A stretch of DNA of 64,000 bases from Roseovarius sp. GTDB lineage: Bacteria; Pseudomonadota; Alphaproteobacteria; Rhodobacterales; Rhodobacteraceae. Within the stretch, counting starts at the first letter, position 1; each line of letters opens with the position of its first letter. The DNA lies in the NCBI GenBank assembly GCA_021775255.1, contig JAJFIA010000019.1, positions 143,878 to 207,877 of the forward strand, written 5' to 3'. Below are positions 1 through 64,000 of the stretch, in pieces. The notes under the pieces are model-generated. The model saw only the letters and a list, made by a program, of their open reading frames with translations. It was not told the origin of the DNA and did no database searches. Made by a program: the position numbers and the translations under genes.

Positions 1-74
1 TGAAACCGGTAATATTCCTTGTCCGGCCCAATCAGGTTTTTGACGTTGAAGCTGGCAATTGTGAAATCGGTCAT
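1..74 (-). CDS. Endonuclease/exonuclease/phosphatase family protein, N-terminal fragment (truncated by window edge)
   Basis: Minus-strand translation MTDFTIASFNVKNLIGPDKEYYRF; resembles the EEP N-terminus 'IASFNVxNL'; start overlaps the next gene's stop as ATGA. Confidence 0.5.
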   Translation of the reverse strand, partial: MTDFTIASFNVKNLIGPDKEYYRF

Positions 75-1054
75 ATCTGATCTCCAAACCTGTCCAGCGC
101 ATTGAGAAACATTTCCCTGTCCACATTGCCGCCCGAGATGAGGGCAATCACCGCATCGCCTTCGATCTGATCCTTGCGCCAAAGTGCTGCTGCCAGCGCC
201 ACGGCCCCGCCCGGCTCGACCACCAGCTTCAGCCGCGCCCAGGCCAGCGCCATGGCGTGCAGGCATTCCTCTTCCGTGACCACAAAACCGGGGCCACAAA
301 GCCGCTTGAGGATCGGAAAGGTAATCTCGCCCGGTGAGGGGGTGACAATCGCGTCGCAAATGCTGCCGGTCAGTTTTGTGTTGCGCTCAATTTGGCCGCT
401 GATCAATGAGCGCGCCACATCATCAAACCCTTCCGGCTCACAGGGGCGCGCCCGCAGCCCCGGCGCATCGGCCTCCAGCGCCAGGGCAATGCCCGAGGTC
501 AGCCCGCCGCCGCCGCAACACACCAGCACATCGGCGCGTTCAATCCCCAAGGCGCGCGCATCCTCGGCAATCTCAAGCCCCGTCGTGCCCTGTCCGGCAA
601 TCACCAACGGCTCATCAAACGGCTTGATCAGCGTGAGGCCGCGCTCGGATGCCAGCCGCGCGCCAATGGCATCGCGGTCCTCATTGGCGCGGTCATAAAG
701 CACCACCTCAGCGCCCAGCGCACGGGTGTTCTCAATCTTCATCGCAGGCGCATCACCGGGCATGATGATCACCGCCGGAATGCCATGTTCGCGCGCCGCC
801 AGCGTCACGCCCTGTGCATGATTGCCGCTGGAAAACGCGATCACGCCGCGATCACGAACATTCGCATCAAGCGCCGAAATGGCCGAGCGCGCGCCGCGAT
901 ATTTGAAACTGCCGGTATGCTGAAGGCATTCCGGTTTCACCAAAACCCGACGCCCGGCAATTTCATCAAGGAAGGGCGACGACAGCAATGGCGTACGCCT
1001 TGCATGGCCGCGCAGGCGTTCTGCGGCGGCCCGGATCATTGCAATATCGCTCAT
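71..1054 (-). CDS. Threonine/serine dehydratase-like PLP enzyme
   Basis: SFKYRGA PLP-lysine motif, SSGNHAQG, and CGGGGLTSG phosphate-binding loop. Confidence 0.85.
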   Translation of the reverse strand: MSDIAMIRAAAERLRGHARRTPLLSSPFLDEIAGRRVLVKPECLQHTGSFKYRGARSAISALDANVRDRGVIAFSSGNHAQGVTLAAREHGIPAVIIMPGDAPAMKIENTRALGAEVVLYDRANEDRDAIGARLASERGLTLIKPFDEPLVIAGQGTTGLEIAEDARALGIERADVLVCCGGGGLTSGIALALEADAPGLRARPCEPEGFDDVARSLISGQIERNTKLTGSICDAIVTPSPGEITFPILKRLCGPGFVVTEEECLHAMALAWARLKLVVEPGGAVALAAALWRKDQIEGDAVIALISGGNVDREMFLNALDRFGDQI

Positions 1055-1881
1055 ATGGTCAGCTCCAGCAGGGCCTTGATGGCATTCATCGCCTGCACCT
1101 CATCCAAAAACGGCACATGGCCGCGATTGGGCACCGTGGCCACGATCATGCCGGGATGGCGCGCCTGCATTTTCTCAACCGTGGCAGCCTCCAGCAGGTC
1201 TGAATTTGCCCCCCGGATCAGCGCCAGAGGCAGGCCCATGAAACACTCAAACAACGGCCATAAATCCGCTGCCTCGCCCGAGTTGACCTGCGCCGCAAAC
1301 GCCTGCCCCAGATTTGCATCATAGCGCAGCCGCAACCGGCCCTCCCGCGCTATCCATAAATGCTCGGCATGCGCGCGCCAGCGTTCCAGCGATACATCGG
1401 GGAAGCCTTTGGCAAGGGCGGATTTCAGCCCCGCGGCGGCCTGCTCATAATCGGCATAATCCGGATCCCGGCCGATATAATCCGCGATCCGCTCCAGCCC
1501 CTCTTGCGAAATATCCGGGCCTATATCGTTCAGAATAACGCCTCTGAGGCGGTGTTTGAACATCTGCGCCAGCACCATGGCAATCAATCCGCCGCGCGAG
1601 GTGCCGATGAGTGCCACATCCTTCACCGCCAGATGATCCAGCAATTCAATCACATCATGGGCCTCGCGGATGATGTTGTAATTGCTGAAATCCGGGTCGA
1701 AATCCGATTTGCCGCGCCCCCGGTAATCCATCCGGATGAGATGCACCTTTGGCAGATGCGGTGCCATGAAATCAAAATCCCGCGCATTGCGCGTGAGCCC
1801 GGCAAGCGCCAGCACCGGCTGCCCCGTGCCCGCCTCCTCGTAATACAGCCTGAGGCCGTCGGATGTGGTAAACTGCGCCAT
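1051..1881 (-). CDS. Alpha/beta hydrolase
   Basis: MDYRGRGKSDFD, GTSRGG nucleophile elbow, C-terminal NRGHVPFLDE. Confidence 0.85.
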   Translation of the reverse strand: MAQFTTSDGLRLYYEEAGTGQPVLALAGLTRNARDFDFMAPHLPKVHLIRMDYRGRGKSDFDPDFSNYNIIREAHDVIELLDHLAVKDVALIGTSRGGLIAMVLAQMFKHRLRGVILNDIGPDISQEGLERIADYIGRDPDYADYEQAAAGLKSALAKGFPDVSLERWRAHAEHLWIAREGRLRLRYDANLGQAFAAQVNSGEAADLWPLFECFMGLPLALIRGANSDLLEAATVEKMQARHPGMIVATVPNRGHVPFLDEVQAMNAIKALLELTI

Positions 1882-2568
1882 TCAGCCCCCCGCCAGATCA
1901 GGAATGCCGCGCAGATCATTCAGCCGGTGCAGCGGCTGCGCTGGCAGCCTGTCCACCGGCTCGCCTGCGCGATTGACCCAGGCGGTGGTAAAGCCGTACC
2001 CCGCCGCCGCGCAGGCATCCCAGCAGTTGGACGAGACAAACAAAACCTCATCCGGGGCACAGCCAAAGCGCTTGCCCACCAGATCGTAAACCACTGACGC
2101 CGGTTTGAAAATGCCCACATCCTCAACCGACAGCACATCATCCAACACCCCGCCGATGCCCGCAGATTGCACCGCCCCGGCCAGCATTTCGGGCGAGCCG
2201 TTGGACAGAATGCCCGTGTTCATCCCCCCGGCTTTCAGCGCCGCCAGCATTTCGGGCACTTCCGGGTATGCCTCCAGTTCCCAGTAAAGCTGCAACAGGC
2301 GTTCGCGCAGCTCGGCATCATCGCCCATGCCCTCGGCCTCAAGCGCCCAGTCAAGCCCGTCCTGTGTTACCTGCCAGAACTCAAGATGCTGCCCCATCAC
2401 GGCCCGCAGCCAGGTATATTGCAACTGTTTCAATCGCCAATGTCCGGCAATCGCGGGCCAGCACGCGGCGAAATCCCCGCGCCCCGGCTCGGCCGCGGCA
2501 ATGCGCGCGGCGGCGGCCACATCAAACAGGGTGCCATAGGCGTCAAAAATGCAAGTTGTGATCGGCAT
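1882..2568 (-). CDS. Haloacid dehalogenase type II (HAD superfamily)
   Basis: FDAYGTLFDV motif I, LSNGSPEML, VSSNCWDACAAAGYGF; start set at MPITTCIFDAYGTLF. Confidence 0.85.
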   Translation of the reverse strand: MPITTCIFDAYGTLFDVAAAARIAAAEPGRGDFAACWPAIAGHWRLKQLQYTWLRAVMGQHLEFWQVTQDGLDWALEAEGMGDDAELRERLLQLYWELEAYPEVPEMLAALKAGGMNTGILSNGSPEMLAGAVQSAGIGGVLDDVLSVEDVGIFKPASVVYDLVGKRFGCAPDEVLFVSSNCWDACAAAGYGFTTAWVNRAGEPVDRLPAQPLHRLNDLRGIPDLAGG

Positions 2569-2659
2569 GGTTCTGCTCCCGGCTATCATTCAGGCGCAGA
2601 GTGGCACGGATCGCACAAAGGGAAAAGACCCCCTGTTATTCCCCGCTCACGTACATATC

Positions 2660-2673
2660 TTGATATGGGTCAA
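2660..2673 (+). promoter_or_regulatory. Putative FNR/FnrL-type box TTGATatggGTCAA
   Basis: Near match to TTGAT-N4-ATCAA, ~50 bp upstream of the DksA/TraR-like gene. Confidence 0.5.
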
Positions 2674-2722
2674 GGCCAGTTTTTGCCTAGTCTGAAACAA
2701 TTACTTTATGAGAGGATTATTA

Positions 2723-3049
2723 ATGATAAAATCAAACGATAAATACCGCACAATGCTCCTGACTCGCCTGTCTGAGCTTGATTCCCGGCTTCACAGTATT
2801 GAAACCGAGCTGGATCAGCCTAATTCAAAAGATTGGGATGAGGCAGCCGTTGAGAACGAAGGCGATGAGGTGCTTGAGCAGCTCGGGCAAAGCGGCCAGC
2901 AAGAGATTGCCCGCATCCGGGCCGCTTTGAAACGCCTGCGTGAGGGCAGCTATGGCATATGCGCGCGCTGCGGCGATCCGATCTCGCCCGAGCGGCTGGA
3001 TGTGTTGCCCGACACGCCCCTGTGCCGGACATGCGCTGCGGCAAACTAG
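2723..3049 (+). CDS. TraR/DksA family zinc-finger transcriptional regulator
   Basis: C-terminal CARCGDPISPERLDVLPDTPLCRTC four-cysteine finger; ORF begins 2708, likely start MIKSNDKYR. Confidence 0.85.
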   Translation: MIKSNDKYRTMLLTRLSELDSRLHSIETELDQPNSKDWDEAAVENEGDEVLEQLGQSGQQEIARIRAALKRLREGSYGICARCGDPISPERLDVLPDTPLCRTCAAAN

Positions 3050-3135
3050 TGCTGTGCTGAGTTGAGTGTGTTGATAAATCACGGCCATCGGCGGCGCTGT
3101 TCCCGCCACAGGAGGCCAGATAAAAAGCAAAGGGA

Positions 3136-3354
3136 GTGAACACCATGACCAGCCTGACCATGCAATTACATGCCTTACTGCTTGAAATCAAAGCAACAAA
3201 CCGTGCAGACCGTTGCGCTTTGCAGCCCCGGCTTGACCGCCTGATCCGCGAAATGAAGGCACAGGCCTTGCCGGTCGCCCCTGACACACGGGTGTTGAAC
3301 ACCAAACTGCGGGACGAGGCGATTGAAGCGCAGTTTGATAACCTGCCGGTCTGA
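3136..3354 (+). CDS. Small hypothetical protein (72 aa)
   Basis: Co-directional with the DksA-like gene; plausible coding sequence. Confidence 0.55.
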   Translation: MNTMTSLTMQLHALLLEIKATNRADRCALQPRLDRLIREMKAQALPVAPDTRVLNTKLRDEAIEAQFDNLPV

Positions 3355-3391
3355 ACGCCGCCCACCCGCAAGATCATGCACGAAAGCCCAT

Positions 3392-3412
3392 CCCCCCGCC
3401 GAAGCAGGGGGG
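3392..3412. terminator. Hairpin terminator between convergent genes
   Basis: CCCCCCGC-CGAA-GCAGGGGGG between the ends of the 3354(+) and 3426(-) genes. Confidence 0.45.
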
Positions 3413-3425
3413 CAGGGCCTGTTAC

Positions 3426-4739
3426 CTAGCTGTTGTGATACGCCGCCTCGCCATGGGTGGAAAGATCAAGCCCACGGGATTCATCCTCGGCCGAAACACG
3501 CAGGCCGATGGTCAGGTCGATCGCCTTGAAAAGCGCGAAGGCCACAACCCCGGTCCAGATGATCGTGATGCCCACCGCCTCGGCCTGTATCAGGGTCTGA
3601 CCGATCATGTTATACTCATCGCCGCCGATGCCCCCAAGCGCGGGCGCGGTAAAGATACCGGTGCCGATGGCGCCGATAATGCCGCCGATCCCGTGAATGC
3701 CGAACACATCAAGGCTGTCATCATAACCCAACCTGTTCTTCACCGTGGTGACAAAGAAAAACGTCACGCATGAGGTGCCGGCGCCCAGCACAATCGCCCC
3801 CACCGGCCCGATCGAGCCTGCGGCCGGCGTCACCGCCACCAGCCCCGCAATCATCCCCGAGGCGGCCCCCAGCAAGGAAACCTTGCCGCGCAGACTGCCC
3901 TCGATTATCGCCCAGCCAAGAATCGCACCGGCGGTGGCGGTAAAGGTGTTGATCATCGCCAGCCCCGCGCCGCCATTGGCCTCAAGGTTCGAACCGGCGT
4001 TGAAACCAAACCAGCCCACCCAAAGGATGCCCGCACCCACCAGCGTCAGCGTCATCGAATGAGGTGCCATCATATCGCGGCCATAGCCCTTGCGCTTGCC
4101 CACCACGATCGCACCCACAAGCGCCGCCACACCCGCATTGATATGCACCACCGTGCCGCCGGCAAAATCAAGCGCCCCAAGGTTGAAGATATACCCCGCC
4201 CCGTCCCACACCATATGGGCAATCGGGAAATAGGCAAAAGTGACCCAGCCAAGGGTGAAAATCATCACCGCGCTGAATTTGATCCGTTCGGCAAAGGCGC
4301 CAATGATCAGCGCCGGGGTAATGGCCGCGAATGTCATCTGAAAGGCAATGAACACATATTCGGGGATGACAACGCCCTCCGTAAACGTGGCCGCCATCGA
4401 GTCGGGCGTGACCCCGGCCAGGAAAAGCTTGCCGGTGCCGCCCCAAAACGGCCCGGTACCGCCGCCAAAGGCAAAAGAATATCCGTAGATCACCCAGATC
4501 ACCATCACCAAAGCGGTGATCATCGTGGTCTGCGTCAGAACCGAAAGCATGTTCTTGACCCGCACCAGACCGCCATAAAACAGCGCCAGCCCCGGCAGGA
4601 TCATGAACAATACCATCACGGTTGAGAAAATCATGAAGGCAACATCGCCCTTGTCCATGGTTTCAGTGGCGTCCTGCGCCTGCGCCGCCGTGGCGCTCAA
4701 CAGGGCTGCGGCCGTCAGAAAAAAGTGTGAAAGTCTCAT
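3426..4739 (-). CDS. amt: Ammonium transporter (Amt family)
   Basis: LALFYGGLVRVKNMLSVL and DFAGGTVVHINAGVAALVGA Amt signatures, signal peptide, GIHGIGGIIGAIGTG. Confidence 0.95.
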   Translation of the reverse strand: MRLSHFFLTAAALLSATAAQAQDATETMDKGDVAFMIFSTVMVLFMILPGLALFYGGLVRVKNMLSVLTQTTMITALVMVIWVIYGYSFAFGGGTGPFWGGTGKLFLAGVTPDSMAATFTEGVVIPEYVFIAFQMTFAAITPALIIGAFAERIKFSAVMIFTLGWVTFAYFPIAHMVWDGAGYIFNLGALDFAGGTVVHINAGVAALVGAIVVGKRKGYGRDMMAPHSMTLTLVGAGILWVGWFGFNAGSNLEANGGAGLAMINTFTATAGAILGWAIIEGSLRGKVSLLGAASGMIAGLVAVTPAAGSIGPVGAIVLGAGTSCVTFFFVTTVKNRLGYDDSLDVFGIHGIGGIIGAIGTGIFTAPALGGIGGDEYNMIGQTLIQAEAVGITIIWTGVVAFALFKAIDLTIGLRVSAEDESRGLDLSTHGEAAYHNS

Positions 4740-4928
4740 GATTGCTCCTCGTTTCAATCCCGCCATTGCGGTGCTTGAAAGAGTTGTTGGCGCAATATGG
4801 CCCGAGGGGAAGCTTTGAGCACAAGACTTTTGCCGCTCCCCCGCAAAAATGATGATTTTTTGTGCAGCCTCGCATGATTGCCTATGTATTAGGCAAACGA
4901 CAAAACATTTGCCGCCTCCCGTAACCTG

Positions 4929-5186
4929 CTATCCCAGTATTATGCCCAAAACCACCATCATCAAGCCAATGACCGACAGGAAAAGGGCGGCAGAATTCAC
5001 CGGCACGACCTTTTGTATTGTGGCCCTGAGGGCGTCATCCTCCAGCCCCGCCTTGCGTGCCTTCCAGACGGTCCTGATGCACCAGATCAGCCCGGCAAGC
5101 CCCATGAGCGATACAAACGCCCCGATCCAGATCAAAATTTCCATCATCCGCCCTCCCGTTTCACCCGGCCCTAAATCACTTGGCAA
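4929..5186 (-). CDS. Small membrane protein, hypothetical (85 aa)
   Basis: Two predicted TM segments; low-complexity-free ORF. Confidence 0.55.
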   Translation of the reverse strand: MPSDLGPGETGGRMMEILIWIGAFVSLMGLAGLIWCIRTVWKARKAGLEDDALRATIQKVVPVNSAALFLSVIGLMMVVLGIILG

Positions 5187-5271
5187 ATAACCGCAAGCCC
5201 CACGCCCGAATGCGCCTTGCGGGCGGCGGTCTCTGCGGCTAATCAGGGGCTCTGATATGCAGGAGGCCGCG

Positions 5272-5529
5272 ATGAACGATATGAATACCGACAGCAGTTA
5301 CCGGGTCACCGCAGATGAGCTGCGCCAGTTCATCGAGCGGTTTGAGCGCCTTGAAGCCGAGAAAAAAGACATCATGGATCAGCAAAAAGAGGTGATGGCC
5401 GAGGCAAAATCGCGCGGCTATGACACCAGGGTACTGCGCAAGCTTGTCACCCTGCGCAAACGTGACAAGGATGACATCGCCGAAGAAGAAGCGGTGCTTG
5501 AGATGTATAAAGAAGCCCTTGGGATGTGA
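5272..5529 (+). CDS. gapR: GapR family DNA-binding protein (DUF2312)
   Basis: ADELRQFIERFERLEAEKKDIMDQQKEVMAEAKSRGYDTRVLRKLVTLRKRDKDD is the GapR/DUF2312 signature. Confidence 0.9.
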   Translation: MNDMNTDSSYRVTADELRQFIERFERLEAEKKDIMDQQKEVMAEAKSRGYDTRVLRKLVTLRKRDKDDIAEEEAVLEMYKEALGM

Positions 5530-5532
5530 GAC

Positions 5533-6408
5533 TTACGGCAAGATCAGATTGATGCCCGGAATGCGGGCAATAACAGCCAGATCCTCATCATAAATCTGGG
5601 TCATCCGGTCCACCATTTCATGGTCCCATCCGGGCACATCTATTTCATGATGCAGCGCATCTTCATCAGCATATTTTTCCAAAAACACCGCCGCAACATG
5701 GCATTTCTGCGCCTCTGACATATCCGGCCTTTCCGCCAGGTGATCCTCAAACCGTTGCATGCCTTCGGGCTGCATGATCTGTTGCATCATGGCATATTCG
5801 CCCTTCAGCGGCTGACCGGGCTTCAGCCCTGCCATTTCCCGCATGACCCGCCCCCAGATCAACGGCGTATCCTCATTACACCAGATTGTAATGCCAACAT
5901 TCGGTGCCGCATCACGCATCCGTATGATCAGATCAGACCAGCGGATATCAAACGGGCTATTGCCGCGCAGGAAGCTATCCATGGTGGCGAACCGCGTCTT
6001 GCTCAGAATCAGCGGCAGAAAGGTGGCCGGATTGCAAAGGCCCATGAACAGCTCAATTTCGCAGCCCGCAAACATCTTTTGATAAAACCCCAGCCGGGTT
6101 TCTGCGGTATTATACAACACCCCCCCATAACCCGCCATTTTCGGGGTGCCAAAAAACTGCTGGTTGGTCAGAACAAGGCGCTTTGGTGCATCGCCTTTCA
6201 ATATCGCATCCAGCAACACTTCATGGGTGTTTTCCGATATACCGGTTTCCAGCGCATTGTGTAAAACACCCCGGATCAGATTTTGGTAATCCTTCGGTTC
6301 GGGCACCTCCGTGCCATGCCCGGACAGTAATTCCGAATTTTCCAACAGGCACGCATTCAACCTGCCTTCATCGGTTGCATGTGCCCCTGCGTGAAGTACA
6401 ACTTTCAT
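5533..6408 (-). CDS. Hypothetical protein (291 aa)
   Basis: Long ORF with good coding character; begins KVVLHAGAHATDEGRL; no family recognised. Confidence 0.7.
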   Translation of the reverse strand: MKVVLHAGAHATDEGRLNACLLENSELLSGHGTEVPEPKDYQNLIRGVLHNALETGISENTHEVLLDAILKGDAPKRLVLTNQQFFGTPKMAGYGGVLYNTAETRLGFYQKMFAGCEIELFMGLCNPATFLPLILSKTRFATMDSFLRGNSPFDIRWSDLIIRMRDAAPNVGITIWCNEDTPLIWGRVMREMAGLKPGQPLKGEYAMMQQIMQPEGMQRFEDHLAERPDMSEAQKCHVAAVFLEKYADEDALHHEIDVPGWDHEMVDRMTQIYDEDLAVIARIPGINLILP

Positions 6409-6491
6409 GATATTTCCATGCCGGGATTGAATTGCTTGATAACTATACCGGCCTTTTCTACTTAATCAAACCATCTGGTCATGCCAGTATC

Positions 6492-8126
6492 CTACATATT
6501 CGGATAATTCGGCCCATCCCCGCCCTGCGGCGTGACCCAGTTGATGTTCTGGCTCGGGTCCTTGATATCGCAGGTCTTGCAATGCACGCAGTTCTGGAAA
6601 TTGATCACGAACTTGTTGTCCACCACCTCATACACCCCCGCCGGGCAATAACGCTGCGCCGGCTCAGCATATTCCGGCATGTTCACCTTCATCGGAATTT
6701 CCGGATTTTTCAGATGCAGATGCGCAGGCTGGCTTTCCTCGTGATTGGTCATCGAAAAGCTCACATTGGTCAGCCGGTCAAAGCTTAGCGTGCCATCGGG
6801 CTTGGGATAGTCGATCACCTTGAAATCCTTTGCCTTGCCGGTGGCCTCGGCATCATTCTTGCCGTGTTTCAGCGTGCCCAGCAGGCTAAAGCCGAATGTG
6901 TTGGTCCACATATCAAACCCGCCCAGCACCAGACTGGCCACCAGGCCAAATTTTGACCACAGCGGCTTGACGTTGCGCACTTTCTTCAGATCCTTGCCAA
7001 TCGGCCCTGTGCGTACTTCCGCCTCATAATCGCTCAGCTCATCGCCCGCGCGCCCTGCTTCAATCGCGCGGTGTGCGGCCTCGGCTGCGGCCTTGCCCGA
7101 CAGCATCGCATTATGATTGCCCTTGATGCGCGGCACATTGACCATGCCCACCGAACAGCCCAGCAAAGCGCCGCCCGGAAACACCATTTTCGGCATCGAC
7201 TGATAGCCGCCCTCGCTGATCGCCCGCGCGCCGTAAGCGACGCGCTTGCCGCCTTTCAGCAGCTCGGCCACCATCGGATGATGCTTGAAGCGCTGGAATT
7301 CCATATATGGAAACAGATAGGGGTTTTTGTAATTGAGATGTACCACAAATCCCACATAAACTTGATTGTTTTCAATGTGATAGATGAATGATCCTCCGCC
7401 GGCATTTGATCCAAGAGGCCAGCCCATTGTATGGGTCACGCTGCCTTCTTTATGCTTTTTGGGGTCGATCTCCCAGATTTCCTTCATGCCAAGGCCAAAT
7501 TTCTGCGGCTCATGGCCCGCCGACAGGTCATATTTCGCAATCACTTCCTTGGACAATGATCCGCGCACGCCTTCGCTGAGGAACACATATTTGCCGTGCA
7601 ATTCCATCCCCGGCTCATAATTCGGCCCTTCCGTGCCATCGGCATTCCTACCAAACTCACCGGCGACCACACCTTTGAGGCTGCCAGCCTCGTCATATAC
7701 CAGCTCGGAACAGGCCATGCCGGGAAACACCTCAACCCCCAGCGCCTCGGCCTGCTCGGCCATCCAGCGACAGACATTGCCCATGCTGACAATGTAATTG
7801 CCGTGGTTGTTCATCAAAGGCGGCATCGGAAAATTGGGAATTCGGATTTGCCCGCCATGCCCAAGCATATAAAACCGATCGCTTTTCACCCTGGTATTCA
7901 ACGGCGCGCTTTTGGCCTGCCAATCCGGGATCAGCGCATCCAGACCGCTGGTATCCAGCACCGCCCCCGACAGGATATGCGCCCCCACTTCAGAGCCCTT
8001 TTCCAGCACCACAACCTCGCGCTCGGGGTCAAGCTGCTTGAGGCGGATCGCAGCGCTCAGCCCGGCCGGGCCAGCACCCACAATCACAACATCATATTCC
8101 ATGGTTTCGCGGGGCTCGGTTGTCAT
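6492..8126 (-). CDS. Electron transfer flavoprotein-ubiquinone oxidoreductase
   Basis: N-terminal VVIVGAGPAGLSAAIRLKQ FAD motif; C-terminal FQNCVHCKTCDIKDPSQNINWVTPQGGDGPNYPNM 4Fe-4S domain. Confidence 0.95.
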   Translation of the reverse strand: MTTEPRETMEYDVVIVGAGPAGLSAAIRLKQLDPEREVVVLEKGSEVGAHILSGAVLDTSGLDALIPDWQAKSAPLNTRVKSDRFYMLGHGGQIRIPNFPMPPLMNNHGNYIVSMGNVCRWMAEQAEALGVEVFPGMACSELVYDEAGSLKGVVAGEFGRNADGTEGPNYEPGMELHGKYVFLSEGVRGSLSKEVIAKYDLSAGHEPQKFGLGMKEIWEIDPKKHKEGSVTHTMGWPLGSNAGGGSFIYHIENNQVYVGFVVHLNYKNPYLFPYMEFQRFKHHPMVAELLKGGKRVAYGARAISEGGYQSMPKMVFPGGALLGCSVGMVNVPRIKGNHNAMLSGKAAAEAAHRAIEAGRAGDELSDYEAEVRTGPIGKDLKKVRNVKPLWSKFGLVASLVLGGFDMWTNTFGFSLLGTLKHGKNDAEATGKAKDFKVIDYPKPDGTLSFDRLTNVSFSMTNHEESQPAHLHLKNPEIPMKVNMPEYAEPAQRYCPAGVYEVVDNKFVINFQNCVHCKTCDIKDPSQNINWVTPQGGDGPNYPNM

Positions 8127-8393
8127 TGGTCAATCCTTATCTGGCAGGCATGAAATGGCTGTTTCGTCGTTACCGTGTGATCTGGCTCAAGGTCAATCAG
8201 TACCACACGTTAAAACCGGCAAAAAGCGGCACTATTTCAAACTTTGAGGCCTGTTTGCACCGGGATAACACTCAAGTTCCCTTTATCTCTCTTGCATCCG
8301 CCTGCCTGCTCAGGGCACTCTGGCCTCAATATCCGACAAAAACACGCCAGGGCGCAGGCTGCATTGCCCCGGCTTAATACAGTGGACAAGACC

Positions 8394-8864
8394 ATGGAAA
8401 AGATCCCGATGACCGCCGCAGGCTATGCCGCCCTTGAGGCCGAGCTGAAGCACCTCAAATCGGTCGAGCGCCCCGCCATCATCCGCGCCATCTCCGAGGC
8501 GCGTGAGCATGGCGATCTGTCGGAAAATGCCGAATATCATTCCGCCAAGGAAAAGCAGTCCTTCATCGAGGGCCGGGTGAAAGAACTGGAAGGCGTGATC
8601 AGCCTCGCCGACGTGATCGACCCGGCCAAGCTTTCCGGCAGCATCAAATTTGGGGCCACTGTTACATTGGTGGATGAAAACACCGACGAGGAAAAGACCT
8701 GGCAGATCGTCGGCGAGCATGAGGCCAGCATTGAAAAAGGTCTGCTGAACATCAAATCCCCCATTGCGCGCGCCCTGATTGGCAAGGATGAAGGCGACAG
8801 CGTTGAGGTGCATACACCGGGCGGGGACCGCTCTTATGAAGTGCTGAAAATCGTCTATGCCTGA
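8394..8864 (+). CDS. greA: Transcription elongation factor GreA
   Basis: [55 protein letters not shown]. Confidence 0.95.
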
Positions 8865-9885
8865 GGAGGATCATACAGGTGCCAAACCCGCTGCCGCAGC
8901 TTTAGGGCTTTACGGCAAAACCGGCACCGGTGGCATCACCCTGATTGAGATCACAGCTCTGATCCTGACGTTGATCTGGCTGGCTCTTACCGGCCTCGCG
9001 GTTTTCATGTTTGAACCGCGCGGCTCGTTTGCCCAACCCGGCAGTGCCTTGCATCTCATTGTTGTTCTCATCGCCATCCTCATGCCGGTGGCAATGATAT
9101 GGGCCGTGGCAACGGCGGCGCGCAGTTTTCGCATGATGCAAGCTGATAATCAGCGCCTGCAAGCTGCGGTGGATACCCTGCGGCAAGCTTATATCGCGCA
9201 AAATCAAAGCCATAGCGCGGTAAGCGATACATCCTTGGCTAAAAAGCTTGATGAGATCATAACTCTGCAACGTAAAACCGATACCATCCTTGCAACCCTC
9301 CAATCCCTGCGCGCGCCCAAAGCGCGGGCATTGTCGCGCCCCGCACCCCCCCGGCCAGAGGATGACAATCAGGTTGATCTTCCGCTCGGAACCCCGGCCG
9401 AAGAAATCAGCGCTCCTCTGGAACGGCAGGATTTCATCCGTGCCCTTAATTTCCCCGAAACCGCCGAAGACAAAGCCGGCTTTGCCGCCCTGCGCCGCGC
9501 ACTCAGTGATCGCCCCACCGCACAGCTGATCCGCGCCGCACAGGATATCCTGACATTGATTTCCCAGGATGGCGTTTATATGGACGATCTGCGCCCCGAC
9601 AGCATCCGCTGCGAAATATGGCGCCGCTTTGCCGAAGGCGAGCGCGGTCAAAGCGTGGCAGCCCTCGGCGGTGTGCGCGACCGCACATCCCTGGCGCTGA
9701 CTGCGGCACGCATGCGTAGTGATCCGGTGTTTCGCGATGTTGCGCATCATTTCCTGCGCCTGTTTGATCAGATGTTCACCAAATTCGCCGAAACCGCCAG
9801 TGACGCTGAAATATCCGAGCTTGCCAACACCCGCACGGCGCGTGCCTTCATGCTGCTTGGCCGGGTCGCGGGCACGTTTGATTAG
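8857..9885 (+). CDS. Hypothetical membrane protein with coiled-coil segment
   Basis: 342 aa; two TM helices, then a heptad-like region; overlaps the greA stop. Confidence 0.7.
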
Positions 9886-9910
9886 CGTTCTCTGGTCTCA
9901 TATGCCAACC

Positions 9911-9957
9911 AAAAAGTTTTATAAAAACTTTTGCCAAAACTTTTTTCAAAAGTTTTG
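9911..9957. repeat. Paired AAAAGTTTT/AAAACTTTT inverted repeats (possible bidirectional terminator)
   Basis: AAAAGTTTT-ata-AAAACTTTT (9912-9932) and CAAAACTTTT-ttc-AAAAGTTTTG (9935-9957), between convergent genes. Confidence 0.6.
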
Positions 9958-9976
9958 CGGCCGTCCGGTTGAACTG

Positions 9977-10831
9977 TCACACCGGCTTGCCCCTCTTCAT
10001 TACAGAAACAGCCACCCCACTCAAAACCAGCATTGAGGCAACGGCGAACCGCAGGCTCAAACCCTCACCAAGAAATGCAATACCCCCGCCAAGGGCAATC
10101 ACCGGCACGGTGAGCTGTGCCACAGCCGCAATGGAAGTCGGCAGGCGCGGCAGAACCGTATACCAAAGCGCATACCCAAAAGCCGAGGTCACGACCCCGG
10201 ACATGACGGCCAGTGCAGCCCCCCAAAGGCTGATCGGCAGGGCATCCGGCAACAGTAGTAACGCTGCCACGCCAAAAGGTACGGCCAGAACAAAATTCAC
10301 CGCCGTTGCAACCAGCGGATCACTGGCCTTGCGTCCGTGCAATGAATATATCCCCCAGCCAAACCCGGCCAGTCCCATCAGTACCGAGCCGATCACCCCG
10401 GGCGCATTTGCCCCCGCAGGCCAGAGCAGATACACCAGCCCGGCCATGGCCACCATCGCCCCGATCCAACGATTGACCGGCAAATATTCCCGCCCCAGAA
10501 CCGCGCCGGCAAACATGGTCATCTGCACGCCGCCAAATAAAATCAGCGCGCCGACGCCGGCCTCAAGTGTCACATAAGCATAGGAAAAACCCAATATATA
10601 AAGCGCAAGCATCAGCGGGCCAATCGCACCGCCAATTCCACGCGGTAGGGCGGGCTTCAGCCCGCCCCCCCTGAGCCATATCAATACCAATAGCGCCAAG
10701 GCCCCCGATCCCAGCCGGATCGCAGCAAAACCAGCGGGGCCAATGGCGGCATCATTCAGCGCCAAGCGGTTCAGGACCGAATTGGCGGCGAATGCAATCA
10801 TCGTGAGGACGGTCAGAAGAAACAGGCGCAT
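9977..10831 (-). CDS. DMT/EamA family transporter
   Basis: About ten hydrophobic segments with the EamA duplicated layout; start set at MRLFLLTVLTMIAFAANSVLNRLAL. Confidence 0.85.
   Translation of the reverse strand: MRLFLLTVLTMIAFAANSVLNRLALNDAAIGPAGFAAIRLGSGALALLVLIWLRGGGLKPALPRGIGGAIGPLMLALYILGFSYAYVTLEAGVGALILFGGVQMTMFAGAVLGREYLPVNRWIGAMVAMAGLVYLLWPAGANAPGVIGSVLMGLAGFGWGIYSLHGRKASDPLVATAVNFVLAVPFGVAALLLLPDALPISLWGAALAVMSGVVTSAFGYALWYTVLPRLPTSIAAVAQLTVPVIALGGGIAFLGEGLSLRFAVASMLVLSGVAVSVMKRGKPV
10645..10668. repeat. Palindromic repeat (GTAGGGCGGGCTTCAGCCCGCCCC) inside a CDS
   Basis: Self-complementary GGGCGGGCTtcAGCCCGCCC; close to the intergenic copy at 25452. Confidence 0.6.
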
Positions 10832-10891
10832 GAGGCACAACCTAGAGCCAATACAGGCATGAAAACAATGACAGATCAGCAAGATGACAAG

Positions 10892-10918
10892 AAAAGGGGC
10901 CGCCCGAAGGCAGCCCCA
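10892..10918 (-). terminator. groEL: Rho-independent terminator downstream of groEL
   Basis: Minus strand GGGGCTGCC-TTCG-GGCGGCCCC followed by TTTTCTT. Confidence 0.75.
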
Positions 10919-11007
10919 GATCATTTTACTGAACGGTTTGGCTCTCGGTGTTTGGCTATGCCAAACACCTGTCGCCTTACGGTCATTTTCGCAGAGCGAA
11001 AATAACC

Positions 11008-12669
<1,662 letters not shown>

Positions 12670-12701
12670 CTATAGGGTGTAAATTCAGGGTTAAAAGCGG
12701 C

Positions 12702-12989
12702 TCAGGCAATGATGCCCAGAACGTCGCTTTCTTTCATGATCAGCAGCTCTTCACCGTCAAGGGTGATCTCGGTGCCCGACCATTTGCCAAACAGTACCCG
12801 GTCCCCGGCTTTCACGGCCATCGGGATCAACTCGCCATTGTCCTTGCGGGCACCTTCGCCACAAGAAACAATTTCGCCTTCACTTGGCTTTTCCTTGGCA
12901 CTGTCAGGAATGATCAGCCCACCGGCTGTTTTCTCTTCGCTTTCAACGCGGCGCACAACGACGCGATCATGTAGCGGATTAAATGCCAT
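12702..12989 (-). CDS. groES: Co-chaperonin GroES
   Basis: [46 protein letters not shown]. Confidence 0.98.
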
Positions 12990-13039
12990 CTTCGAGGCTC
13001 CTTAATCTCAATGTTTCAATTCCGCCCTCCTCTGGGCCG

Positions 13040-13066
13040 TTAGCACTCACCCACGGCGAGTGATAA
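13040..13066 (-). promoter_or_regulatory. CIRCE operator (HrcA binding site)
   Basis: TTAGCACTC-N9-GAGTGATAA, one mismatch from the consensus inverted repeat, upstream of groES. Confidence 0.93.
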
Positions 13067-13194
13067 CGACGCATAGCTAAGGATGTGCATGAGCGGAGTC
13101 AACAACTTAGCGACAATTATTTTTGCCCTTCGATTGCCCTGCCACTGCCATGGCACTAGCTTGTCATCAGCCATTCCCCGTGCCGAGGTGCCCC

Positions 13195-14181
13195 ATGAGC
13201 CGACTATTTGCCATTTTCCTGCTGATTTTCCAGGGCCTGCCCGCATGGGCCATCTGTGAAGGCACCGATCTGATCGCGGGCCTTGATGGGGCTGATCGCA
13301 CAGCCCTGGATACCCGCGCCCAAAATACAGCCTACCCGGAAGGCATTTTCTGGCGCGCGCGCAAAGGCAATTCTGAGATCACCCTCTTTGGCACCTACCA
13401 TTTCCACCATGACCAGACCGAGGCGCATCTTGCGATGCTCAAGCCATACATGGATCGGGCCGATGCGATTTATCTTGAGGTCTCAACCGGTGATCAAAAA
13501 CGCCTGCAACGTGAAATCGTGGCGGATCCATCGCTGATGTTCATCACCGAAGGCGAAACGCTGCCCGATCTTCTGGGGCCGGAGGACTGGAAAAAACTGG
13601 TGGCGGAAATGCGTATCCGCGCCATCCCCGGCTTCATGGTGGCCAAGTTCAAACCGTTCTGGGCGGCGATGATGCTGGGTATCGGCCCCTGCCAGACCCG
13701 CAACGGGCAGAAGGCGGGCAAAGGTATTGACGAACAAATCGGAGATTACGCCGCCACCATCGGCAAGGATAGCCGCTCACTCGAAGATTACCGCACCGTG
13801 CTGACGCTGTTTGATGCCTACCCGCTTGAGGATCAGCTTGATATGATCCGGCTGTTCTTTGCCTGGTCGGATCAGGCGGATGATGTTTCCTACACGCTGC
13901 TGACCCACTATCAGAAACAGGAGATTGCCCTGATCTGGGAATATTCCCGGCTGATTTCCCTCAAATACGGTGGCGATAATGCACAGGCAGATTTTGAACT
14001 GTTCGAGCGCCAGCTTCTGATCAATCGCAACGCCGGATGGATGGATGTCATCCTCAGGGCCGCCCCTGGCAAAACCCTGTTTCTGGCCATCGGGGCAGGG
14101 CACCTTCCGGGGGAAACCGGCCTTTTGCGATTACTGGAAAATCAGGGCTATGTGATCACGCGCCTGCCGCTTGAGCTTTGA
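13195..14181 (+). CDS. TraB/GumN family protein
   Basis: Signal peptide; ITLFGTYHFHHD and LAIGAGHLPGETGLLRLLENQGY GumN-type motifs. Confidence 0.85.
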   Translation: MSRLFAIFLLIFQGLPAWAICEGTDLIAGLDGADRTALDTRAQNTAYPEGIFWRARKGNSEITLFGTYHFHHDQTEAHLAMLKPYMDRADAIYLEVSTGDQKRLQREIVADPSLMFITEGETLPDLLGPEDWKKLVAEMRIRAIPGFMVAKFKPFWAAMMLGIGPCQTRNGQKAGKGIDEQIGDYAATIGKDSRSLEDYRTVLTLFDAYPLEDQLDMIRLFFAWSDQADDVSYTLLTHYQKQEIALIWEYSRLISLKYGGDNAQADFELFERQLLINRNAGWMDVILRAAPGKTLFLAIGAGHLPGETGLLRLLENQGYVITRLPLEL

Positions 14182-14200
14182 TAGGGGGGGAAGTTTAATA

Positions 14201-14236
14201 GCCTGAAGCGCTCCAAAAAACGCTTCAGGCGGTTTT
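14201..14236. terminator. Bidirectional hairpin terminator
   Basis: Perfect 10-bp stem GCCTGAAGCG/CGCTTCAGGC followed by GGTTTT, between convergent genes. Confidence 0.7.
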
Positions 14237-14249
14237 CCATAACCCGTGA

Positions 14250-14774
14250 TCAGAAGCGGAAAGCGCCCCTGAGCTGAACGGTTGTGGCCTCAAGATCGCT
14301 GCCGGAATTGTTGAAGCTGTTGAAGTCGTGATACAGGATTTCAGCGCCAACCGAGAAGTTTTGAGTGACCCGGTGCTCGTATCCGCCGCCAATGACATAG
14401 CCATTGTCGCTACCAGAGTTATCCGTGTTCGCCCAGGCATAGCCCCCGGTGGCGTAAATCAGGCCGGGGCCGATCGCATAGCCGGCACGAACTTTGGCGC
14501 GGAAAATCTGTTCCACCTCCAAGCCGCCGTTGTTGATGTCGGCGAAGTCAAAATCAAGACCGGCACCAATAACAAAATTGTTGCCAAGATCATAATCATA
14601 CCCGGCAATGAAACCGCCAATGAAGCCTTCATCGCTGCCGCCCGGGCTTCTGTCAACATCGGCATAGCCAAGCTCGACACCGCCATAAGCGCCGGTCCAA
14701 TCATATGTCTGGGCCATGGCCGGGGCCGCTGCCAGCGTGACTGCAGTTGTAACAAGGGGGAGTATCTTACGCAT
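14250..14774 (-). CDS. Outer-membrane beta-barrel protein (Omp25/OmpA-like)
   Basis: Signal peptide MRKILPLVTTAVTLAAAPAMAQ, YDWTGAYGGVELGYA start, terminal VQLRGAFRF. Confidence 0.9.
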   Translation of the reverse strand: MRKILPLVTTAVTLAAAPAMAQTYDWTGAYGGVELGYADVDRSPGGSDEGFIGGFIAGYDYDLGNNFVIGAGLDFDFADINNGGLEVEQIFRAKVRAGYAIGPGLIYATGGYAWANTDNSGSDNGYVIGGGYEHRVTQNFSVGAEILYHDFNSFNNSGSDLEATTVQLRGAFRF

Positions 14775-15336
14775 TTTTCACGTCCTTTTTCTAGATTCAG
14801 GGCTTGCCGATATTTGTTGCCCGTTTCGTTTCATATGGTCAGAAATTTATCGTTGCCTGTTGATAATTATGGAACTGACGACACATCATTCAAGTGATGC
14901 TGGCCTCGCGAGAATTCAACAAACGGTGATCTGCCCGGCTGATTGTTGCGCAAACACCGATAAATCTGGGCCAATTTCCGCGCGCTCTTGGATAAATCCC
15001 GAAATACACTGCCTGAGCTTGGGCGGGCCATGCTCGACATATCCAAGCGCACGCACCGCGAGATGAAGGATGCCGCACTCGTCTGCTGCGGCCCCGAGGC
15101 CGACCTGGCCCATAAAATCCAGAAACAAATCGCCAAAAAACGCAAAAATGCTCATCGCCAACCTGACGTCTTTGCGCTGATCTGACACGGCTAATTGTGA
15201 AACTTGGCAGGTGGGTCTGAGCGCAAGATGCAAAGACCTGACTGAGGCGCAGCGCTGCGGCCTTGCCTCACAAACCACATCCCGACAGGCCCCATAACTG
15301 CAAGATGAGCTAATACCACCGCCTGAGTGCCGGGCC

Positions 15337-15461
15337 GCGCCTGCCCGTGGGGTGGCGCTGCAACGGTTGTGACCTGCCACTTTATCTTAGCCAAACACAT
15401 CCATCCTCTGAACGATGCGCCACCCTCACCCAAGCGCCAGCCCGCCGGAACGGGCAGGCGC
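15337..15461. repeat. GC-rich inverted repeats in a non-coding gap
   Basis: GCGCCTGCCCGT (15337-15348) pairs with ACGGGCAGGCGC (15450-15461); GCGCCAGCCCG (15434-15444) competes for the same arm. Confidence 0.6.
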
Positions 15462-15605
15462 TGCCCGGCGACGCGATGCGCCTTGATTCCGGGCGGGGAT
15501 CGAACCTTAATGTCCGCTCCGGGCTCAAATACACAGATAGAAAACGGCGGAAGGCCACAGTATTCAGATCATTATCCACAATCTGATTTGTAACCCCCAA
15601 AATCC

Positions 15606-18600
15606 TCACTCCGCCGGAACCGCCTCCACGTCTGCGGCCAAAGGATGCGGCAGCTTGTCAAGCATTTCGATCGGGCAGACCATTATGAAATTGCCCCGTT
15701 CCTGATCCCAGTAGCGCAAAATCTCCTGCGCCTTTTTGCTGCCGGTCTCTGCCGCGTGGCGCTTGATCAGATATTCCAGCTCAGCCGCCCAATACCCGTC
15801 TGCCACCGCCGATGTCACCACCGTCTCACGATTGATCAGTTTATCCGTCGCCCCTTCGGGATCATATAAATAAGCCATCCCACCGGTCATGCCTGCGGCA
15901 AAATTGGCGCCCACCGGCCCAAGGATCACCGCCACACCGCCGGTCATGTATTCACAGCCATTGCTGCCGCAGCCCTCGATCACCACCTTGGCACCGGAAT
16001 TGCGCACGCCAAAACGCTCGCCTGCGCGCCCGGCGGCAAACAAAAACCCGGCCGTCGCACCATAAAGCACCGTGTTGCCGATGATGGTGTTTTCCGCCGC
16101 CACCAGATTGCTGGCCATCGCCGGGCGCACCACGATTGTGCCGCCGCTCAGGCCCTTGCCAACATAATCATTGGCATCGCCCTCCACCTCGATCTTCAGC
16201 CCCGGTGCGGCAAACGCGCCCAAAGATTGCCCCGCACTGCCTTGAAGTTTCACCGTCAGATGATCATGCTGCAGGCCATTATTCATGCCAAAATTGCGCA
16301 CGATATGCGAGGAAACCCGCGCCCCCACGGTGCGATGGGTATTCTGCACCGCATAGGAAAGCTGCATCTTCTCGCCGTCTTCCAGAAACCTTTGCGCATC
16401 GCGCACGATCTCGGCGTCCAGGGTATCGGGCACCTCGGTGCGCGGGCGCAAACGGTCATAGGAAATCCCGGCTGCGCCATCGACGGTGATCAGCATCGGA
16501 TTAAGATCAAGATCATCCAGATGCGCGCTGCCCCGGCTTACCTGCGTCAGCAAGTCCGCCCGGCCGATCACATCATCCAGGGAGCGTGCCCCGATACTGG
16601 CCAGAATTTCCCGCACTTCCTGCGCGTAAAACGTGATCAGGTTGACCACCTTATCGGCACTACCGGTGAATTTCCCGCGCAGTGCCTCATCCTGTGTACA
16701 CACCCCCACCGGGCAGGTGTTGCTTTGGCATTGACGCACCATGATACAGCCCATCGCAATCAGCGCCGCCGTGCCGATGCCGTATTCCTCGGCCCCCATC
16801 ATCGCCGCCATCACAATATCGCGGCCCGTGCGCAGCCCCCCATCGGTGCGCAGCGTAATCCGGTCGCGCAGCTTGTTCATGCTCAATACCTGATGCGCCT
16901 CGGTCAGCCCCATCTCCCACGGTAGACCGGCATATTTGATGCTGGTGGCCGGGCTTGCCCCGGTGCCGCCATTATGGCCCGAGATCAGGATCACATCCGC
17001 CTTGGCCTTTGCCACGCCCGCGGCAATCGTGCCCACGCCGGATTGCGCCACCAGCTTGACCGTGACCTTGGCCCGCGGATTGATCTGCTTGAGATCGTAA
17101 ATCAACTGCGCCAGATCCTCGATCGAGTAAATATCATGATGCGGCGGCGGGCTGATCAGCGTGACACCTTGCGTGGAATGCCTGAGCCGGGCAATCAGTT
17201 TGGTCACTTTCATCCCCGGCAGTTGTCCGCCCTCACCGGGCTTGGCGCCTTGGGCCACCTTGATCTCAAGTTCTTCACATTGATTAAGATATTCCGCCGT
17301 CACCCCGAAGCGCCCGGAAGCCACCTGTTTGATCTTGGCGCTTGGATTGTCGCCGTTGGGTTCAGGCGTAAAATGCGCCGGGTCTTCGCCGCCCTCGCCA
17401 CTATCGGATCGCGCACCGATCCGGTTCATCGCCACGTTCAGCGTCTTGTGCGCCTCGGGGCTCAATGCCCCCAATGACATCCCCGGCGTCACAAACCGCT
17501 TGCGGATCGAGGTCACGCTCTCCACCTCATCCACTGAAATTGCCGCGCCCATCGGCTTGATCGCCATCAGATCTCGCAGATGTATTGGCGGGTTGGCCTG
17601 CATCGCATTGCTATAGCGTTTCCACAGCTCAAAGCTCGCGTTGTTGCACGCCATCTGCAAAAGATGCATGTTCTGCGCGCCCCAGGCATGGCTCTCACCG
17701 GTCTGGCGCGCCTTGTAAAACCCGCCAATCGGCAGGATGCCCGGCCCCCGCGCATAGGCCTGATCATGCACCTCTTCCAGCTTGGCCTGAATGCCGCTGA
17801 TCCCGATGCCACTGATCCGGCTGATCAATCCGGGGAAAAATTCGGCGCACATCGCCCGGCTGAGGCCGATCGCTTCGAAATTGAGGCCCCCGCGATAGGA
17901 TGAAATCACCGAAATCCCCATCTTCGACATGATCTTGAGCAATCCCTGATCAATCGCGTGGCGATACCGTGCCACCACTTCCGTCAGGCTGCCCTCCAGC
18001 AATCCCCGCCCGATCCGGTCGGCCAGAGAATCCTCCGCCAGATAGGCATTCACCACCGTCGCCCCGGCCCCGATCAGCACAGCAAAATAATGCGGATCAA
18101 CACACTCGGCCGAGCGCACATTCAATGAGGTAAAGGTGCGTAACCCCATCCGCGTGAGATGCGAATGCACCGCAGACGTGGCCAGGATCATCGGCATTCC
18201 GATCCGGCCCTCGCCGGAATGCTGATCCGTCAGCGCGATATGCCCCGCGCCAGAACGCACCGCATCCTCGGCCTCGGCCCTGATCCGTGTCAGCCCCGCC
18301 TGCAACGCGCCGGTGCCACGCTCAAAACTGCAATCAATCTCGGCCACATCGGCGTTGAAATGCTGCATCAGCTCGTGCCATTGCGTATTGCCCACAAACG
18401 GGCTTTCCAGCACCAGAATCTCGGTCTGCGCGCCGCTTTCATCCAGCACGTTCTTGAGATTGCCAAACCGCGTCTTGAGGCTCATCACCCGGTATTCGCG
18501 CAGGCTGTCAATCGGCGGGTTGGTCACCTGAGAAAAGTTCTGCCGAAAATAATGGCTCAGGGGCCGATAGCGCTTGCTCAGCACCGCCGAGGGCGTATCA

Positions 18601-20138
18601 TCGCCCATCGAGGCAATCGTCTCTTTGCCGTCCTCACCCATGGGGGCAAGAATTTGTTCCATCTCTTCAATGGTATAGCCCGCCGCAATCTGGCGTTTGC
18701 GCAGTTCTTCACCGGTGTATATCGGCGCTTCACTGACCACCGCCAGCCTGGCATCCAACTCGTTGATCTTGCCCACCCAATCGCCAAATGGCACAGCCCG
18801 CGCCATTTTGTCCTTGATCTCGGTGTCGTGATACATCTGCCCGCTTTGCATATCCACCGCCAGCATCTGACCGGGGCCAAGCGCCCCTTTTTCAACGATA
18901 TAGGCCTCATCCACCGGTACCATCCCGGCCTCGGATCCGGCAATCACCAGCCCATCACCGGTGACCACATAGCGCATCGGCCTGAGCCCATTGCGGTCCA
19001 GCCCCGCCACAACCCAGCGGCCATCGGTCATCGCCAGGGCGGCCGGGCCATCCCACGGCTCCATCACCGAATTGCAATAGGAATACATATCGCGCCACGC
19101 CTGCGGCAGCTCCTGCGCCTGATTTGACCAGCTTTCCGGCACCAGCATGGTTTTCGCCATCGGGGCCGAGCGCCCGGCCCGCACCAGCACCTCAAACACC
19201 GCATCAAGGGCCGCACTGTCACTTGATCCGCTTGCCACAATCGGCTTGATATCCTCGGCCATCTCGCCAAACGCGCTTGAGGCCATCCTGATCTCGTGGC
19301 TTTTCAGCCAGTTGAGATTGCCCTTGAGCGTATTGATCTCGCCATTATGCGCCAGCATGCGAAACGGCTGCGCCAGCCACCATTGCGGGAAAGTATTGGT
19401 GGAATAGCGCTGATGATAAATCGCGAAGGCCGATTTGAAACGCTCATCCATCAGATCGGGGTAAAAAACCGCCACCTGCTCGGCCAGCATCATGCCCTTG
19501 TAGATGATCGACCGGCACGATAGCGAGGCAATATAAAGCTCGCGGATTCCCGCCGCCGACGCGGCTTTTTCGATCCGCCGCCGGATCACATATAATTCGC
19601 GCTCAAACGCCTCCTCATCGATCCCCTTGGCATTGGAAATCAAAATCTGTTCAATCTCGGGCCGCGTCGCGTTGGCCTTCTCGCCAAGGCATGTCACATC
19701 CACCGGCACATGCCGCCAGCCATAAATCGTGTGCCCCATGCGCAGCACTTCGGTTTCCACAATCGTGCGGCATTTTTCCTGTGCCGCAAAATCCGTGCGC
19801 GGCAAAAACACCTGCCCTACGGCGATCAGTTGATCCTGCCTTGGCTCATGGCCGGTGCGCTGAATCTGATCATAGAAAAACGCCACCGGTATTTGCACAT
19901 GTATCCCCGCGCCATCTCCGGTTTTACCATCCGCATCTACCGCCCCCCGGTGCCACACCGCCTTCAGCGCCTCAATGCCCGCCGCGACCACGCCGCGCGT
20001 GGGCTTGCCATCGGTTGAAACCACCAGACCAACGCCGCAGGATGAATGCTCATCCGCCGCCGAATACATCCCGTTTACCGCCAGCCATTTGCGTTTGGCT
20101 TCTTCGGCTATGGCCCAGTCATTATCAAAAACGGTCAT
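15606..20138 (-). CDS. gltB: Glutamate synthase large subunit
   Basis: 1510 aa; CGVGLVVSTDGKPTRGVV class-II amidotransferase N-terminus, FMN/3Fe-4S region MVRQCQSNTCPVGVCTQ. Confidence 0.98.
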   Translation of the reverse strand: MTVFDNDWAIAEEAKRKWLAVNGMYSAADEHSSCGVGLVVSTDGKPTRGVVAAGIEALKAVWHRGAVDADGKTGDGAGIHVQIPVAFFYDQIQRTGHEPRQDQLIAVGQVFLPRTDFAAQEKCRTIVETEVLRMGHTIYGWRHVPVDVTCLGEKANATRPEIEQILISNAKGIDEEAFERELYVIRRRIEKAASAAGIRELYIASLSCRSIIYKGMMLAEQVAVFYPDLMDERFKSAFAIYHQRYSTNTFPQWWLAQPFRMLAHNGEINTLKGNLNWLKSHEIRMASSAFGEMAEDIKPIVASGSSDSAALDAVFEVLVRAGRSAPMAKTMLVPESWSNQAQELPQAWRDMYSYCNSVMEPWDGPAALAMTDGRWVVAGLDRNGLRPMRYVVTGDGLVIAGSEAGMVPVDEAYIVEKGALGPGQMLAVDMQSGQMYHDTEIKDKMARAVPFGDWVGKINELDARLAVVSEAPIYTGEELRKRQIAAGYTIEEMEQILAPMGEDGKETIASMGDDTPSAVLSKRYRPLSHYFRQNFSQVTNPPIDSLREYRVMSLKTRFGNLKNVLDESGAQTEILVLESPFVGNTQWHELMQHFNADVAEIDCSFERGTGALQAGLTRIRAEAEDAVRSGAGHIALTDQHSGEGRIGMPMILATSAVHSHLTRMGLRTFTSLNVRSAECVDPHYFAVLIGAGATVVNAYLAEDSLADRIGRGLLEGSLTEVVARYRHAIDQGLLKIMSKMGISVISSYRGGLNFEAIGLSRAMCAEFFPGLISRISGIGISGIQAKLEEVHDQAYARGPGILPIGGFYKARQTGESHAWGAQNMHLLQMACNNASFELWKRYSNAMQANPPIHLRDLMAIKPMGAAISVDEVESVTSIRKRFVTPGMSLGALSPEAHKTLNVAMNRIGARSDSGEGGEDPAHFTPEPNGDNPSAKIKQVASGRFGVTAEYLNQCEELEIKVAQGAKPGEGGQLPGMKVTKLIARLRHSTQGVTLISPPPHHDIYSIEDLAQLIYDLKQINPRAKVTVKLVAQSGVGTIAAGVAKAKADVILISGHNGGTGASPATSIKYAGLPWEMGLTEAHQVLSMNKLRDRITLRTDGGLRTGRDIVMAAMMGAEEYGIGTAALIAMGCIMVRQCQSNTCPVGVCTQDEALRGKFTGSADKVVNLITFYAQEVREILASIGARSLDDVIGRADLLTQVSRGSAHLDDLDLNPMLITVDGAAGISYDRLRPRTEVPDTLDAEIVRDAQRFLEDGEKMQLSYAVQNTHRTVGARVSSHIVRNFGMNNGLQHDHLTVKLQGSAGQSLGAFAAPGLKIEVEGDANDYVGKGLSGGTIVVRPAMASNLVAAENTIIGNTVLYGATAGFLFAAGRAGERFGVRNSGAKVVIEGCGSNGCEYMTGGVAVILGPVGANFAAGMTGGMAYLYDPEGATDKLINRETVVTSAVADGYWAAELEYLIKRHAAETGSKKAQEILRYWDQERGNFIMVCPIEMLDKLPHPLAADVEAVPAE

Positions 20139-20581
20139 TGCGTCGCTCCCTCACTTGCATGCAGGTTATTGGCCTCATAATCGGCACGGCTCACACGCAC
20201 ATGATCCCCCGCCAGCGCATAGCCTTGCGGGCAACAATCGGCATAGACCTCGCGGATCAGGGTGGCCCCTCCGGCATTTTCAAACAGGCCGGGGGCCAGC
20301 TCGTAATAGGCCGCTCCAGGGCCTTTGGTATCGCGAAACCAAAGCGCCGAGCCACATCTGTCACACCAGGCGCGCTCGGCAAATTCGGACGATTGAAAGG
20401 TTTTGACCGGGCCGGTTATTGTCACCGCACCTCGCGGCATTTCAATCCCCATCTGAATTGACCCGCTCCACCTTCGGCACATCTCGCAGTGACACGCGGA
20501 AATATCCCCCAACGGCACGTCAACGGTAACGCGAACAGCGCCGCACAGGCATCGCCCTTTGGTTTTTGGTACTGCGTCCAT
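20135..20581 (-). CDS. GFA (glutathione-dependent formaldehyde-activating enzyme-like) family protein
   Basis: GRCLCGAVRV, CHCEMCRRWSG, CDRCGSALWF zinc motifs; ATGA overlap with gltB. Confidence 0.88.
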   Translation of the reverse strand: MDAVPKTKGRCLCGAVRVTVDVPLGDISACHCEMCRRWSGSIQMGIEMPRGAVTITGPVKTFQSSEFAERAWCDRCGSALWFRDTKGPGAAYYELAPGLFENAGGATLIREVYADCCPQGYALAGDHVRVSRADYEANNLHASEGATQ

Positions 20582-20624
20582 CACTTTCAATCTTTCATTC
20601 AATGGGTTAGCCCGCCCGGCCTGC

Positions 20625-22058
20625 CTATTCTGCGGCAACCGATTGAGCGGCATTAAGGTAGTCCAAAACCGCCCCGGCACAATCACGGCCATCCCGTATG
20701 GCCCAGACCACCAAAGACGCCCCGCGCACAATATCACCCACCGCAAAAACCCCCGGCATTGATGTCCGCCCGGTGGTAAACTCCGCCTTGACCGTGCCCC
20801 AATGGGTCACTTCCAGATCGTCCTGATCCCAGAGTTCCGGCAGGTTTTCCGGCTCAAATCCCAGCGCCTTGATCACCAGATCGGCAGGTTCATCGGTGAT
20901 AGCCCCTTCAATTTCTTCAGGGCTTTGCCGCCCGCTCGCATCCGGCGCGCCCAGCCGCATTTGTTGCACCTTGACGGTGTTTACCGGATCCCCGGCAAAG
21001 CCTTTCGGCGCGCTAAGCCACTGAAACACAACACCTTCTTCTTCGGCATTGGCAACTTCGCGCTGGCTGCCCGGCATGTTTTCGCGGTCACGGCGATAGA
21101 GGCACTTGACCGATTTCGCCCCCTGCCTGATGGCGGTGCGCACACAATCCATCGCCGTATCGCCGCCGCCCACCACGATCACCCGCTTGCCTTTGGCGCT
21201 CAATTCGCCGCTCTCAATCTCGGGCACCGCGTCACCAAATGAGTGCCGGTTGCTGGCAATCAGATAATCCAGCGCCCGCACAATCCCCTTGGCCCCCGAA
21301 CCCGGCGCTCGCAAGTCCCGCGATTGATACACCCCTGTGGCGATCAACAAGGCATTGTGTTTATTGCGGATTTCCTCAAAACTCACATCCGTACCGACAT
21401 TGCAGTTCAGTTGAAATTCAACCCCGCTCTGCACCAGTTGCCCGACCCGGCGCAGCACAATATCCTTCTCCAGCTTGAAGCCGGGAATGCCATAGGTCAG
21501 CAACCCACCGGCGCGATCATGCCGGTCATAAACCGTCACCTGAACGCCTGCGCGCCTGAGCGCATCCGCCGCCGCCAATCCGCCCGGCCCGGCGCCGATT
21601 ATACCAACAGATTCAATGCGTTCGCGTGCCGGTTCAAAGGCCTCAACCCAGCCGTTATCCCACGCGGTATCGGTGATATATTTCTCAACCGATCCGATTG
21701 TGACCGTCCCGTGGCCGGATTGCTCGATCACGCAATTACCTTCACACAGCCGATCCTGCGGGCAAATCCGGCCACAAATTTCCGGGAATGTGTTGGTGGC
21801 CTGGCTCAGTTCATAGGCCTCGCGCAGCCGCCCTTCCGCCGTCAGCCTGAGCCAATCGGGGATATTGTTATGCAGCGGGCAATGGGTCTGACAATAAGGC
21901 ACCCCGCATTGGCTGCACCGGCTTGCCTGTTCGGCGGCTTTGGCCGCGGCAAACTCGGCATATATCTCGTTGAAATCCGCATTGCGCTGCCCCGCCGCCC
22001 GCTTCTCGGGCATAGTACGCTCAACGCTCACAAATTTCAACATGGGTTGTTTCGCCAC
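20625..22058 (-). CDS. gltD: Glutamate synthase small subunit
   Basis: CSQCGVPYCQTHCPLHNNIPDWL, CGRICPQDRLCEGNCV, GAGPGGLAAADALRRAG. Confidence 0.97.
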   Translation of the reverse strand: MAKQPMLKFVSVERTMPEKRAAGQRNADFNEIYAEFAAAKAAEQASRCSQCGVPYCQTHCPLHNNIPDWLRLTAEGRLREAYELSQATNTFPEICGRICPQDRLCEGNCVIEQSGHGTVTIGSVEKYITDTAWDNGWVEAFEPARERIESVGIIGAGPGGLAAADALRRAGVQVTVYDRHDRAGGLLTYGIPGFKLEKDIVLRRVGQLVQSGVEFQLNCNVGTDVSFEEIRNKHNALLIATGVYQSRDLRAPGSGAKGIVRALDYLIASNRHSFGDAVPEIESGELSAKGKRVIVVGGGDTAMDCVRTAIRQGAKSVKCLYRRDRENMPGSQREVANAEEEGVVFQWLSAPKGFAGDPVNTVKVQQMRLGAPDASGRQSPEEIEGAITDEPADLVIKALGFEPENLPELWDQDDLEVTHWGTVKAEFTTGRTSMPGVFAVGDIVRGASLVVWAIRDGRDCAGAVLDYLNAAQSVAAE

Positions 22059-22280
22059 GGGCCATATCTCCGGTTAAATCCTTGCTGATTCTGTCTAAAT
22101 CAAATGGCGCAACAATAAAAGTCATAAGTACTGACATAAAATAAATGAATCAGAGCAGATTATCGCTCTCCCACCACATGTTGGCGAAATATTAACCCCA
22201 GATCGGACCTAAATCAGGCTTTCCCTTTGAATCCAAATGGTTTATAGCTGCTCGGGCAGGCATAAAGCAGGGTCAACCTG

Positions 22281-23084
22281 ATGACGTTATTCCATCTGTT
22301 CATCATCGCCACGGTTCAGGGGCTGACCGAATTCTTGCCGGTTTCCTCCTCGGGGCATCTGATCCTTATTCCCTATGTCGCCACCTGGCCGGATCAGGGG
22401 CAGGTTATAGATGTGGCGGTTCATATCGGCACCCTGCTGGCGGTTGTGATCTATTTCCGGCGCGATGCGCTACCGGCCTTTGCCGGTATCCCGCGTATGC
22501 TGACCGGCCGGATTGATACCCCCGGCGCGCGGCTGGCGTTTTTGCTGATGATTGCCACCATCCCGGTGGTTATCGCAGGGCTGTTGCTGGTGATCACCGA
22601 CATGACCGACATGTTGCGCTCGATCAAGGTGATCGGCTGGACCATGCTGATATTTGGTGTGCTGCTCTATTGGGTGGATCAAAAGGGCGCGACCGACAAA
22701 ACCGAGCGCGACTGGACCCTGCGCCACGCCATTCTCATGGGTCTGTGGCAGGCCGTGGCCCTGATCCCCGGCACCTCGCGTTCGGGCATCACCATCAGCG
22801 CCGGGCGTGCGTTGGGATATGCCCGTCATGACGCCGCCAAGCTATCAATGCTGATGTCGATCCCCACCATCATCGCCAGCGGCACATTGCTGGGGGCAAA
22901 GGCCCTGGTGGATGCGGATTGGGCGGGTTTGCGCAGCGGTGCGATTGCCGTGGTCTTTGCCTTTGCGGCGGCCCTGATCGCCCTCAGCCTGATGATGCGG
23001 TTGTTGCGCAGCATCAGCTTCACACCCTACGTGATTTACCGGGTCATCCTTGGGGTCGTCCTGCTTGTCATCGCCTATAGCTGA
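22281..23084 (+). CDS. uppP: Undecaprenyl-diphosphatase
   Basis: QGLTEFLPVSSSGHLIL and PGTSRSGITISAGRALG BacA/UppP motifs. Confidence 0.96.
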   Translation: MTLFHLFIIATVQGLTEFLPVSSSGHLILIPYVATWPDQGQVIDVAVHIGTLLAVVIYFRRDALPAFAGIPRMLTGRIDTPGARLAFLLMIATIPVVIAGLLLVITDMTDMLRSIKVIGWTMLIFGVLLYWVDQKGATDKTERDWTLRHAILMGLWQAVALIPGTSRSGITISAGRALGYARHDAAKLSMLMSIPTIIASGTLLGAKALVDADWAGLRSGAIAVVFAFAAALIALSLMMRLLRSISFTPYVIYRVILGVVLLVIAYS

Positions 23085-23089
23085 AGTGT

Positions 23090-23836
23090 TTATTCAGCCG
23101 CGCCAATAACCGCCATGTCAATATCAAACACCGGATCATAGACACACACCTGATCCCGGCCCTCACGCTTGGCCCGGAATGTGGCCAGATCGGCCCGGTG
23201 CAGTGCCATGTCAATCTGATCAATCGAGGTGACCTCGGCCACCCCAAAGCTCGCCGTGATCTGAATTTCGTCACTATCAACTTTAATCAGTTGCCCCCGG
23301 ACCTTTGAGCAAATCCGCTGTGCTGCCGTGATGGCATCCTTGATATCCGAACGGTTGAGCAAGATCACAAATTCCTCACCGCCAAACCGCGCGACGATAT
23401 CGTCCTTCCGGCAATTTTCCATCAAAGTCCGGGCAAACATCTTCAGGGCTTCATCCCCGGCTTTATGGCCATATTTATCGTTGATGCCCTTGAAATGATC
23501 CACATCGGCAAAGATCAGAGCAATCGGCAGACTGTTTAACCGCTCAAGCCGCTGGTAAAAACTAATTCTGGTGCAGGCCCCGGTCAGCTTGTCATTATTC
23601 ACCGCATATTCCAGCCGCATCGTCAGTTGATGAATGTCAAACATCCTTAGCCCGACAAAATAGGCAATCGGCATGGAAATCATCAAGGATATAAGAGACC
23701 CTGAGAAAATCACCTGACGATACAGATCAAAGGGCAGGATGGAATATTGCAGGCAGGCATTACTGATCAGCGCAATCACCGATATGGAGATTGTGAACAG
23801 CCGCACATCATTGATACTTCTCAGGTTTATCTGCAT
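23090..23836 (-). CDS. GGDEF-domain diguanylate cyclase (membrane-anchored)
   Basis: DVDHFKGINDKYGHKAGDEAL and RFGGEEFVILL active site; N-terminal TM segments. Confidence 0.92.
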   Translation of the reverse strand: MQINLRSINDVRLFTISISVIALISNACLQYSILPFDLYRQVIFSGSLISLMISMPIAYFVGLRMFDIHQLTMRLEYAVNNDKLTGACTRISFYQRLERLNSLPIALIFADVDHFKGINDKYGHKAGDEALKMFARTLMENCRKDDIVARFGGEEFVILLNRSDIKDAITAAQRICSKVRGQLIKVDSDEIQITASFGVAEVTSIDQIDMALHRADLATFRAKREGRDQVCVYDPVFDIDMAVIGAAE

Positions 23837-24219
23837 TTTTCCCGCCCAACACATATGGCCCTGATTGTTTATCAGGGAATATGCCAATGTTTGATCCTAC
23901 TGTTTGCTGCAATTATTTCATAATTTCATGCGCCCCACACATGCGCGAAATGGCTAAATACTCACCTGAAATTGTTAGATCCCGAGTCTTAACGAATCCA
24001 GTATCCTTAGGCTAATTCCGCTTAAAAATCGCTTTGAATTGTATGGGTTTACGCCTAAGTGCAATGGCGTCAGTTTTCGGGTGAAAAATGCAAGCTCCGG
24101 GAATATATAACATTTTCCCACCCGCATTCTCACCTTCATGTGAGGCAGCACCCATTGGGCTGGCAATTCCGGGCTGCATTCCTATTGTTGTCAACAATTC
24201 TGCCAATGAAGGATCCAAT

Positions 24220-25455
24220 ATGCCCACCGAACGCCTGACATTTGCCGGCCATTCCGGCGATGAACTTGCAGCCCGTCTCGATTTACCTGCCGGGCCGGTT
24301 CTGGCCACAGCCCTGTTTGCCCATTGCTTTACCTGTTCCAAGGACATCCCCGCCGCGCGGCGCATTGCCGCCCGGCTCAATAATGCGGGCATTGCCGTGT
24401 TGCGGTTTGATTTCACCGGCCTGGGACACTCGGACGGAGAATTTGAGAACACCTCATTCAGCAGCAATATCGCCGATCTGGTGCTGGCCGCCAAGGCGCT
24501 GGCAGCGCGCGATATGGCCCCGGCCTTGCTGATCGGGCATTCCCTGGGCGGTGCCGCCGTGCTGGGGGCCGCGCGCAAAATCAGCTCGGTTCGGGCTATT
24601 GTCACCATCGGCGCGCCCTTTGATCCGGGCCATGTCACCCATAATTTCGGCGATGCCCTGGCATCAATTGAGGCCGATGGCTCGGCCGAGGTCATGCTGG
24701 GCGGGCGGGCCATCCGCATCGGCAAGGAATTCGTCGAGGATGTGCGCGCAGAAAACCTTGAAGGCGAGATCAGGAACCTGCGCCGCGCCCTTCTGGTGCT
24801 GCATGCGCCGGGCGATATGACCGTGGGGATTGAAAACGCAGCCCGGATATTTGCCGCCGCCAAACATCCCAAAAGCTTTGTTACTCTCGATGATGCCGAT
24901 CACCTGATCAGCAAACCCGCCGATGCCGAATATGCCGCCGATGTAATCGCCTCCTGGGCCATGAAATACCTTGATCTGAGGCCCCCCGCGCCCCCGCCCG
25001 GCGCGCCTGAAGGCATTGTCTGTGTTTCCGAGGCGGATCCGGACGGGTATTTGCAGGATATCAATTCCGGCCCCGATCACCATGTGCTTGCGGATGAGCC
25101 GCTGGCCTATGGCGGCACCAACCGGGGCATATCACCCTACGGGTTTTTATCTGCCGGGCTTGGGGCCTGCACCTCAATGACGATCCGCATGTATGCCCGA
25201 CGCAAGGGCTGGCCGCTCGATCATATACATGTGGGGGTCAGCCATGACAAAGTGCATGCCCAGGATGCAAAATCAGGGGCAGGCGACAAGGCAGATACCT
25301 TCACCCGCAAGGTATATCTCACTGGCGATCTTTCGCCAGAGCAACGCGCCAGATTGCTTGAGATTGCCAATAAATGCCCGGTTCACCGCACATTGGAGAA
25401 AAGCGCCAGGGTGATCACTGTTGAAGGGGAGAGCCCCCCTGAAAACCACAGGTAG
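24220..25455 (+). CDS. Bifunctional alpha/beta hydrolase-OsmC family protein
   Basis: FAHCFTCSKD, GHSLGGAAVLGAA; C-terminal OsmC-type GLGACTSMTIRMYARRK and NKCPVHRTLE. Confidence 0.9.
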   Translation: MPTERLTFAGHSGDELAARLDLPAGPVLATALFAHCFTCSKDIPAARRIAARLNNAGIAVLRFDFTGLGHSDGEFENTSFSSNIADLVLAAKALAARDMAPALLIGHSLGGAAVLGAARKISSVRAIVTIGAPFDPGHVTHNFGDALASIEADGSAEVMLGGRAIRIGKEFVEDVRAENLEGEIRNLRRALLVLHAPGDMTVGIENAARIFAAAKHPKSFVTLDDADHLISKPADAEYAADVIASWAMKYLDLRPPAPPPGAPEGIVCVSEADPDGYLQDINSGPDHHVLADEPLAYGGTNRGISPYGFLSAGLGACTSMTIRMYARRKGWPLDHIHVGVSHDKVHAQDAKSGAGDKADTFTRKVYLTGDLSPEQRARLLEIANKCPVHRTLEKSARVITVEGESPPENHR

Positions 25456-25477
25456 GCCGGGCTTAAGCCCGGCTTAC
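25452..25477. repeat. Palindromic repeat GTAGGCCGGGCTTAAGCCCGGCTTAC
   Basis: Near-perfect palindrome that supplies the TAG stop of the preceding CDS; similar to the copy at 10645. Confidence 0.65.
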
Positions 25478-25485
25478 CCGTCGCC

Positions 25486-25896
25486 TCATTGCCGCGCATA
25501 CCGGCTGATCATGGTATAGTTCTTGGCCGGGCCTGCCACCTGCCAGATCACCTCAAAGCGCGGCCAGGCTGAAAAATCATAGCGCACATCATACATATCC
25601 GGATCACACCAATGTTGTGCCTCGCCGCCCTTTGGCGGTACATGGTGAAAAAACCGGCCATCGGCAAAATCCACCCGCAGGTCATCATGCCAGAAATACC
25701 GCCGTTCGGCTTGTATCGCTGGATGCTCTGCAATGCTCAGCACGCCATGCTCGAAATACTGCATCCCGCCCGGCGCAGGCCGCCATTCTGCCTTGCCTGC
25801 AAACGTGGCAGGCGGGCCGTTTTGATGCGTGATTTGCCGATCCAGCCGCCAAACACCTGCAAAATCGGCTAATTTGCGGGCCTCGTCTATCCTCAT
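25486..25896 (-). CDS. DUF6314-like protein
   Basis: MRIDEARKLADFAGVWRLDRQI...YDFSAWPRFEVIWQVAGPAKNYTMISRYAR. Confidence 0.7.
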   Translation of the reverse strand: MRIDEARKLADFAGVWRLDRQITHQNGPPATFAGKAEWRPAPGGMQYFEHGVLSIAEHPAIQAERRYFWHDDLRVDFADGRFFHHVPPKGGEAQHWCDPDMYDVRYDFSAWPRFEVIWQVAGPAKNYTMISRYARQ

Positions 25897-25977
25897 CCGC
25901 CTGTCCTTGCCTTGCCGCGGCTGCGCGCGCGGTCTAATACCCGCCTCAAAGATACCGATTGACCAAAGGAACACCAC

Positions 25978-27282
25978 ATGATTCCCCGCTATTCCCGCCC
26001 CATCATGACAGCCATCTGGGAGCCCGCGACCAAATTCCGCATCTGGTACGAGATCGAGGCCCATGCCTGTGATGCCATGGCCGATCTCGGTGTCATCCCC
26101 CGCGCCAATGCCGAGGCCGTCTGGAAAGCCAAAGACGTTGAATTCGATACCGCCCGGATTGATGAGATCGAGGCCGTGACCAAACATGATGTCATCGCTT
26201 TCCTTACCCATCTGGCCGAGCATGTGGGCGCCGATGAGGCCCGTTTCGTGCATCAGGGCATGACCTCATCGGATGTGCTGGACACCTGTTTCAATGTGCA
26301 GCTTGTGCGCGCCTCTGATATTCTGATCGACGATATGCAGGCCCTGCTTGAGGCCCTCAAGCGCCGCGCTCATGAGCATAAAATGACCATCCGCATCGGC
26401 CGCAGCCACGGCATTCATGCCGAGCCCACCACCATGGGCCTCACATTCGCGCGGTTTTATGCCGAGATGGACCGCAACCTGAATCGCCTGAAAAAGGCCC
26501 GCATGGAAATTGCCACCGGGGCGATTTCCGGCGCGGTGGGCACTTTCGCCAATATTGATCCGGCGGTGGAAGAGCATGTCTGCAAAAAGCTTTGCCTTGC
26601 GCCTGAGCCGATCAGCACGCAGGTGATCCCGCGCGATCGCCATGCCGCGTTTTTCGCCGCCTTGGGTGTGGTCGCGTCATCAATTGAAAACATCGCGGTT
26701 GAAATCCGCCATATGCAACGCACCGAGGTGCTTGAGGCCGAAGAGTTTTTCTCCAAGGGCCAGAAAGGCTCAAGCGCCATGCCGCATAAACGCAATCCGG
26801 TGCTGAGCGAAAACCTCACCGGCCTGGCGCGGCTGGTGCGCATGGCGGTGGTGCCGGCGATGGAAAACGTGGCGCTCTGGCACGAGCGCGACATCTCGCA
26901 CAGCTCGGTTGAGCGCAATATCGGCCCCGATACCACGATCACCCTTGATTTTGCACTGGCGCGGCTTACCGGGTTGGTGGACAAGCTGGTGATATATCCC
27001 GATAACATGCTGGCAAACATGAATAAATTCCGTGGGCTGGTGATGTCACAACGGGTGCTTCTGGCGCTGACACAGGCGGGTGTCAGCCGCGAGGATGCCT
27101 ATAGGCTGGTGCAGCGCAACGCCATGAAAGTCTGGGAAGAGGGCAAGGATTTCAAAACCGAGCTGCTGGCAGACCCGGATGTTCTGGCCGCGCTCAGCGC
27201 GGGTGAGATCGAAGAGAAGTTTGATCTGGGCTATCACACCAAACATGTGGATACGATTTTCAAACGGGTGTTTGGCGCGTAA
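25978..27282 (+). CDS. purB: Adenylosuccinate lyase
   Basis: MIPRYSRPIMTAIWEPATKFRIWYEIE and KGSSAMPHKRNPVLSENLTGLAR fumarase/lyase signature. Confidence 0.97.
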   Translation: MIPRYSRPIMTAIWEPATKFRIWYEIEAHACDAMADLGVIPRANAEAVWKAKDVEFDTARIDEIEAVTKHDVIAFLTHLAEHVGADEARFVHQGMTSSDVLDTCFNVQLVRASDILIDDMQALLEALKRRAHEHKMTIRIGRSHGIHAEPTTMGLTFARFYAEMDRNLNRLKKARMEIATGAISGAVGTFANIDPAVEEHVCKKLCLAPEPISTQVIPRDRHAAFFAALGVVASSIENIAVEIRHMQRTEVLEAEEFFSKGQKGSSAMPHKRNPVLSENLTGLARLVRMAVVPAMENVALWHERDISHSSVERNIGPDTTITLDFALARLTGLVDKLVIYPDNMLANMNKFRGLVMSQRVLLALTQAGVSREDAYRLVQRNAMKVWEEGKDFKTELLADPDVLAALSAGEIEEKFDLGYHTKHVDTIFKRVFGA

Positions 27283-27435
27283 TGGTACATGTCGGCTCTG
27301 AGCGATCACAAATTGTTCAACATTAAATCCTTTTGTGATCAGCCGGACTGAGATATTACCGGAAAAACCCCATTGCTGCCGCGTATTCCAATGGCCGCAC
27401 GACGTAAGATCAAGACCTGTTAAGGACATTTATTA

Positions 27436-28047
27436 ATGACCCGAATATTTACCGTTTTCCTGTCGCTGTTGACACTCGCCCTGCTTGGGGCCTGCGCAAA
27501 TGGGCACCCAAACGGCCCGCCGATGGCCACAAGGGCCGAAATTGCAGAACTTGAACAGGGCCTCCTTGATCTTGGCCCCGGCGTGGACCCGGAAGAAGCC
27601 AGCCGCGCCGCGCGTATTGCCTTTGAATACACCTATCAACTGGCCCAGGAATACCAGATCACCGATCCGCCGCTGATCCATAATATCAAGGTTAATCAAG
27701 GCCTGCGCCCGCGCGGGCTGTGCTGGCATTGGGCCGAAGATATGGAGGCCCGCCTGAAGCAGGAAAACTTCAAGACGCTTGAGCTGCACCGCGCCATTGC
27801 CAACGCCGACAGCAAAATTCTGATTGACCACAGCACCGCCATCCTCAGCCGCAAGGGCGATACCATGGAACAGGGCATCGTGATCGACCCCTGGCGCCAG
27901 GGCGGTGTTTTATTCTGGTCGCCGCTGCTCAAGGATACCCGCTATACTTGGGTGCCGCGCATGGTGGTGCTTAACAAACGGGCGATTGAGCAGGGATATA
28001 TCCGAACGGATCCAAGCTCCGAGCCATTACCCGCCACCGGCTCCTGA
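27436..28047 (+). CDS. Hypothetical lipoprotein
   Basis: Signal peptide with lipobox LLGAC. Confidence 0.75.
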   Translation: MTRIFTVFLSLLTLALLGACANGHPNGPPMATRAEIAELEQGLLDLGPGVDPEEASRAARIAFEYTYQLAQEYQITDPPLIHNIKVNQGLRPRGLCWHWAEDMEARLKQENFKTLELHRAIANADSKILIDHSTAILSRKGDTMEQGIVIDPWRQGGVLFWSPLLKDTRYTWVPRMVVLNKRAIEQGYIRTDPSSEPLPATGS

Positions 28048-28049
28048 CC

Positions 28050-28796
28050 TCACCCCGGCAATTTCAGGTCATATAAGCGCCCCGGACCCCAGCCCTTTGG
28101 CGCGGCCCCGGCAAGTTGCAGCATATGCCAGATGAGCGCCTGATTTGAGCTGATCACCGGCAGGCCAAGCCGCGCTTCCACCTCTTCAATCACGCCAAAA
28201 CTGCGCAGATTGGTGCAGCTTGCAAACACCGCCTCAACCCCTTTTGCCCGCCCCGCCTTGAGCATCGCCGCGCGGGTCGAGGCCTCGGTGATCCGCGCTA
28301 CCTTGCGATCATCGCTCTCGGCAAAGCTCACCTCGCTCACTACCTCGATGCCATGCTGCGCAAGGTATACGCGCATCGGCCCGGTCACAGAGGCCACATA
28401 GGGCGTCACCAAGGCGATCCTTGTGGTATTGAGCGTCTTTAGGGCCGTGATCACCGCTGTCATCGGGTCGGTCACCGGCACATTGGGATGAAGTTTTTGA
28501 ATGATCTCTTCAATCCGCTTCGGGCCGATCACGGTCGCCCCCGAGGTGCAGCCATAGGCAATCGAATGCAGCCCCTGCGGCAATAATGCGGCGGCCTGTG
28601 GCAGGGCCTCTGCCATCTCCTGTAACACCGAAGGCGTGACATCGGTACGAAACGGAATGCGCGTATGCATCAGATTCACGCCCCTGCCGGCCAATACCTG
28701 CCGGACCTCATATTCCATCGTCTCATCGGTGCTCAGAACAACCAGCCCGGCGCGCAGGCCCGTGCCCGCGCCCTGATCCAGATCATATTCCATCAT
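28050..28796 (-). CDS. Maleate cis-trans isomerase/Asp-Glu racemase superfamily protein
   Basis: [14 protein letters not shown] and [17 protein letters not shown] paired catalytic cysteines. Confidence 0.85.
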
Positions 28797-29893
28797 GCCT
28801 CCTCTGGATGGCTTATCCGGCCGCCGCTCACAGGTTTTCGGGTGCCGGTTGTTGCGGGTGCCGATGTTGGCAGCCCCCGTTTTACCCGTATTGCCAGATA
28901 GGCAAAGGCCTGCGCCTCCAGCATATCGCCATCAAGCCCGACATCCTCAACCGGCCCGATCGGGCATTCAAGGGCTTCTTGCAGCATCGCCATCATCACC
29001 GGATTTTTGCGCCCGCCGCCGGTGACCAGCACACGCTCGGGCGGCACCGGGCAATGCATCATCCCCCGCGATACCGCTGCCGCCGACATGGCGGTCAATG
29101 TGGCGGCTGCATCGGCATCGCTGAGGTCTGCAACCAATTCCGTTGCCGCTTTGAACCCATCCCGATCCAGCGATTTAGGCGGCTTTTGCGTGAAATACGC
29201 CGCTTGCAAAAACTGCGCGACCGCCGCCTTTGAGATTGTCCCAACCCGCGCCAGCGCGCCATCTATATCAAACGCCTGCCCCCGCCGCGCCCGCATCAGA
29301 TCATTCAACGGCGCATTGGCCGGCCCGGTATCAAATGCCAGCAGCGCGCCCGCATCCTCGGGCCGGGCATATCCCGGATCAACCCAGGTGAGATTGCCGA
29401 CACCGCCCAGATTGAGAAACGCCAAAGGCCGCGATGCCCCGATCCATTTGGCACAGGCAAAATGAAAAAACGGCGCCAAAGGCGCACCTTCGCCACCTGT
29501 TGCCACATCCTTTGTGCGAAAATCCCACACCACCGGCAGGCGCAGCCTGCCCGCCAAAGCCGCGCCATCGCCGATCTGATGCGTGCCCCGCCCTTGCGGC
29601 TCATGCGCCAGGGTCTGGCCATGAAACCCGATCAGGTCTGCGCCATTGAAACCCGCCAGAAGCCGGGCATGGACCTGCATTATAATCGTTTCCGCATCAG
29701 CCACATTCTCGCCCGGCCACTTGCCCAATGCCTGTGATAATACTGCCTGCTCAGCGGTTGAATAGCCAAGATAGCCGGTTTCGCCAAAGGCAAAAATCTG
29801 CTCGCCATCGCTTTCCAGCATCGCCGCATCCACGCCGTCAAGTGATGTCCCCGACATCGCGCCAAGCGCCCAACAGCGATTTGCATCCAACAT
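28793..29893 (-). CDS. anmK: Anhydro-N-acetylmuramic acid kinase
   Basis: [40 protein letters not shown]; start set at [15 protein letters not shown]. Confidence 0.95.
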
Positions 29894-29956
29894 GGCCTTT
29901 TCCTTCGGCAATTCCCTCCCTATACATGCCGCGCAATGCACGTTTGGACAAGCCAT

Positions 29957-31207
29957 ATGAACTACCACCCTAAATCCGACTTCCTGAATGTCATGATGAC
30001 CCGCGGCTTTCTGGCCGATTGCACCGATTATCAGGGGCTGGATGAGGCATTGATGAACGGTGTTGTCCCCGCCTATATCGGCTTTGATGCCACCGCCAAA
30101 TCCCTGCATGTCGGCTCGCTCATCCAGATCATGATGCTGCGCTGGCTGCAAAAAACCGGCCATAAACCGATCACCCTGATGGGCGGCGGCACCACCAAGG
30201 TCGGCGATCCCTCATTCCGCGCGGATGAGCGCCCGCTTCTGAGCGCGCAGGCGATTGATGAAAACATAGACGGCATCAAACAGGTTTTTGCCGCCTATAT
30301 CGCATATGATGACGGCCCCAATGGTGCCTTGATGATCAACAATGCCGAATGGCTCGATGATCTCAATTACCTCGATTTCCTGCGCGATATTGGCCGGCAT
30401 TTCTCCGTCAACCGGATGCTGGCGTTTGAATCGGTGAAATCCCGGCTTGACCGCGAGCAATCGCTCAGCTTCCTTGAATTCAACTACATGATCCTGCAGG
30501 CCTATGATTTTCTTGAGCTGAACCGGCGCTATGGCTGTGTCTTGCAAATGGGCGGCTCGGATCAATGGGGCAATATTGTCAACGGGATTGATCTTACCCG
30601 CCGGGTGCTCGACCATGAGATTTACGGGCTTACCTCACCCTTGCTGACCACATCCGATGGCAAGAAAATGGGCAAATCGCTGGAGGGGGCGATCTGGCTC
30701 AATGCCGACATGTGCGCGCCCTATGCCTTCTGGCAATTCTGGCGCAACACCACGGACGCTGATACCGCGCGCTTCCTGAAACTGTACACCGAACTGCCGG
30801 TTGAGGAATGTGATCGCCTTGGCGCTTTGCAGGGGTCCGAGATCAACGCGGCGAAAATCATCCTCGCCAATGAGGTGACAACCCTGCTGCACGGGACCGA
30901 TGCCGCCGCCGCCGCAGAGGCCACCGCCCGAGAAGTGTTTGAAAAAGGCGGTGTCGGGGATGATCTGCCAACCATCAGCCTGACCAATGCCGAATTGGGC
31001 GATGGCATATCCATCGTGCAACTGATCGTGAAATCTGGCCTTGCAAAATCCGGCAAGGAGGCCAAGCGCCTGATCGCGGAAAACGGCGCGCGGCTGGATG
31101 ACGCGCCATTAACCGATGCCGGTCTGATGATTGATGCCGCTGCTCTGGCCACCCCGATAAAACTCAGCGCCGGGAAAAAGCGCCACGCTTTGATTAAGCT
31201 CACGTAA
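29957..31207 (+). CDS. tyrS: Tyrosyl-tRNA synthetase
   Basis: [47 protein letters not shown]. Confidence 0.97.
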
Positions 31208-31242
31208 ACGAGGCAGCCGGTAACGGCTGACGAGTGGCGCAG

Positions 31243-32358
31243 CTACCCCCTGGCATTTAACGCGCCTTGCAAAACACCGCGCACCATTTCCGGGTCTACA
31301 TCCGAGGTCACAAACGCATCGCCAATGCCGCGCACCAGCACATAACTCAGCACCCCGCCCATCATCTTTTTGTCCTGCGCCATGATCCGCATCAGGGCCT
31401 CTGCATCCGGCAAATCCCCTGCAATATCAGATAGATCAACCTTCATCCCCATCTCACGCAAATGCGCCCGAACCCGGCTTGGCTCTTCCTGAGAACAAAG
31501 CCCCATGCGCGCCGACAGCTCAAACGCCAGCGCGCATCCAATGGCCACCCCTTCGCCGTGCAGCAAGCGATCAGAATAGCCTGTCGCGGCCTCCAAAGCA
31601 TGGCAGAATGTATGGCCCAGATTCAATAACGCGCGATCCCCATGCTCTTTTTCGTCGCGCTCGACAATATCGGCCTTCATCTCAACCGAGCGCTTTACGA
31701 TTGCAATCCGCGCCGCCATATCCCCCTCCGCCGCGCGGGATGCATTGCCTTCAAGCCATTGGAAAAAATCAGAATTTCCCAGCAGGCTATATTTCACAAC
31801 CTCGCCATACCCGGCCAGATAATCGCGTTTTGTCAGGGTGCCCAGCACATCGGTATCCGCCAAAACAAGGCTGGGCTGATGAAATGACCCAATCAGGTTC
31901 TTGCCCTGCGGCGCGTTGATCCCGGTCTTGCCCCCGACCGAGCTATCGACCTGCGCCAGCAGGCTTGTGGGGATCTGCACAAACCGGATACCGCGCCGCA
32001 AAACCGCCGCGGCAAACCCGGCGAGATCCCCGATCACACCGCCGCCAAAGGCAATCAACACATCACTGCGCTCGATCCTTTCCTCCAGAAGCCACTCGAC
32101 CGCGCGTTCAAAATGCGGCCAGGATTTGGTTGCCTCGCCTGCGGGAAGCATGAGCGATGAAAGCGTAATATCATTTGAATTCAGCCCCTTACGCAGGGTT
32201 TCAAGATGCAGCCGACCGACATTTTCATCCGTTATCACCGCCACATGCGGCCGCTTGAGCAAAGGCGCAATCAGCGCCCCCGCCTGCGCCAGAAGGCCGG
32301 GGCCTATCGTTATATCATAGGCGCGGGCACCAAGGCCCACATGCACAGTTTCATTCAT
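31243..32358 (-). CDS. aroB: 3-dehydroquinate synthase
   Basis: GGGVIGDLAGFAAAVLRRGI, QIPTSLLAQVDSSVGGKTGIN, LNLGHTFCHALE. Confidence 0.97.
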   Translation of the reverse strand: MNETVHVGLGARAYDITIGPGLLAQAGALIAPLLKRPHVAVITDENVGRLHLETLRKGLNSNDITLSSLMLPAGEATKSWPHFERAVEWLLEERIERSDVLIAFGGGVIGDLAGFAAAVLRRGIRFVQIPTSLLAQVDSSVGGKTGINAPQGKNLIGSFHQPSLVLADTDVLGTLTKRDYLAGYGEVVKYSLLGNSDFFQWLEGNASRAAEGDMAARIAIVKRSVEMKADIVERDEKEHGDRALLNLGHTFCHALEAATGYSDRLLHGEGVAIGCALAFELSARMGLCSQEEPSRVRAHLREMGMKVDLSDIAGDLPDAEALMRIMAQDKKMMGGVLSYVLVRGIGDAFVTSDVDPEMVRGVLQGALNARG

Positions 32359-32975
32359 TTTGCACCCTCCAGAACGTCCTTCCGGGCCAGCAGCGCCTGC
32401 AATACATGGCCGGTCATGTCTTCGATTGAATATTCCGGTTTTGCCACCACTTTCAGATCGGCCAGCCGGTAAATCGGCACCCGTTGTTCATAAAGCTCCC
32501 GCAAAGTTTCCCTTGGGTTGGTCGTGTGCAGTAAGGGTCTGGTATCTTTATGTTTTACCCGGTTCCACAAAATATCAAAATCTACATCCAGCCAGAGGGA
32601 AACGCCTTTTTTACTGATCAAAAGCCGATTCTTTTCCGCCAGAAAAGCGCCGCCCCCGGTGGATAGAATGCCGTGCTCACATTCCAGCAGCCGGTCAATC
32701 ACTTCGCTTTCGCGATCCCTGAAAAACGCCTCGCCATCGCGTTCAAAAATCTCGGCTATGCTCATGTTGGCGGCTTTTTCAATCTCGGCATCGGAATCCA
32801 GAAATGACACAGCCAAACGCGCCGCCAAGGCCCGTCCAATCGCGGTTTTGCCTGCCCCCATCATGCCCACAAGCACAACGGTTTTTTTCAATTTCCAACT
32901 CCCGGATGCAGCCACGCCTCGGCGCTCCCCTGCCATATTACCAAATTTATCACTGAATGACGTGATCTTGGGCAA
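32355..32975 (-). CDS. aroK: Shikimate kinase
   Basis: VVLVGMMGAGKTAIGRALA Walker A, FLDSDAEIE, LSTGGGAFL; true start may be MAGERRG. Confidence 0.95.
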   Translation of the reverse strand: MPKITSFSDKFGNMAGERRGVAASGSWKLKKTVVLVGMMGAGKTAIGRALAARLAVSFLDSDAEIEKAANMSIAEIFERDGEAFFRDRESEVIDRLLECEHGILSTGGGAFLAEKNRLLISKKGVSLWLDVDFDILWNRVKHKDTRPLLHTTNPRETLRELYEQRVPIYRLADLKVVAKPEYSIEDMTGHVLQALLARKDVLEGAK

Positions 32976-33026
32976 AAGGCCAGTTATATGTTATAAGAAA
33001 ACCAAACGAACACAGGCCATATAATC

Positions 33027-33176
33027 ATGTTTCGCATCATCAAGTGGTTGTTTTATCTTGCTATTCTGGCATTTATTGCCCTTGTTGCCTATGCCTATAT
33101 CGGCCCGTTTTTCGGGGCAGATTTCACGCCCCCCCAATCAGAGATACGCCAGGAAATAATACTTGAAACTGATTAG
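33027..33176 (+). CDS. Small single-pass membrane protein (49 aa), absent from the ORF track
   Basis: Translation MFRIIKWLFYLAILAFIALVAYAYIGPFFGADFTPPQSEIRQEIILETD; overlaps the start of the next ORF. Confidence 0.65.
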   Translation: MFRIIKWLFYLAILAFIALVAYAYIGPFFGADFTPPQSEIRQEIILETD

Positions 33177-34695
33177 CACCCCGTTAGCCCTGTTTTGCAT
33201 CGGCACATCCTGCCTGGCCGAGCAACCATTATCCGCCATCGACTGGCTGAACGATGTGGTCACCCTGCCCGCCGTTCAGCCAAATCCGTATTTCACCGGC
33301 GTTCCGCCCATCAATGGCGAAACAAAGCCCGAGCGCATTCTGATAGAGCCCTTGGGGGATGCCATACCTGATTCAGTTGGCCTGTTGCCTTCCTCCGTAA
33401 CCTCCCTGCCTGAAAACCTATGGCAAAACAGCACAACTGCCGATCTGACGGCGTTACTTGCCCGCATCCCAAACGATACCCTGCCTGCGATCCAGACATT
33501 GTATTACAGCCTGCTTCTGGCCGAGGCTGAAGCGCCAATAAATTCCGGCCCCAGGGCTGATTTTCTCAAAGCCCGGATCACGGCCTTGGTTGAATTTGGC
33601 GCTGTTGAGCCTGCGCTGGCCCTGCTGCAACGCGCGGGATCAGCAAATAAACCGCTTTTTGATCAATGGTTTATGCTTTCATTGCTCAGCGGTGATGAAA
33701 GTCCGGCCTGTGCGGTTTTGCATGATCAGCCCGATCTGAGCCAAAGCTATCCTTCACGCATTTTTTGTTCCGCGCGGGCCGGAGATTGGCCCATGGCCGC
33801 CCTGACCTATGACAGCGCCAACGCCCTGAACCTGCTGACAAAGGCCGAGGCGGAATTGCTGGCGCAGTTTCTTGATCCTGAAACCATTGAAACAGAAACC
33901 CTTCCGGCCCCGCCACACCCGATGACCCCGCTGATTTTTCGGCTTTATGAAGCGGCCGGCGCACCCCTGCCCACAAGAGGCCTGCCGCGCGCCTATGCCA
34001 TGGCGGATTTGGGCAATACCAGCGGCTGGAAGGCCAGGATTGAAGCGGCTGAGCGGCTGACCCGCTCGGGCGCGGTGGCCCCTAACCGGTTGATCGGGCT
34101 TTATACCAGCCGGAAACCGGCGGCATCAGGTGGCGTCTGGGATCGGGTCGCGGCGGTGCAGCGCTTTGATAAGGCTCTGGTGGCGGGCAAGGCGGATGAT
34201 GTGGCCGCAACCCTGCCCAAAGCCTGGGAAATGATGCGCAGTCAGGGCCTTGAAGTGGCCTTTGCGCAACTGTTTTCATCACAGCTTCAGGCGTTTGACC
34301 TGCCCAGAGAATACCGCCCGCTAACCTTGCGAATTGGCCTTTTATCACCCGCTTACAAAACTGATACCGATAAATATACCGCCAGCGACAGCGATGAAAA
34401 TTTCATGCTGCATCTGGCGCGGGGCACCCCTGACATACAACTTGCAACAACGGATTTGCAAACCGCCATTGCCATCGCTTTTGCCGCCAAAGGCCCGGCG
34501 CGTGACCATGAAATGCTGTTGCAAAATGGCAAGGTTGGTCAGGCCATCCTGAGTGCTGCAATCGGGCTTGATCAGGCATCATCGGGAAATCTGGCGGGCA
34601 CGACCGCGTCGCTTGCCACGTTACGCGCTGTCGGGCTGGAGGATACCGCGCGCCGGGCGGCCTTGCAGCTTTTGATCCTTGAGCTGTTCAATTGA
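33163..34695 (+). CDS. Hypothetical secreted helical protein (510 aa)
   Basis: TTG start with signal peptide MKLISTPLALFCIGTSCLA; overlaps the neighbouring recombinase start. Confidence 0.75.
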   Translation: MKLISTPLALFCIGTSCLAEQPLSAIDWLNDVVTLPAVQPNPYFTGVPPINGETKPERILIEPLGDAIPDSVGLLPSSVTSLPENLWQNSTTADLTALLARIPNDTLPAIQTLYYSLLLAEAEAPINSGPRADFLKARITALVEFGAVEPALALLQRAGSANKPLFDQWFMLSLLSGDESPACAVLHDQPDLSQSYPSRIFCSARAGDWPMAALTYDSANALNLLTKAEAELLAQFLDPETIETETLPAPPHPMTPLIFRLYEAAGAPLPTRGLPRAYAMADLGNTSGWKARIEAAERLTRSGAVAPNRLIGLYTSRKPAASGGVWDRVAAVQRFDKALVAGKADDVAATLPKAWEMMRSQGLEVAFAQLFSSQLQAFDLPREYRPLTLRIGLLSPAYKTDTDKYTASDSDENFMLHLARGTPDIQLATTDLQTAIAIAFAAKGPARDHEMLLQNGKVGQAILSAAIGLDQASSGNLAGTTASLATLRAVGLEDTARRAALQLLILELFN

Positions 34696-35651
34696 GCGGC
34701 GGGGTATCCATCGAATTGTTTCTTGAGGCGCAGGCCGCCGAGCTTGGCGCTGCGGATAACACACTTGCGGCCTATGCCAGGGATTTATCCGATTTCAAGG
34801 CTTGGCTGCCGACCACGCTTGATGAGGCCAGCCAAGGGGATGTGGAAAATTATCTGGTGCATTGCACGGCGCAGGGCCTTGCCAATTCCACCCGTGCGCG
34901 GCGGCTGTCGGCAATCAAACAGCTTTACCGCTTTGCCTTTGAAGAGCGTCTGCGCGCGGATAATCCGGCAATCAAGATAAAAGGCCCCGGACGGGCGCGC
35001 AAACTGCCGCAAACCCTTACTCCCGACGAGGTGGACAGCCTGCTGGATGCCGCGCAGAACACCGGCCGTTCCAAGGCGGATCGCTGCCGCAATACCTGCC
35101 TTATGGCGCTGCTTTACGCCACCGGCATGCGGGTAACCGAGCTGGTATCATTGCCGGTTGCGGCGGCGCGGGGCAATCCTCAGATGCTGTTGGTGAAGGG
35201 CAAGGGCGGCAAGGAACGCATGACCCCGCTATCCCCACCGGCGCGCAAAGCATTGGCCGCATGGCTGGTGATGCGCGATATGTCCGAGGATGCCGCCAAG
35301 GCCAAAGGGCGGCCCGGATCGGCCTATCTGTTTCCTTCAACCGGCAAACTCGGCCACCTGACCCGCCACAGATTTTACATGCTGATCAAGGAGTTGGCCG
35401 TAAATGCCGGGATCTCTCCGCAAAAAGTAACGCCGCACAGGCTGCGCCATGCCTTTGCCACGCATCTGCTGGCCAATGGCGCCGATCTGCGGGTTATCCA
35501 GACATTGCTTGGCCATGCCGACATCGCCACCACCGAGATTTATACCCATGTGCTTGAGGATCGCCTGAAAGATCTGGTGCAGGAGCATCACCCGCTGGCA
35601 AGCACCGCGCGGCGCAAGACAGGCGGCAGCACATCCTCCGGCGGGCAATAG
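34692..35651 (+). CDS. xerD: Tyrosine recombinase XerD-like
   Basis: LMALLYATGMRVTELVSL, HRLRHAFATHLLANGADLRVIQTLLGHADIATTEIYTHV. Confidence 0.93.
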   Translation: MSGGVSIELFLEAQAAELGAADNTLAAYARDLSDFKAWLPTTLDEASQGDVENYLVHCTAQGLANSTRARRLSAIKQLYRFAFEERLRADNPAIKIKGPGRARKLPQTLTPDEVDSLLDAAQNTGRSKADRCRNTCLMALLYATGMRVTELVSLPVAAARGNPQMLLVKGKGGKERMTPLSPPARKALAAWLVMRDMSEDAAKAKGRPGSAYLFPSTGKLGHLTRHRFYMLIKELAVNAGISPQKVTPHRLRHAFATHLLANGADLRVIQTLLGHADIATTEIYTHVLEDRLKDLVQEHHPLASTARRKTGGSTSSGGQ

Positions 35652-35825
35652 CCCGAGCCACGCGCCCCAATGCTGAGGGTTTCACTGCGTTCCGCCTTAA
35701 CCCTGTCCCTGGTTCAAGGTGGACCGCTTTAGGGGGAAATTTCAGGGGGGTGCGGGAGTTGCAAATTCTGCCCTGTAGAGCCTGGCGGAACATGCGCCTC
35801 ATATCGCCCGTGTCGCAAGCGCCAC

Positions 35826-35888
35826 GGGCAGCGCCCGACCGCCCCCATGGGCGGGCGCTTCGCTTCCGCCCGCGATCAGGCGCTGCCC
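35826..35888. repeat. GC-rich palindromic repeat
   Basis: GGGCAGCGCC (35826-35835) ... GGCGCTGCCC (35879-35888), with internal GC-rich self-complementary segments. Confidence 0.65.
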
Positions 35889-35901
35889 TTGCGGTTGTTC
35901 T

Positions 35902-35975
35902 GTAGGGTGGGTGATTTCACCCACCGTTGCGTGAAAGGGTATGGTTCGGATGGTGCATACGAGCATGCACCCTAC
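35902..35975. repeat. Composite palindromic element with inverted termini GTAGGGTG...CACCCTAC
   Basis: Contains GGTGGGTGA-tt-tTCACCCACC (35906-35925) and GGTGCATacgagcATGCACC (35952-35972). Confidence 0.65.
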
Positions 35976-36041
35976 GCTTGCTAAGAGTGGCATACGGCTT
36001 CATCAATCTTGCCCATAGTGCTTACGGCCCGGCGTGAAGGG

Positions 36042-36809
36042 TCATAAAAAGGAGCGTGCAATGGTCAGAAAAAGATCAACATTTGGAAGGAAAAATAGAA
36101 TATATCCAACCACTGCGAAAAGTAGCGCGACAGCTAATCCAATTTTGTTATGAGCAGAAAATTCATCATATCTGTCGATCAAAATGGACCTCAGAACATC
36201 CTCGTGACGACTTTTTGCATTTGAGTAGCCAACGTGATCTCGGTCTCTTCGTTTTTGATCATCATCCATTCCATCGGTGCGACCACTACTAGACCAGCGA
36301 GCATCGTCCGAAAATGCCTCCCATTCATCGTCATAGTATTTGCCATAAAGCGTACGATGTCCGTTTTCCCTTATGTCACCGTGTAATCGGTGGAAATCGT
36401 AATACGTAAACTCATTCAACCCATGATTTACCCAAGCATTTTGACTAGGGCCAAATCGAATGGAAGATGGGCGTCGCAAAAGAAAGATTACGCGCCCAGC
36501 CGCGATAAAAATCAGACCAAAATAAATCATGGCCAATTTAGAACGCGTATCAATGCCAATCACGGAAGAATAATTGCTCGTTATCACTCCAAAACCGAAA
36601 TCGTTAAGGAGAAAGTCATTCAAGTAAAGTAAGTACCCTGCTGCGGAAGCCAGAATAGAGGCTTTCGATAGGTTGTTGTTGAAAATCCAGTAATAACTGG
36701 ACCATGAAAAATTGTATACTCGCCAATAAAGCCACGGAGTTCGTCTGCTGAGAAACGTTGGGTTCTCAAGTGATTTTAGTGCTGACCTAATTTGAAATTT
36801 ATGACCCAT
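36042..36809 (-). CDS. Orphan membrane protein, AT-rich (putatively acquired)
   Basis: 255-aa ORF, markedly lower GC than its neighbours; several hydrophobic segments around a charged soluble domain. Confidence 0.7.
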   Translation of the reverse strand: MGHKFQIRSALKSLENPTFLSRRTPWLYWRVYNFSWSSYYWIFNNNLSKASILASAAGYLLYLNDFLLNDFGFGVITSNYSSVIGIDTRSKLAMIYFGLIFIAAGRVIFLLRRPSSIRFGPSQNAWVNHGLNEFTYYDFHRLHGDIRENGHRTLYGKYYDDEWEAFSDDARWSSSGRTDGMDDDQKRRDRDHVGYSNAKSRHEDVLRSILIDRYDEFSAHNKIGLAVALLFAVVGYILFFLPNVDLFLTIARSFL

Positions 36810-36833
36810 ATATATTAGATTTCTCTTTTAATT

Positions 36834-38792
36834 TCAAACATCCAACTCCTCCACAAACCGGGCGTTCTCCTGAATATATTCAAACCGCAATTCCGGTTTT
36901 TTGCCCATCAGGCGTTCAACCAGATCGGTGGTCTCGCCCGGCTCGTCCTCATCAATCGTGACGCGGATCAGCTTGCGCGTGGTCGGGTCCATGGTGGTTT
37001 CTTTCAGATCCTTCGCGTCCATCTCACCGAGGCCCTTGAAGCGTTGCAGGTCGATCCTGCCCTTGCCGCCAAGGCCTTTTTCGAGCAGCTCGTTCTTCTC
37101 GGCATCGTTCGACACATAAACCCGTTTGGCGCCCTGTGTCAGGCGATAGAGAGGCGGGCAGGCGAGATATAGATGCCCCGCGTCAATCAGGGGCCGCATC
37201 TGGGTATAGAAAAACGTCATCAAAAGCGAGGCGATCTGCGCGCCGTCAACATCGGCATCGGTCATGATGATGATTTTCTCATAGCGCAGATCGTCAATGT
37301 TGAATTTGGATCCCATGCCACAGCCAAGCGATTCACACAGGTCCGAGATTTCGGCATTGCTGCCCAGTTTCGATGAGGCCGCGCCCAGCACGTTGAGGAT
37401 TTTGCCCTTGAGCGGCAAAAGCGCCTGTGTCTTGCGGTTGCGCGCGCCCTTGCCCGAGCCGCCGGCGCTGTCGCCTTCCACGATAAACAGCTCGGTCCCG
37501 GCGCGGTCTTTCGAGGCGCAATCGGTGAGCTTGCCGGGCAGGCGCAGTTTTTTGGTGGCGGATTTGCGTTGGGTTTCTTTTTCCTGACGACGGCGCAGGC
37601 GTTCTTCGGCGCGCAGCACCAGAAAATCCAAAATCGCGCCCGCGGATTTGGTATCGGCCGCAAGCCAGTTGTCAAAGTGATCGCGGACCGAGTTTTCAAC
37701 CAGTTTTTGCGCCTCAACCGTGGCGAGGCGGTCTTTGGTCTGGCCGACGAATTCCGGCTCGCGGATGAAGCATGACACCAATGCACAGCCGCCGGTTATC
37801 AGATCATCGCGGGTGATTTGCGCGGCTTTGCGATTGCCCGCCAGATCGCCATATGCCCGGATGCCCTTGAGGATCGCGGCCCAGAACCCGGCCTCGTGGG
37901 TGCCACCTTCGGGGGTGGGCACGGTGTTGCAATAGCTTTGGATGAAGCCATCGCGCGAAGGGGTCCAGTTGATCGCCCATTCGACCTTGCCGGGGGTGGC
38001 GAATTTTTCACGAAAATCGACCGTACCGGCAAAGGGCCTCTCGGCGTAAACAGATGCGCCTCCGAGCCTTTCCATCAGGTAATCCGACAGGCCGCCGGGG
38101 AAATGAAAGCTGTCCTCGGTCGGGGTTTCGCCATCGTCCATTTCGGATTTCCAGCGTATTTCGACCCCGGAAAACAGATAGGCCTTGGAGCGCGCCATAT
38201 TATAAAGCCGCGCCGGTTTGAATTTCAGGTGGCCGAAAATATCCGCATCCGGATGAAAGGTAACCGAGGTGCCGCGCCGGTTGGGAGCGGTGCCGATCTT
38301 CTCAAGCCTGCCTTGCGGGATGCCGCGGCGAAATTCCATCGCGTGTAGCTCTTTGTTGCGGGCCACTTCGACGCGCAGATAATCCGACAAAGCATTGACC
38401 ACCGACGCGCCAACACCGTGCAATCCGCCGGATGTCTCGTAACTGTCGCCCGAGAATTTGCCACCGGCGTTGAGGGTGCAGAAAATGATCTCGAGCGCGG
38501 ATTTCTTGGGGAATTTCGGGTGCGGGTCGGTGGGGATGCCGCGGCCATTATCGCGGATCGTGACATGGCCGTTTGCATGCAATTCAACCTCGATGCGGGT
38601 GGCGTGGCCGGCCACGGCCTCATCCATCGAATTGTCCACGATCTCGGCCACCAGATGATGAAACGCCCGGTCATCGGTGCCGCCGATATACATGCCGGGG
38701 CGCAGGCGGACATGCTCCATATCCTCCAGCACCTCGATCGAGGCGGCGTTATAATCGGATGGGTCCGGTTTGCCGGATAACAGATCGTTCAT
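36834..38792 (-). CDS. parE: DNA topoisomerase IV subunit B
   Basis: [69 protein letters not shown]. Confidence 0.96.
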   Translation of the reverse strand: MNDLLSGKPDPSDYNAASIEVLEDMEHVRLRPGMYIGGTDDRAFHHLVAEIVDNSMDEAVAGHATRIEVELHANGHVTIRDNGRGIPTDPHPKFPKKSALEIIFCTLNAGGKFSGDSYETSGGLHGVGASVVNALSDYLRVEVARNKELHAMEFRRGIPQGRLEKIGTAPNRRGTSVTFHPDADIFGHLKFKPARLYNMARSKAYLFSGVEIRWKSEMDDGETPTEDSFHFPGGLSDYLMERLGGASVYAERPFAGTVDFREKFATPGKVEWAINWTPSRDGFIQSYCNTVPTPEGGTHEAGFWAAILKGIRAYGDLAGNRKAAQITRDDLITGGCALVSCFIREPEFVGQTKDRLATVEAQKLVENSVRDHFDNWLAADTKSAGAILDFLVLRAEERLRRRQEKETQRKSATKKLRLPGKLTDCASKDRAGTELFIVEGDSAGGSGKGARNRKTQALLPLKGKILNVLGAASSKLGSNAEISDLCESLGCGMGSKFNIDDLRYEKIIIMTDADVDGAQIASLLMTFFYTQMRPLIDAGHLYLACPPLYRLTQGAKRVYVSNDAEKNELLEKGLGGKGRIDLQRFKGLGEMDAKDLKETTMDPTTRKLIRVTIDEDEPGETTDLVERLMGKKPELRFEYIQENARFVEELDV

Positions 38793-38997
38793 GGCTGCTC
38801 ATTTCTTGTTGATTGCGGGCATTATGCCAGAGCCACGCGGCTTGGGGAAGCTGTGTTTCATCTCGAATGCAGCCGGGAAGCTGGCAGAAAATCGCCGCGA
38901 AATACAGCGCTTTGGGGTGGAATATGCTGGTGGATTGTTTGCGCGTCACGATCAGTGTTATGAAGGGCCATGATTTAAGAGTGGCAGGCATATCAAC

Positions 38998-39768
38998 ATG
39001 CAAATCAGCGGTGCTTTGAAGGAATGGATCAGCCATCGCAGAACCCTGCGGAAATGGCGCCGGGCGGCCAGGCTGGCCCCGGGCATGAATCTGGAACTGT
39101 TGCAAAAGCAAAGAGCGCAAGCGCGGGATTTGCTTGATCCCATCACGCAGTTTACCGCGATTGCCGATGGGCGACTTGCACAGCCATTGCCGGGTGCGAA
39201 CACCTTTCAGAACCCTCATGGTACGGATTGGGCCTGGCGGCCGGAATTATGGCTGCACCCCCTGGCCAGACCGGGCATTTCTTCGGTTGGGAACGGCACG
39301 AATTTCGGGCCTGATATCAAGATCTTTCACGATTGTCCGGATTCGGAAATCACCCTTCGACAGATGCGCAATCGTCGCAGCTCGGATCTTGCGTCCTATG
39401 GGCTCAGGGCCGAGGTTTTTACGTTTGAGGGCTCCTTTTTATCGCTGGTTCTGGATTTGCCTCAGGCCGCGATCGAGGGCCTGCAGGCGCGGCATCTGAT
39501 CCGGCTGGATGCGATCATTGAACTGGAAAAACCGATGAAAATAAGCGCCCGGCTGAATATCAGGCACGGGCCAAATACTGTGCAGATCACCCGTGATCTG
39601 CCGCAGGGCAAGCCAAATGCAATGGTGGAATTTGATCTGGCCTATAGTGATCTGAATGAAAACCGCCTTGAAGCGGCATGGATTGATCTGATCTTCGAGG
39701 ATCCGGCGATGAACCAGGTGATATTGCGCGATCTGGCAATCAGCCGCCGCCTGCGGGCCGAGCTTTGA
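38998..39768 (+). CDS. Hypothetical protein (DUF6478-like)
   Basis: 256 aa; WAWRPELWLHPLARPG; paired with the downstream small gene. Confidence 0.65.
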   Translation: MQISGALKEWISHRRTLRKWRRAARLAPGMNLELLQKQRAQARDLLDPITQFTAIADGRLAQPLPGANTFQNPHGTDWAWRPELWLHPLARPGISSVGNGTNFGPDIKIFHDCPDSEITLRQMRNRRSSDLASYGLRAEVFTFEGSFLSLVLDLPQAAIEGLQARHLIRLDAIIELEKPMKISARLNIRHGPNTVQITRDLPQGKPNAMVEFDLAYSDLNENRLEAAWIDLIFEDPAMNQVILRDLAISRRLRAEL

Positions 39769-39779
39769 AAGAGGGTGTG

Positions 39780-40157
39780 ATGACTGATCTGACACTGACA
39801 AAAACGCGGCTTTTCGAGGGGGTATGGGAGGGTGTGCTCAGCACGGATAGCAAGGCTAAATTCCAGCCTGAAATCGAAGTGACACATCTTGATCAGACAC
39901 TTGCGGATGTTGAAGTGACGGCCGGGCCGGGGGGCGGCCAATGGAGCATCCGGGTGCCGATACCGGCGGCGTTGATTGCCGACGGGGTGCAGACATTCCT
40001 GATCCGGGACGGGCGAAACGGCGATGTATTGAACAGTTTTGCCCTGATGGCGGGCGATTTTCTGAGCTATGACATCCGGGTGGAAATGGCCCTGCTGCGC
40101 GAAGAGCTGGACATGATGAAACGGGTGCTCAGGCGGCAAATGCCGCAGGCGAAATAG
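39780..40157 (+). CDS. Hypothetical protein
   Basis: ATG 12 bp after the upstream stop; likely co-transcribed. Confidence 0.65.
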   Translation: MTDLTLTKTRLFEGVWEGVLSTDSKAKFQPEIEVTHLDQTLADVEVTAGPGGGQWSIRVPIPAALIADGVQTFLIRDGRNGDVLNSFALMAGDFLSYDIRVEMALLREELDMMKRVLRRQMPQAK

Positions 40158-40176
40158 GCCGGAGCGGATCGCATAT

Positions 40177-41592
40177 CTACTCTCCTATTTGCGGAATGTC
40201 CTCATCCTCATCCTCATCAAACTCGGCCTCAATGGATTTGCTGGTTTTCGCTCCAAGGGATTTCAGTTTGTCGACCTGAGACAGCAAATTTCCCCGGCCC
40301 CGCGATAATTGATCAAACGCTTTATCATAGGCATCACTTGCCTGCCCGAGATTTCTGCCAACATTTTCCATACTATCAACGAACCCGGCCACCTTGTCAT
40401 ACAAATACCCGGCCCGCGCCGCGATTTTCTCGGCGTTATTGTTGCGTCGCTCCACCGCCCAGACATTGGCAATCGTTCTGAGCGCCATCATCAGGGTTGT
40501 GGGCGTGGCGATCATGATATTATTGTCAATCGCAAATTCCGTCAGGCTGCCATCCTCACGCAGGGCCTCGGACAGCGCCCCTTCAACCGGAACAAACAGA
40601 ATGACATAATCGACGCTGGCCTCTTCCGCGTTGTGATAGCCCTTTCCGGCCAGATTTTTGATATGGTTGCGCAGGGAAATCACATGGCGTTTGCGGGCAG
40701 GAGCAGCTTCTTCCTCGGTTTCGGCATTGACCGCATCGGAATAGGCAACCAGCATGACCTTGCTGTCAATCACCAGCGTCTTGCCGCCGGGGATATGGAC
40801 AATTACATCCGGGCGATAGCGCGCGCCATCGCTGTCAATGCGGTGCGCCTGAGTTTCGTATTCCTCGCCTTCCCGCAGGCCCGAGCGCTCAAGCACGCTT
40901 TCAAGGATCATCTCCCCCCAGGCGCCCTGTTTTTGCTGATCACCCTTCAGGGCGCGGGTCAGCATCACCGCTTCTTGCGAAATTTCTTCCGAGCGTCGGC
41001 TGAGCTGTTTGATCTCGGCCTTCAGATGCTCGCGGTCTTTCAAGGTTTCGAGATGCACCTGTTTCAGCTCGCTCTCAAAATGTCCGACATTTATCTTCAG
41101 CGGGGTCAGCGCGGCATCGAGCTTTTCCAGATTGGATTTTGAGAAAGCCTCGCCCTGTACCTTCAGGGCTTCCTGTGCCATCTCGCGAAACTTGGATTCC
41201 ATATCCGCGTGCAGCCTTGTCAGAAACTGTACTTTTTCGGCGGCGGCGGTTTTTTCGGATCTCATCTCGGTTTCAAGCTGCGAAATAATGCTGCTCAACT
41301 GCAGCTCTTCATCTATTTTCTCGTCCAGCTTATGCCGCAGTTTCGACAGATCCCCCATCAGCCGATCAGCTTCACTTTTGCGCTCTTCCGCCAGAGCCTC
41401 GGCGCGGTCGGCTTTTGTCGCGGTGAGTTTCAGCTCGTCTTTTAGCCGGTCAGCGATGGAAATCAGCTTGATATTTTCTGATCGCAAAGCGCTTTCATTG
41501 GCTTTTTGGCGTCGCATGAGCACGATGAGCAAAACAGCGGCACTAATTAAGCCCGCAGCAATGATCAAAGTATATGTATCAATTTCAACCAT
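40177..41592 (-). CDS. rmuC: DNA recombination protein RmuC
   Basis: N-terminal TM, long coiled coil, GAWGEMILESVLERSGLREGEEYETQ, VIDSKVMLVAYSDAVNAE. Confidence 0.93.
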   Translation of the reverse strand: MVEIDTYTLIIAAGLISAAVLLIVLMRRQKANESALRSENIKLISIADRLKDELKLTATKADRAEALAEERKSEADRLMGDLSKLRHKLDEKIDEELQLSSIISQLETEMRSEKTAAAEKVQFLTRLHADMESKFREMAQEALKVQGEAFSKSNLEKLDAALTPLKINVGHFESELKQVHLETLKDREHLKAEIKQLSRRSEEISQEAVMLTRALKGDQQKQGAWGEMILESVLERSGLREGEEYETQAHRIDSDGARYRPDVIVHIPGGKTLVIDSKVMLVAYSDAVNAETEEEAAPARKRHVISLRNHIKNLAGKGYHNAEEASVDYVILFVPVEGALSEALREDGSLTEFAIDNNIMIATPTTLMMALRTIANVWAVERRNNNAEKIAARAGYLYDKVAGFVDSMENVGRNLGQASDAYDKAFDQLSRGRGNLLSQVDKLKSLGAKTSKSIEAEFDEDEDEDIPQIGE

Positions 41593-41632
41593 CTCCGTAT
41601 TCCCCAATATACCCCAAATACCCCAAACTACA

Positions 41633-43480
41633 TCATGTGCGGCCAAACAGCCGCTCAATATCGGACAGTTTTAGCTCAACATAGGTGGGGCGTCCATGGT
41701 TGCATTGGCCGGAATGCGGCGTGGCCTCCATTTCACGCAAAAGCGCGTTCATCTCATCCGCCTGCATCCGGCGGCCCGAACGGATTGAACCATGGCAGGC
41801 GATGCGGCTGAGAATGGCCTCGATCCGGGCGCGGATGGTTTGGCTGTCACCCTGATCGGCCAGCTCATCAAGAATGTCCAGAACCATGGCGCGGGCGTTG
41901 CACGGGCCAAGGATTGCAGGGGTTTCGCGCACCGCGATGCTGCCATTGCCGAAGGGTTCAATTTTCAGGCCAAGGCGGGAAAGATCATCCGTGAGATCAA
42001 GCAGGCGGGTAGCCTCATCTTGTGACAGCTCAATGATTTCCGGGATCAGCAGGGCCTGTGAGGCCACGCCATTCTGCGCCATCTGGGTTTTCAGTTTTTC
42101 ATAAACCAGCCGCTCGTGGGCGGCGTGCTGATCAACGATGACCATGCCATCACCGGTTTGGGCGATAATATAGTTTTCATGTACCTGAGCCCGCGCCGCC
42201 CCCAGCGGCAGGGTTTGCGCAGGGGTCTCGTCGGGCCCTTGCGTGCCCGCCTCGACAGGATCCACCCGGCCGCTGAAAGCCTGCTGCATATCGGAAAATC
42301 CCGGCGCTTGCGCGGCATAACCGGCAGCGCGGGCCATGGCCGACGGGCGATCCATCTGGTAGATGCGCGGCCCGGTCTGTTCGGGGCGAAAGGCCCCCAA
42401 TGTCGCCCCGGCGACGGTGGTTGAAGCGCGGTGACCGGCCTCGGCCAGGGCATGGCGCAGACCAGAGACAATCAACCCCCTTGCACCGCCGGGATCACGA
42501 AACCGGACCTCGGATTTGGCCGGGTGCACGTTGACATCCACCAGGGTCGGATCGCAATCAATGAACAAAACCGCTGCCGGGTGCCGGTCACGGCTAAGGA
42601 AATCGGAATAGGCAGCACGCAGCGCGCCATAAAGCATTTTATCACGCACCGGGCGGCCATTCACAAACAGGTATTGCGCCAGGGACGAGCCGCGTGAATA
42701 GGTTGGCAAAGCGGCAAAGCCTGTCATGTGCAGCCCGTCGCGATTGGCATCAACCGGCAGGGAATTCTCGGCAAATTCCTTGCCCAAGATACGCGCCAGC
42801 CGCCCGTGCAGGGCGTCAAACATATCCCCGGTTTCAGGATCGGCGCGGAAGGTGATGCGGCCCTCGCCCCCGCCGGAGACATCGCGCAGGGTGAAACCCA
42901 CATAAGGCTCGGCCATGCTGAGACGTTTGAGAATATCTGTGATGGCGCGGGCCTCGGCCCGGTCGGAACGCATGAATTTAAGCCGCGCGGGCGTGGCATA
43001 GAACAGATCGCGCAAGGTTACGATGGTGCCCTTGTTGAGCGCCGCTGGTTTTTGCGCACTGATCTGGCCGCCAGCGACGGATATCTCAGCCGCCTCATGG
43101 CCCGGCGCGCGCGATTGCAGGGTCAGTCGGCCCACCGCACCAAGCGAGGGCAGCGCTTCACCGCGAAAACCAAAGGTGTGGATATTCAGCAGGTCTGACC
43201 CATCAATTTTCGAGGTGGCATGGCGGGCCAGTGCCAGGGGCAGGTCATCAGGCGCCATGCCACAGCCATCATCCACCACCCGGATCAGGGTTTTGCCACC
43301 GTCCGAATAAGACACATCCACCCGGCGCGCACCTGCATCAAGCGCATTTTCCACCAGTTCCTTGACCGCCGAGGCCGGGCGTTCAACCACTTCACCGGCG
43401 GCGATACGGTTGATCGCGGCCTCGTCAAGCTGCCGGATAACCGGGTGTATTTCGCCTATATTGGGATCAATTTTTGCCAT
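41633..43480 (-). CDS. mutL: DNA mismatch repair protein MutL
   Basis: [54 protein letters not shown]-terminal [10 protein letters not shown]. Confidence 0.97.
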
Positions 43481-43614
43481 ACCACCAAACCTAGCATAAC
43501 CCTGCCCGATTCGGCCAATGGATTGCGGACTGGTAAAAAAGAATTCTTTTCGGTCTACATTTGCCAAAGCACGTTATATTGTGGGCAAAACAACAAGCTT
43601 TGAGCAGAGCAAAC

Positions 43615-45783
43615 ATGAGCACTTCAGGCCGAAAGAAGCCGCGCCTTGTCGCGGATAAGCGCCATCCCCAGCCGAAGAAAAAACCGGCGGCGGCGAAAAA
43701 GAAGCCTGTGACAAGGCGTAAAAAGGCAGCGCCCAGGCGCAAGATGCGGGACAGCTCAAAGCGCATACACAACCCGGTTCTGGCGTTTTTCATCCGGCTC
43801 TTGGCGGGGCTTCTGCGGCTGGTGTGGAAAATCACCTGGCGGGTTTCGGCGGTTGGAGCGGTGCTTCTGGCACTGGCAATCGGCTATACCTACACCACCT
43901 TGCCGGATCTTAAGAGCTTTCTTGACGGGCGCTCGCGCGGGTCGGTCACGCTGCTGGATTTCAAGGGCGATGTTTTTGCCTGGCGCGGTGATCAGTTTGG
44001 CGGAGTTGTCTCGGTTGGGGGGGTGGCAAAGAGCCTGAAAAACGCCGTGGTGGCCACCGAGGACAAGCGGTTTTACCGGCATTTCGGCGTATCCCCGCGC
44101 GGGGTGGCCAGTGCGGTTCGGATCAACCTGAGCGAAGGGCGCGGGCCTTTGTCGGGGCATGGCGGATCGACCATAACCCAGCAGACCGCCAAGCTTATTT
44201 GCCTGGGGCGGCGCTATGACAAATCCCAGTGGGAAAGCGAGAAGGCTTACGTCAATGATTGCCGCCGGTCATCATTGGGGCGCAAGGCGAAAGAGGCGAT
44301 TTTTTCCATCGCGATGGAGCTGAAATACTCCAAGGACGAAATTCTGTCGATCTATCTGAACCGGGCGTATTTTGGTGGCGGGGCCTATGGGGTCGAGGCC
44401 GCAGCGCAGCGGTATTTCGATAAATCCGCGGCCAGGCTGACAGTTGGGGAAAGCGCCATTCTGGCCGGGCTGTTGACAGCGCCGACACGGTATGCGCCGA
44501 CAAACGATCTCAAGCGCTCGCAGGACCGGGCGGCAACGGTGCTCAGGCTGATGTATGAACAGGACTATCTGAGCCGGGCCGAGATGGAGAAGGCGCAGGC
44601 CAACCCTGCCGGTCTTTCCAGCGCGGCACAGGCGGAGGCGGGGGGGTACTTCGCCGATTGGGTAATGGCCTCGGGGCCGGAATTTTTCACCCGGGATACC
44701 ACCGAAGATGTGATCATTCGCACCACACTCGATCAGCGGCTGCAAAAGGCGGCAGAAGAGGCGCTGAAATTTGTGTTTGAAAACAAGGTGCAGGAGGGTT
44801 CAAAGGCGCAGGCGGCGATCATCGTTATGTCAGCAGATGGCGCGGTGCGGGCGCTTGTAGGCGGGCGCGATACCAAAGTCAGCGGCGCGTTCAACCGGGC
44901 AACGCAGGCCAATCGGCAGACCGGATCGGCCTTCAAGCCGTTTGTTTATGCCACGGCGCTTGATCTGGGATATTCGGGGAATTCAACCGTGTTGGATGAG
45001 CCCTATTGCCTGAATATTCCCGGCTCGGGCCAGTGGTGCCCGAAAAATTACGACCATAAGTTCCACGGCGAGGTGACGCTGACCGAGGCTTTGCGCAAGT
45101 CGTATAATATTCCGGCGGTGAAATTGTCGGAACGGGTGGGCCGTGAACTGGTGCAAAAAGTGGCGTCGGATTTTGGCATTGAGGGCAATCTGGCCGAGGG
45201 TCCGGCGCTGGCGCTTGGGGCGTCGGAAAGCACATTGCTGGATATGACGGGGGCCTATGCGGGCATTCTCAATGGTGGCTCGTCGGTAACGCCTTACGGA
45301 TTGGTTGAGCTGCGCCTTCAGGGCGATGATGAACCTCTGATGGGGGCCGGTGGCGGCATTGGCGAGCGGGTGATCCGGCAGGAGGCGGCGCAGGAGCTGA
45401 TTTATATGATGAATCAGGTGATCCTCAGCGGTACCGGCCGCCGGGCGGCTCTGCCCGGGTATGAGGCGGCGGGCAAAACCGGCACCACCCAGGGCGCGCG
45501 CGATGCCTGGTTTTTGGGGTTTACGGCGGATTATGTCGCCGGGGTCTGGATGGGGTATGATGATAATACGCCACTGACCGGTGTCACCGGCGGCGGATTA
45601 CCGGCCGAAATATGGAAAGAAACCATGCTCCGGGTGCATGAGGGGTTAAAGCCACGCCCCCTGCCGATGCGCCCCCCCGAACCTGTTCTGGCCCCGATTG
45701 ATCGACAGGACAGGGGCGGGCAGGACCGGCGCAATCGTGACCGGTCGATTGAAAACATGCTTCGCAGGCTGCTCGGGGGTTAG
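43615..45783 (+). CDS. Penicillin-binding protein 1A family (transglycosylase/transpeptidase)
   Basis: VATEDKRFYRHFGV, GGSTITQQTAKL, RQTGSAFKPFVYATALD, AAGKTGTTQGARDAWF; very basic cytosolic tail. Confidence 0.94.
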   Translation: MSTSGRKKPRLVADKRHPQPKKKPAAAKKKPVTRRKKAAPRRKMRDSSKRIHNPVLAFFIRLLAGLLRLVWKITWRVSAVGAVLLALAIGYTYTTLPDLKSFLDGRSRGSVTLLDFKGDVFAWRGDQFGGVVSVGGVAKSLKNAVVATEDKRFYRHFGVSPRGVASAVRINLSEGRGPLSGHGGSTITQQTAKLICLGRRYDKSQWESEKAYVNDCRRSSLGRKAKEAIFSIAMELKYSKDEILSIYLNRAYFGGGAYGVEAAAQRYFDKSAARLTVGESAILAGLLTAPTRYAPTNDLKRSQDRAATVLRLMYEQDYLSRAEMEKAQANPAGLSSAAQAEAGGYFADWVMASGPEFFTRDTTEDVIIRTTLDQRLQKAAEEALKFVFENKVQEGSKAQAAIIVMSADGAVRALVGGRDTKVSGAFNRATQANRQTGSAFKPFVYATALDLGYSGNSTVLDEPYCLNIPGSGQWCPKNYDHKFHGEVTLTEALRKSYNIPAVKLSERVGRELVQKVASDFGIEGNLAEGPALALGASESTLLDMTGAYAGILNGGSSVTPYGLVELRLQGDDEPLMGAGGGIGERVIRQEAAQELIYMMNQVILSGTGRRAALPGYEAAGKTGTTQGARDAWFLGFTADYVAGVWMGYDDNTPLTGVTGGGLPAEIWKETMLRVHEGLKPRPLPMRPPEPVLAPIDRQDRGGQDRRNRDRSIENMLRRLLGG

Positions 45784-46247
45784 GGCGCGCCGCTGTTTGC
45801 ACTGCCCCGATTGGCCTTTTCCTGTAATGAAAACACCATGGTCAGGCGGTTCCCATCCGCCATCCGGTTGTAGAGCAGTTTCATGGTCAGATTGTGGATC
45901 ATGAACCAGCCAAAGCCGCCTTCGGGCAAATCCTCAAGCGCCACCTCATGATCCGGCAGGCGACCTTTCGGCAAGGACAGACCCGGCATCGGCTGGCCAT
46001 GATCGCGCAAATCAAGCAACAGGCGTTGATTTTTGATTTCACCGGTAATTTCTACCGTACCGGATATATCCGCATACGCATGTTCAACAATGTTGTTGAG
46101 CGCCTCGGCAAGAGCTATTTCAACATTGCCGCAGATGTCTTCCGGCACGCCCCGCGCGCGTATTCTGACCCGCACCAAAGCCAGCGCCTCGCGTACCGCT
46201 TCTTCGGTGCCGGGGGTGGTGATGGTGAAACTGTGGTCTGTGTCCAT
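45780..46247 (-). CDS. Anti-sigma factor/serine kinase (RsbW-like HATPase)
   Basis: EIALAEALNNIVEHAY N-box, LDLRDHGQPMP, EGGFGWFMIHNL. Confidence 0.85.
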   Translation of the reverse strand: MDTDHSFTITTPGTEEAVREALALVRVRIRARGVPEDICGNVEIALAEALNNIVEHAYADISGTVEITGEIKNQRLLLDLRDHGQPMPGLSLPKGRLPDHEVALEDLPEGGFGWFMIHNLTMKLLYNRMADGNRLTMVFSLQEKANRGSANSGAP

Positions 46248-46315
46248 GGCTGAGAACGGAGCCCCTTAACATAGCTTCGTTGTGCATATTCCTGCATATG
46301 TTGGCGTGTCGGCCC

Positions 46316-46654
46316 CTATCCTGCCTCGCGTTTGGCAAGGGCATCGACATTTGCATGTATCTCGAAAATCGAATCCATCCGCGTAAGACAAAACACTTTT
46401 TCCACGTCCCCGGAAAGCCCTGCCAGATCCATTTGCCTTGCATATCCGATCTGCTTTTTCGAGGCGACAATCGCGCCAAGGCCGCTGGAATCGACAAATC
46501 TCACCTGGGAGAGGTCCAGAACCACATGATCAGGCCCGGTTTCCGTCAGGCTGCGCATGGCATCCTTGAATTTGATCGCCACCGAGGCATCAATCCGCGC
46601 CTCATTGACTGTGATGATGTTGATGTCGTTGTGATAGGTGCTGTTCAGGTCCAT
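46316..46654 (-). CDS. STAS-domain anti-anti-sigma factor
   Basis: VLDLSQVRFVDSSGLGAIVASKKQ. Confidence 0.9.
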   Translation of the reverse strand: MDLNSTYHNDINIITVNEARIDASVAIKFKDAMRSLTETGPDHVVLDLSQVRFVDSSGLGAIVASKKQIGYARQMDLAGLSGDVEKVFCLTRMDSIFEIHANVDALAKREAG

Positions 46655-46748
46655 GGTGCCTCCGGCGAATGAGTAGTAATACGCATCAGGCTAGACCTCA
46701 TTCCTTACCATTCGGTATGCAAGGAACAGAAAAACAGGAGAGTGCGTC

Positions 46749-47933
46749 ATGAAAAATGTAATTATCGCCGGGGCCGCCCGCACGCCGATGGGTGGATTCC
46801 AGGGGGATTTTGACGGGGTGAATGCGGCAACTCTGGGCGGCACCGCGATCAAGGCGGCGCTTGAAGCGGCTGGCGCAACAACCGTGGATGAAATATTAAT
46901 GGGCTGTGTTTTGCCAGCAGGGCAAGGCCAGGCCCCGGCGCGGCAGGCCGGATTTCTGGGTGGATTGGGCGAAGACGTGCCCGCCACCACACTCAACAAG
47001 ATGTGCGGCTCAGGGATGAAGGCGGCGATGATCGGCTGTGATCAGATCGCGCTGGGCCGGTCGGATGTGATGCTGGTGGGCGGCATGGAAAATATGTCAA
47101 ATGCGCCCTATCTTTTGCCGCAAATGCGGGGTGGCGCGCGGATCGGCCATGCGCAGGCGATGGATCACATGTTTCTTGACGGGCTTGAGGATGCCTATGA
47201 CAAGGGCCGCCTGATGGGCTCATTCGCCGAGGATTGTGCCGAGAAGTTTCAATTCACCCGCGAGGCACAGGATGAATATGCGCTGGGATCGCTGTCCAAT
47301 GCGCTGGCGGCAGAAAAATCCGGCGCGTTTGGCAATGAGATTGCACCGGTCACGGTACAGACCCGCAAGGGTGCGGTGGTGATCTCAGCCGATGAGCAAC
47401 CGGCCAAGGCGCGGCCCGAAAAGATCCCGCAGCTCAAGCCCGCATTCCGCAAGGATGGCACCGTGACGGCGGCCAATTCATCGTCCATTTCGGACGGGGC
47501 GGCGGCATTGGTTCTGGCCTCGGATGAGGCGGCAAAGGCACAGGGGCTGAAAACCCGCGCGCGAATTATCGGCCATGCCAGCCATGCGCAGGCCCCGGGC
47601 TGGTTTACCACGGCACCGGTGCCAGCGGTGCAAAAGCTGCTCAAGCGGATCGGCTGGAGCGTGGATGACGTGGATCTGTGGGAAGTGAACGAGGCCTTTG
47701 CCGTGGTGCCCATGGCCTTCATGCATGAGATGGGCGTGGCGCGCGCGAAGATCAATGTCAATGGTGGTGCCTGTGCGCTGGGCCATCCCATCGGTGCATC
47801 GGGCGCGCGGATCATCGTGACGTTGCTCAATGCGCTTGAGGCGCGCGGGCTCAGGCGCGGGATTGCCGCGATTTGCATCGGCGGCGGCGAGGGCACGGCG
47901 ATTGCGATTGAGCTGGTCGGTCATTCTGGTTGA
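46749..47933 (+). CDS. Acetyl-CoA acetyltransferase/thiolase
   Basis: TLNKMCGSGMKAAMIG, NVNGGACALGHPIGASGARI, CIGGGEGTAIAIE. Confidence 0.95.
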   Translation: MKNVIIAGAARTPMGGFQGDFDGVNAATLGGTAIKAALEAAGATTVDEILMGCVLPAGQGQAPARQAGFLGGLGEDVPATTLNKMCGSGMKAAMIGCDQIALGRSDVMLVGGMENMSNAPYLLPQMRGGARIGHAQAMDHMFLDGLEDAYDKGRLMGSFAEDCAEKFQFTREAQDEYALGSLSNALAAEKSGAFGNEIAPVTVQTRKGAVVISADEQPAKARPEKIPQLKPAFRKDGTVTAANSSSISDGAAALVLASDEAAKAQGLKTRARIIGHASHAQAPGWFTTAPVPAVQKLLKRIGWSVDDVDLWEVNEAFAVVPMAFMHEMGVARAKINVNGGACALGHPIGASGARIIVTLLNALEARGLRRGIAAICIGGGEGTAIAIELVGHSG

Positions 47934-47962
47934 TGCAGAGTTTTTGGCCCTATTTAGGGCGT

Positions 47963-48259
47963 CTATAATTTTGGGCGGCCGGTGGATTTGCTTGAGCGCT
48001 GGTCTTTAACATGAAGAATGCGAATATCTGTTTTTGTGAGCTGATAGATCAGCGTGAATGGTGTGTCGGGTATGGGGTGTTCGCGCAGTGAATCCACCAC
48101 CTCAGAAGGTGCTCCTGCCTTGGGATTATTGCGGATAGTGGTCAGTGCGTTGCGAAACCGTTTTGCCGCTTTTGGCTTTCCAGCGGGAAAAACGGTTTGG
48201 TAATAGCGTTTCATCCACTCGAGGTCATCGAGGGAAGATGGCAGGAATATAATTTTTAT
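47963..48259 (-). CDS. ParE/RelE-type toxin, possible ATA (non-AUG) start
   Basis: Reading upstream of the first ATG (48214), the frame stays open as (ATA)KIIFLPSSLDDLEWMKRYYQTVFPAGKPKAAKRFRNALTTIRNNPKAGAPSE; the ORF track lists only 47963-48214. Confidence 0.7.
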   Translation of the reverse strand: MKIIFLPSSLDDLEWMKRYYQTVFPAGKPKAAKRFRNALTTIRNNPKAGAPSEVVDSLREHPIPDTPFTLIYQLTKTDIRILHVKDQRSSKSTGRPKL

Positions 48260-48262
48260 GGC

Positions 48263-48547
48263 CTAGGTTTTACGCGGTTTAATATCAGCATCGGGCTTTG
48301 GCAGCTCGGTATCTGTGAACCATGAATCAACCCATGCCGTTACGCGGTCTTCGGAAACAAAGACACCCGATTTAGCCTCTTCCATACGTTCAAGAAGAAG
48401 TTCACGCTCGAATTTTCGCCGCTCAAGATATTCAGAAATTGCCCGTGACGCGAGGTAGGATGCAGGGCGTTCAACCCGTTTGGCTTCCTGATTGAGGTGC
48501 GCTTTCAGGTCTTTCTCAAGTCTCATGGAAAAAGGGACGGTGGTCAT
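48263..48547 (-). CDS. Ribbon-helix-helix antitoxin
   Basis: MTTVPFSMRLEKDLKAHLNQEAKRVERPASYLASRAISEYLERR; immediately upstream of the toxin frame. Confidence 0.75.
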   Translation of the reverse strand: MTTVPFSMRLEKDLKAHLNQEAKRVERPASYLASRAISEYLERRKFERELLLERMEEAKSGVFVSEDRVTAWVDSWFTDTELPKPDADIKPRKT

Positions 48548-48635
48548 ATTGGCCATGCTTTCCGGTTGTGAATGGGCATATGTAATACAATGTATTACAC
48601 TTGTGGTGAAAGTCAAACCTGGTTTCGCTTTAGCC

Positions 48636-49583
48636 CTACCGCCCCCTGCGGCGCACGGCCTGCGGGGTCAGGCCAAAATGCAGGCGGTAATGCCGGGTAA
48701 AGCCGCTGGGAAAACCACAGGCGAGGGCAATCTCGGAGACCGGCATCGTGGTATTCAGCAAGAGATTGCTGGCTTTGTTGAGCCGCAAGGCGCGGTAATA
48801 TTCCGCCGGGCGGGTTTCCAGCAGCGCCTGAAACCGCCTCTCGAGCGAGCGCGAAGACACCCCAACCAGCCGCACCAGATGGGATATTGGCAGCGGCTCT
48901 TCCATATTGGCCTGCATCAGGCCGATGCATTTGTCCAGTATCTCATCACCGGTCAGTTTGATGCTTTTCCCGCCAAAGGGCTGCAATGTACCGGGATCAC
49001 GGATGCGCTCATGCAGTTGAATATCAGCCACGGTTGAGATGCTGGCGGCCGAAATATGCCGCGCCATCAGCGTCAGGATCATATCCACGGTTGATCCCAT
49101 GCCGGCGCTGGTGGTGATCAGCCCCTGTTCGGTGGCCAGCGCCTGATTATTGGTGTTCAGCCCGATCTTCTCGCCCAGGATTGTCCGGTTTTCCCAATGG
49201 GTCGTCAGCCCGTGATCGCCGCGCTCGGCAATAAACCGGCTGGCGGCTTCGGCCAGCAGGATCACCTTGCATTGGCGCGAGACGTAGCGATCAATTTCAC
49301 GGCCCAGCGACAGCCCCGGATGCGCCGGATCGGAATTGCCAAGGGCTATAACGTAATGCGCATCGGGGTAGGGATCAAACGGCAGCGTTTCAACCCAGGC
49401 ATCGGCGAGGCATCTAATGGGGCCGCCTTTGGCCGACAGGTTGCGCCATTCAAATACCGGCCGCACGGTGACCCGGTTGGCCAGCCGCAGAATATCCACC
49501 ACGGCGGTATATTCCGTCAGCACAAAGCCCTCGGTCAGGAGCAGATCAAACCGGATTTTCTCGCGCTCTTCGATCTGCATCAT
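48636..49583 (-). CDS. GlxA family AraC-type transcriptional regulator
   Basis: DJ-1/PfpI-like N-terminal domain; C-terminal HLVRLVGVSSRSLERRFQALLETRPAEYYRALRLNKASNLL HTH. Confidence 0.9.
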   Translation of the reverse strand: MMQIEEREKIRFDLLLTEGFVLTEYTAVVDILRLANRVTVRPVFEWRNLSAKGGPIRCLADAWVETLPFDPYPDAHYVIALGNSDPAHPGLSLGREIDRYVSRQCKVILLAEAASRFIAERGDHGLTTHWENRTILGEKIGLNTNNQALATEQGLITTSAGMGSTVDMILTLMARHISAASISTVADIQLHERIRDPGTLQPFGGKSIKLTGDEILDKCIGLMQANMEEPLPISHLVRLVGVSSRSLERRFQALLETRPAEYYRALRLNKASNLLLNTTMPVSEIALACGFPSGFTRHYRLHFGLTPQAVRRRGR

Positions 49584-49589
49584 ATGCCC

Positions 49590-50486
49590 CTAGATGATCC
49601 GGTGCCCGGCGAGCATGAGCCGCCGCGCCAGCTCGGAAATATGCGATGGCCCCACCGCACAACAGCCGCCCACAATCGTGGCCCCCTGCGCCACCCAACC
49701 CATAGCAAAATCGGCATAGGCCTCAGGCCCCAGATCAGTGCGGTGCTCAAGCACATCCGATGTGGGCGCTTCCTTGAGGAAGGCCGGATTGATGCCGGTA
49801 AAGCCGTTGGCATAGGCCCCGAACGGCAGGCCGAAGGTTTTGAGAATTTCAAGCCCATCCGCCACAGCCTCGGGGCGCGAGCAGTTGATCAGCACGGCCT
49901 CGGGCGCGTATTGCGCTAGGGTCCCGGCCAGTTCCGCCACCCCCTCGCCCGAGCGCAGGCGGGTGCCGTCATCATCCATCACCGTCACCGAAAGCCATAC
50001 CGGTTTACTGGCCCCTGCCGTGCCCAAAAGCGCGCCTTCAGCCTGTTCGAGCGAGGCCGCGGTTTCAATCAAAAACAGATCCACCCGCGCATCCATCATC
50101 GCGACCAGCCCGGCAAAAAGCGGCGCGGCCTGATCGGGATTGATGCGAATATCGGGCCGGTAAGAGGCCACCAGCGGCCCCAAAGCCCCGGCAATCCGCC
50201 CCGCGCCGTGGGCCATGCGCGCGCTTTCCGCCCCCTCAAGGGCGGCGTTGATCAGCGGCTTGAGCTGATCGGCGATCCCGGCACGCTCCAGCCGGTCGCG
50301 GTGCAGGGCATAGCTGTTGGTGGTGGCAATCGTCGCCCCTGCGTTGAAGTAATCGCCGTGCACTGCTTGCACCATGCCGGGATGCTCGATCATCACGGTG
50401 GTTGACCACAAAGGCGTCGGTTGCGCGCCTGCGCGGATCACCAGCTCCTGCCCGATCGAGCCATCCAGAAGGGTTATATCTGTCAT
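49590..50486 (-). CDS. Homocysteine S-methyltransferase family protein
   Basis: DGSIGQELV start, VLINCSRPEAV and VGGCCAVGPSHI zinc cysteines. Confidence 0.88.
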   Translation of the reverse strand: MTDITLLDGSIGQELVIRAGAQPTPLWSTTVMIEHPGMVQAVHGDYFNAGATIATTNSYALHRDRLERAGIADQLKPLINAALEGAESARMAHGAGRIAGALGPLVASYRPDIRINPDQAAPLFAGLVAMMDARVDLFLIETAASLEQAEGALLGTAGASKPVWLSVTVMDDDGTRLRSGEGVAELAGTLAQYAPEAVLINCSRPEAVADGLEILKTFGLPFGAYANGFTGINPAFLKEAPTSDVLEHRTDLGPEAYADFAMGWVAQGATIVGGCCAVGPSHISELARRLMLAGHRII

Positions 50487-52931
50487 CTAGGCCCTCAAGC
50501 GTTCATTGTCCGGATCCCACAACGGCGCATCCGGCTGCACCACAGCTTTGCAGCGCTCTCCGTAAATCTCAACCTCTAATTGGGTGCCGGGCAGGGCCAG
50601 ATCGGCACGCACCATGGCCAGCGCCACCGAGGCATTGACGCGGTAGCCCCAGGCGCCTGACGTGGTTTCGCCGACGATCTCGCCCTTGTGCCAGATCGTT
50701 GACATATAAGGCGCGTCGGCAGCACCCGCGTCAACAATCAGCGTCACAAATGCTTTGGCGCGACCGCGTTGTTTTTCCGCCAATAGGGCGGCCTTGCCGG
50801 TGAATTCCTGCGGTTTGTCAAACTTCACAAAGCGCTCAAGCCCGCCTTCCAGCATGGAATAATCGGTGCTGAGATCACCTTTCCAGGCGCGGTAACCCTT
50901 TTCCATGCGCAAGGAATTCAGCGCATACATGCCAAAGGGTTTGGCGCCAGCCGCCAGAATCGCCTCATAAATCGCCGGGATAGCCGCGTTTTCAGCATGC
51001 ACCTCCCAGCCCAGCTCACCGGTGAAGCTCACCCGCACCAGAAACGCCTTTTGCCCGGCCACAGTGCAATGCTGATGGGTGAGCCAGCCCATGCTGAGAT
51101 CGGCATCGGCGAGATCACTTAGCACCTCGCGCGATGTTGGCCCGGCGACCAGCAAGGCATCGCGCTCGTTTGTGGTCTCGGTCACGCTGACGCCCACGGG
51201 CAAGGATTTCCGCACCAGATCGCCGTCATGCCATTGCGCGGTGGCAGCGGTGATCAGCACGAAATCATCCTCGCCCAGCCGCAGACAGGAAAATTCGGTG
51301 ACAATCCGGCCCCGGCTGTCAGCCACATAAACCAGGTTCATCCGGCCAATTTTGGGCAATCCGCCGGTGACAAAACCGCGCAGCCACTCATCCGCCCCCG
51401 CGCCCTGAACCCAAAGCCGGGTAAAGCCGGGCAGATCAAGCACGCCGCAGGCATCGCGCACCGCCTCGCATTCTTCGCGGATGCGCGGGCTCCATGGGCC
51501 GATCCGGTTCCAGGTGTGGGTGCTTTCCTCAGAGGTGTCATCGCCGGGATGGGCAAACCAGTTGGCGCGCTCCCAGCCATTATAAGCCCCCATCACACCG
51601 CCCAGCTCCTTGACGCGGTCATCCACGGGGCTGAGTTTCCTGTCGCGCCCCGCGGGCCATTCATGCCATGGAAAATGCATGGCATATTCGTTGCCATAAA
51701 CTTCCATGCCCTTTTCAATGCAATAGTCACGGTCGGTGTAATCGGTATAGCGGCGCGGATCACATGACCACATATCCCATTCGGTCTGGCCTTCGGTGAT
51801 CCATTCCGCCAGCACTTTGCCAGCGCCGCCCGCCTGAGCAATGCCGAAGGTGAAAACACAGGCCTCAAACGCATTGGGCACGCCGGGCATCGGGCCGATC
51901 AAAGGCAGGCCATCGGGCGCATAGGGGATGGGGCCGTTGATCACCTTGTTGACGCCGCCGCTGGCCAGCAGGGGCACCCGCGCCATGGCATCCTCGATAT
52001 ACCATTCAAGGCGTTCCAGATCATCGGGATAAAGCTGAAAACTGAAATCTTCGGGCATCGGATCACCGGGCTGCACCCAATGGGCCTTGCAGTTCATCTC
52101 ATAGGGGCCAAGGTTAAGCCCGTGCTTTTCCTGGCGCAGGTAATAGGACGTATCCACATCACGCAACAGCGGCAGTTTGTGGCCGGTCTCGCGGCTCCAG
52201 GCTTCAAGCTCGGGGATCTCATCGGTCAGCATATATTGGTGGCTCATCACCATCATCGGCACGGTGCGGCCGCCATAGGGCTTGAACCATTCGCCAATGC
52301 GCTGGGCGTAATAGCCGCCGGCATTGACCACATATTCACAGCGGATATCGCCCTTGTCGGTATGCACGATCCATTCGTCACGCTCGCGGCTCACGCCCGT
52401 CGCGGGGCAAAACCGTTCAATCCGCGCGCCCATGTCACGCGCGCCTTTGGCCAACGCCTGGGTTAGCTGTGCGGGATCAATATCGCCGTCATTTGGGTCA
52501 TATAACGCGCCTTTGAGGTCATGGGTTTCGATGAAAGGATAGCGCGATTTGATGTCGCTCTCGCCCATGATCTCAAGGTCCATACCCTGATAAAGGCCCA
52601 TGCCCCGGGCGCGCTCAAATTCCTGCATGCGCTCGGGCGTGTGCGCCAGCCGGATTGATCCGGTCTGATGGTAATTCATCGGATAATCCACCTCGGCACC
52701 AAGGCCCGCATATAATTCGGTTGAATAGCGCTGCATGTTCATGATTGACCAGCTTGTCGAGAATGTCGGCACATTGCCCGCCGCGTGCCATGTGCTGCCG
52801 GCGGTCAGCTCATTTTTCTCAAGCAAAACGCAATCGGTCCAGCCCGCCTTTGCCAGATGATAAAGGCTGGATGTGCCGACAGCGCCGCCGCCGATGATGA
52901 CCACACGGGCCGTGGTTGGGAAATTTGCCAT
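50487..52931 (-). CDS. FAD-dependent dimethylglycine/sarcosine dehydrogenase-like protein with GcvT domain
   Basis: RVVIIGGGAVGTSSLYHLAKAG; STWHAAGNVPTFSTSWSIMN; C-terminal aminomethyltransferase-like domain; start set at MANFPTTARV. Confidence 0.92.
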   Translation of the reverse strand: MANFPTTARVVIIGGGAVGTSSLYHLAKAGWTDCVLLEKNELTAGSTWHAAGNVPTFSTSWSIMNMQRYSTELYAGLGAEVDYPMNYHQTGSIRLAHTPERMQEFERARGMGLYQGMDLEIMGESDIKSRYPFIETHDLKGALYDPNDGDIDPAQLTQALAKGARDMGARIERFCPATGVSRERDEWIVHTDKGDIRCEYVVNAGGYYAQRIGEWFKPYGGRTVPMMVMSHQYMLTDEIPELEAWSRETGHKLPLLRDVDTSYYLRQEKHGLNLGPYEMNCKAHWVQPGDPMPEDFSFQLYPDDLERLEWYIEDAMARVPLLASGGVNKVINGPIPYAPDGLPLIGPMPGVPNAFEACVFTFGIAQAGGAGKVLAEWITEGQTEWDMWSCDPRRYTDYTDRDYCIEKGMEVYGNEYAMHFPWHEWPAGRDRKLSPVDDRVKELGGVMGAYNGWERANWFAHPGDDTSEESTHTWNRIGPWSPRIREECEAVRDACGVLDLPGFTRLWVQGAGADEWLRGFVTGGLPKIGRMNLVYVADSRGRIVTEFSCLRLGEDDFVLITAATAQWHDGDLVRKSLPVGVSVTETTNERDALLVAGPTSREVLSDLADADLSMGWLTHQHCTVAGQKAFLVRVSFTGELGWEVHAENAAIPAIYEAILAAGAKPFGMYALNSLRMEKGYRAWKGDLSTDYSMLEGGLERFVKFDKPQEFTGKAALLAEKQRGRAKAFVTLIVDAGAADAPYMSTIWHKGEIVGETTSGAWGYRVNASVALAMVRADLALPGTQLEVEIYGERCKAVVQPDAPLWDPDNERLRA

Positions 52932-52965
52932 CTTGTTGATCTCCGGTTCAATGATGTTGTGAAAG

Positions 52966-53343
52966 TCAGGATTGCGGATGCTGCGGCAGCCCGTCGCCGA
53001 TCTGGTAATAATCGCCTTTGTCGGCAACAAAGATATGGCTTTCCAGCGTCACCCCGGTGGGTTCATCCAATGCGCCCAGAGCAAAGCTGATCTGGTCCTC
53101 GTCATGTGCCTTCCAGAACAAGGACGATCCACATTCCGGGCAAAACCCGCGTTTGGCCGTTTTGCTGGCCTCATACCATTTGACCGGGCCGGTGATTTCA
53201 ACGCCCGACATGGGTGCGCCCGCTGCGGCCCAGATATGCCCCGATTGACGGCGGCACTGGCTGCAATGGCAGGCGGTCGCCCGGCCGGTGATCTTATCAA
53301 CCGTGAATGTCACGGCTCCGCACAGGCAGTGTCCTTTGGTCAT
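52966..53343 (-). CDS. GFA family protein
   Basis: GHCLCGAVTF, CHCSQCRRQSG, CPECGSSLFW. Confidence 0.9.
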   Translation of the reverse strand: MTKGHCLCGAVTFTVDKITGRATACHCSQCRRQSGHIWAAAGAPMSGVEITGPVKWYEASKTAKRGFCPECGSSLFWKAHDEDQISFALGALDEPTGVTLESHIFVADKGDYYQIGDGLPQHPQS

Positions 53344-53370
53344 GGGTTTTCTCCTTTATATATGCGCATT

Positions 53371-53991
53371 TCACACCCGCCCCGGTGTGGCGGCACTGCC
53401 CAGCAATATGCCATAGATGATGAAACAAAGCGCCAGTATGCGCCGCAGCCAGACGTTGAACACCGCGCCCAACGCCGCCCGGCCCAGCCCTGCGCCAAGG
53501 GCGGTGTAGCCGGCGTAGCTCAGGCTGGTGAGGCTGAGGGCGGTGGGGAAGATCACCCACATCTGCGCGCCGATGGGCACATCCGGCTGCACGAACTGGC
53601 TGAAGGCGGCAAGGTATCCGGCCACGGATTTGGGGTTGAACGTGGCGATGGCCAAGGCCCGCCAGTAAACCGAGGCACCGGGGCGCTCGTCGGCCCTGAC
53701 TGGCCGCCTCGCGATGATCCAGCCCCGGATGCCGAGATAGACAAGAAACCCCGCGCCGAGCAGTTTGAGTATCTGAAAAGCGGCGGGTGAGGCGATGATC
53801 AGCGCCGTGACCCCGGCTGCTGACAGGCTGAGAAACAGGCTCGCCTGTGTCAGGATCGCCAAGACCGCCCAAAGGCCGCGCCGGAAGCCGATTGTCATGC
53901 CGTTGGTAATGCAATTCACCGCATTCGGCCCCGGTGTTGTCACGAACACTGCCCAAAAAACCGCGAATATAATCCATGCGTTCCAGCTCAT
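53371..53991 (-). CDS. LysE family translocator
   Basis: TPGPNAVNCITNGMTIGFRRGL LysE N-terminal signature; start set at MSWNAWIIF. Confidence 0.88.
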   Translation of the reverse strand: MSWNAWIIFAVFWAVFVTTPGPNAVNCITNGMTIGFRRGLWAVLAILTQASLFLSLSAAGVTALIIASPAAFQILKLLGAGFLVYLGIRGWIIARRPVRADERPGASVYWRALAIATFNPKSVAGYLAAFSQFVQPDVPIGAQMWVIFPTALSLTSLSYAGYTALGAGLGRAALGAVFNVWLRRILALCFIIYGILLGSAATPGRV

Positions 53992-54001
53992 CCGCGCCGC
54001 C

Positions 54002-54574
54002 TCAATAGACCGGCGGGGCGATGACCCAGATCGCCACGGCTGGTTCACCATAGGGGTTGATCCACTCATGCGGCTCGCCCCTGATGCGGAAACTGTCGCC
54101 GGGATGGAGGGTGAAAAGTTGCGTGTTTATCTTCAGGTCAAGCTTGCCGGAGATGAGAAAGCCCACCTCCTGCGTGGGCCGCTGAATGATCTCACCGGCG
54201 CGACTGCCCGGCGCGAAAGTGGAATGCACCATTTCAAAATCATCGGTAAGATCAGGCGACAGCAATTCCTCGATCAACCCGCCTTGCCCCGATCCAATCT
54301 GCCGCCGCGCGGCCTTGCGTACCACATATCCGGCCTCATCCGCCGGGGTCTGCGATTGGCCAAACAGCATGGAAATAGGCACATCCAGCGCCTTGGCGAT
54401 ACGGCGCAGATCCGAGATTGACGGCTCAGAAAGATCACGCTCGACCTGAGAGAGCCAGCCGACCGAGCGGCCAAGGGATTTGCCCAGATCGCTCAGCGTC
54501 ACCCCGCGCGCCTTGCGCAGGGCGCGCATGTCAGCGCCCAATGTCGGGTGACGGGACAGATCGGAATGATGCAT
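54002..54574 (-). CDS. XRE-family regulator with C-terminal cupin domain
   Basis: LGADMRALRKARGVTLSDLGKSLGRSVGWLSQVERDLSEPSISDLRRIAKAL HTH; cupin region LHPGDSFRIRGEPHEW. Confidence 0.92.
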   Translation of the reverse strand: MHHSDLSRHPTLGADMRALRKARGVTLSDLGKSLGRSVGWLSQVERDLSEPSISDLRRIAKALDVPISMLFGQSQTPADEAGYVVRKAARRQIGSGQGGLIEELLSPDLTDDFEMVHSTFAPGSRAGEIIQRPTQEVGFLISGKLDLKINTQLFTLHPGDSFRIRGEPHEWINPYGEPAVAIWVIAPPVY

Positions 54575-54693
54575 GGGCAGGCCTCATGAAAAAATCGGTT
54601 GCTTTTTCACCATGGTGTGAGTCGGTGAAAATTCAAAGCGTTTTTTCATTATGACCCCAAAATCTCGACGCCCCTGAATTATGCGCCCCTTGG

Positions 54694-54847
54694 CATTTTG
54701 AAAAAATGCCAGCCCCCGCCCGCCCCATGGCGGGGGCTATTCGGGCGTTGCAACATAATGAAAGCGCACGCAATTTTTCGATGTCCTGAGAAACTTTATC
54801 CTCATCGCATGCCCCCACCCGGGCGGGGGCTGACATTTTTTCAAAAG
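54694..54847. repeat. Inverted-repeat element with ~28-bp arms, each containing a hairpin
   Basis: ATTTTGAAAAAATGCCAGCCCCCGCCC (54695-54721) versus the reverse complement of 54821-54847 CTTTTGAAAAAATGTCAGCCCCCGCCC. Confidence 0.75.
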
Positions 54848-54868
54848 TCCCTTTTTCTGCAGAAGCTT

Positions 54869-56410
54869 CTAGCGCGTGATATCCGCCCCGCCCTCGGCAG
54901 TGCGCCGGGCGATAAAATCATCAATCTCTTCCAGCCGCGAGGGATCAAGCGGTGGCGGCTCATAAGCGGCAAGTGTTTCCTGGAAAATCCGGCTGGCGCG
55001 GGTTGTGGCATCGACCGATCCGCGCTCGGCCCAGTTTTCATAATTGTTCCAGTCCGATACCAACGGCGAATAAAACGCGGTTTCAAACCGTTCCAGCGTA
55101 TGGGCTGTGCCAAAGAAATGCCCGCCATGGCCGACATCGCGAATGGCCTCAAGCCCAAGGGTGGCATCGTTGATGGCCAGGGGCTTGAATATTTCGGCGA
55201 ACATTTGCAGCACTTCGATATCAAGGATCATCTTCTCAGCGGAAAAAACCAGCCCGCCTTCCAGCCACCCGGCCGCATGCATGACAATATTGGCCCCGCC
55301 CATCAGCGCGCCCCAAAGCGACATCTGCGATTCGTAAGCTGCCTGCGCATCAGGCGCATTTGACGCGGTCGGCCCGGATGAGCGCAACGGCAGGCCATAG
55401 CGCCGCGCCAGTTGACCCGAGGCAAAGGCCGCCCTGACATATTCCGGCGTGCCAAAGGCAGGCGCGCCGGTTTTCATATCCACATTCGAGGTGAAACTGC
55501 CGTAACACACCGGCACACCGGGGCGGACGATCTGCGACAGGGCAAGGCCCGCGAGCGCCTCGGCGTTTTGCATCACCAGCGCGCCGGGGATCGTGACCGG
55601 GGCCATGGCACCGGCCAGAGTGAACGGCGTGAGGATCATCATCTGCCCCGCACGGGCGGCATCAATTATGCCCGCACACATCAGATGATCCAGTTGCAGC
55701 GGCGAATTGGAATTGGCCACCGAAAGGCTGAGGGGCGTGTTGACAAACTCTTCAGGGCTGAGGCCATGGGCGATGCGAAGCATCTCGTAACTGTCAGCCA
55801 CCACGTGCCGGCCACGAAAGAACACGCCTGAGATTTTGTCGGTCAGGGTAATCGCCGATCTGACTGTGTGGTAGTGACGCAGGTTTGGCGGGATGTCCTG
55901 CGGCTCAACCGGCACCCCGGCCATATGGATCACGTCAAAGCTTTGTGCCACCCGCATGATATTGTCGAAATCCGCCTGTGTGCCGGGATGGCGGGGATTT
56001 TGCAGGCTTGAGAAATTGGGCGTGCCGCCCGCTGTGCCCAGGGCCACATTATTGCCGCCGATCCGCAAATCACGGGTTCGGTTGCGGCTGCGCAGGGTGA
56101 ATTCGGAAGGCGCCTGCGCGATCAGGTCAAGCAGCAGATCAGGGCCAAACCGGATCACCTGATCTTCGGCTTCCGTCATGCCTGCGCTGACATAAATCTC
56201 CCGCGCCTCGGGGCTGAGCACCTTGATGCCGATCTCACAGAGCACCGTCAGCGAGGCCTGGTGAATCGCTTCAATCTCATCAACGCTGAATTGCTCGATC
56301 GGCGGATAGGGGTTTTTGATCTGCCGCCAGGCGGCATCGAAATGGCTGGCGGCCTGATTCTTGCGTTTGGCCGCGCGGCCCTGTCTACCGCCGGTGCGTT
56401 GGCGCGTCAT
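54869..56410 (-). CDS. Trimethylamine methyltransferase family protein (MttB superfamily, no in-frame TAG)
   Basis: 513-aa ORF; IEQFSVDEIEAIHQASLTVLCEIGIKVLSPEAREIYVSAG; LGTAGGTPNF; FGTAHTLERFETAFYSP; EGGADITR end. Confidence 0.88.
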   Translation of the reverse strand: MTRQRTGGRQGRAAKRKNQAASHFDAAWRQIKNPYPPIEQFSVDEIEAIHQASLTVLCEIGIKVLSPEAREIYVSAGMTEAEDQVIRFGPDLLLDLIAQAPSEFTLRSRNRTRDLRIGGNNVALGTAGGTPNFSSLQNPRHPGTQADFDNIMRVAQSFDVIHMAGVPVEPQDIPPNLRHYHTVRSAITLTDKISGVFFRGRHVVADSYEMLRIAHGLSPEEFVNTPLSLSVANSNSPLQLDHLMCAGIIDAARAGQMMILTPFTLAGAMAPVTIPGALVMQNAEALAGLALSQIVRPGVPVCYGSFTSNVDMKTGAPAFGTPEYVRAAFASGQLARRYGLPLRSSGPTASNAPDAQAAYESQMSLWGALMGGANIVMHAAGWLEGGLVFSAEKMILDIEVLQMFAEIFKPLAINDATLGLEAIRDVGHGGHFFGTAHTLERFETAFYSPLVSDWNNYENWAERGSVDATTRASRIFQETLAAYEPPPLDPSRLEEIDDFIARRTAEGGADITR

Positions 56411-57051
56411 GGCATTTCCTTACGTTTCAGCACCCTTGCACTATAGGCCAAGGCCGTTGCAGGGTTGATCTCACGCCCGGTAAAGGCGCTGAAATAAGCG
56501 GAAAGATAGCTGAGCCTGTCGGCCATCGGCTCATCCACATCCAAGGCATAATAGCTGAGCTGCGTGAAATAGATCACCCGGGCGCGGATGAAAGCCTCGA
56601 TTTTTTCATAATCCTGACGCTCGAAAAACCCGGCAATGGCGGCAACGCGGGCGTCATCCTCGGCCCTGAGCGTTGCCATCAAAGCCTCTGAATGGCGCGC
56701 CCAATCGCGGATTGCCTGATCAAGCTTGGAATCAAATCTTGTGTGATCGGTCCAGACGGAAAACAGGGCAAGAATACCGTCATCAAGGGTTTGCGCCCCG
56801 GCAAGCGCCTCAAGCATCACCCCGGTATTGCGCGCGCGCCATTCCTCAACCAGCGCATCAAGCAGCGCCTCGCGATCATCGAAATGCCAGTAAAAGCTGC
56901 CGCGCGTGACGTTTAATTGCCGCGCAAGCGCCGTGATTTGAACGGCGCCGATGCCTTGTCTGATCAATAGGTAAAGGGCCGCCTGAGTCCAGTTATCTGC
57001 CGTCAGATTTGTGTTGTGCGCATTTGGATCTGTGGCTGAAAGCAAGGACAT
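56407..57051 (-). CDS. TetR/AcrR family transcriptional regulator
   Basis: QITALARQLNVTRGSFYWHFDDREALLDAL HTH; ATGA overlap with the mttB-like gene. Confidence 0.92.
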   Translation of the reverse strand: MSLLSATDPNAHNTNLTADNWTQAALYLLIRQGIGAVQITALARQLNVTRGSFYWHFDDREALLDALVEEWRARNTGVMLEALAGAQTLDDGILALFSVWTDHTRFDSKLDQAIRDWARHSEALMATLRAEDDARVAAIAGFFERQDYEKIEAFIRARVIYFTQLSYYALDVDEPMADRLSYLSAYFSAFTGREINPATALAYSARVLKRKEMP

Positions 57052-57061
57052 CGGAGTGATT

Positions 57062-57099
57062 CCATACAGGGTTGAATGTAGCCGTACAGGGGTGTATGG
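57062..57099. promoter_or_regulatory. Putative TetR autoregulatory operator
   Basis: Half-sites CCATACA (57062), CCGTACA (57082) and TGTATGG (57093); CCGTACA-N4-TGTATGG palindrome just upstream of the TetR start. Confidence 0.6.
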
Positions 57100-57250
57100 T
57101 TACAGTCAATGTTAAGGTATGACGCGCCGATGAAAATCACCCGCCTGCGAAAAGACGATCATTCCAATGGCTGGAGCGCAATCCTGCCCAGGTGGCGGGC
57201 GAAAACGCCTCGGGGCGCAATGTTCATCTGCTCATTTAATGCAACGGCAA

Positions 57251-58117
57251 TTAATGCAACGGTAATTTATCAGGATTGCGCATGGAATAAATCCAGTTGA
57301 TCAGCCCATCCTCATTACTGGTGATGGTATAGATCATATCATCCGGCCCGCCTTCGAGGATGGCAAGCGCCGGGGCGTGATTGGCACGGATCAGTTTGAG
57401 CCCCTTGATACCCGCCTTTTTAGACACAATCGACAGGATCACCTGCGCCACTTCCTGAGGCCCCACCAAGGGCCGGAAAGCCGAACTGACCTTGCCGCCA
57501 CCATCGCTGATGGCCACAACATCGGGGGCCAGCAGGGACAGAACCGTCGCGTGGTCCTGCGCCAGGGTGGCCTGAGCAAACTTACCCAGAAGTGCGGCGG
57601 TCTCAGCCGGGTCAGGCACAAACCGGGGCTTTTGTGATTTTACCTGCCTGGCGGCGCGGCTGACCAACTGGCGGCAGGCGGCTTCGGATTTGTTCAGGAT
57701 GTCGGCCAGTTCGGAATACTCCGTGTCAAACACCTGTCGCAGGATAAAGGCGGCGCGCTCTTCCGGTGTCAGCCGCTCCATCGCCCATAAAAGCGCCAGA
57801 TGGCATTCCTGCGCCATGGCAAACCTGTCTTCACCGGATTGATCGGTCTCGGCAACCAAAGGCTCGGGCAGCCATGGGCCAATATAGGTCTCGCGCCGGT
57901 TTCGGGCCGAACGCAGCGCATCTATTGCGGCCCGCGTCGTCACCCGGTGCAGCCATGCGGCGGGGTTTTCAATATCCTGATGCGCCGCCCCCGACCAGCG
58001 CAGCCAGACATCCTGCACAACGTCCTCGGCCGCCGCCCGCTCACCCAGCATGCGATACGCCAGCGCGATCAGGCGCTGGCGTTCTTGCTGGAAAGGGTCC
58101 TGCGCGTCAGTGGTCAT
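57251..58117 (-). CDS. ECF41-type RNA polymerase sigma factor with C-terminal SnoaL-like domain
   Basis: Sigma70 regions 2 and 4 plus ECF41 motifs WLPEPL, DGGGK and NPDKL. Confidence 0.93.
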   Translation of the reverse strand: MTTDAQDPFQQERQRLIALAYRMLGERAAAEDVVQDVWLRWSGAAHQDIENPAAWLHRVTTRAAIDALRSARNRRETYIGPWLPEPLVAETDQSGEDRFAMAQECHLALLWAMERLTPEERAAFILRQVFDTEYSELADILNKSEAACRQLVSRAARQVKSQKPRFVPDPAETAALLGKFAQATLAQDHATVLSLLAPDVVAISDGGGKVSSAFRPLVGPQEVAQVILSIVSKKAGIKGLKLIRANHAPALAILEGGPDDMIYTITSNEDGLINWIYSMRNPDKLPLH

Positions 58118-58653
58118 GCGGGCATCTTTACTATGGCAAGCTGTCTATCGCCCAGAGCAATCTTTTGACAGGCCATGCCATGGCCAAGCGCGCGTTTCAT
58201 CACCGGATAAGCCCGGCCCGATGCAGCGGCATAAGCGCATGCGATCACGGCCTTTTCACCATGAACCGCGCGGATTTCATCACGCAGGGCATCGGCCTGA
58301 ATATCGCCCGATATCGCAGCCTCGGCAAACCGAAACCCAAGCCCCGCCGGGCCAGCCGCCTCAAGATCACGGGCAAGGCAGGCGGCAATCTGCGCCTCGG
58401 ATACGCCTGCCTTTACCGCCATTTCAACAATCAACTGCGCACAAGGCCCGCAATCGCCATCCAGGGTCGAGGCCAATGCCGCCCCGGCCCAGACCTCGGG
58501 CACCGGCCCCTTCATCTGGCTGACGGCCCCAAGGCCAAGATAGCGCAGCGCCGCCCCTGGCCAGATGTCATTGACCTCTAGCATATAGGTGATGTCATAC
58601 GCATGGCTGCGGCCAAAATTACGCAGCAGTTTCCCAAGGATCAATTTGATCAT
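58114..58653 (-). CDS. AhpD-like/carboxymuconolactone decarboxylase-family protein
   Basis: LDGDCGPCAQLIVEMAVKAGVSEAQIAACL; start set at MIKLILGKLLRNFG. Confidence 0.75.
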   Translation of the reverse strand: MIKLILGKLLRNFGRSHAYDITYMLEVNDIWPGAALRYLGLGAVSQMKGPVPEVWAGAALASTLDGDCGPCAQLIVEMAVKAGVSEAQIAACLARDLEAAGPAGLGFRFAEAAISGDIQADALRDEIRAVHGEKAVIACAYAAASGRAYPVMKRALGHGMACQKIALGDRQLAIVKMPA

Positions 58654-59021
58654 GATGTGGCTCCTTTCACGCGGGTGGCAAAGAACAGCGTTACGGCGGC
58701 AATCCCGGCTGTGGACAGGACATCGCCAATGGCACGGGTGGTATCGTGATTGCCGATTGAGATCAGATGAAACGCCCCGTGCAACACCGGGAAAGCCGCC
58801 CCCAGAAGGGCAAGGGTTTTGTCGCCACGCATGGCCCCAAGCCAAAGCCCCGCCGCGCTGACCAGAAAAGCAAAGCCCGCATCGCGGGTGAAGTGATCAT
58901 TGAACGGCCCGGTATCAGTTACTCCGGGGATGGTTTCATAGAACGTGAGTGGTAGCATGATAAGCCATGCCGCAAGGCAAGCGAAATATGCGGCAAGCAG
59001 CAACAGGATTGGTTTGGTCAT
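58650..59021 (-). CDS. Small membrane protein (four TM), ECF41-linked
   Basis: MTKPILLLLAAYFACLAAWLIMLPLTFYETIPGV; overlaps the downstream gene. Confidence 0.75.
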   Translation of the reverse strand: MTKPILLLLAAYFACLAAWLIMLPLTFYETIPGVTDTGPFNDHFTRDAGFAFLVSAAGLWLGAMRGDKTLALLGAAFPVLHGAFHLISIGNHDTTRAIGDVLSTAGIAAVTLFFATRVKGATS

Positions 59022-59045
59022 TGTTTAAGCCCCTTTCGTACCTAT

Positions 59046-59072
59046 GACGAGGCAGGGCTTTGCTTTGTGACA
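59046..59072 (-). promoter_or_regulatory. Putative ECF41 promoter TGTCACA-N16-CGTC
   Basis: Minus strand TGTCACA (59072-59066), 16-nt spacer, CGTC (59049-59046), 24 bp before the first ATG of the operon. Confidence 0.7.
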
Positions 59073-59142
59073 TAAAGAGGGGAATTAAAACGCATTAGGG
59101 CGCATTAATTTGCGTAGGGTGGGTGTAACCCACGCACCGGGC

Positions 59143-59190
59143 AAAAAAGCCAGGCCCCGGTGGGTTTACGTATGTCACCGGAGCCTGGCA
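59143..59190 (-). terminator. Rho-independent terminator of the 59202 OMP gene
   Basis: Minus strand GCCAGGCtCCGGTG...CACCGGggCCTGGC stem followed by TTTTTT. Confidence 0.8.
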
Positions 59191-59201
59191 TTGTTACAAA
59201 C

Positions 59202-59864
59202 TCAGAAATCCTTTCTGAGCCCTATGCGGAAGGCGTGCTGATTGACAGATACCGGCATTTGCACACCGGGAAAACCCGGAGCCAGGTTCCCGCTTGATTT
59301 ACCATAATCCGTGTAGGTGTATTCTGTCCGGATTGAAAAATTATTCCCAAGCCGGGTATCCATGCCCAAGCCAATAGTGAAGCCATCCAGAGTATCGCTA
59401 TACCGACCTGCGGCTGGCGTGGCACTTGGCCCGCCGCGGAAATCGAAATCACCTACGGCCCAGCCCGCTGCGCCATAAAACAGGGCCGGATACGTGCCCA
59501 GATTACCCGCATAGCCCAGTATGGCCCGAACAGCGCCCTGAACATTCAACTCTGCCTTGCCGCCTGATGTGGCCCCCGAAAGATTGGTGAATGAGCCGGA
59601 AGCACTACTGCCTTCGGCAGTCACCTCAATGCCATAGACCATTTGCCCGGATTGAAGCGCATATCCGGCAAATCCGCCGTAAAGAACACCATCGGGATCT
59701 GAATCATCAGATGGTGCGCCATTTGAAAAACGGTGCTTTGCATCATGAAATGTATACCCAAGCGTGAGGCCGCCATAAACACCACTCCAGTCCTGCGCCG
59801 TAGCGACACAGGGGATAAGCGAAACAGCCAGGCCCAGAGCACAGACTCTTTTGAAATTTGTCAT
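59202..59864 (-). CDS. Outer-membrane beta-barrel protein
   Basis: Signal peptide; QDWSGVYGGLTLGYTF; terminal HAFRIGLRKDF. Confidence 0.88.
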   Translation of the reverse strand: MTNFKRVCALGLAVSLIPCVATAQDWSGVYGGLTLGYTFHDAKHRFSNGAPSDDSDPDGVLYGGFAGYALQSGQMVYGIEVTAEGSSASGSFTNLSGATSGGKAELNVQGAVRAILGYAGNLGTYPALFYGAAGWAVGDFDFRGGPSATPAAGRYSDTLDGFTIGLGMDTRLGNNFSIRTEYTYTDYGKSSGNLAPGFPGVQMPVSVNQHAFRIGLRKDF

Positions 59865-60109
59865 GTTTTCATTCCCTTTTTGAAATTTAATCAGAATAGC
59901 GTGTTCCCACGCAGCCCATTCTAGCATCTGCCCGGGATAATCTGGATGATTCATGTCAAAAGCAATAAAAATCTACGGGGTAATATGAGAATACCCGGAT
60001 CGGTAGAGGCGTTGAATCTTGTCGTAATGTGCAGTTCATGCGCCTGCGGGTGTGGTTTCAACCCGGGTTTCTGATCCGGCGGATATGCGGGATGTATCCC
60101 TTTTTGGCT

Positions 60110-61084
60110 TTAATAACCACGCTTAGGGCTGACAATATTTTGCAGTGCCCCGCCCTTGCGCCAACGCGCGAGGTTTTCCAGAAACAGCGTGAAGGAATCA
60201 TGCCCCCATTCAGCATAGACCGAGGAACAATGCGGCGAGATGATCACATTATCCAACCCCCAGAGCGGGCTGTCAAAGGGCAATGGCTCGGCCTCGAACA
60301 CATCAATCGCCGCTCCGGCAATGGCCCCGTGGCGCATGGCATTGGTCAGCGCGGCGGTATCCAGAACCCCGCCGCGTGAGACATCCACCAAAACCGCCGT
60401 GTCTTTCATCAGGGCAAAGGCATGGGCGTTCATCAGGCTGTGGGTCGTGGGCAAAAGCGGCACCGAGAGCACGACCACATCAGCGCGGTGCCAAAGCTGC
60501 GCCAGATCATTGCTGGCAAACACCTCATCCACGTTTTCCATCGGCGCGGGCCGGGCGCGGGTGCCGATGACATGCATGCCAAACGCCTTGGCCCGCGCCG
60601 CCACAGCCTGCCCGGTATGGCCAAGGCCCACGATCAGGATGGTCTTGCCCCGGAGCGGCGTCATCAGCCGGCCACTGCGCCAGTATTGCCCGGCCCGGTC
60701 GGCCTCAAGCCCGGCGATATCCAGTGTGAAATGCAACGCCATGCCAAAGACATATTCCGCCATCATCGAAGCCGCGACCCCGGCGGAATTGGTGACAGTG
60801 GTTCTGGCCGCCTCCCAAGGGGCAAGATGATCGACGCCCGAGCCGCCCACCGCAATCCATTCCGGCCCATCGGCCCCAAGCAGCGCCTCACGCGGGAAGC
60901 CCGCGCGGCCCTTGAAACAGATGGAATAGGCGATATTGGGTTTGAATTCCGCCAGCTTTGCGGGCAGGCCCTGATAGCTCTGGCAGCAGGCAATCTGCGC
61001 ATCGGGCATGGCGGCGTGCAGGCGCTCGGCCATCTTGTCGGTGGTATCGTTATGCAAAAGGATGCGGGGGGGCTGTTTGATCAT
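60110..61084 (-). CDS. D-2-hydroxyacid dehydrogenase (glyoxylate reductase-like)
   Basis: ILIVGLGHTGQAVAARAKAFGMHVIGTR; VDVSRGGVLDTAAL; DNVIISPHCSS. Confidence 0.9.
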   Translation of the reverse strand: MIKQPPRILLHNDTTDKMAERLHAAMPDAQIACCQSYQGLPAKLAEFKPNIAYSICFKGRAGFPREALLGADGPEWIAVGGSGVDHLAPWEAARTTVTNSAGVAASMMAEYVFGMALHFTLDIAGLEADRAGQYWRSGRLMTPLRGKTILIVGLGHTGQAVAARAKAFGMHVIGTRARPAPMENVDEVFASNDLAQLWHRADVVVLSVPLLPTTHSLMNAHAFALMKDTAVLVDVSRGGVLDTAALTNAMRHGAIAGAAIDVFEAEPLPFDSPLWGLDNVIISPHCSSVYAEWGHDSFTLFLENLARWRKGGALQNIVSPKRGY

Positions 61085-62445
61085 TGGGCCTCGGTTGCCG
61101 GGAATACCAAAGCGCCAAGAGACGAGAATTTGAAGCCGGGGTCAAGTAACGCGTCGCGCATATCCCACAGCGCATTGATACGTGCAGGCGGCAAAACCCG
61201 CCCTGCCATGAAATGCAGTTTCTCACGCACTTCTGCATCAGACATCGGCGCCTCAGGCCCGCCACGGGCGTTCATATCGCCGGATTTCAGGACCGTGCCT
61301 TCGTTTAGCGTCACCTCGATATCCGACCAGCGGCCAGCCGGAAAACGCGCGGAATGGCGCGGCTCTTCGGTGACGGTAATTTTGGGAACAAGCGCCGCGA
61401 CACGCGGATCCTTCAGGCCCTCACCGGTGATATGTTCGGGGCCAATGCGGCCATGTAAAAGCTGCGTGGCCAGCGCGAAATTAAGCGAATATTGCGCCTT
61501 TGAGGTGGTATCGGGCATACCCGCATAAAGCCGCGCGGATTCGGCAAATGTGTTGACCCTGATTGCCGCAACGTTATCCGCCGTCACGCCACTCTCATTC
61601 ATCAGTTTGCGCAACGCATCCAGCGCGCCATGGGCCCAGCGGCAGATCGGATAAGGTTTGATATAGTTCAGCTCAACCGTCCATCTATCCCCCAGATCAG
61701 CCCAGATAGGTGCCACCTCAGGCGCTTCAACGGTGATCGCAGGTGCGCCGGTAAAGCCACGCGCCGCCAGCAATGCGGCATTGCAGCCTATATAAGCACC
61801 CATGCCCGAGCCATCATGCAGCATCGTGGGGTTGTCAATCTCGCGCATCATCTGGCTGCGCGGCCCGTGATATTCGGCAATGCCAAGGGCCTGTCTCAGG
61901 GTTTCATTATCCATCCCCTCAAGTCTACAGCCCAGCGCGGCCACACCCAACGCATTCCACGCCCCCGACGTGTGGTAATCCGAAACCGTGGCATGCAACG
62001 CAAGGGCGGCACGGGCCGCAACCTCATAAGACATCACCAAAGCGCTCAGCGCCTGCCGCCCGGTCAATTCCGGGTGCCGCTCGGCAAAGGCAATCAACGC
62101 CGGTACCACGGCCACGCCGATATGACCCTTGGTGGGGTTATAGCCGTCATGGCCATCGAGATTGTCAATCTGCGTGGCCAGCGCCCAGGCGGCCCCCGGC
62201 AGGCTGACGCGGCGGCCATCAAACAGCATGGTGGCGGCATTTGCCGGGCTGCCCGTGCCATGAAAATCAGCGGCAAAATCGCGGGCAATACGCGCCACAT
62301 CCAGCGCCACCGCGCCTGCGGCAATGCCCAGCGTGTCAATCAGCAGGGTTGAAGCAAATCGCAGCGCCGCCTCGGGCACCGGCAAATCGCGGGTTAATAC
62401 AAAATCCGCGATGGATTTGAACTGACTGTCATATACTATATCCAT
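61081..62445 (-). CDS. MmgE/PrpD family protein
   Basis: LLIDTLGIAAGA, DNLDGHDGYNPTKGHIGVAVVPA, IKPYPICRWAHGALDAL. Confidence 0.92.
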   Translation of the reverse strand: MDIVYDSQFKSIADFVLTRDLPVPEAALRFASTLLIDTLGIAAGAVALDVARIARDFAADFHGTGSPANAATMLFDGRRVSLPGAAWALATQIDNLDGHDGYNPTKGHIGVAVVPALIAFAERHPELTGRQALSALVMSYEVAARAALALHATVSDYHTSGAWNALGVAALGCRLEGMDNETLRQALGIAEYHGPRSQMMREIDNPTMLHDGSGMGAYIGCNAALLAARGFTGAPAITVEAPEVAPIWADLGDRWTVELNYIKPYPICRWAHGALDALRKLMNESGVTADNVAAIRVNTFAESARLYAGMPDTTSKAQYSLNFALATQLLHGRIGPEHITGEGLKDPRVAALVPKITVTEEPRHSARFPAGRWSDIEVTLNEGTVLKSGDMNARGGPEAPMSDAEVREKLHFMAGRVLPPARINALWDMRDALLDPGFKFSSLGALVFPATEAQ

Positions 62446-62479
62446 GGCCGGGCCTCACAGGGTTCAGCCCGACCCTAGC

Positions 62480-64000
<1,521 letters not shown>

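Follow-up and report, generated by a model that had tools for sequence, protein, structure and literature searches.

The locus considered here raises the question of what a small membrane protein does in the operon of a sigma factor: does it supply the sigma factor with its signal, or is it one of the products that the sigma factor regulates? The operon has three genes on the minus strand of the window (the whole stretch of Roseovarius sp. DNA that was analysed, 64,000 nucleotides), encoding a protein with four transmembrane (TM) helices, a protein resembling carboxymuconolactone decarboxylase (CMD) and AhpD, and a sigma factor of the ECF41 group. Its features are as follows.

59072-59046, minus strand: ECF41-type promoter TGTCACA-N16-CGTC, with the -35 element at 59072-59066 and the -10 element at 59049-59046
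59021-58650, minus strand: four-TM gene (123 aa), first gene of the operon
58653-58114, minus strand: gene for a CMD/AhpD-fold thiol protein of the CGPC type ('type B'; 179 aa), second gene
58117-57251, minus strand: gene for the ECF41 (SigJ-like) sigma factor (288 aa), third gene
57857-57874, minus strand: WLPEPL motif of the sigma2-sigma4 linker (sigma residues 82-87)
57491-57505, minus strand: DGGGK motif of the C-terminal extension (sigma residues 205-209)
57263-57277, minus strand: NPDKL motif at the C-terminal end (sigma residues 281-285)

A probable self-regulating ECF41 operon

ECF41 sigma factors are recognised by a WLPEP motif in the linker and a C-terminal extension of about 100 residues with conserved motifs, by a neighbouring CMD, oxidoreductase or epimerase gene with no obvious anti-sigma gene, and by the promoter TGTCACA-n16-CGTC (PMC3426412). 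The sigma factor in the window consists of sigma2 (residues 9-72) and sigma4 (residues 108-157) only, plus a large C-terminal extension from about residue 163, and WLPEP lies in the linker between the two domains. WLPEP, DGG(GK) and NPDKL are common to its relatives, most of which have the extension motifs, and by this comparison the motifs of the extension are conserved. A CMD-fold gene is found upstream, TGTCACA-n16-CGTC precedes the operon, and a search with family models recognised no anti-sigma gene beside the sigma gene, where the four-TM protein, of putative function, is encoded. The sigma factor scores 301 bits against the NCBIfam SigJ subfamily model (cutoff 271), and its best solved relative is Mycobacterium tuberculosis SigJ (PDB 5xe7), to which it aligns over the full length (E=1.5e-49). 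The ECF41 identity proposed in a preliminary description of this DNA is thus supported by family score, structure match and shared motifs. That description had also placed WLPEPL, DGGGK and NPDKL together as C-terminal motifs; all three are present, but WLPEP belongs to the sigma2-sigma4 linker.

The coordinates bear out the three overlapping genes, as both junctions (four-TM/CMD-like and CMD-like/sigma) are 4-bp ATGA overlaps. The full promoter sequence is TGTCACA-AAGCAAAGCCCTGCCT-CGTC, and its last base lies 24 bp before the four-TM ATG, exactly as first described. It is identical to the published consensus, and transcription would be expected to start near 59040. For RpoE9 of Sinorhizobium meliloti, also an ECF41 sigma factor, the start site has been mapped at a TGTCACA/CGTC promoter (PMC6180224).

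With a spacer of 14-20 bases, the motif occurs once in the window (0.06 expected), and the genome-wide search that the preliminary description had proposed returned seven such sites in the whole 3.4-Mb genome, with the exact N16 spacer only at the operon promoter. Alternatively, transcription of the operon might depend on another sigma factor or on readthrough, in which case the ECF41 motif would be a coincidence. Exact 11-base matches arise about once per genome by chance (simple base counting gives an expectation of approximately 1.6 for this genome size). The motif by itself is thus weak evidence, and N16 sites with at most one mismatch are barely more numerous than in a control (32 vs 24). 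However, among the 30 of these 32 sites that we examined, 29 lie in open reading frames and the operon promoter alone lies outside one and before a gene; these 30 near-matches thus include no further ECF41 target outside reading frames. A sigma-70-type site was looked for upstream of the operon and none was found. Moreover, position and 16-bp spacer are kept in 42/42 sigma-linked relatives (see below). The weight of the evidence lies with the promoter's position and its conservation across species: recurrence of the motif at the corresponding place in 42 related sigma-linked TM loci argues strongly against a chance match, and we consider a coincidence very unlikely.

The locus is a textbook ECF41 sigma operon, probably self-regulating, and a new member of ECF41. 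Since the family is well tested and its defining properties are found here, together with a conserved promoter, we infer autoregulation, as had been suggested. The sigma factor would transcribe its own operon from TGTCACA-N16-CGTC as a one-operon regulon, in keeping with the two species in which ECF41 was shown to have no detectable target besides its target operon (PMC3426412). The fused SnoaL-like C-terminal domain, rather than an anti-sigma factor, would gate the sigma factor, as has been shown for other ECF41 proteins, in which partial truncation of the extension increases activity by about 20- to 120-fold and full removal abolishes it (PMC3426412).

Around the end of the operon we also observed a short tandem repeat (TTGCCGTTGCATTAA) at the sigma stop codon (window positions 57231-57260). 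Further downstream on the same strand (54869-57051) are a TetR-family regulator and then an MttB-like gene (trimethylamine methyltransferase-like, by eye).

The CGPC-type CMD protein

The GDCGPC sequence sits in the CMD-like protein, with CGPC at residues 68-71. This protein scores 18.3 bits against the Pfam CMD model PF02627, below the gathering score of 23, and 12/30 of its relatives match the model at E<=0.01 (best E=6.2e-5). Alignment by hhalign to classical ECF41-linked CMDs gives E=8e-7, with only 17% identity in the profile-profile alignment, and all matches in a PDB profile search are CMD/AhpD-type proteins (Bmp8, Atu0492, AhpD and others). The predicted structure (pLDDT 90) likewise finds only CMD/AhpD-type proteins among its top 15 Foldseek matches, at probabilities of 0.80-1.00 but with E above 0.04. 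With the predicted AhpD/CMD fold and a CxxC site, the protein is assigned by profile and model to the CMD/AhpD superfamily.

Alphaproteobacterial ECF41-linked CMDs are of two kinds. The classical AhpD kind has about 150 aa and the sequence SQINGCA[YF]C..MH, and easily matches PF02627. The CGPC kind, as in the window, has about 180 aa, DCGPC and a third invariant cysteine; the invariant residues are C68, C71 and C162. A CGPC-kind protein is annotated as 'hypothetical protein' in a plasmid record.

Typed CMDs are of the CGPC kind in 41/41 loci with the four-TM gene, vs 10/26 loci that lack it. We nonetheless dropped the rule that the four-TM gene occurs only with CGPC-type CMDs, because the CMD type changes only three times on the sigma tree, so that independent pairs cannot reach significance. 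The rule is also countered by plasmid four-TM-sigma operons and by NAD(P)-binding-four-TM-sigma operons, which have no CMD in the operon.

The nearest two-gene relative of the window operon (L012, 2353-2994, minus strand) has the order promoter, CGPC-type CMD, sigma. Between its promoter and CMD gene, at the four-TM position, is a 16-codon open reading frame that overlaps the CMD start and is possibly a remnant or a coupling leader.

The four-TM family: output or input

Two profiles, of 2 and 43 rows, were searched against 386 alphaproteobacterial genomes and identified the same 24 genomes as having a four-TM gene. ECF41 is present in 21/24 of these, vs 58/386 overall (Fisher p=2e-16), and at the level of genera in 15/18 vs 42/276 (p=3e-11). 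Directly upstream of an ECF41 sigma operon are 15/26 of the four-TM genes, and a contig scan found the four-TM/CMD/sigma triad in Hyphomonas, Marinicaulis, Parvibaculum, Bradyrhizobium, Nevskia and others. The preliminary description would have given way had the gene been absent from other ECF41 loci; instead it is present there and co-occurs with ECF41. In each of the 43 sigma-linked loci, that of the window among them, the promoter precedes the four-TM gene with a spacer of exactly N16; its boxes are exact in 26 cases and have one mismatch in 15 and two mismatches in two. Many of these cases are close relatives (Bradyrhizobium) and thus not independent. In a plasmid triad of Rhizobium sp. 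Pop5 (L177), outside this 43-locus set, the boxes are exact and 15 bp apart.

The gene is nevertheless optional. About three quarters of the alphaproteobacterial genomes with ECF41 lack it, as do many ECF41 loci with a classical AhpD-type CMD, and its presence is uncoupled from the sigma tree, with at least eight gains or losses. In the window's family, 12 genomes with ECF41 but no adjacent four-TM gene have no detectable four-TM gene anywhere, so ECF41 sigma factors do not need the four-TM protein. Conversely, four-TM homologues in Myxococcota/Deltaproteobacteria (L064, L066, L069, L070, L078, L079, L081, L083 and L088; signature GPMHWY...TGPFNPHFVRDIG) have neither an ECF41-like promoter nor an ECF41 sigma gene nearby, and the four-TM family therefore has other settings too.

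None of the Pfam or NCBIfam models claims the window's four-TM protein, and its relatives, labelled "hypothetical protein" in plasmid records, give weak, scattered matches. Membership in the DoxX/DUF4345 families was rejected, as such matches are weak and below cut-off for the window protein (DoxX_2, PF13564: 14.5 bits, gathering score 26.3). Four residues are invariant in 43/43 diverse members: H43 and D47, which form HxxxD at the start of helix 2, and H81 and H85, which form HxxxH in helix 3. Invariance of four polar residues across 43 sequences indicates purifying selection. The confidently predicted model (pLDDT 92, pTM 0.86) has helices at 2-22, 42-65, 68-92 and 97-115, and the charge distribution places both termini inside, so that helices 2 and 3 would carry the His and Asp residues towards their predicted periplasmic ends and, judged from the helix limits, at a similar depth. 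A plausible guess is that these residues bind a metal or another cofactor. The family has no conserved cysteine, which ruled out a disulfide-relay (DsbB/VKOR-like) role, and the model has no solved or viral fold relative at E<=0.001.

These data bear on whether the four-TM gene might be an unrelated passenger that came to lie in the operon by chance and plays no part in the ECF41 response. Its optional presence, changing repeatedly on the sigma tree, would fit a passenger, but the same order, overlap and promoter placement recur in many families, the co-occurrence with ECF41 is strong (p=2e-16, as above), the polar residues appear to be under selection, and unlinked copies have the promoter as well. 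We therefore consider a passenger very unlikely.

The unlinked copies are also informative about the direction of the relationship. At least five four-TM genes have the promoter away from a sigma gene: one locus (L047) has a four-TM-CMD pair without sigma behind an exact promoter, another (L041) has the four-TM gene alone behind an exact promoter, and in three (L029, L038 and L055) a four-TM gene that is not beside a sigma gene has a promoter with one mismatch. In two genomes (G413 and G273) the sigma gene is elsewhere, behind its own promoter. The four-TM gene also seems to combine with different partner genes. A two-gene four-TM-sigma operon without CMD is found in Methylobacterium (L179, exact promoter) and in Sphingobium (L183, in which the promoter was looked for and not found), and Novosphingobium (L176) has an NAD(P)-binding-four-TM-sigma operon with an exact promoter.

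Two of these loci contain additional promoters. In Novosphingobium a divergent classical CMD gene (L176, 2116-2571, minus strand) lies behind TGTCACG-N16-CGTC, and in Methylobacterium an NmrA-like SDR gene (L179, 5161-5919, minus strand) lies behind TGTCACA-N17-CGTC, beside the four-TM-sigma operon; there can thus be more than one ECF41-type promoter per locus. Separately, Parvibaculum sedimenti (L089, 3784-4628) has an exact promoter and a four-TM start, but the CMD gene is missing and the sigma gene is reduced to its C-terminal half, apparently a deletion or an assembly error.

The preliminary description had proposed the four-TM protein as a candidate input or partner. Our results correct this in one respect: the protein looks more like a co-regulated output than an input, since unlinked copies keep the promoter. 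An input would be a membrane sensor or anti-sigma-like partner through which a signal from the periplasm reaches the sigma factor's SnoaL-like domain. The tight ATGA coupling at both junctions is compatible with this, as is the position of the invariant His/Asp cluster close to the periplasm, and the natural signal of ECF41 sigma factors is unknown (PMC3426412). From the operons without CMD (L179 and L183), the four-TM protein could equally regulate the sigma factor. However, in the other species investigated, ECF41 sigma factors need no second protein to act (PMC3426412), and most ECF41 loci, including those of the family genomes above, do without the four-TM gene. A regulated, exchangeable output best fits the combination of unlinked promoter-bearing four-TM genes, separate sigma promoters and at least eight gains or losses. 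The promoter on unlinked copies thus appears to favour output over sensor, and we regard an input role as unlikely.

We consider it likely, then, that this is a self-transcribed, domain-gated ECF41 operon whose four-TM protein is a regulated effector, putatively in thiol/redox or electrophile defence. The operon would yield two co-made outputs, a cytoplasmic CGPC-type CMD/AhpD-fold thiol protein and a four-helix inner-membrane protein, the latter a recurrent effector of ECF41 regulons and not a sensor. The thiol and NAD(P)-binding partner proteins suggest a part in redox or electrophile defence, where the four-TM protein might carry out a membrane step of the same defence as the CMD protein via a bound metal or cofactor; its invariant residues are consistent with such a metal or redox role. 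More speculatively, and with rather low probability, the four-TM protein could be the missing signal-handling component: a periplasm-facing metal or cofactor site would make, remove or sense a small molecule detected by the SnoaL-like domain, and a co-transcribed membrane enzyme would close a feedback loop.

ECF41 is a widespread sigma group, and a conserved membrane protein without a name, found behind the group's promoter in many families, offers a new handle on its physiological role. The four-TM family suggests that a membrane step is involved, and its residue cluster is defined and can be mutated. It also predicts that in some species the regulon extends beyond the sigma locus, contrary to the single-operon view of ECF41.

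Comparison with known systems

The ECF41 system itself is already known; as far as the literature was searched, what is new is a four-TM family that recurs and has promoter copies of its own. A 2012 study noted only unnamed 'hypothetical proteins' between or beside ECF41 locus genes (PMC3426412), and the ECF41 literature that we searched contains no description of the family, although an earlier mention elsewhere is possible.

The ECF41 loci of Rhodobacter sphaeroides (RSP_0606 - ecf41Rsp) and Bacillus licheniformis (ydfG - ecf41Bli) (PMC3426412) resemble that of the window in having a sigma factor with a WLPEP linker and a fused C-terminal domain (in the window putatively regulatory), an upstream COE gene, TGTCACA-n16-CGTC, one detectable target operon (in the window a predicted one) and no recognisable anti-sigma gene. 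Unlike the window, they have no four-TM gene, and the R. sphaeroides CMD is of the classical AhpD type (with SQLNGCAFCLQMH in L014, the locus bearing the RSP_0606 promoter), whereas that of the window is of the CGPC type. S. meliloti rpoE9 (SMb20029 CMD - rpoE9; PMC6180224) is likewise an alphaproteobacterial ECF41 operon with the same promoter and one target, but has two genes, with no four-TM gene reported. M. tuberculosis SigJ (5xe7) is homologous to the window sigma factor over its full length, including the SnoaL-like domain, although it is actinobacterial and has another operon context.

The four-TM protein shares small size, four helices and weak, sub-threshold profile matches with DoxX-like/DUF4345 proteins, from which its family differs in the HxxxD and HxxxH signature and in having no member shown to pass a Pfam cut-off. 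Finally, the CMD protein of the window has the predicted fold and the CxxC site of the Bmp8 debrominase, M. tuberculosis AhpD and Atu0492, but differs from AhpD/CMD proteins in having CGPC in place of C-A-[FY]-C with the following MH, and a third invariant cysteine.
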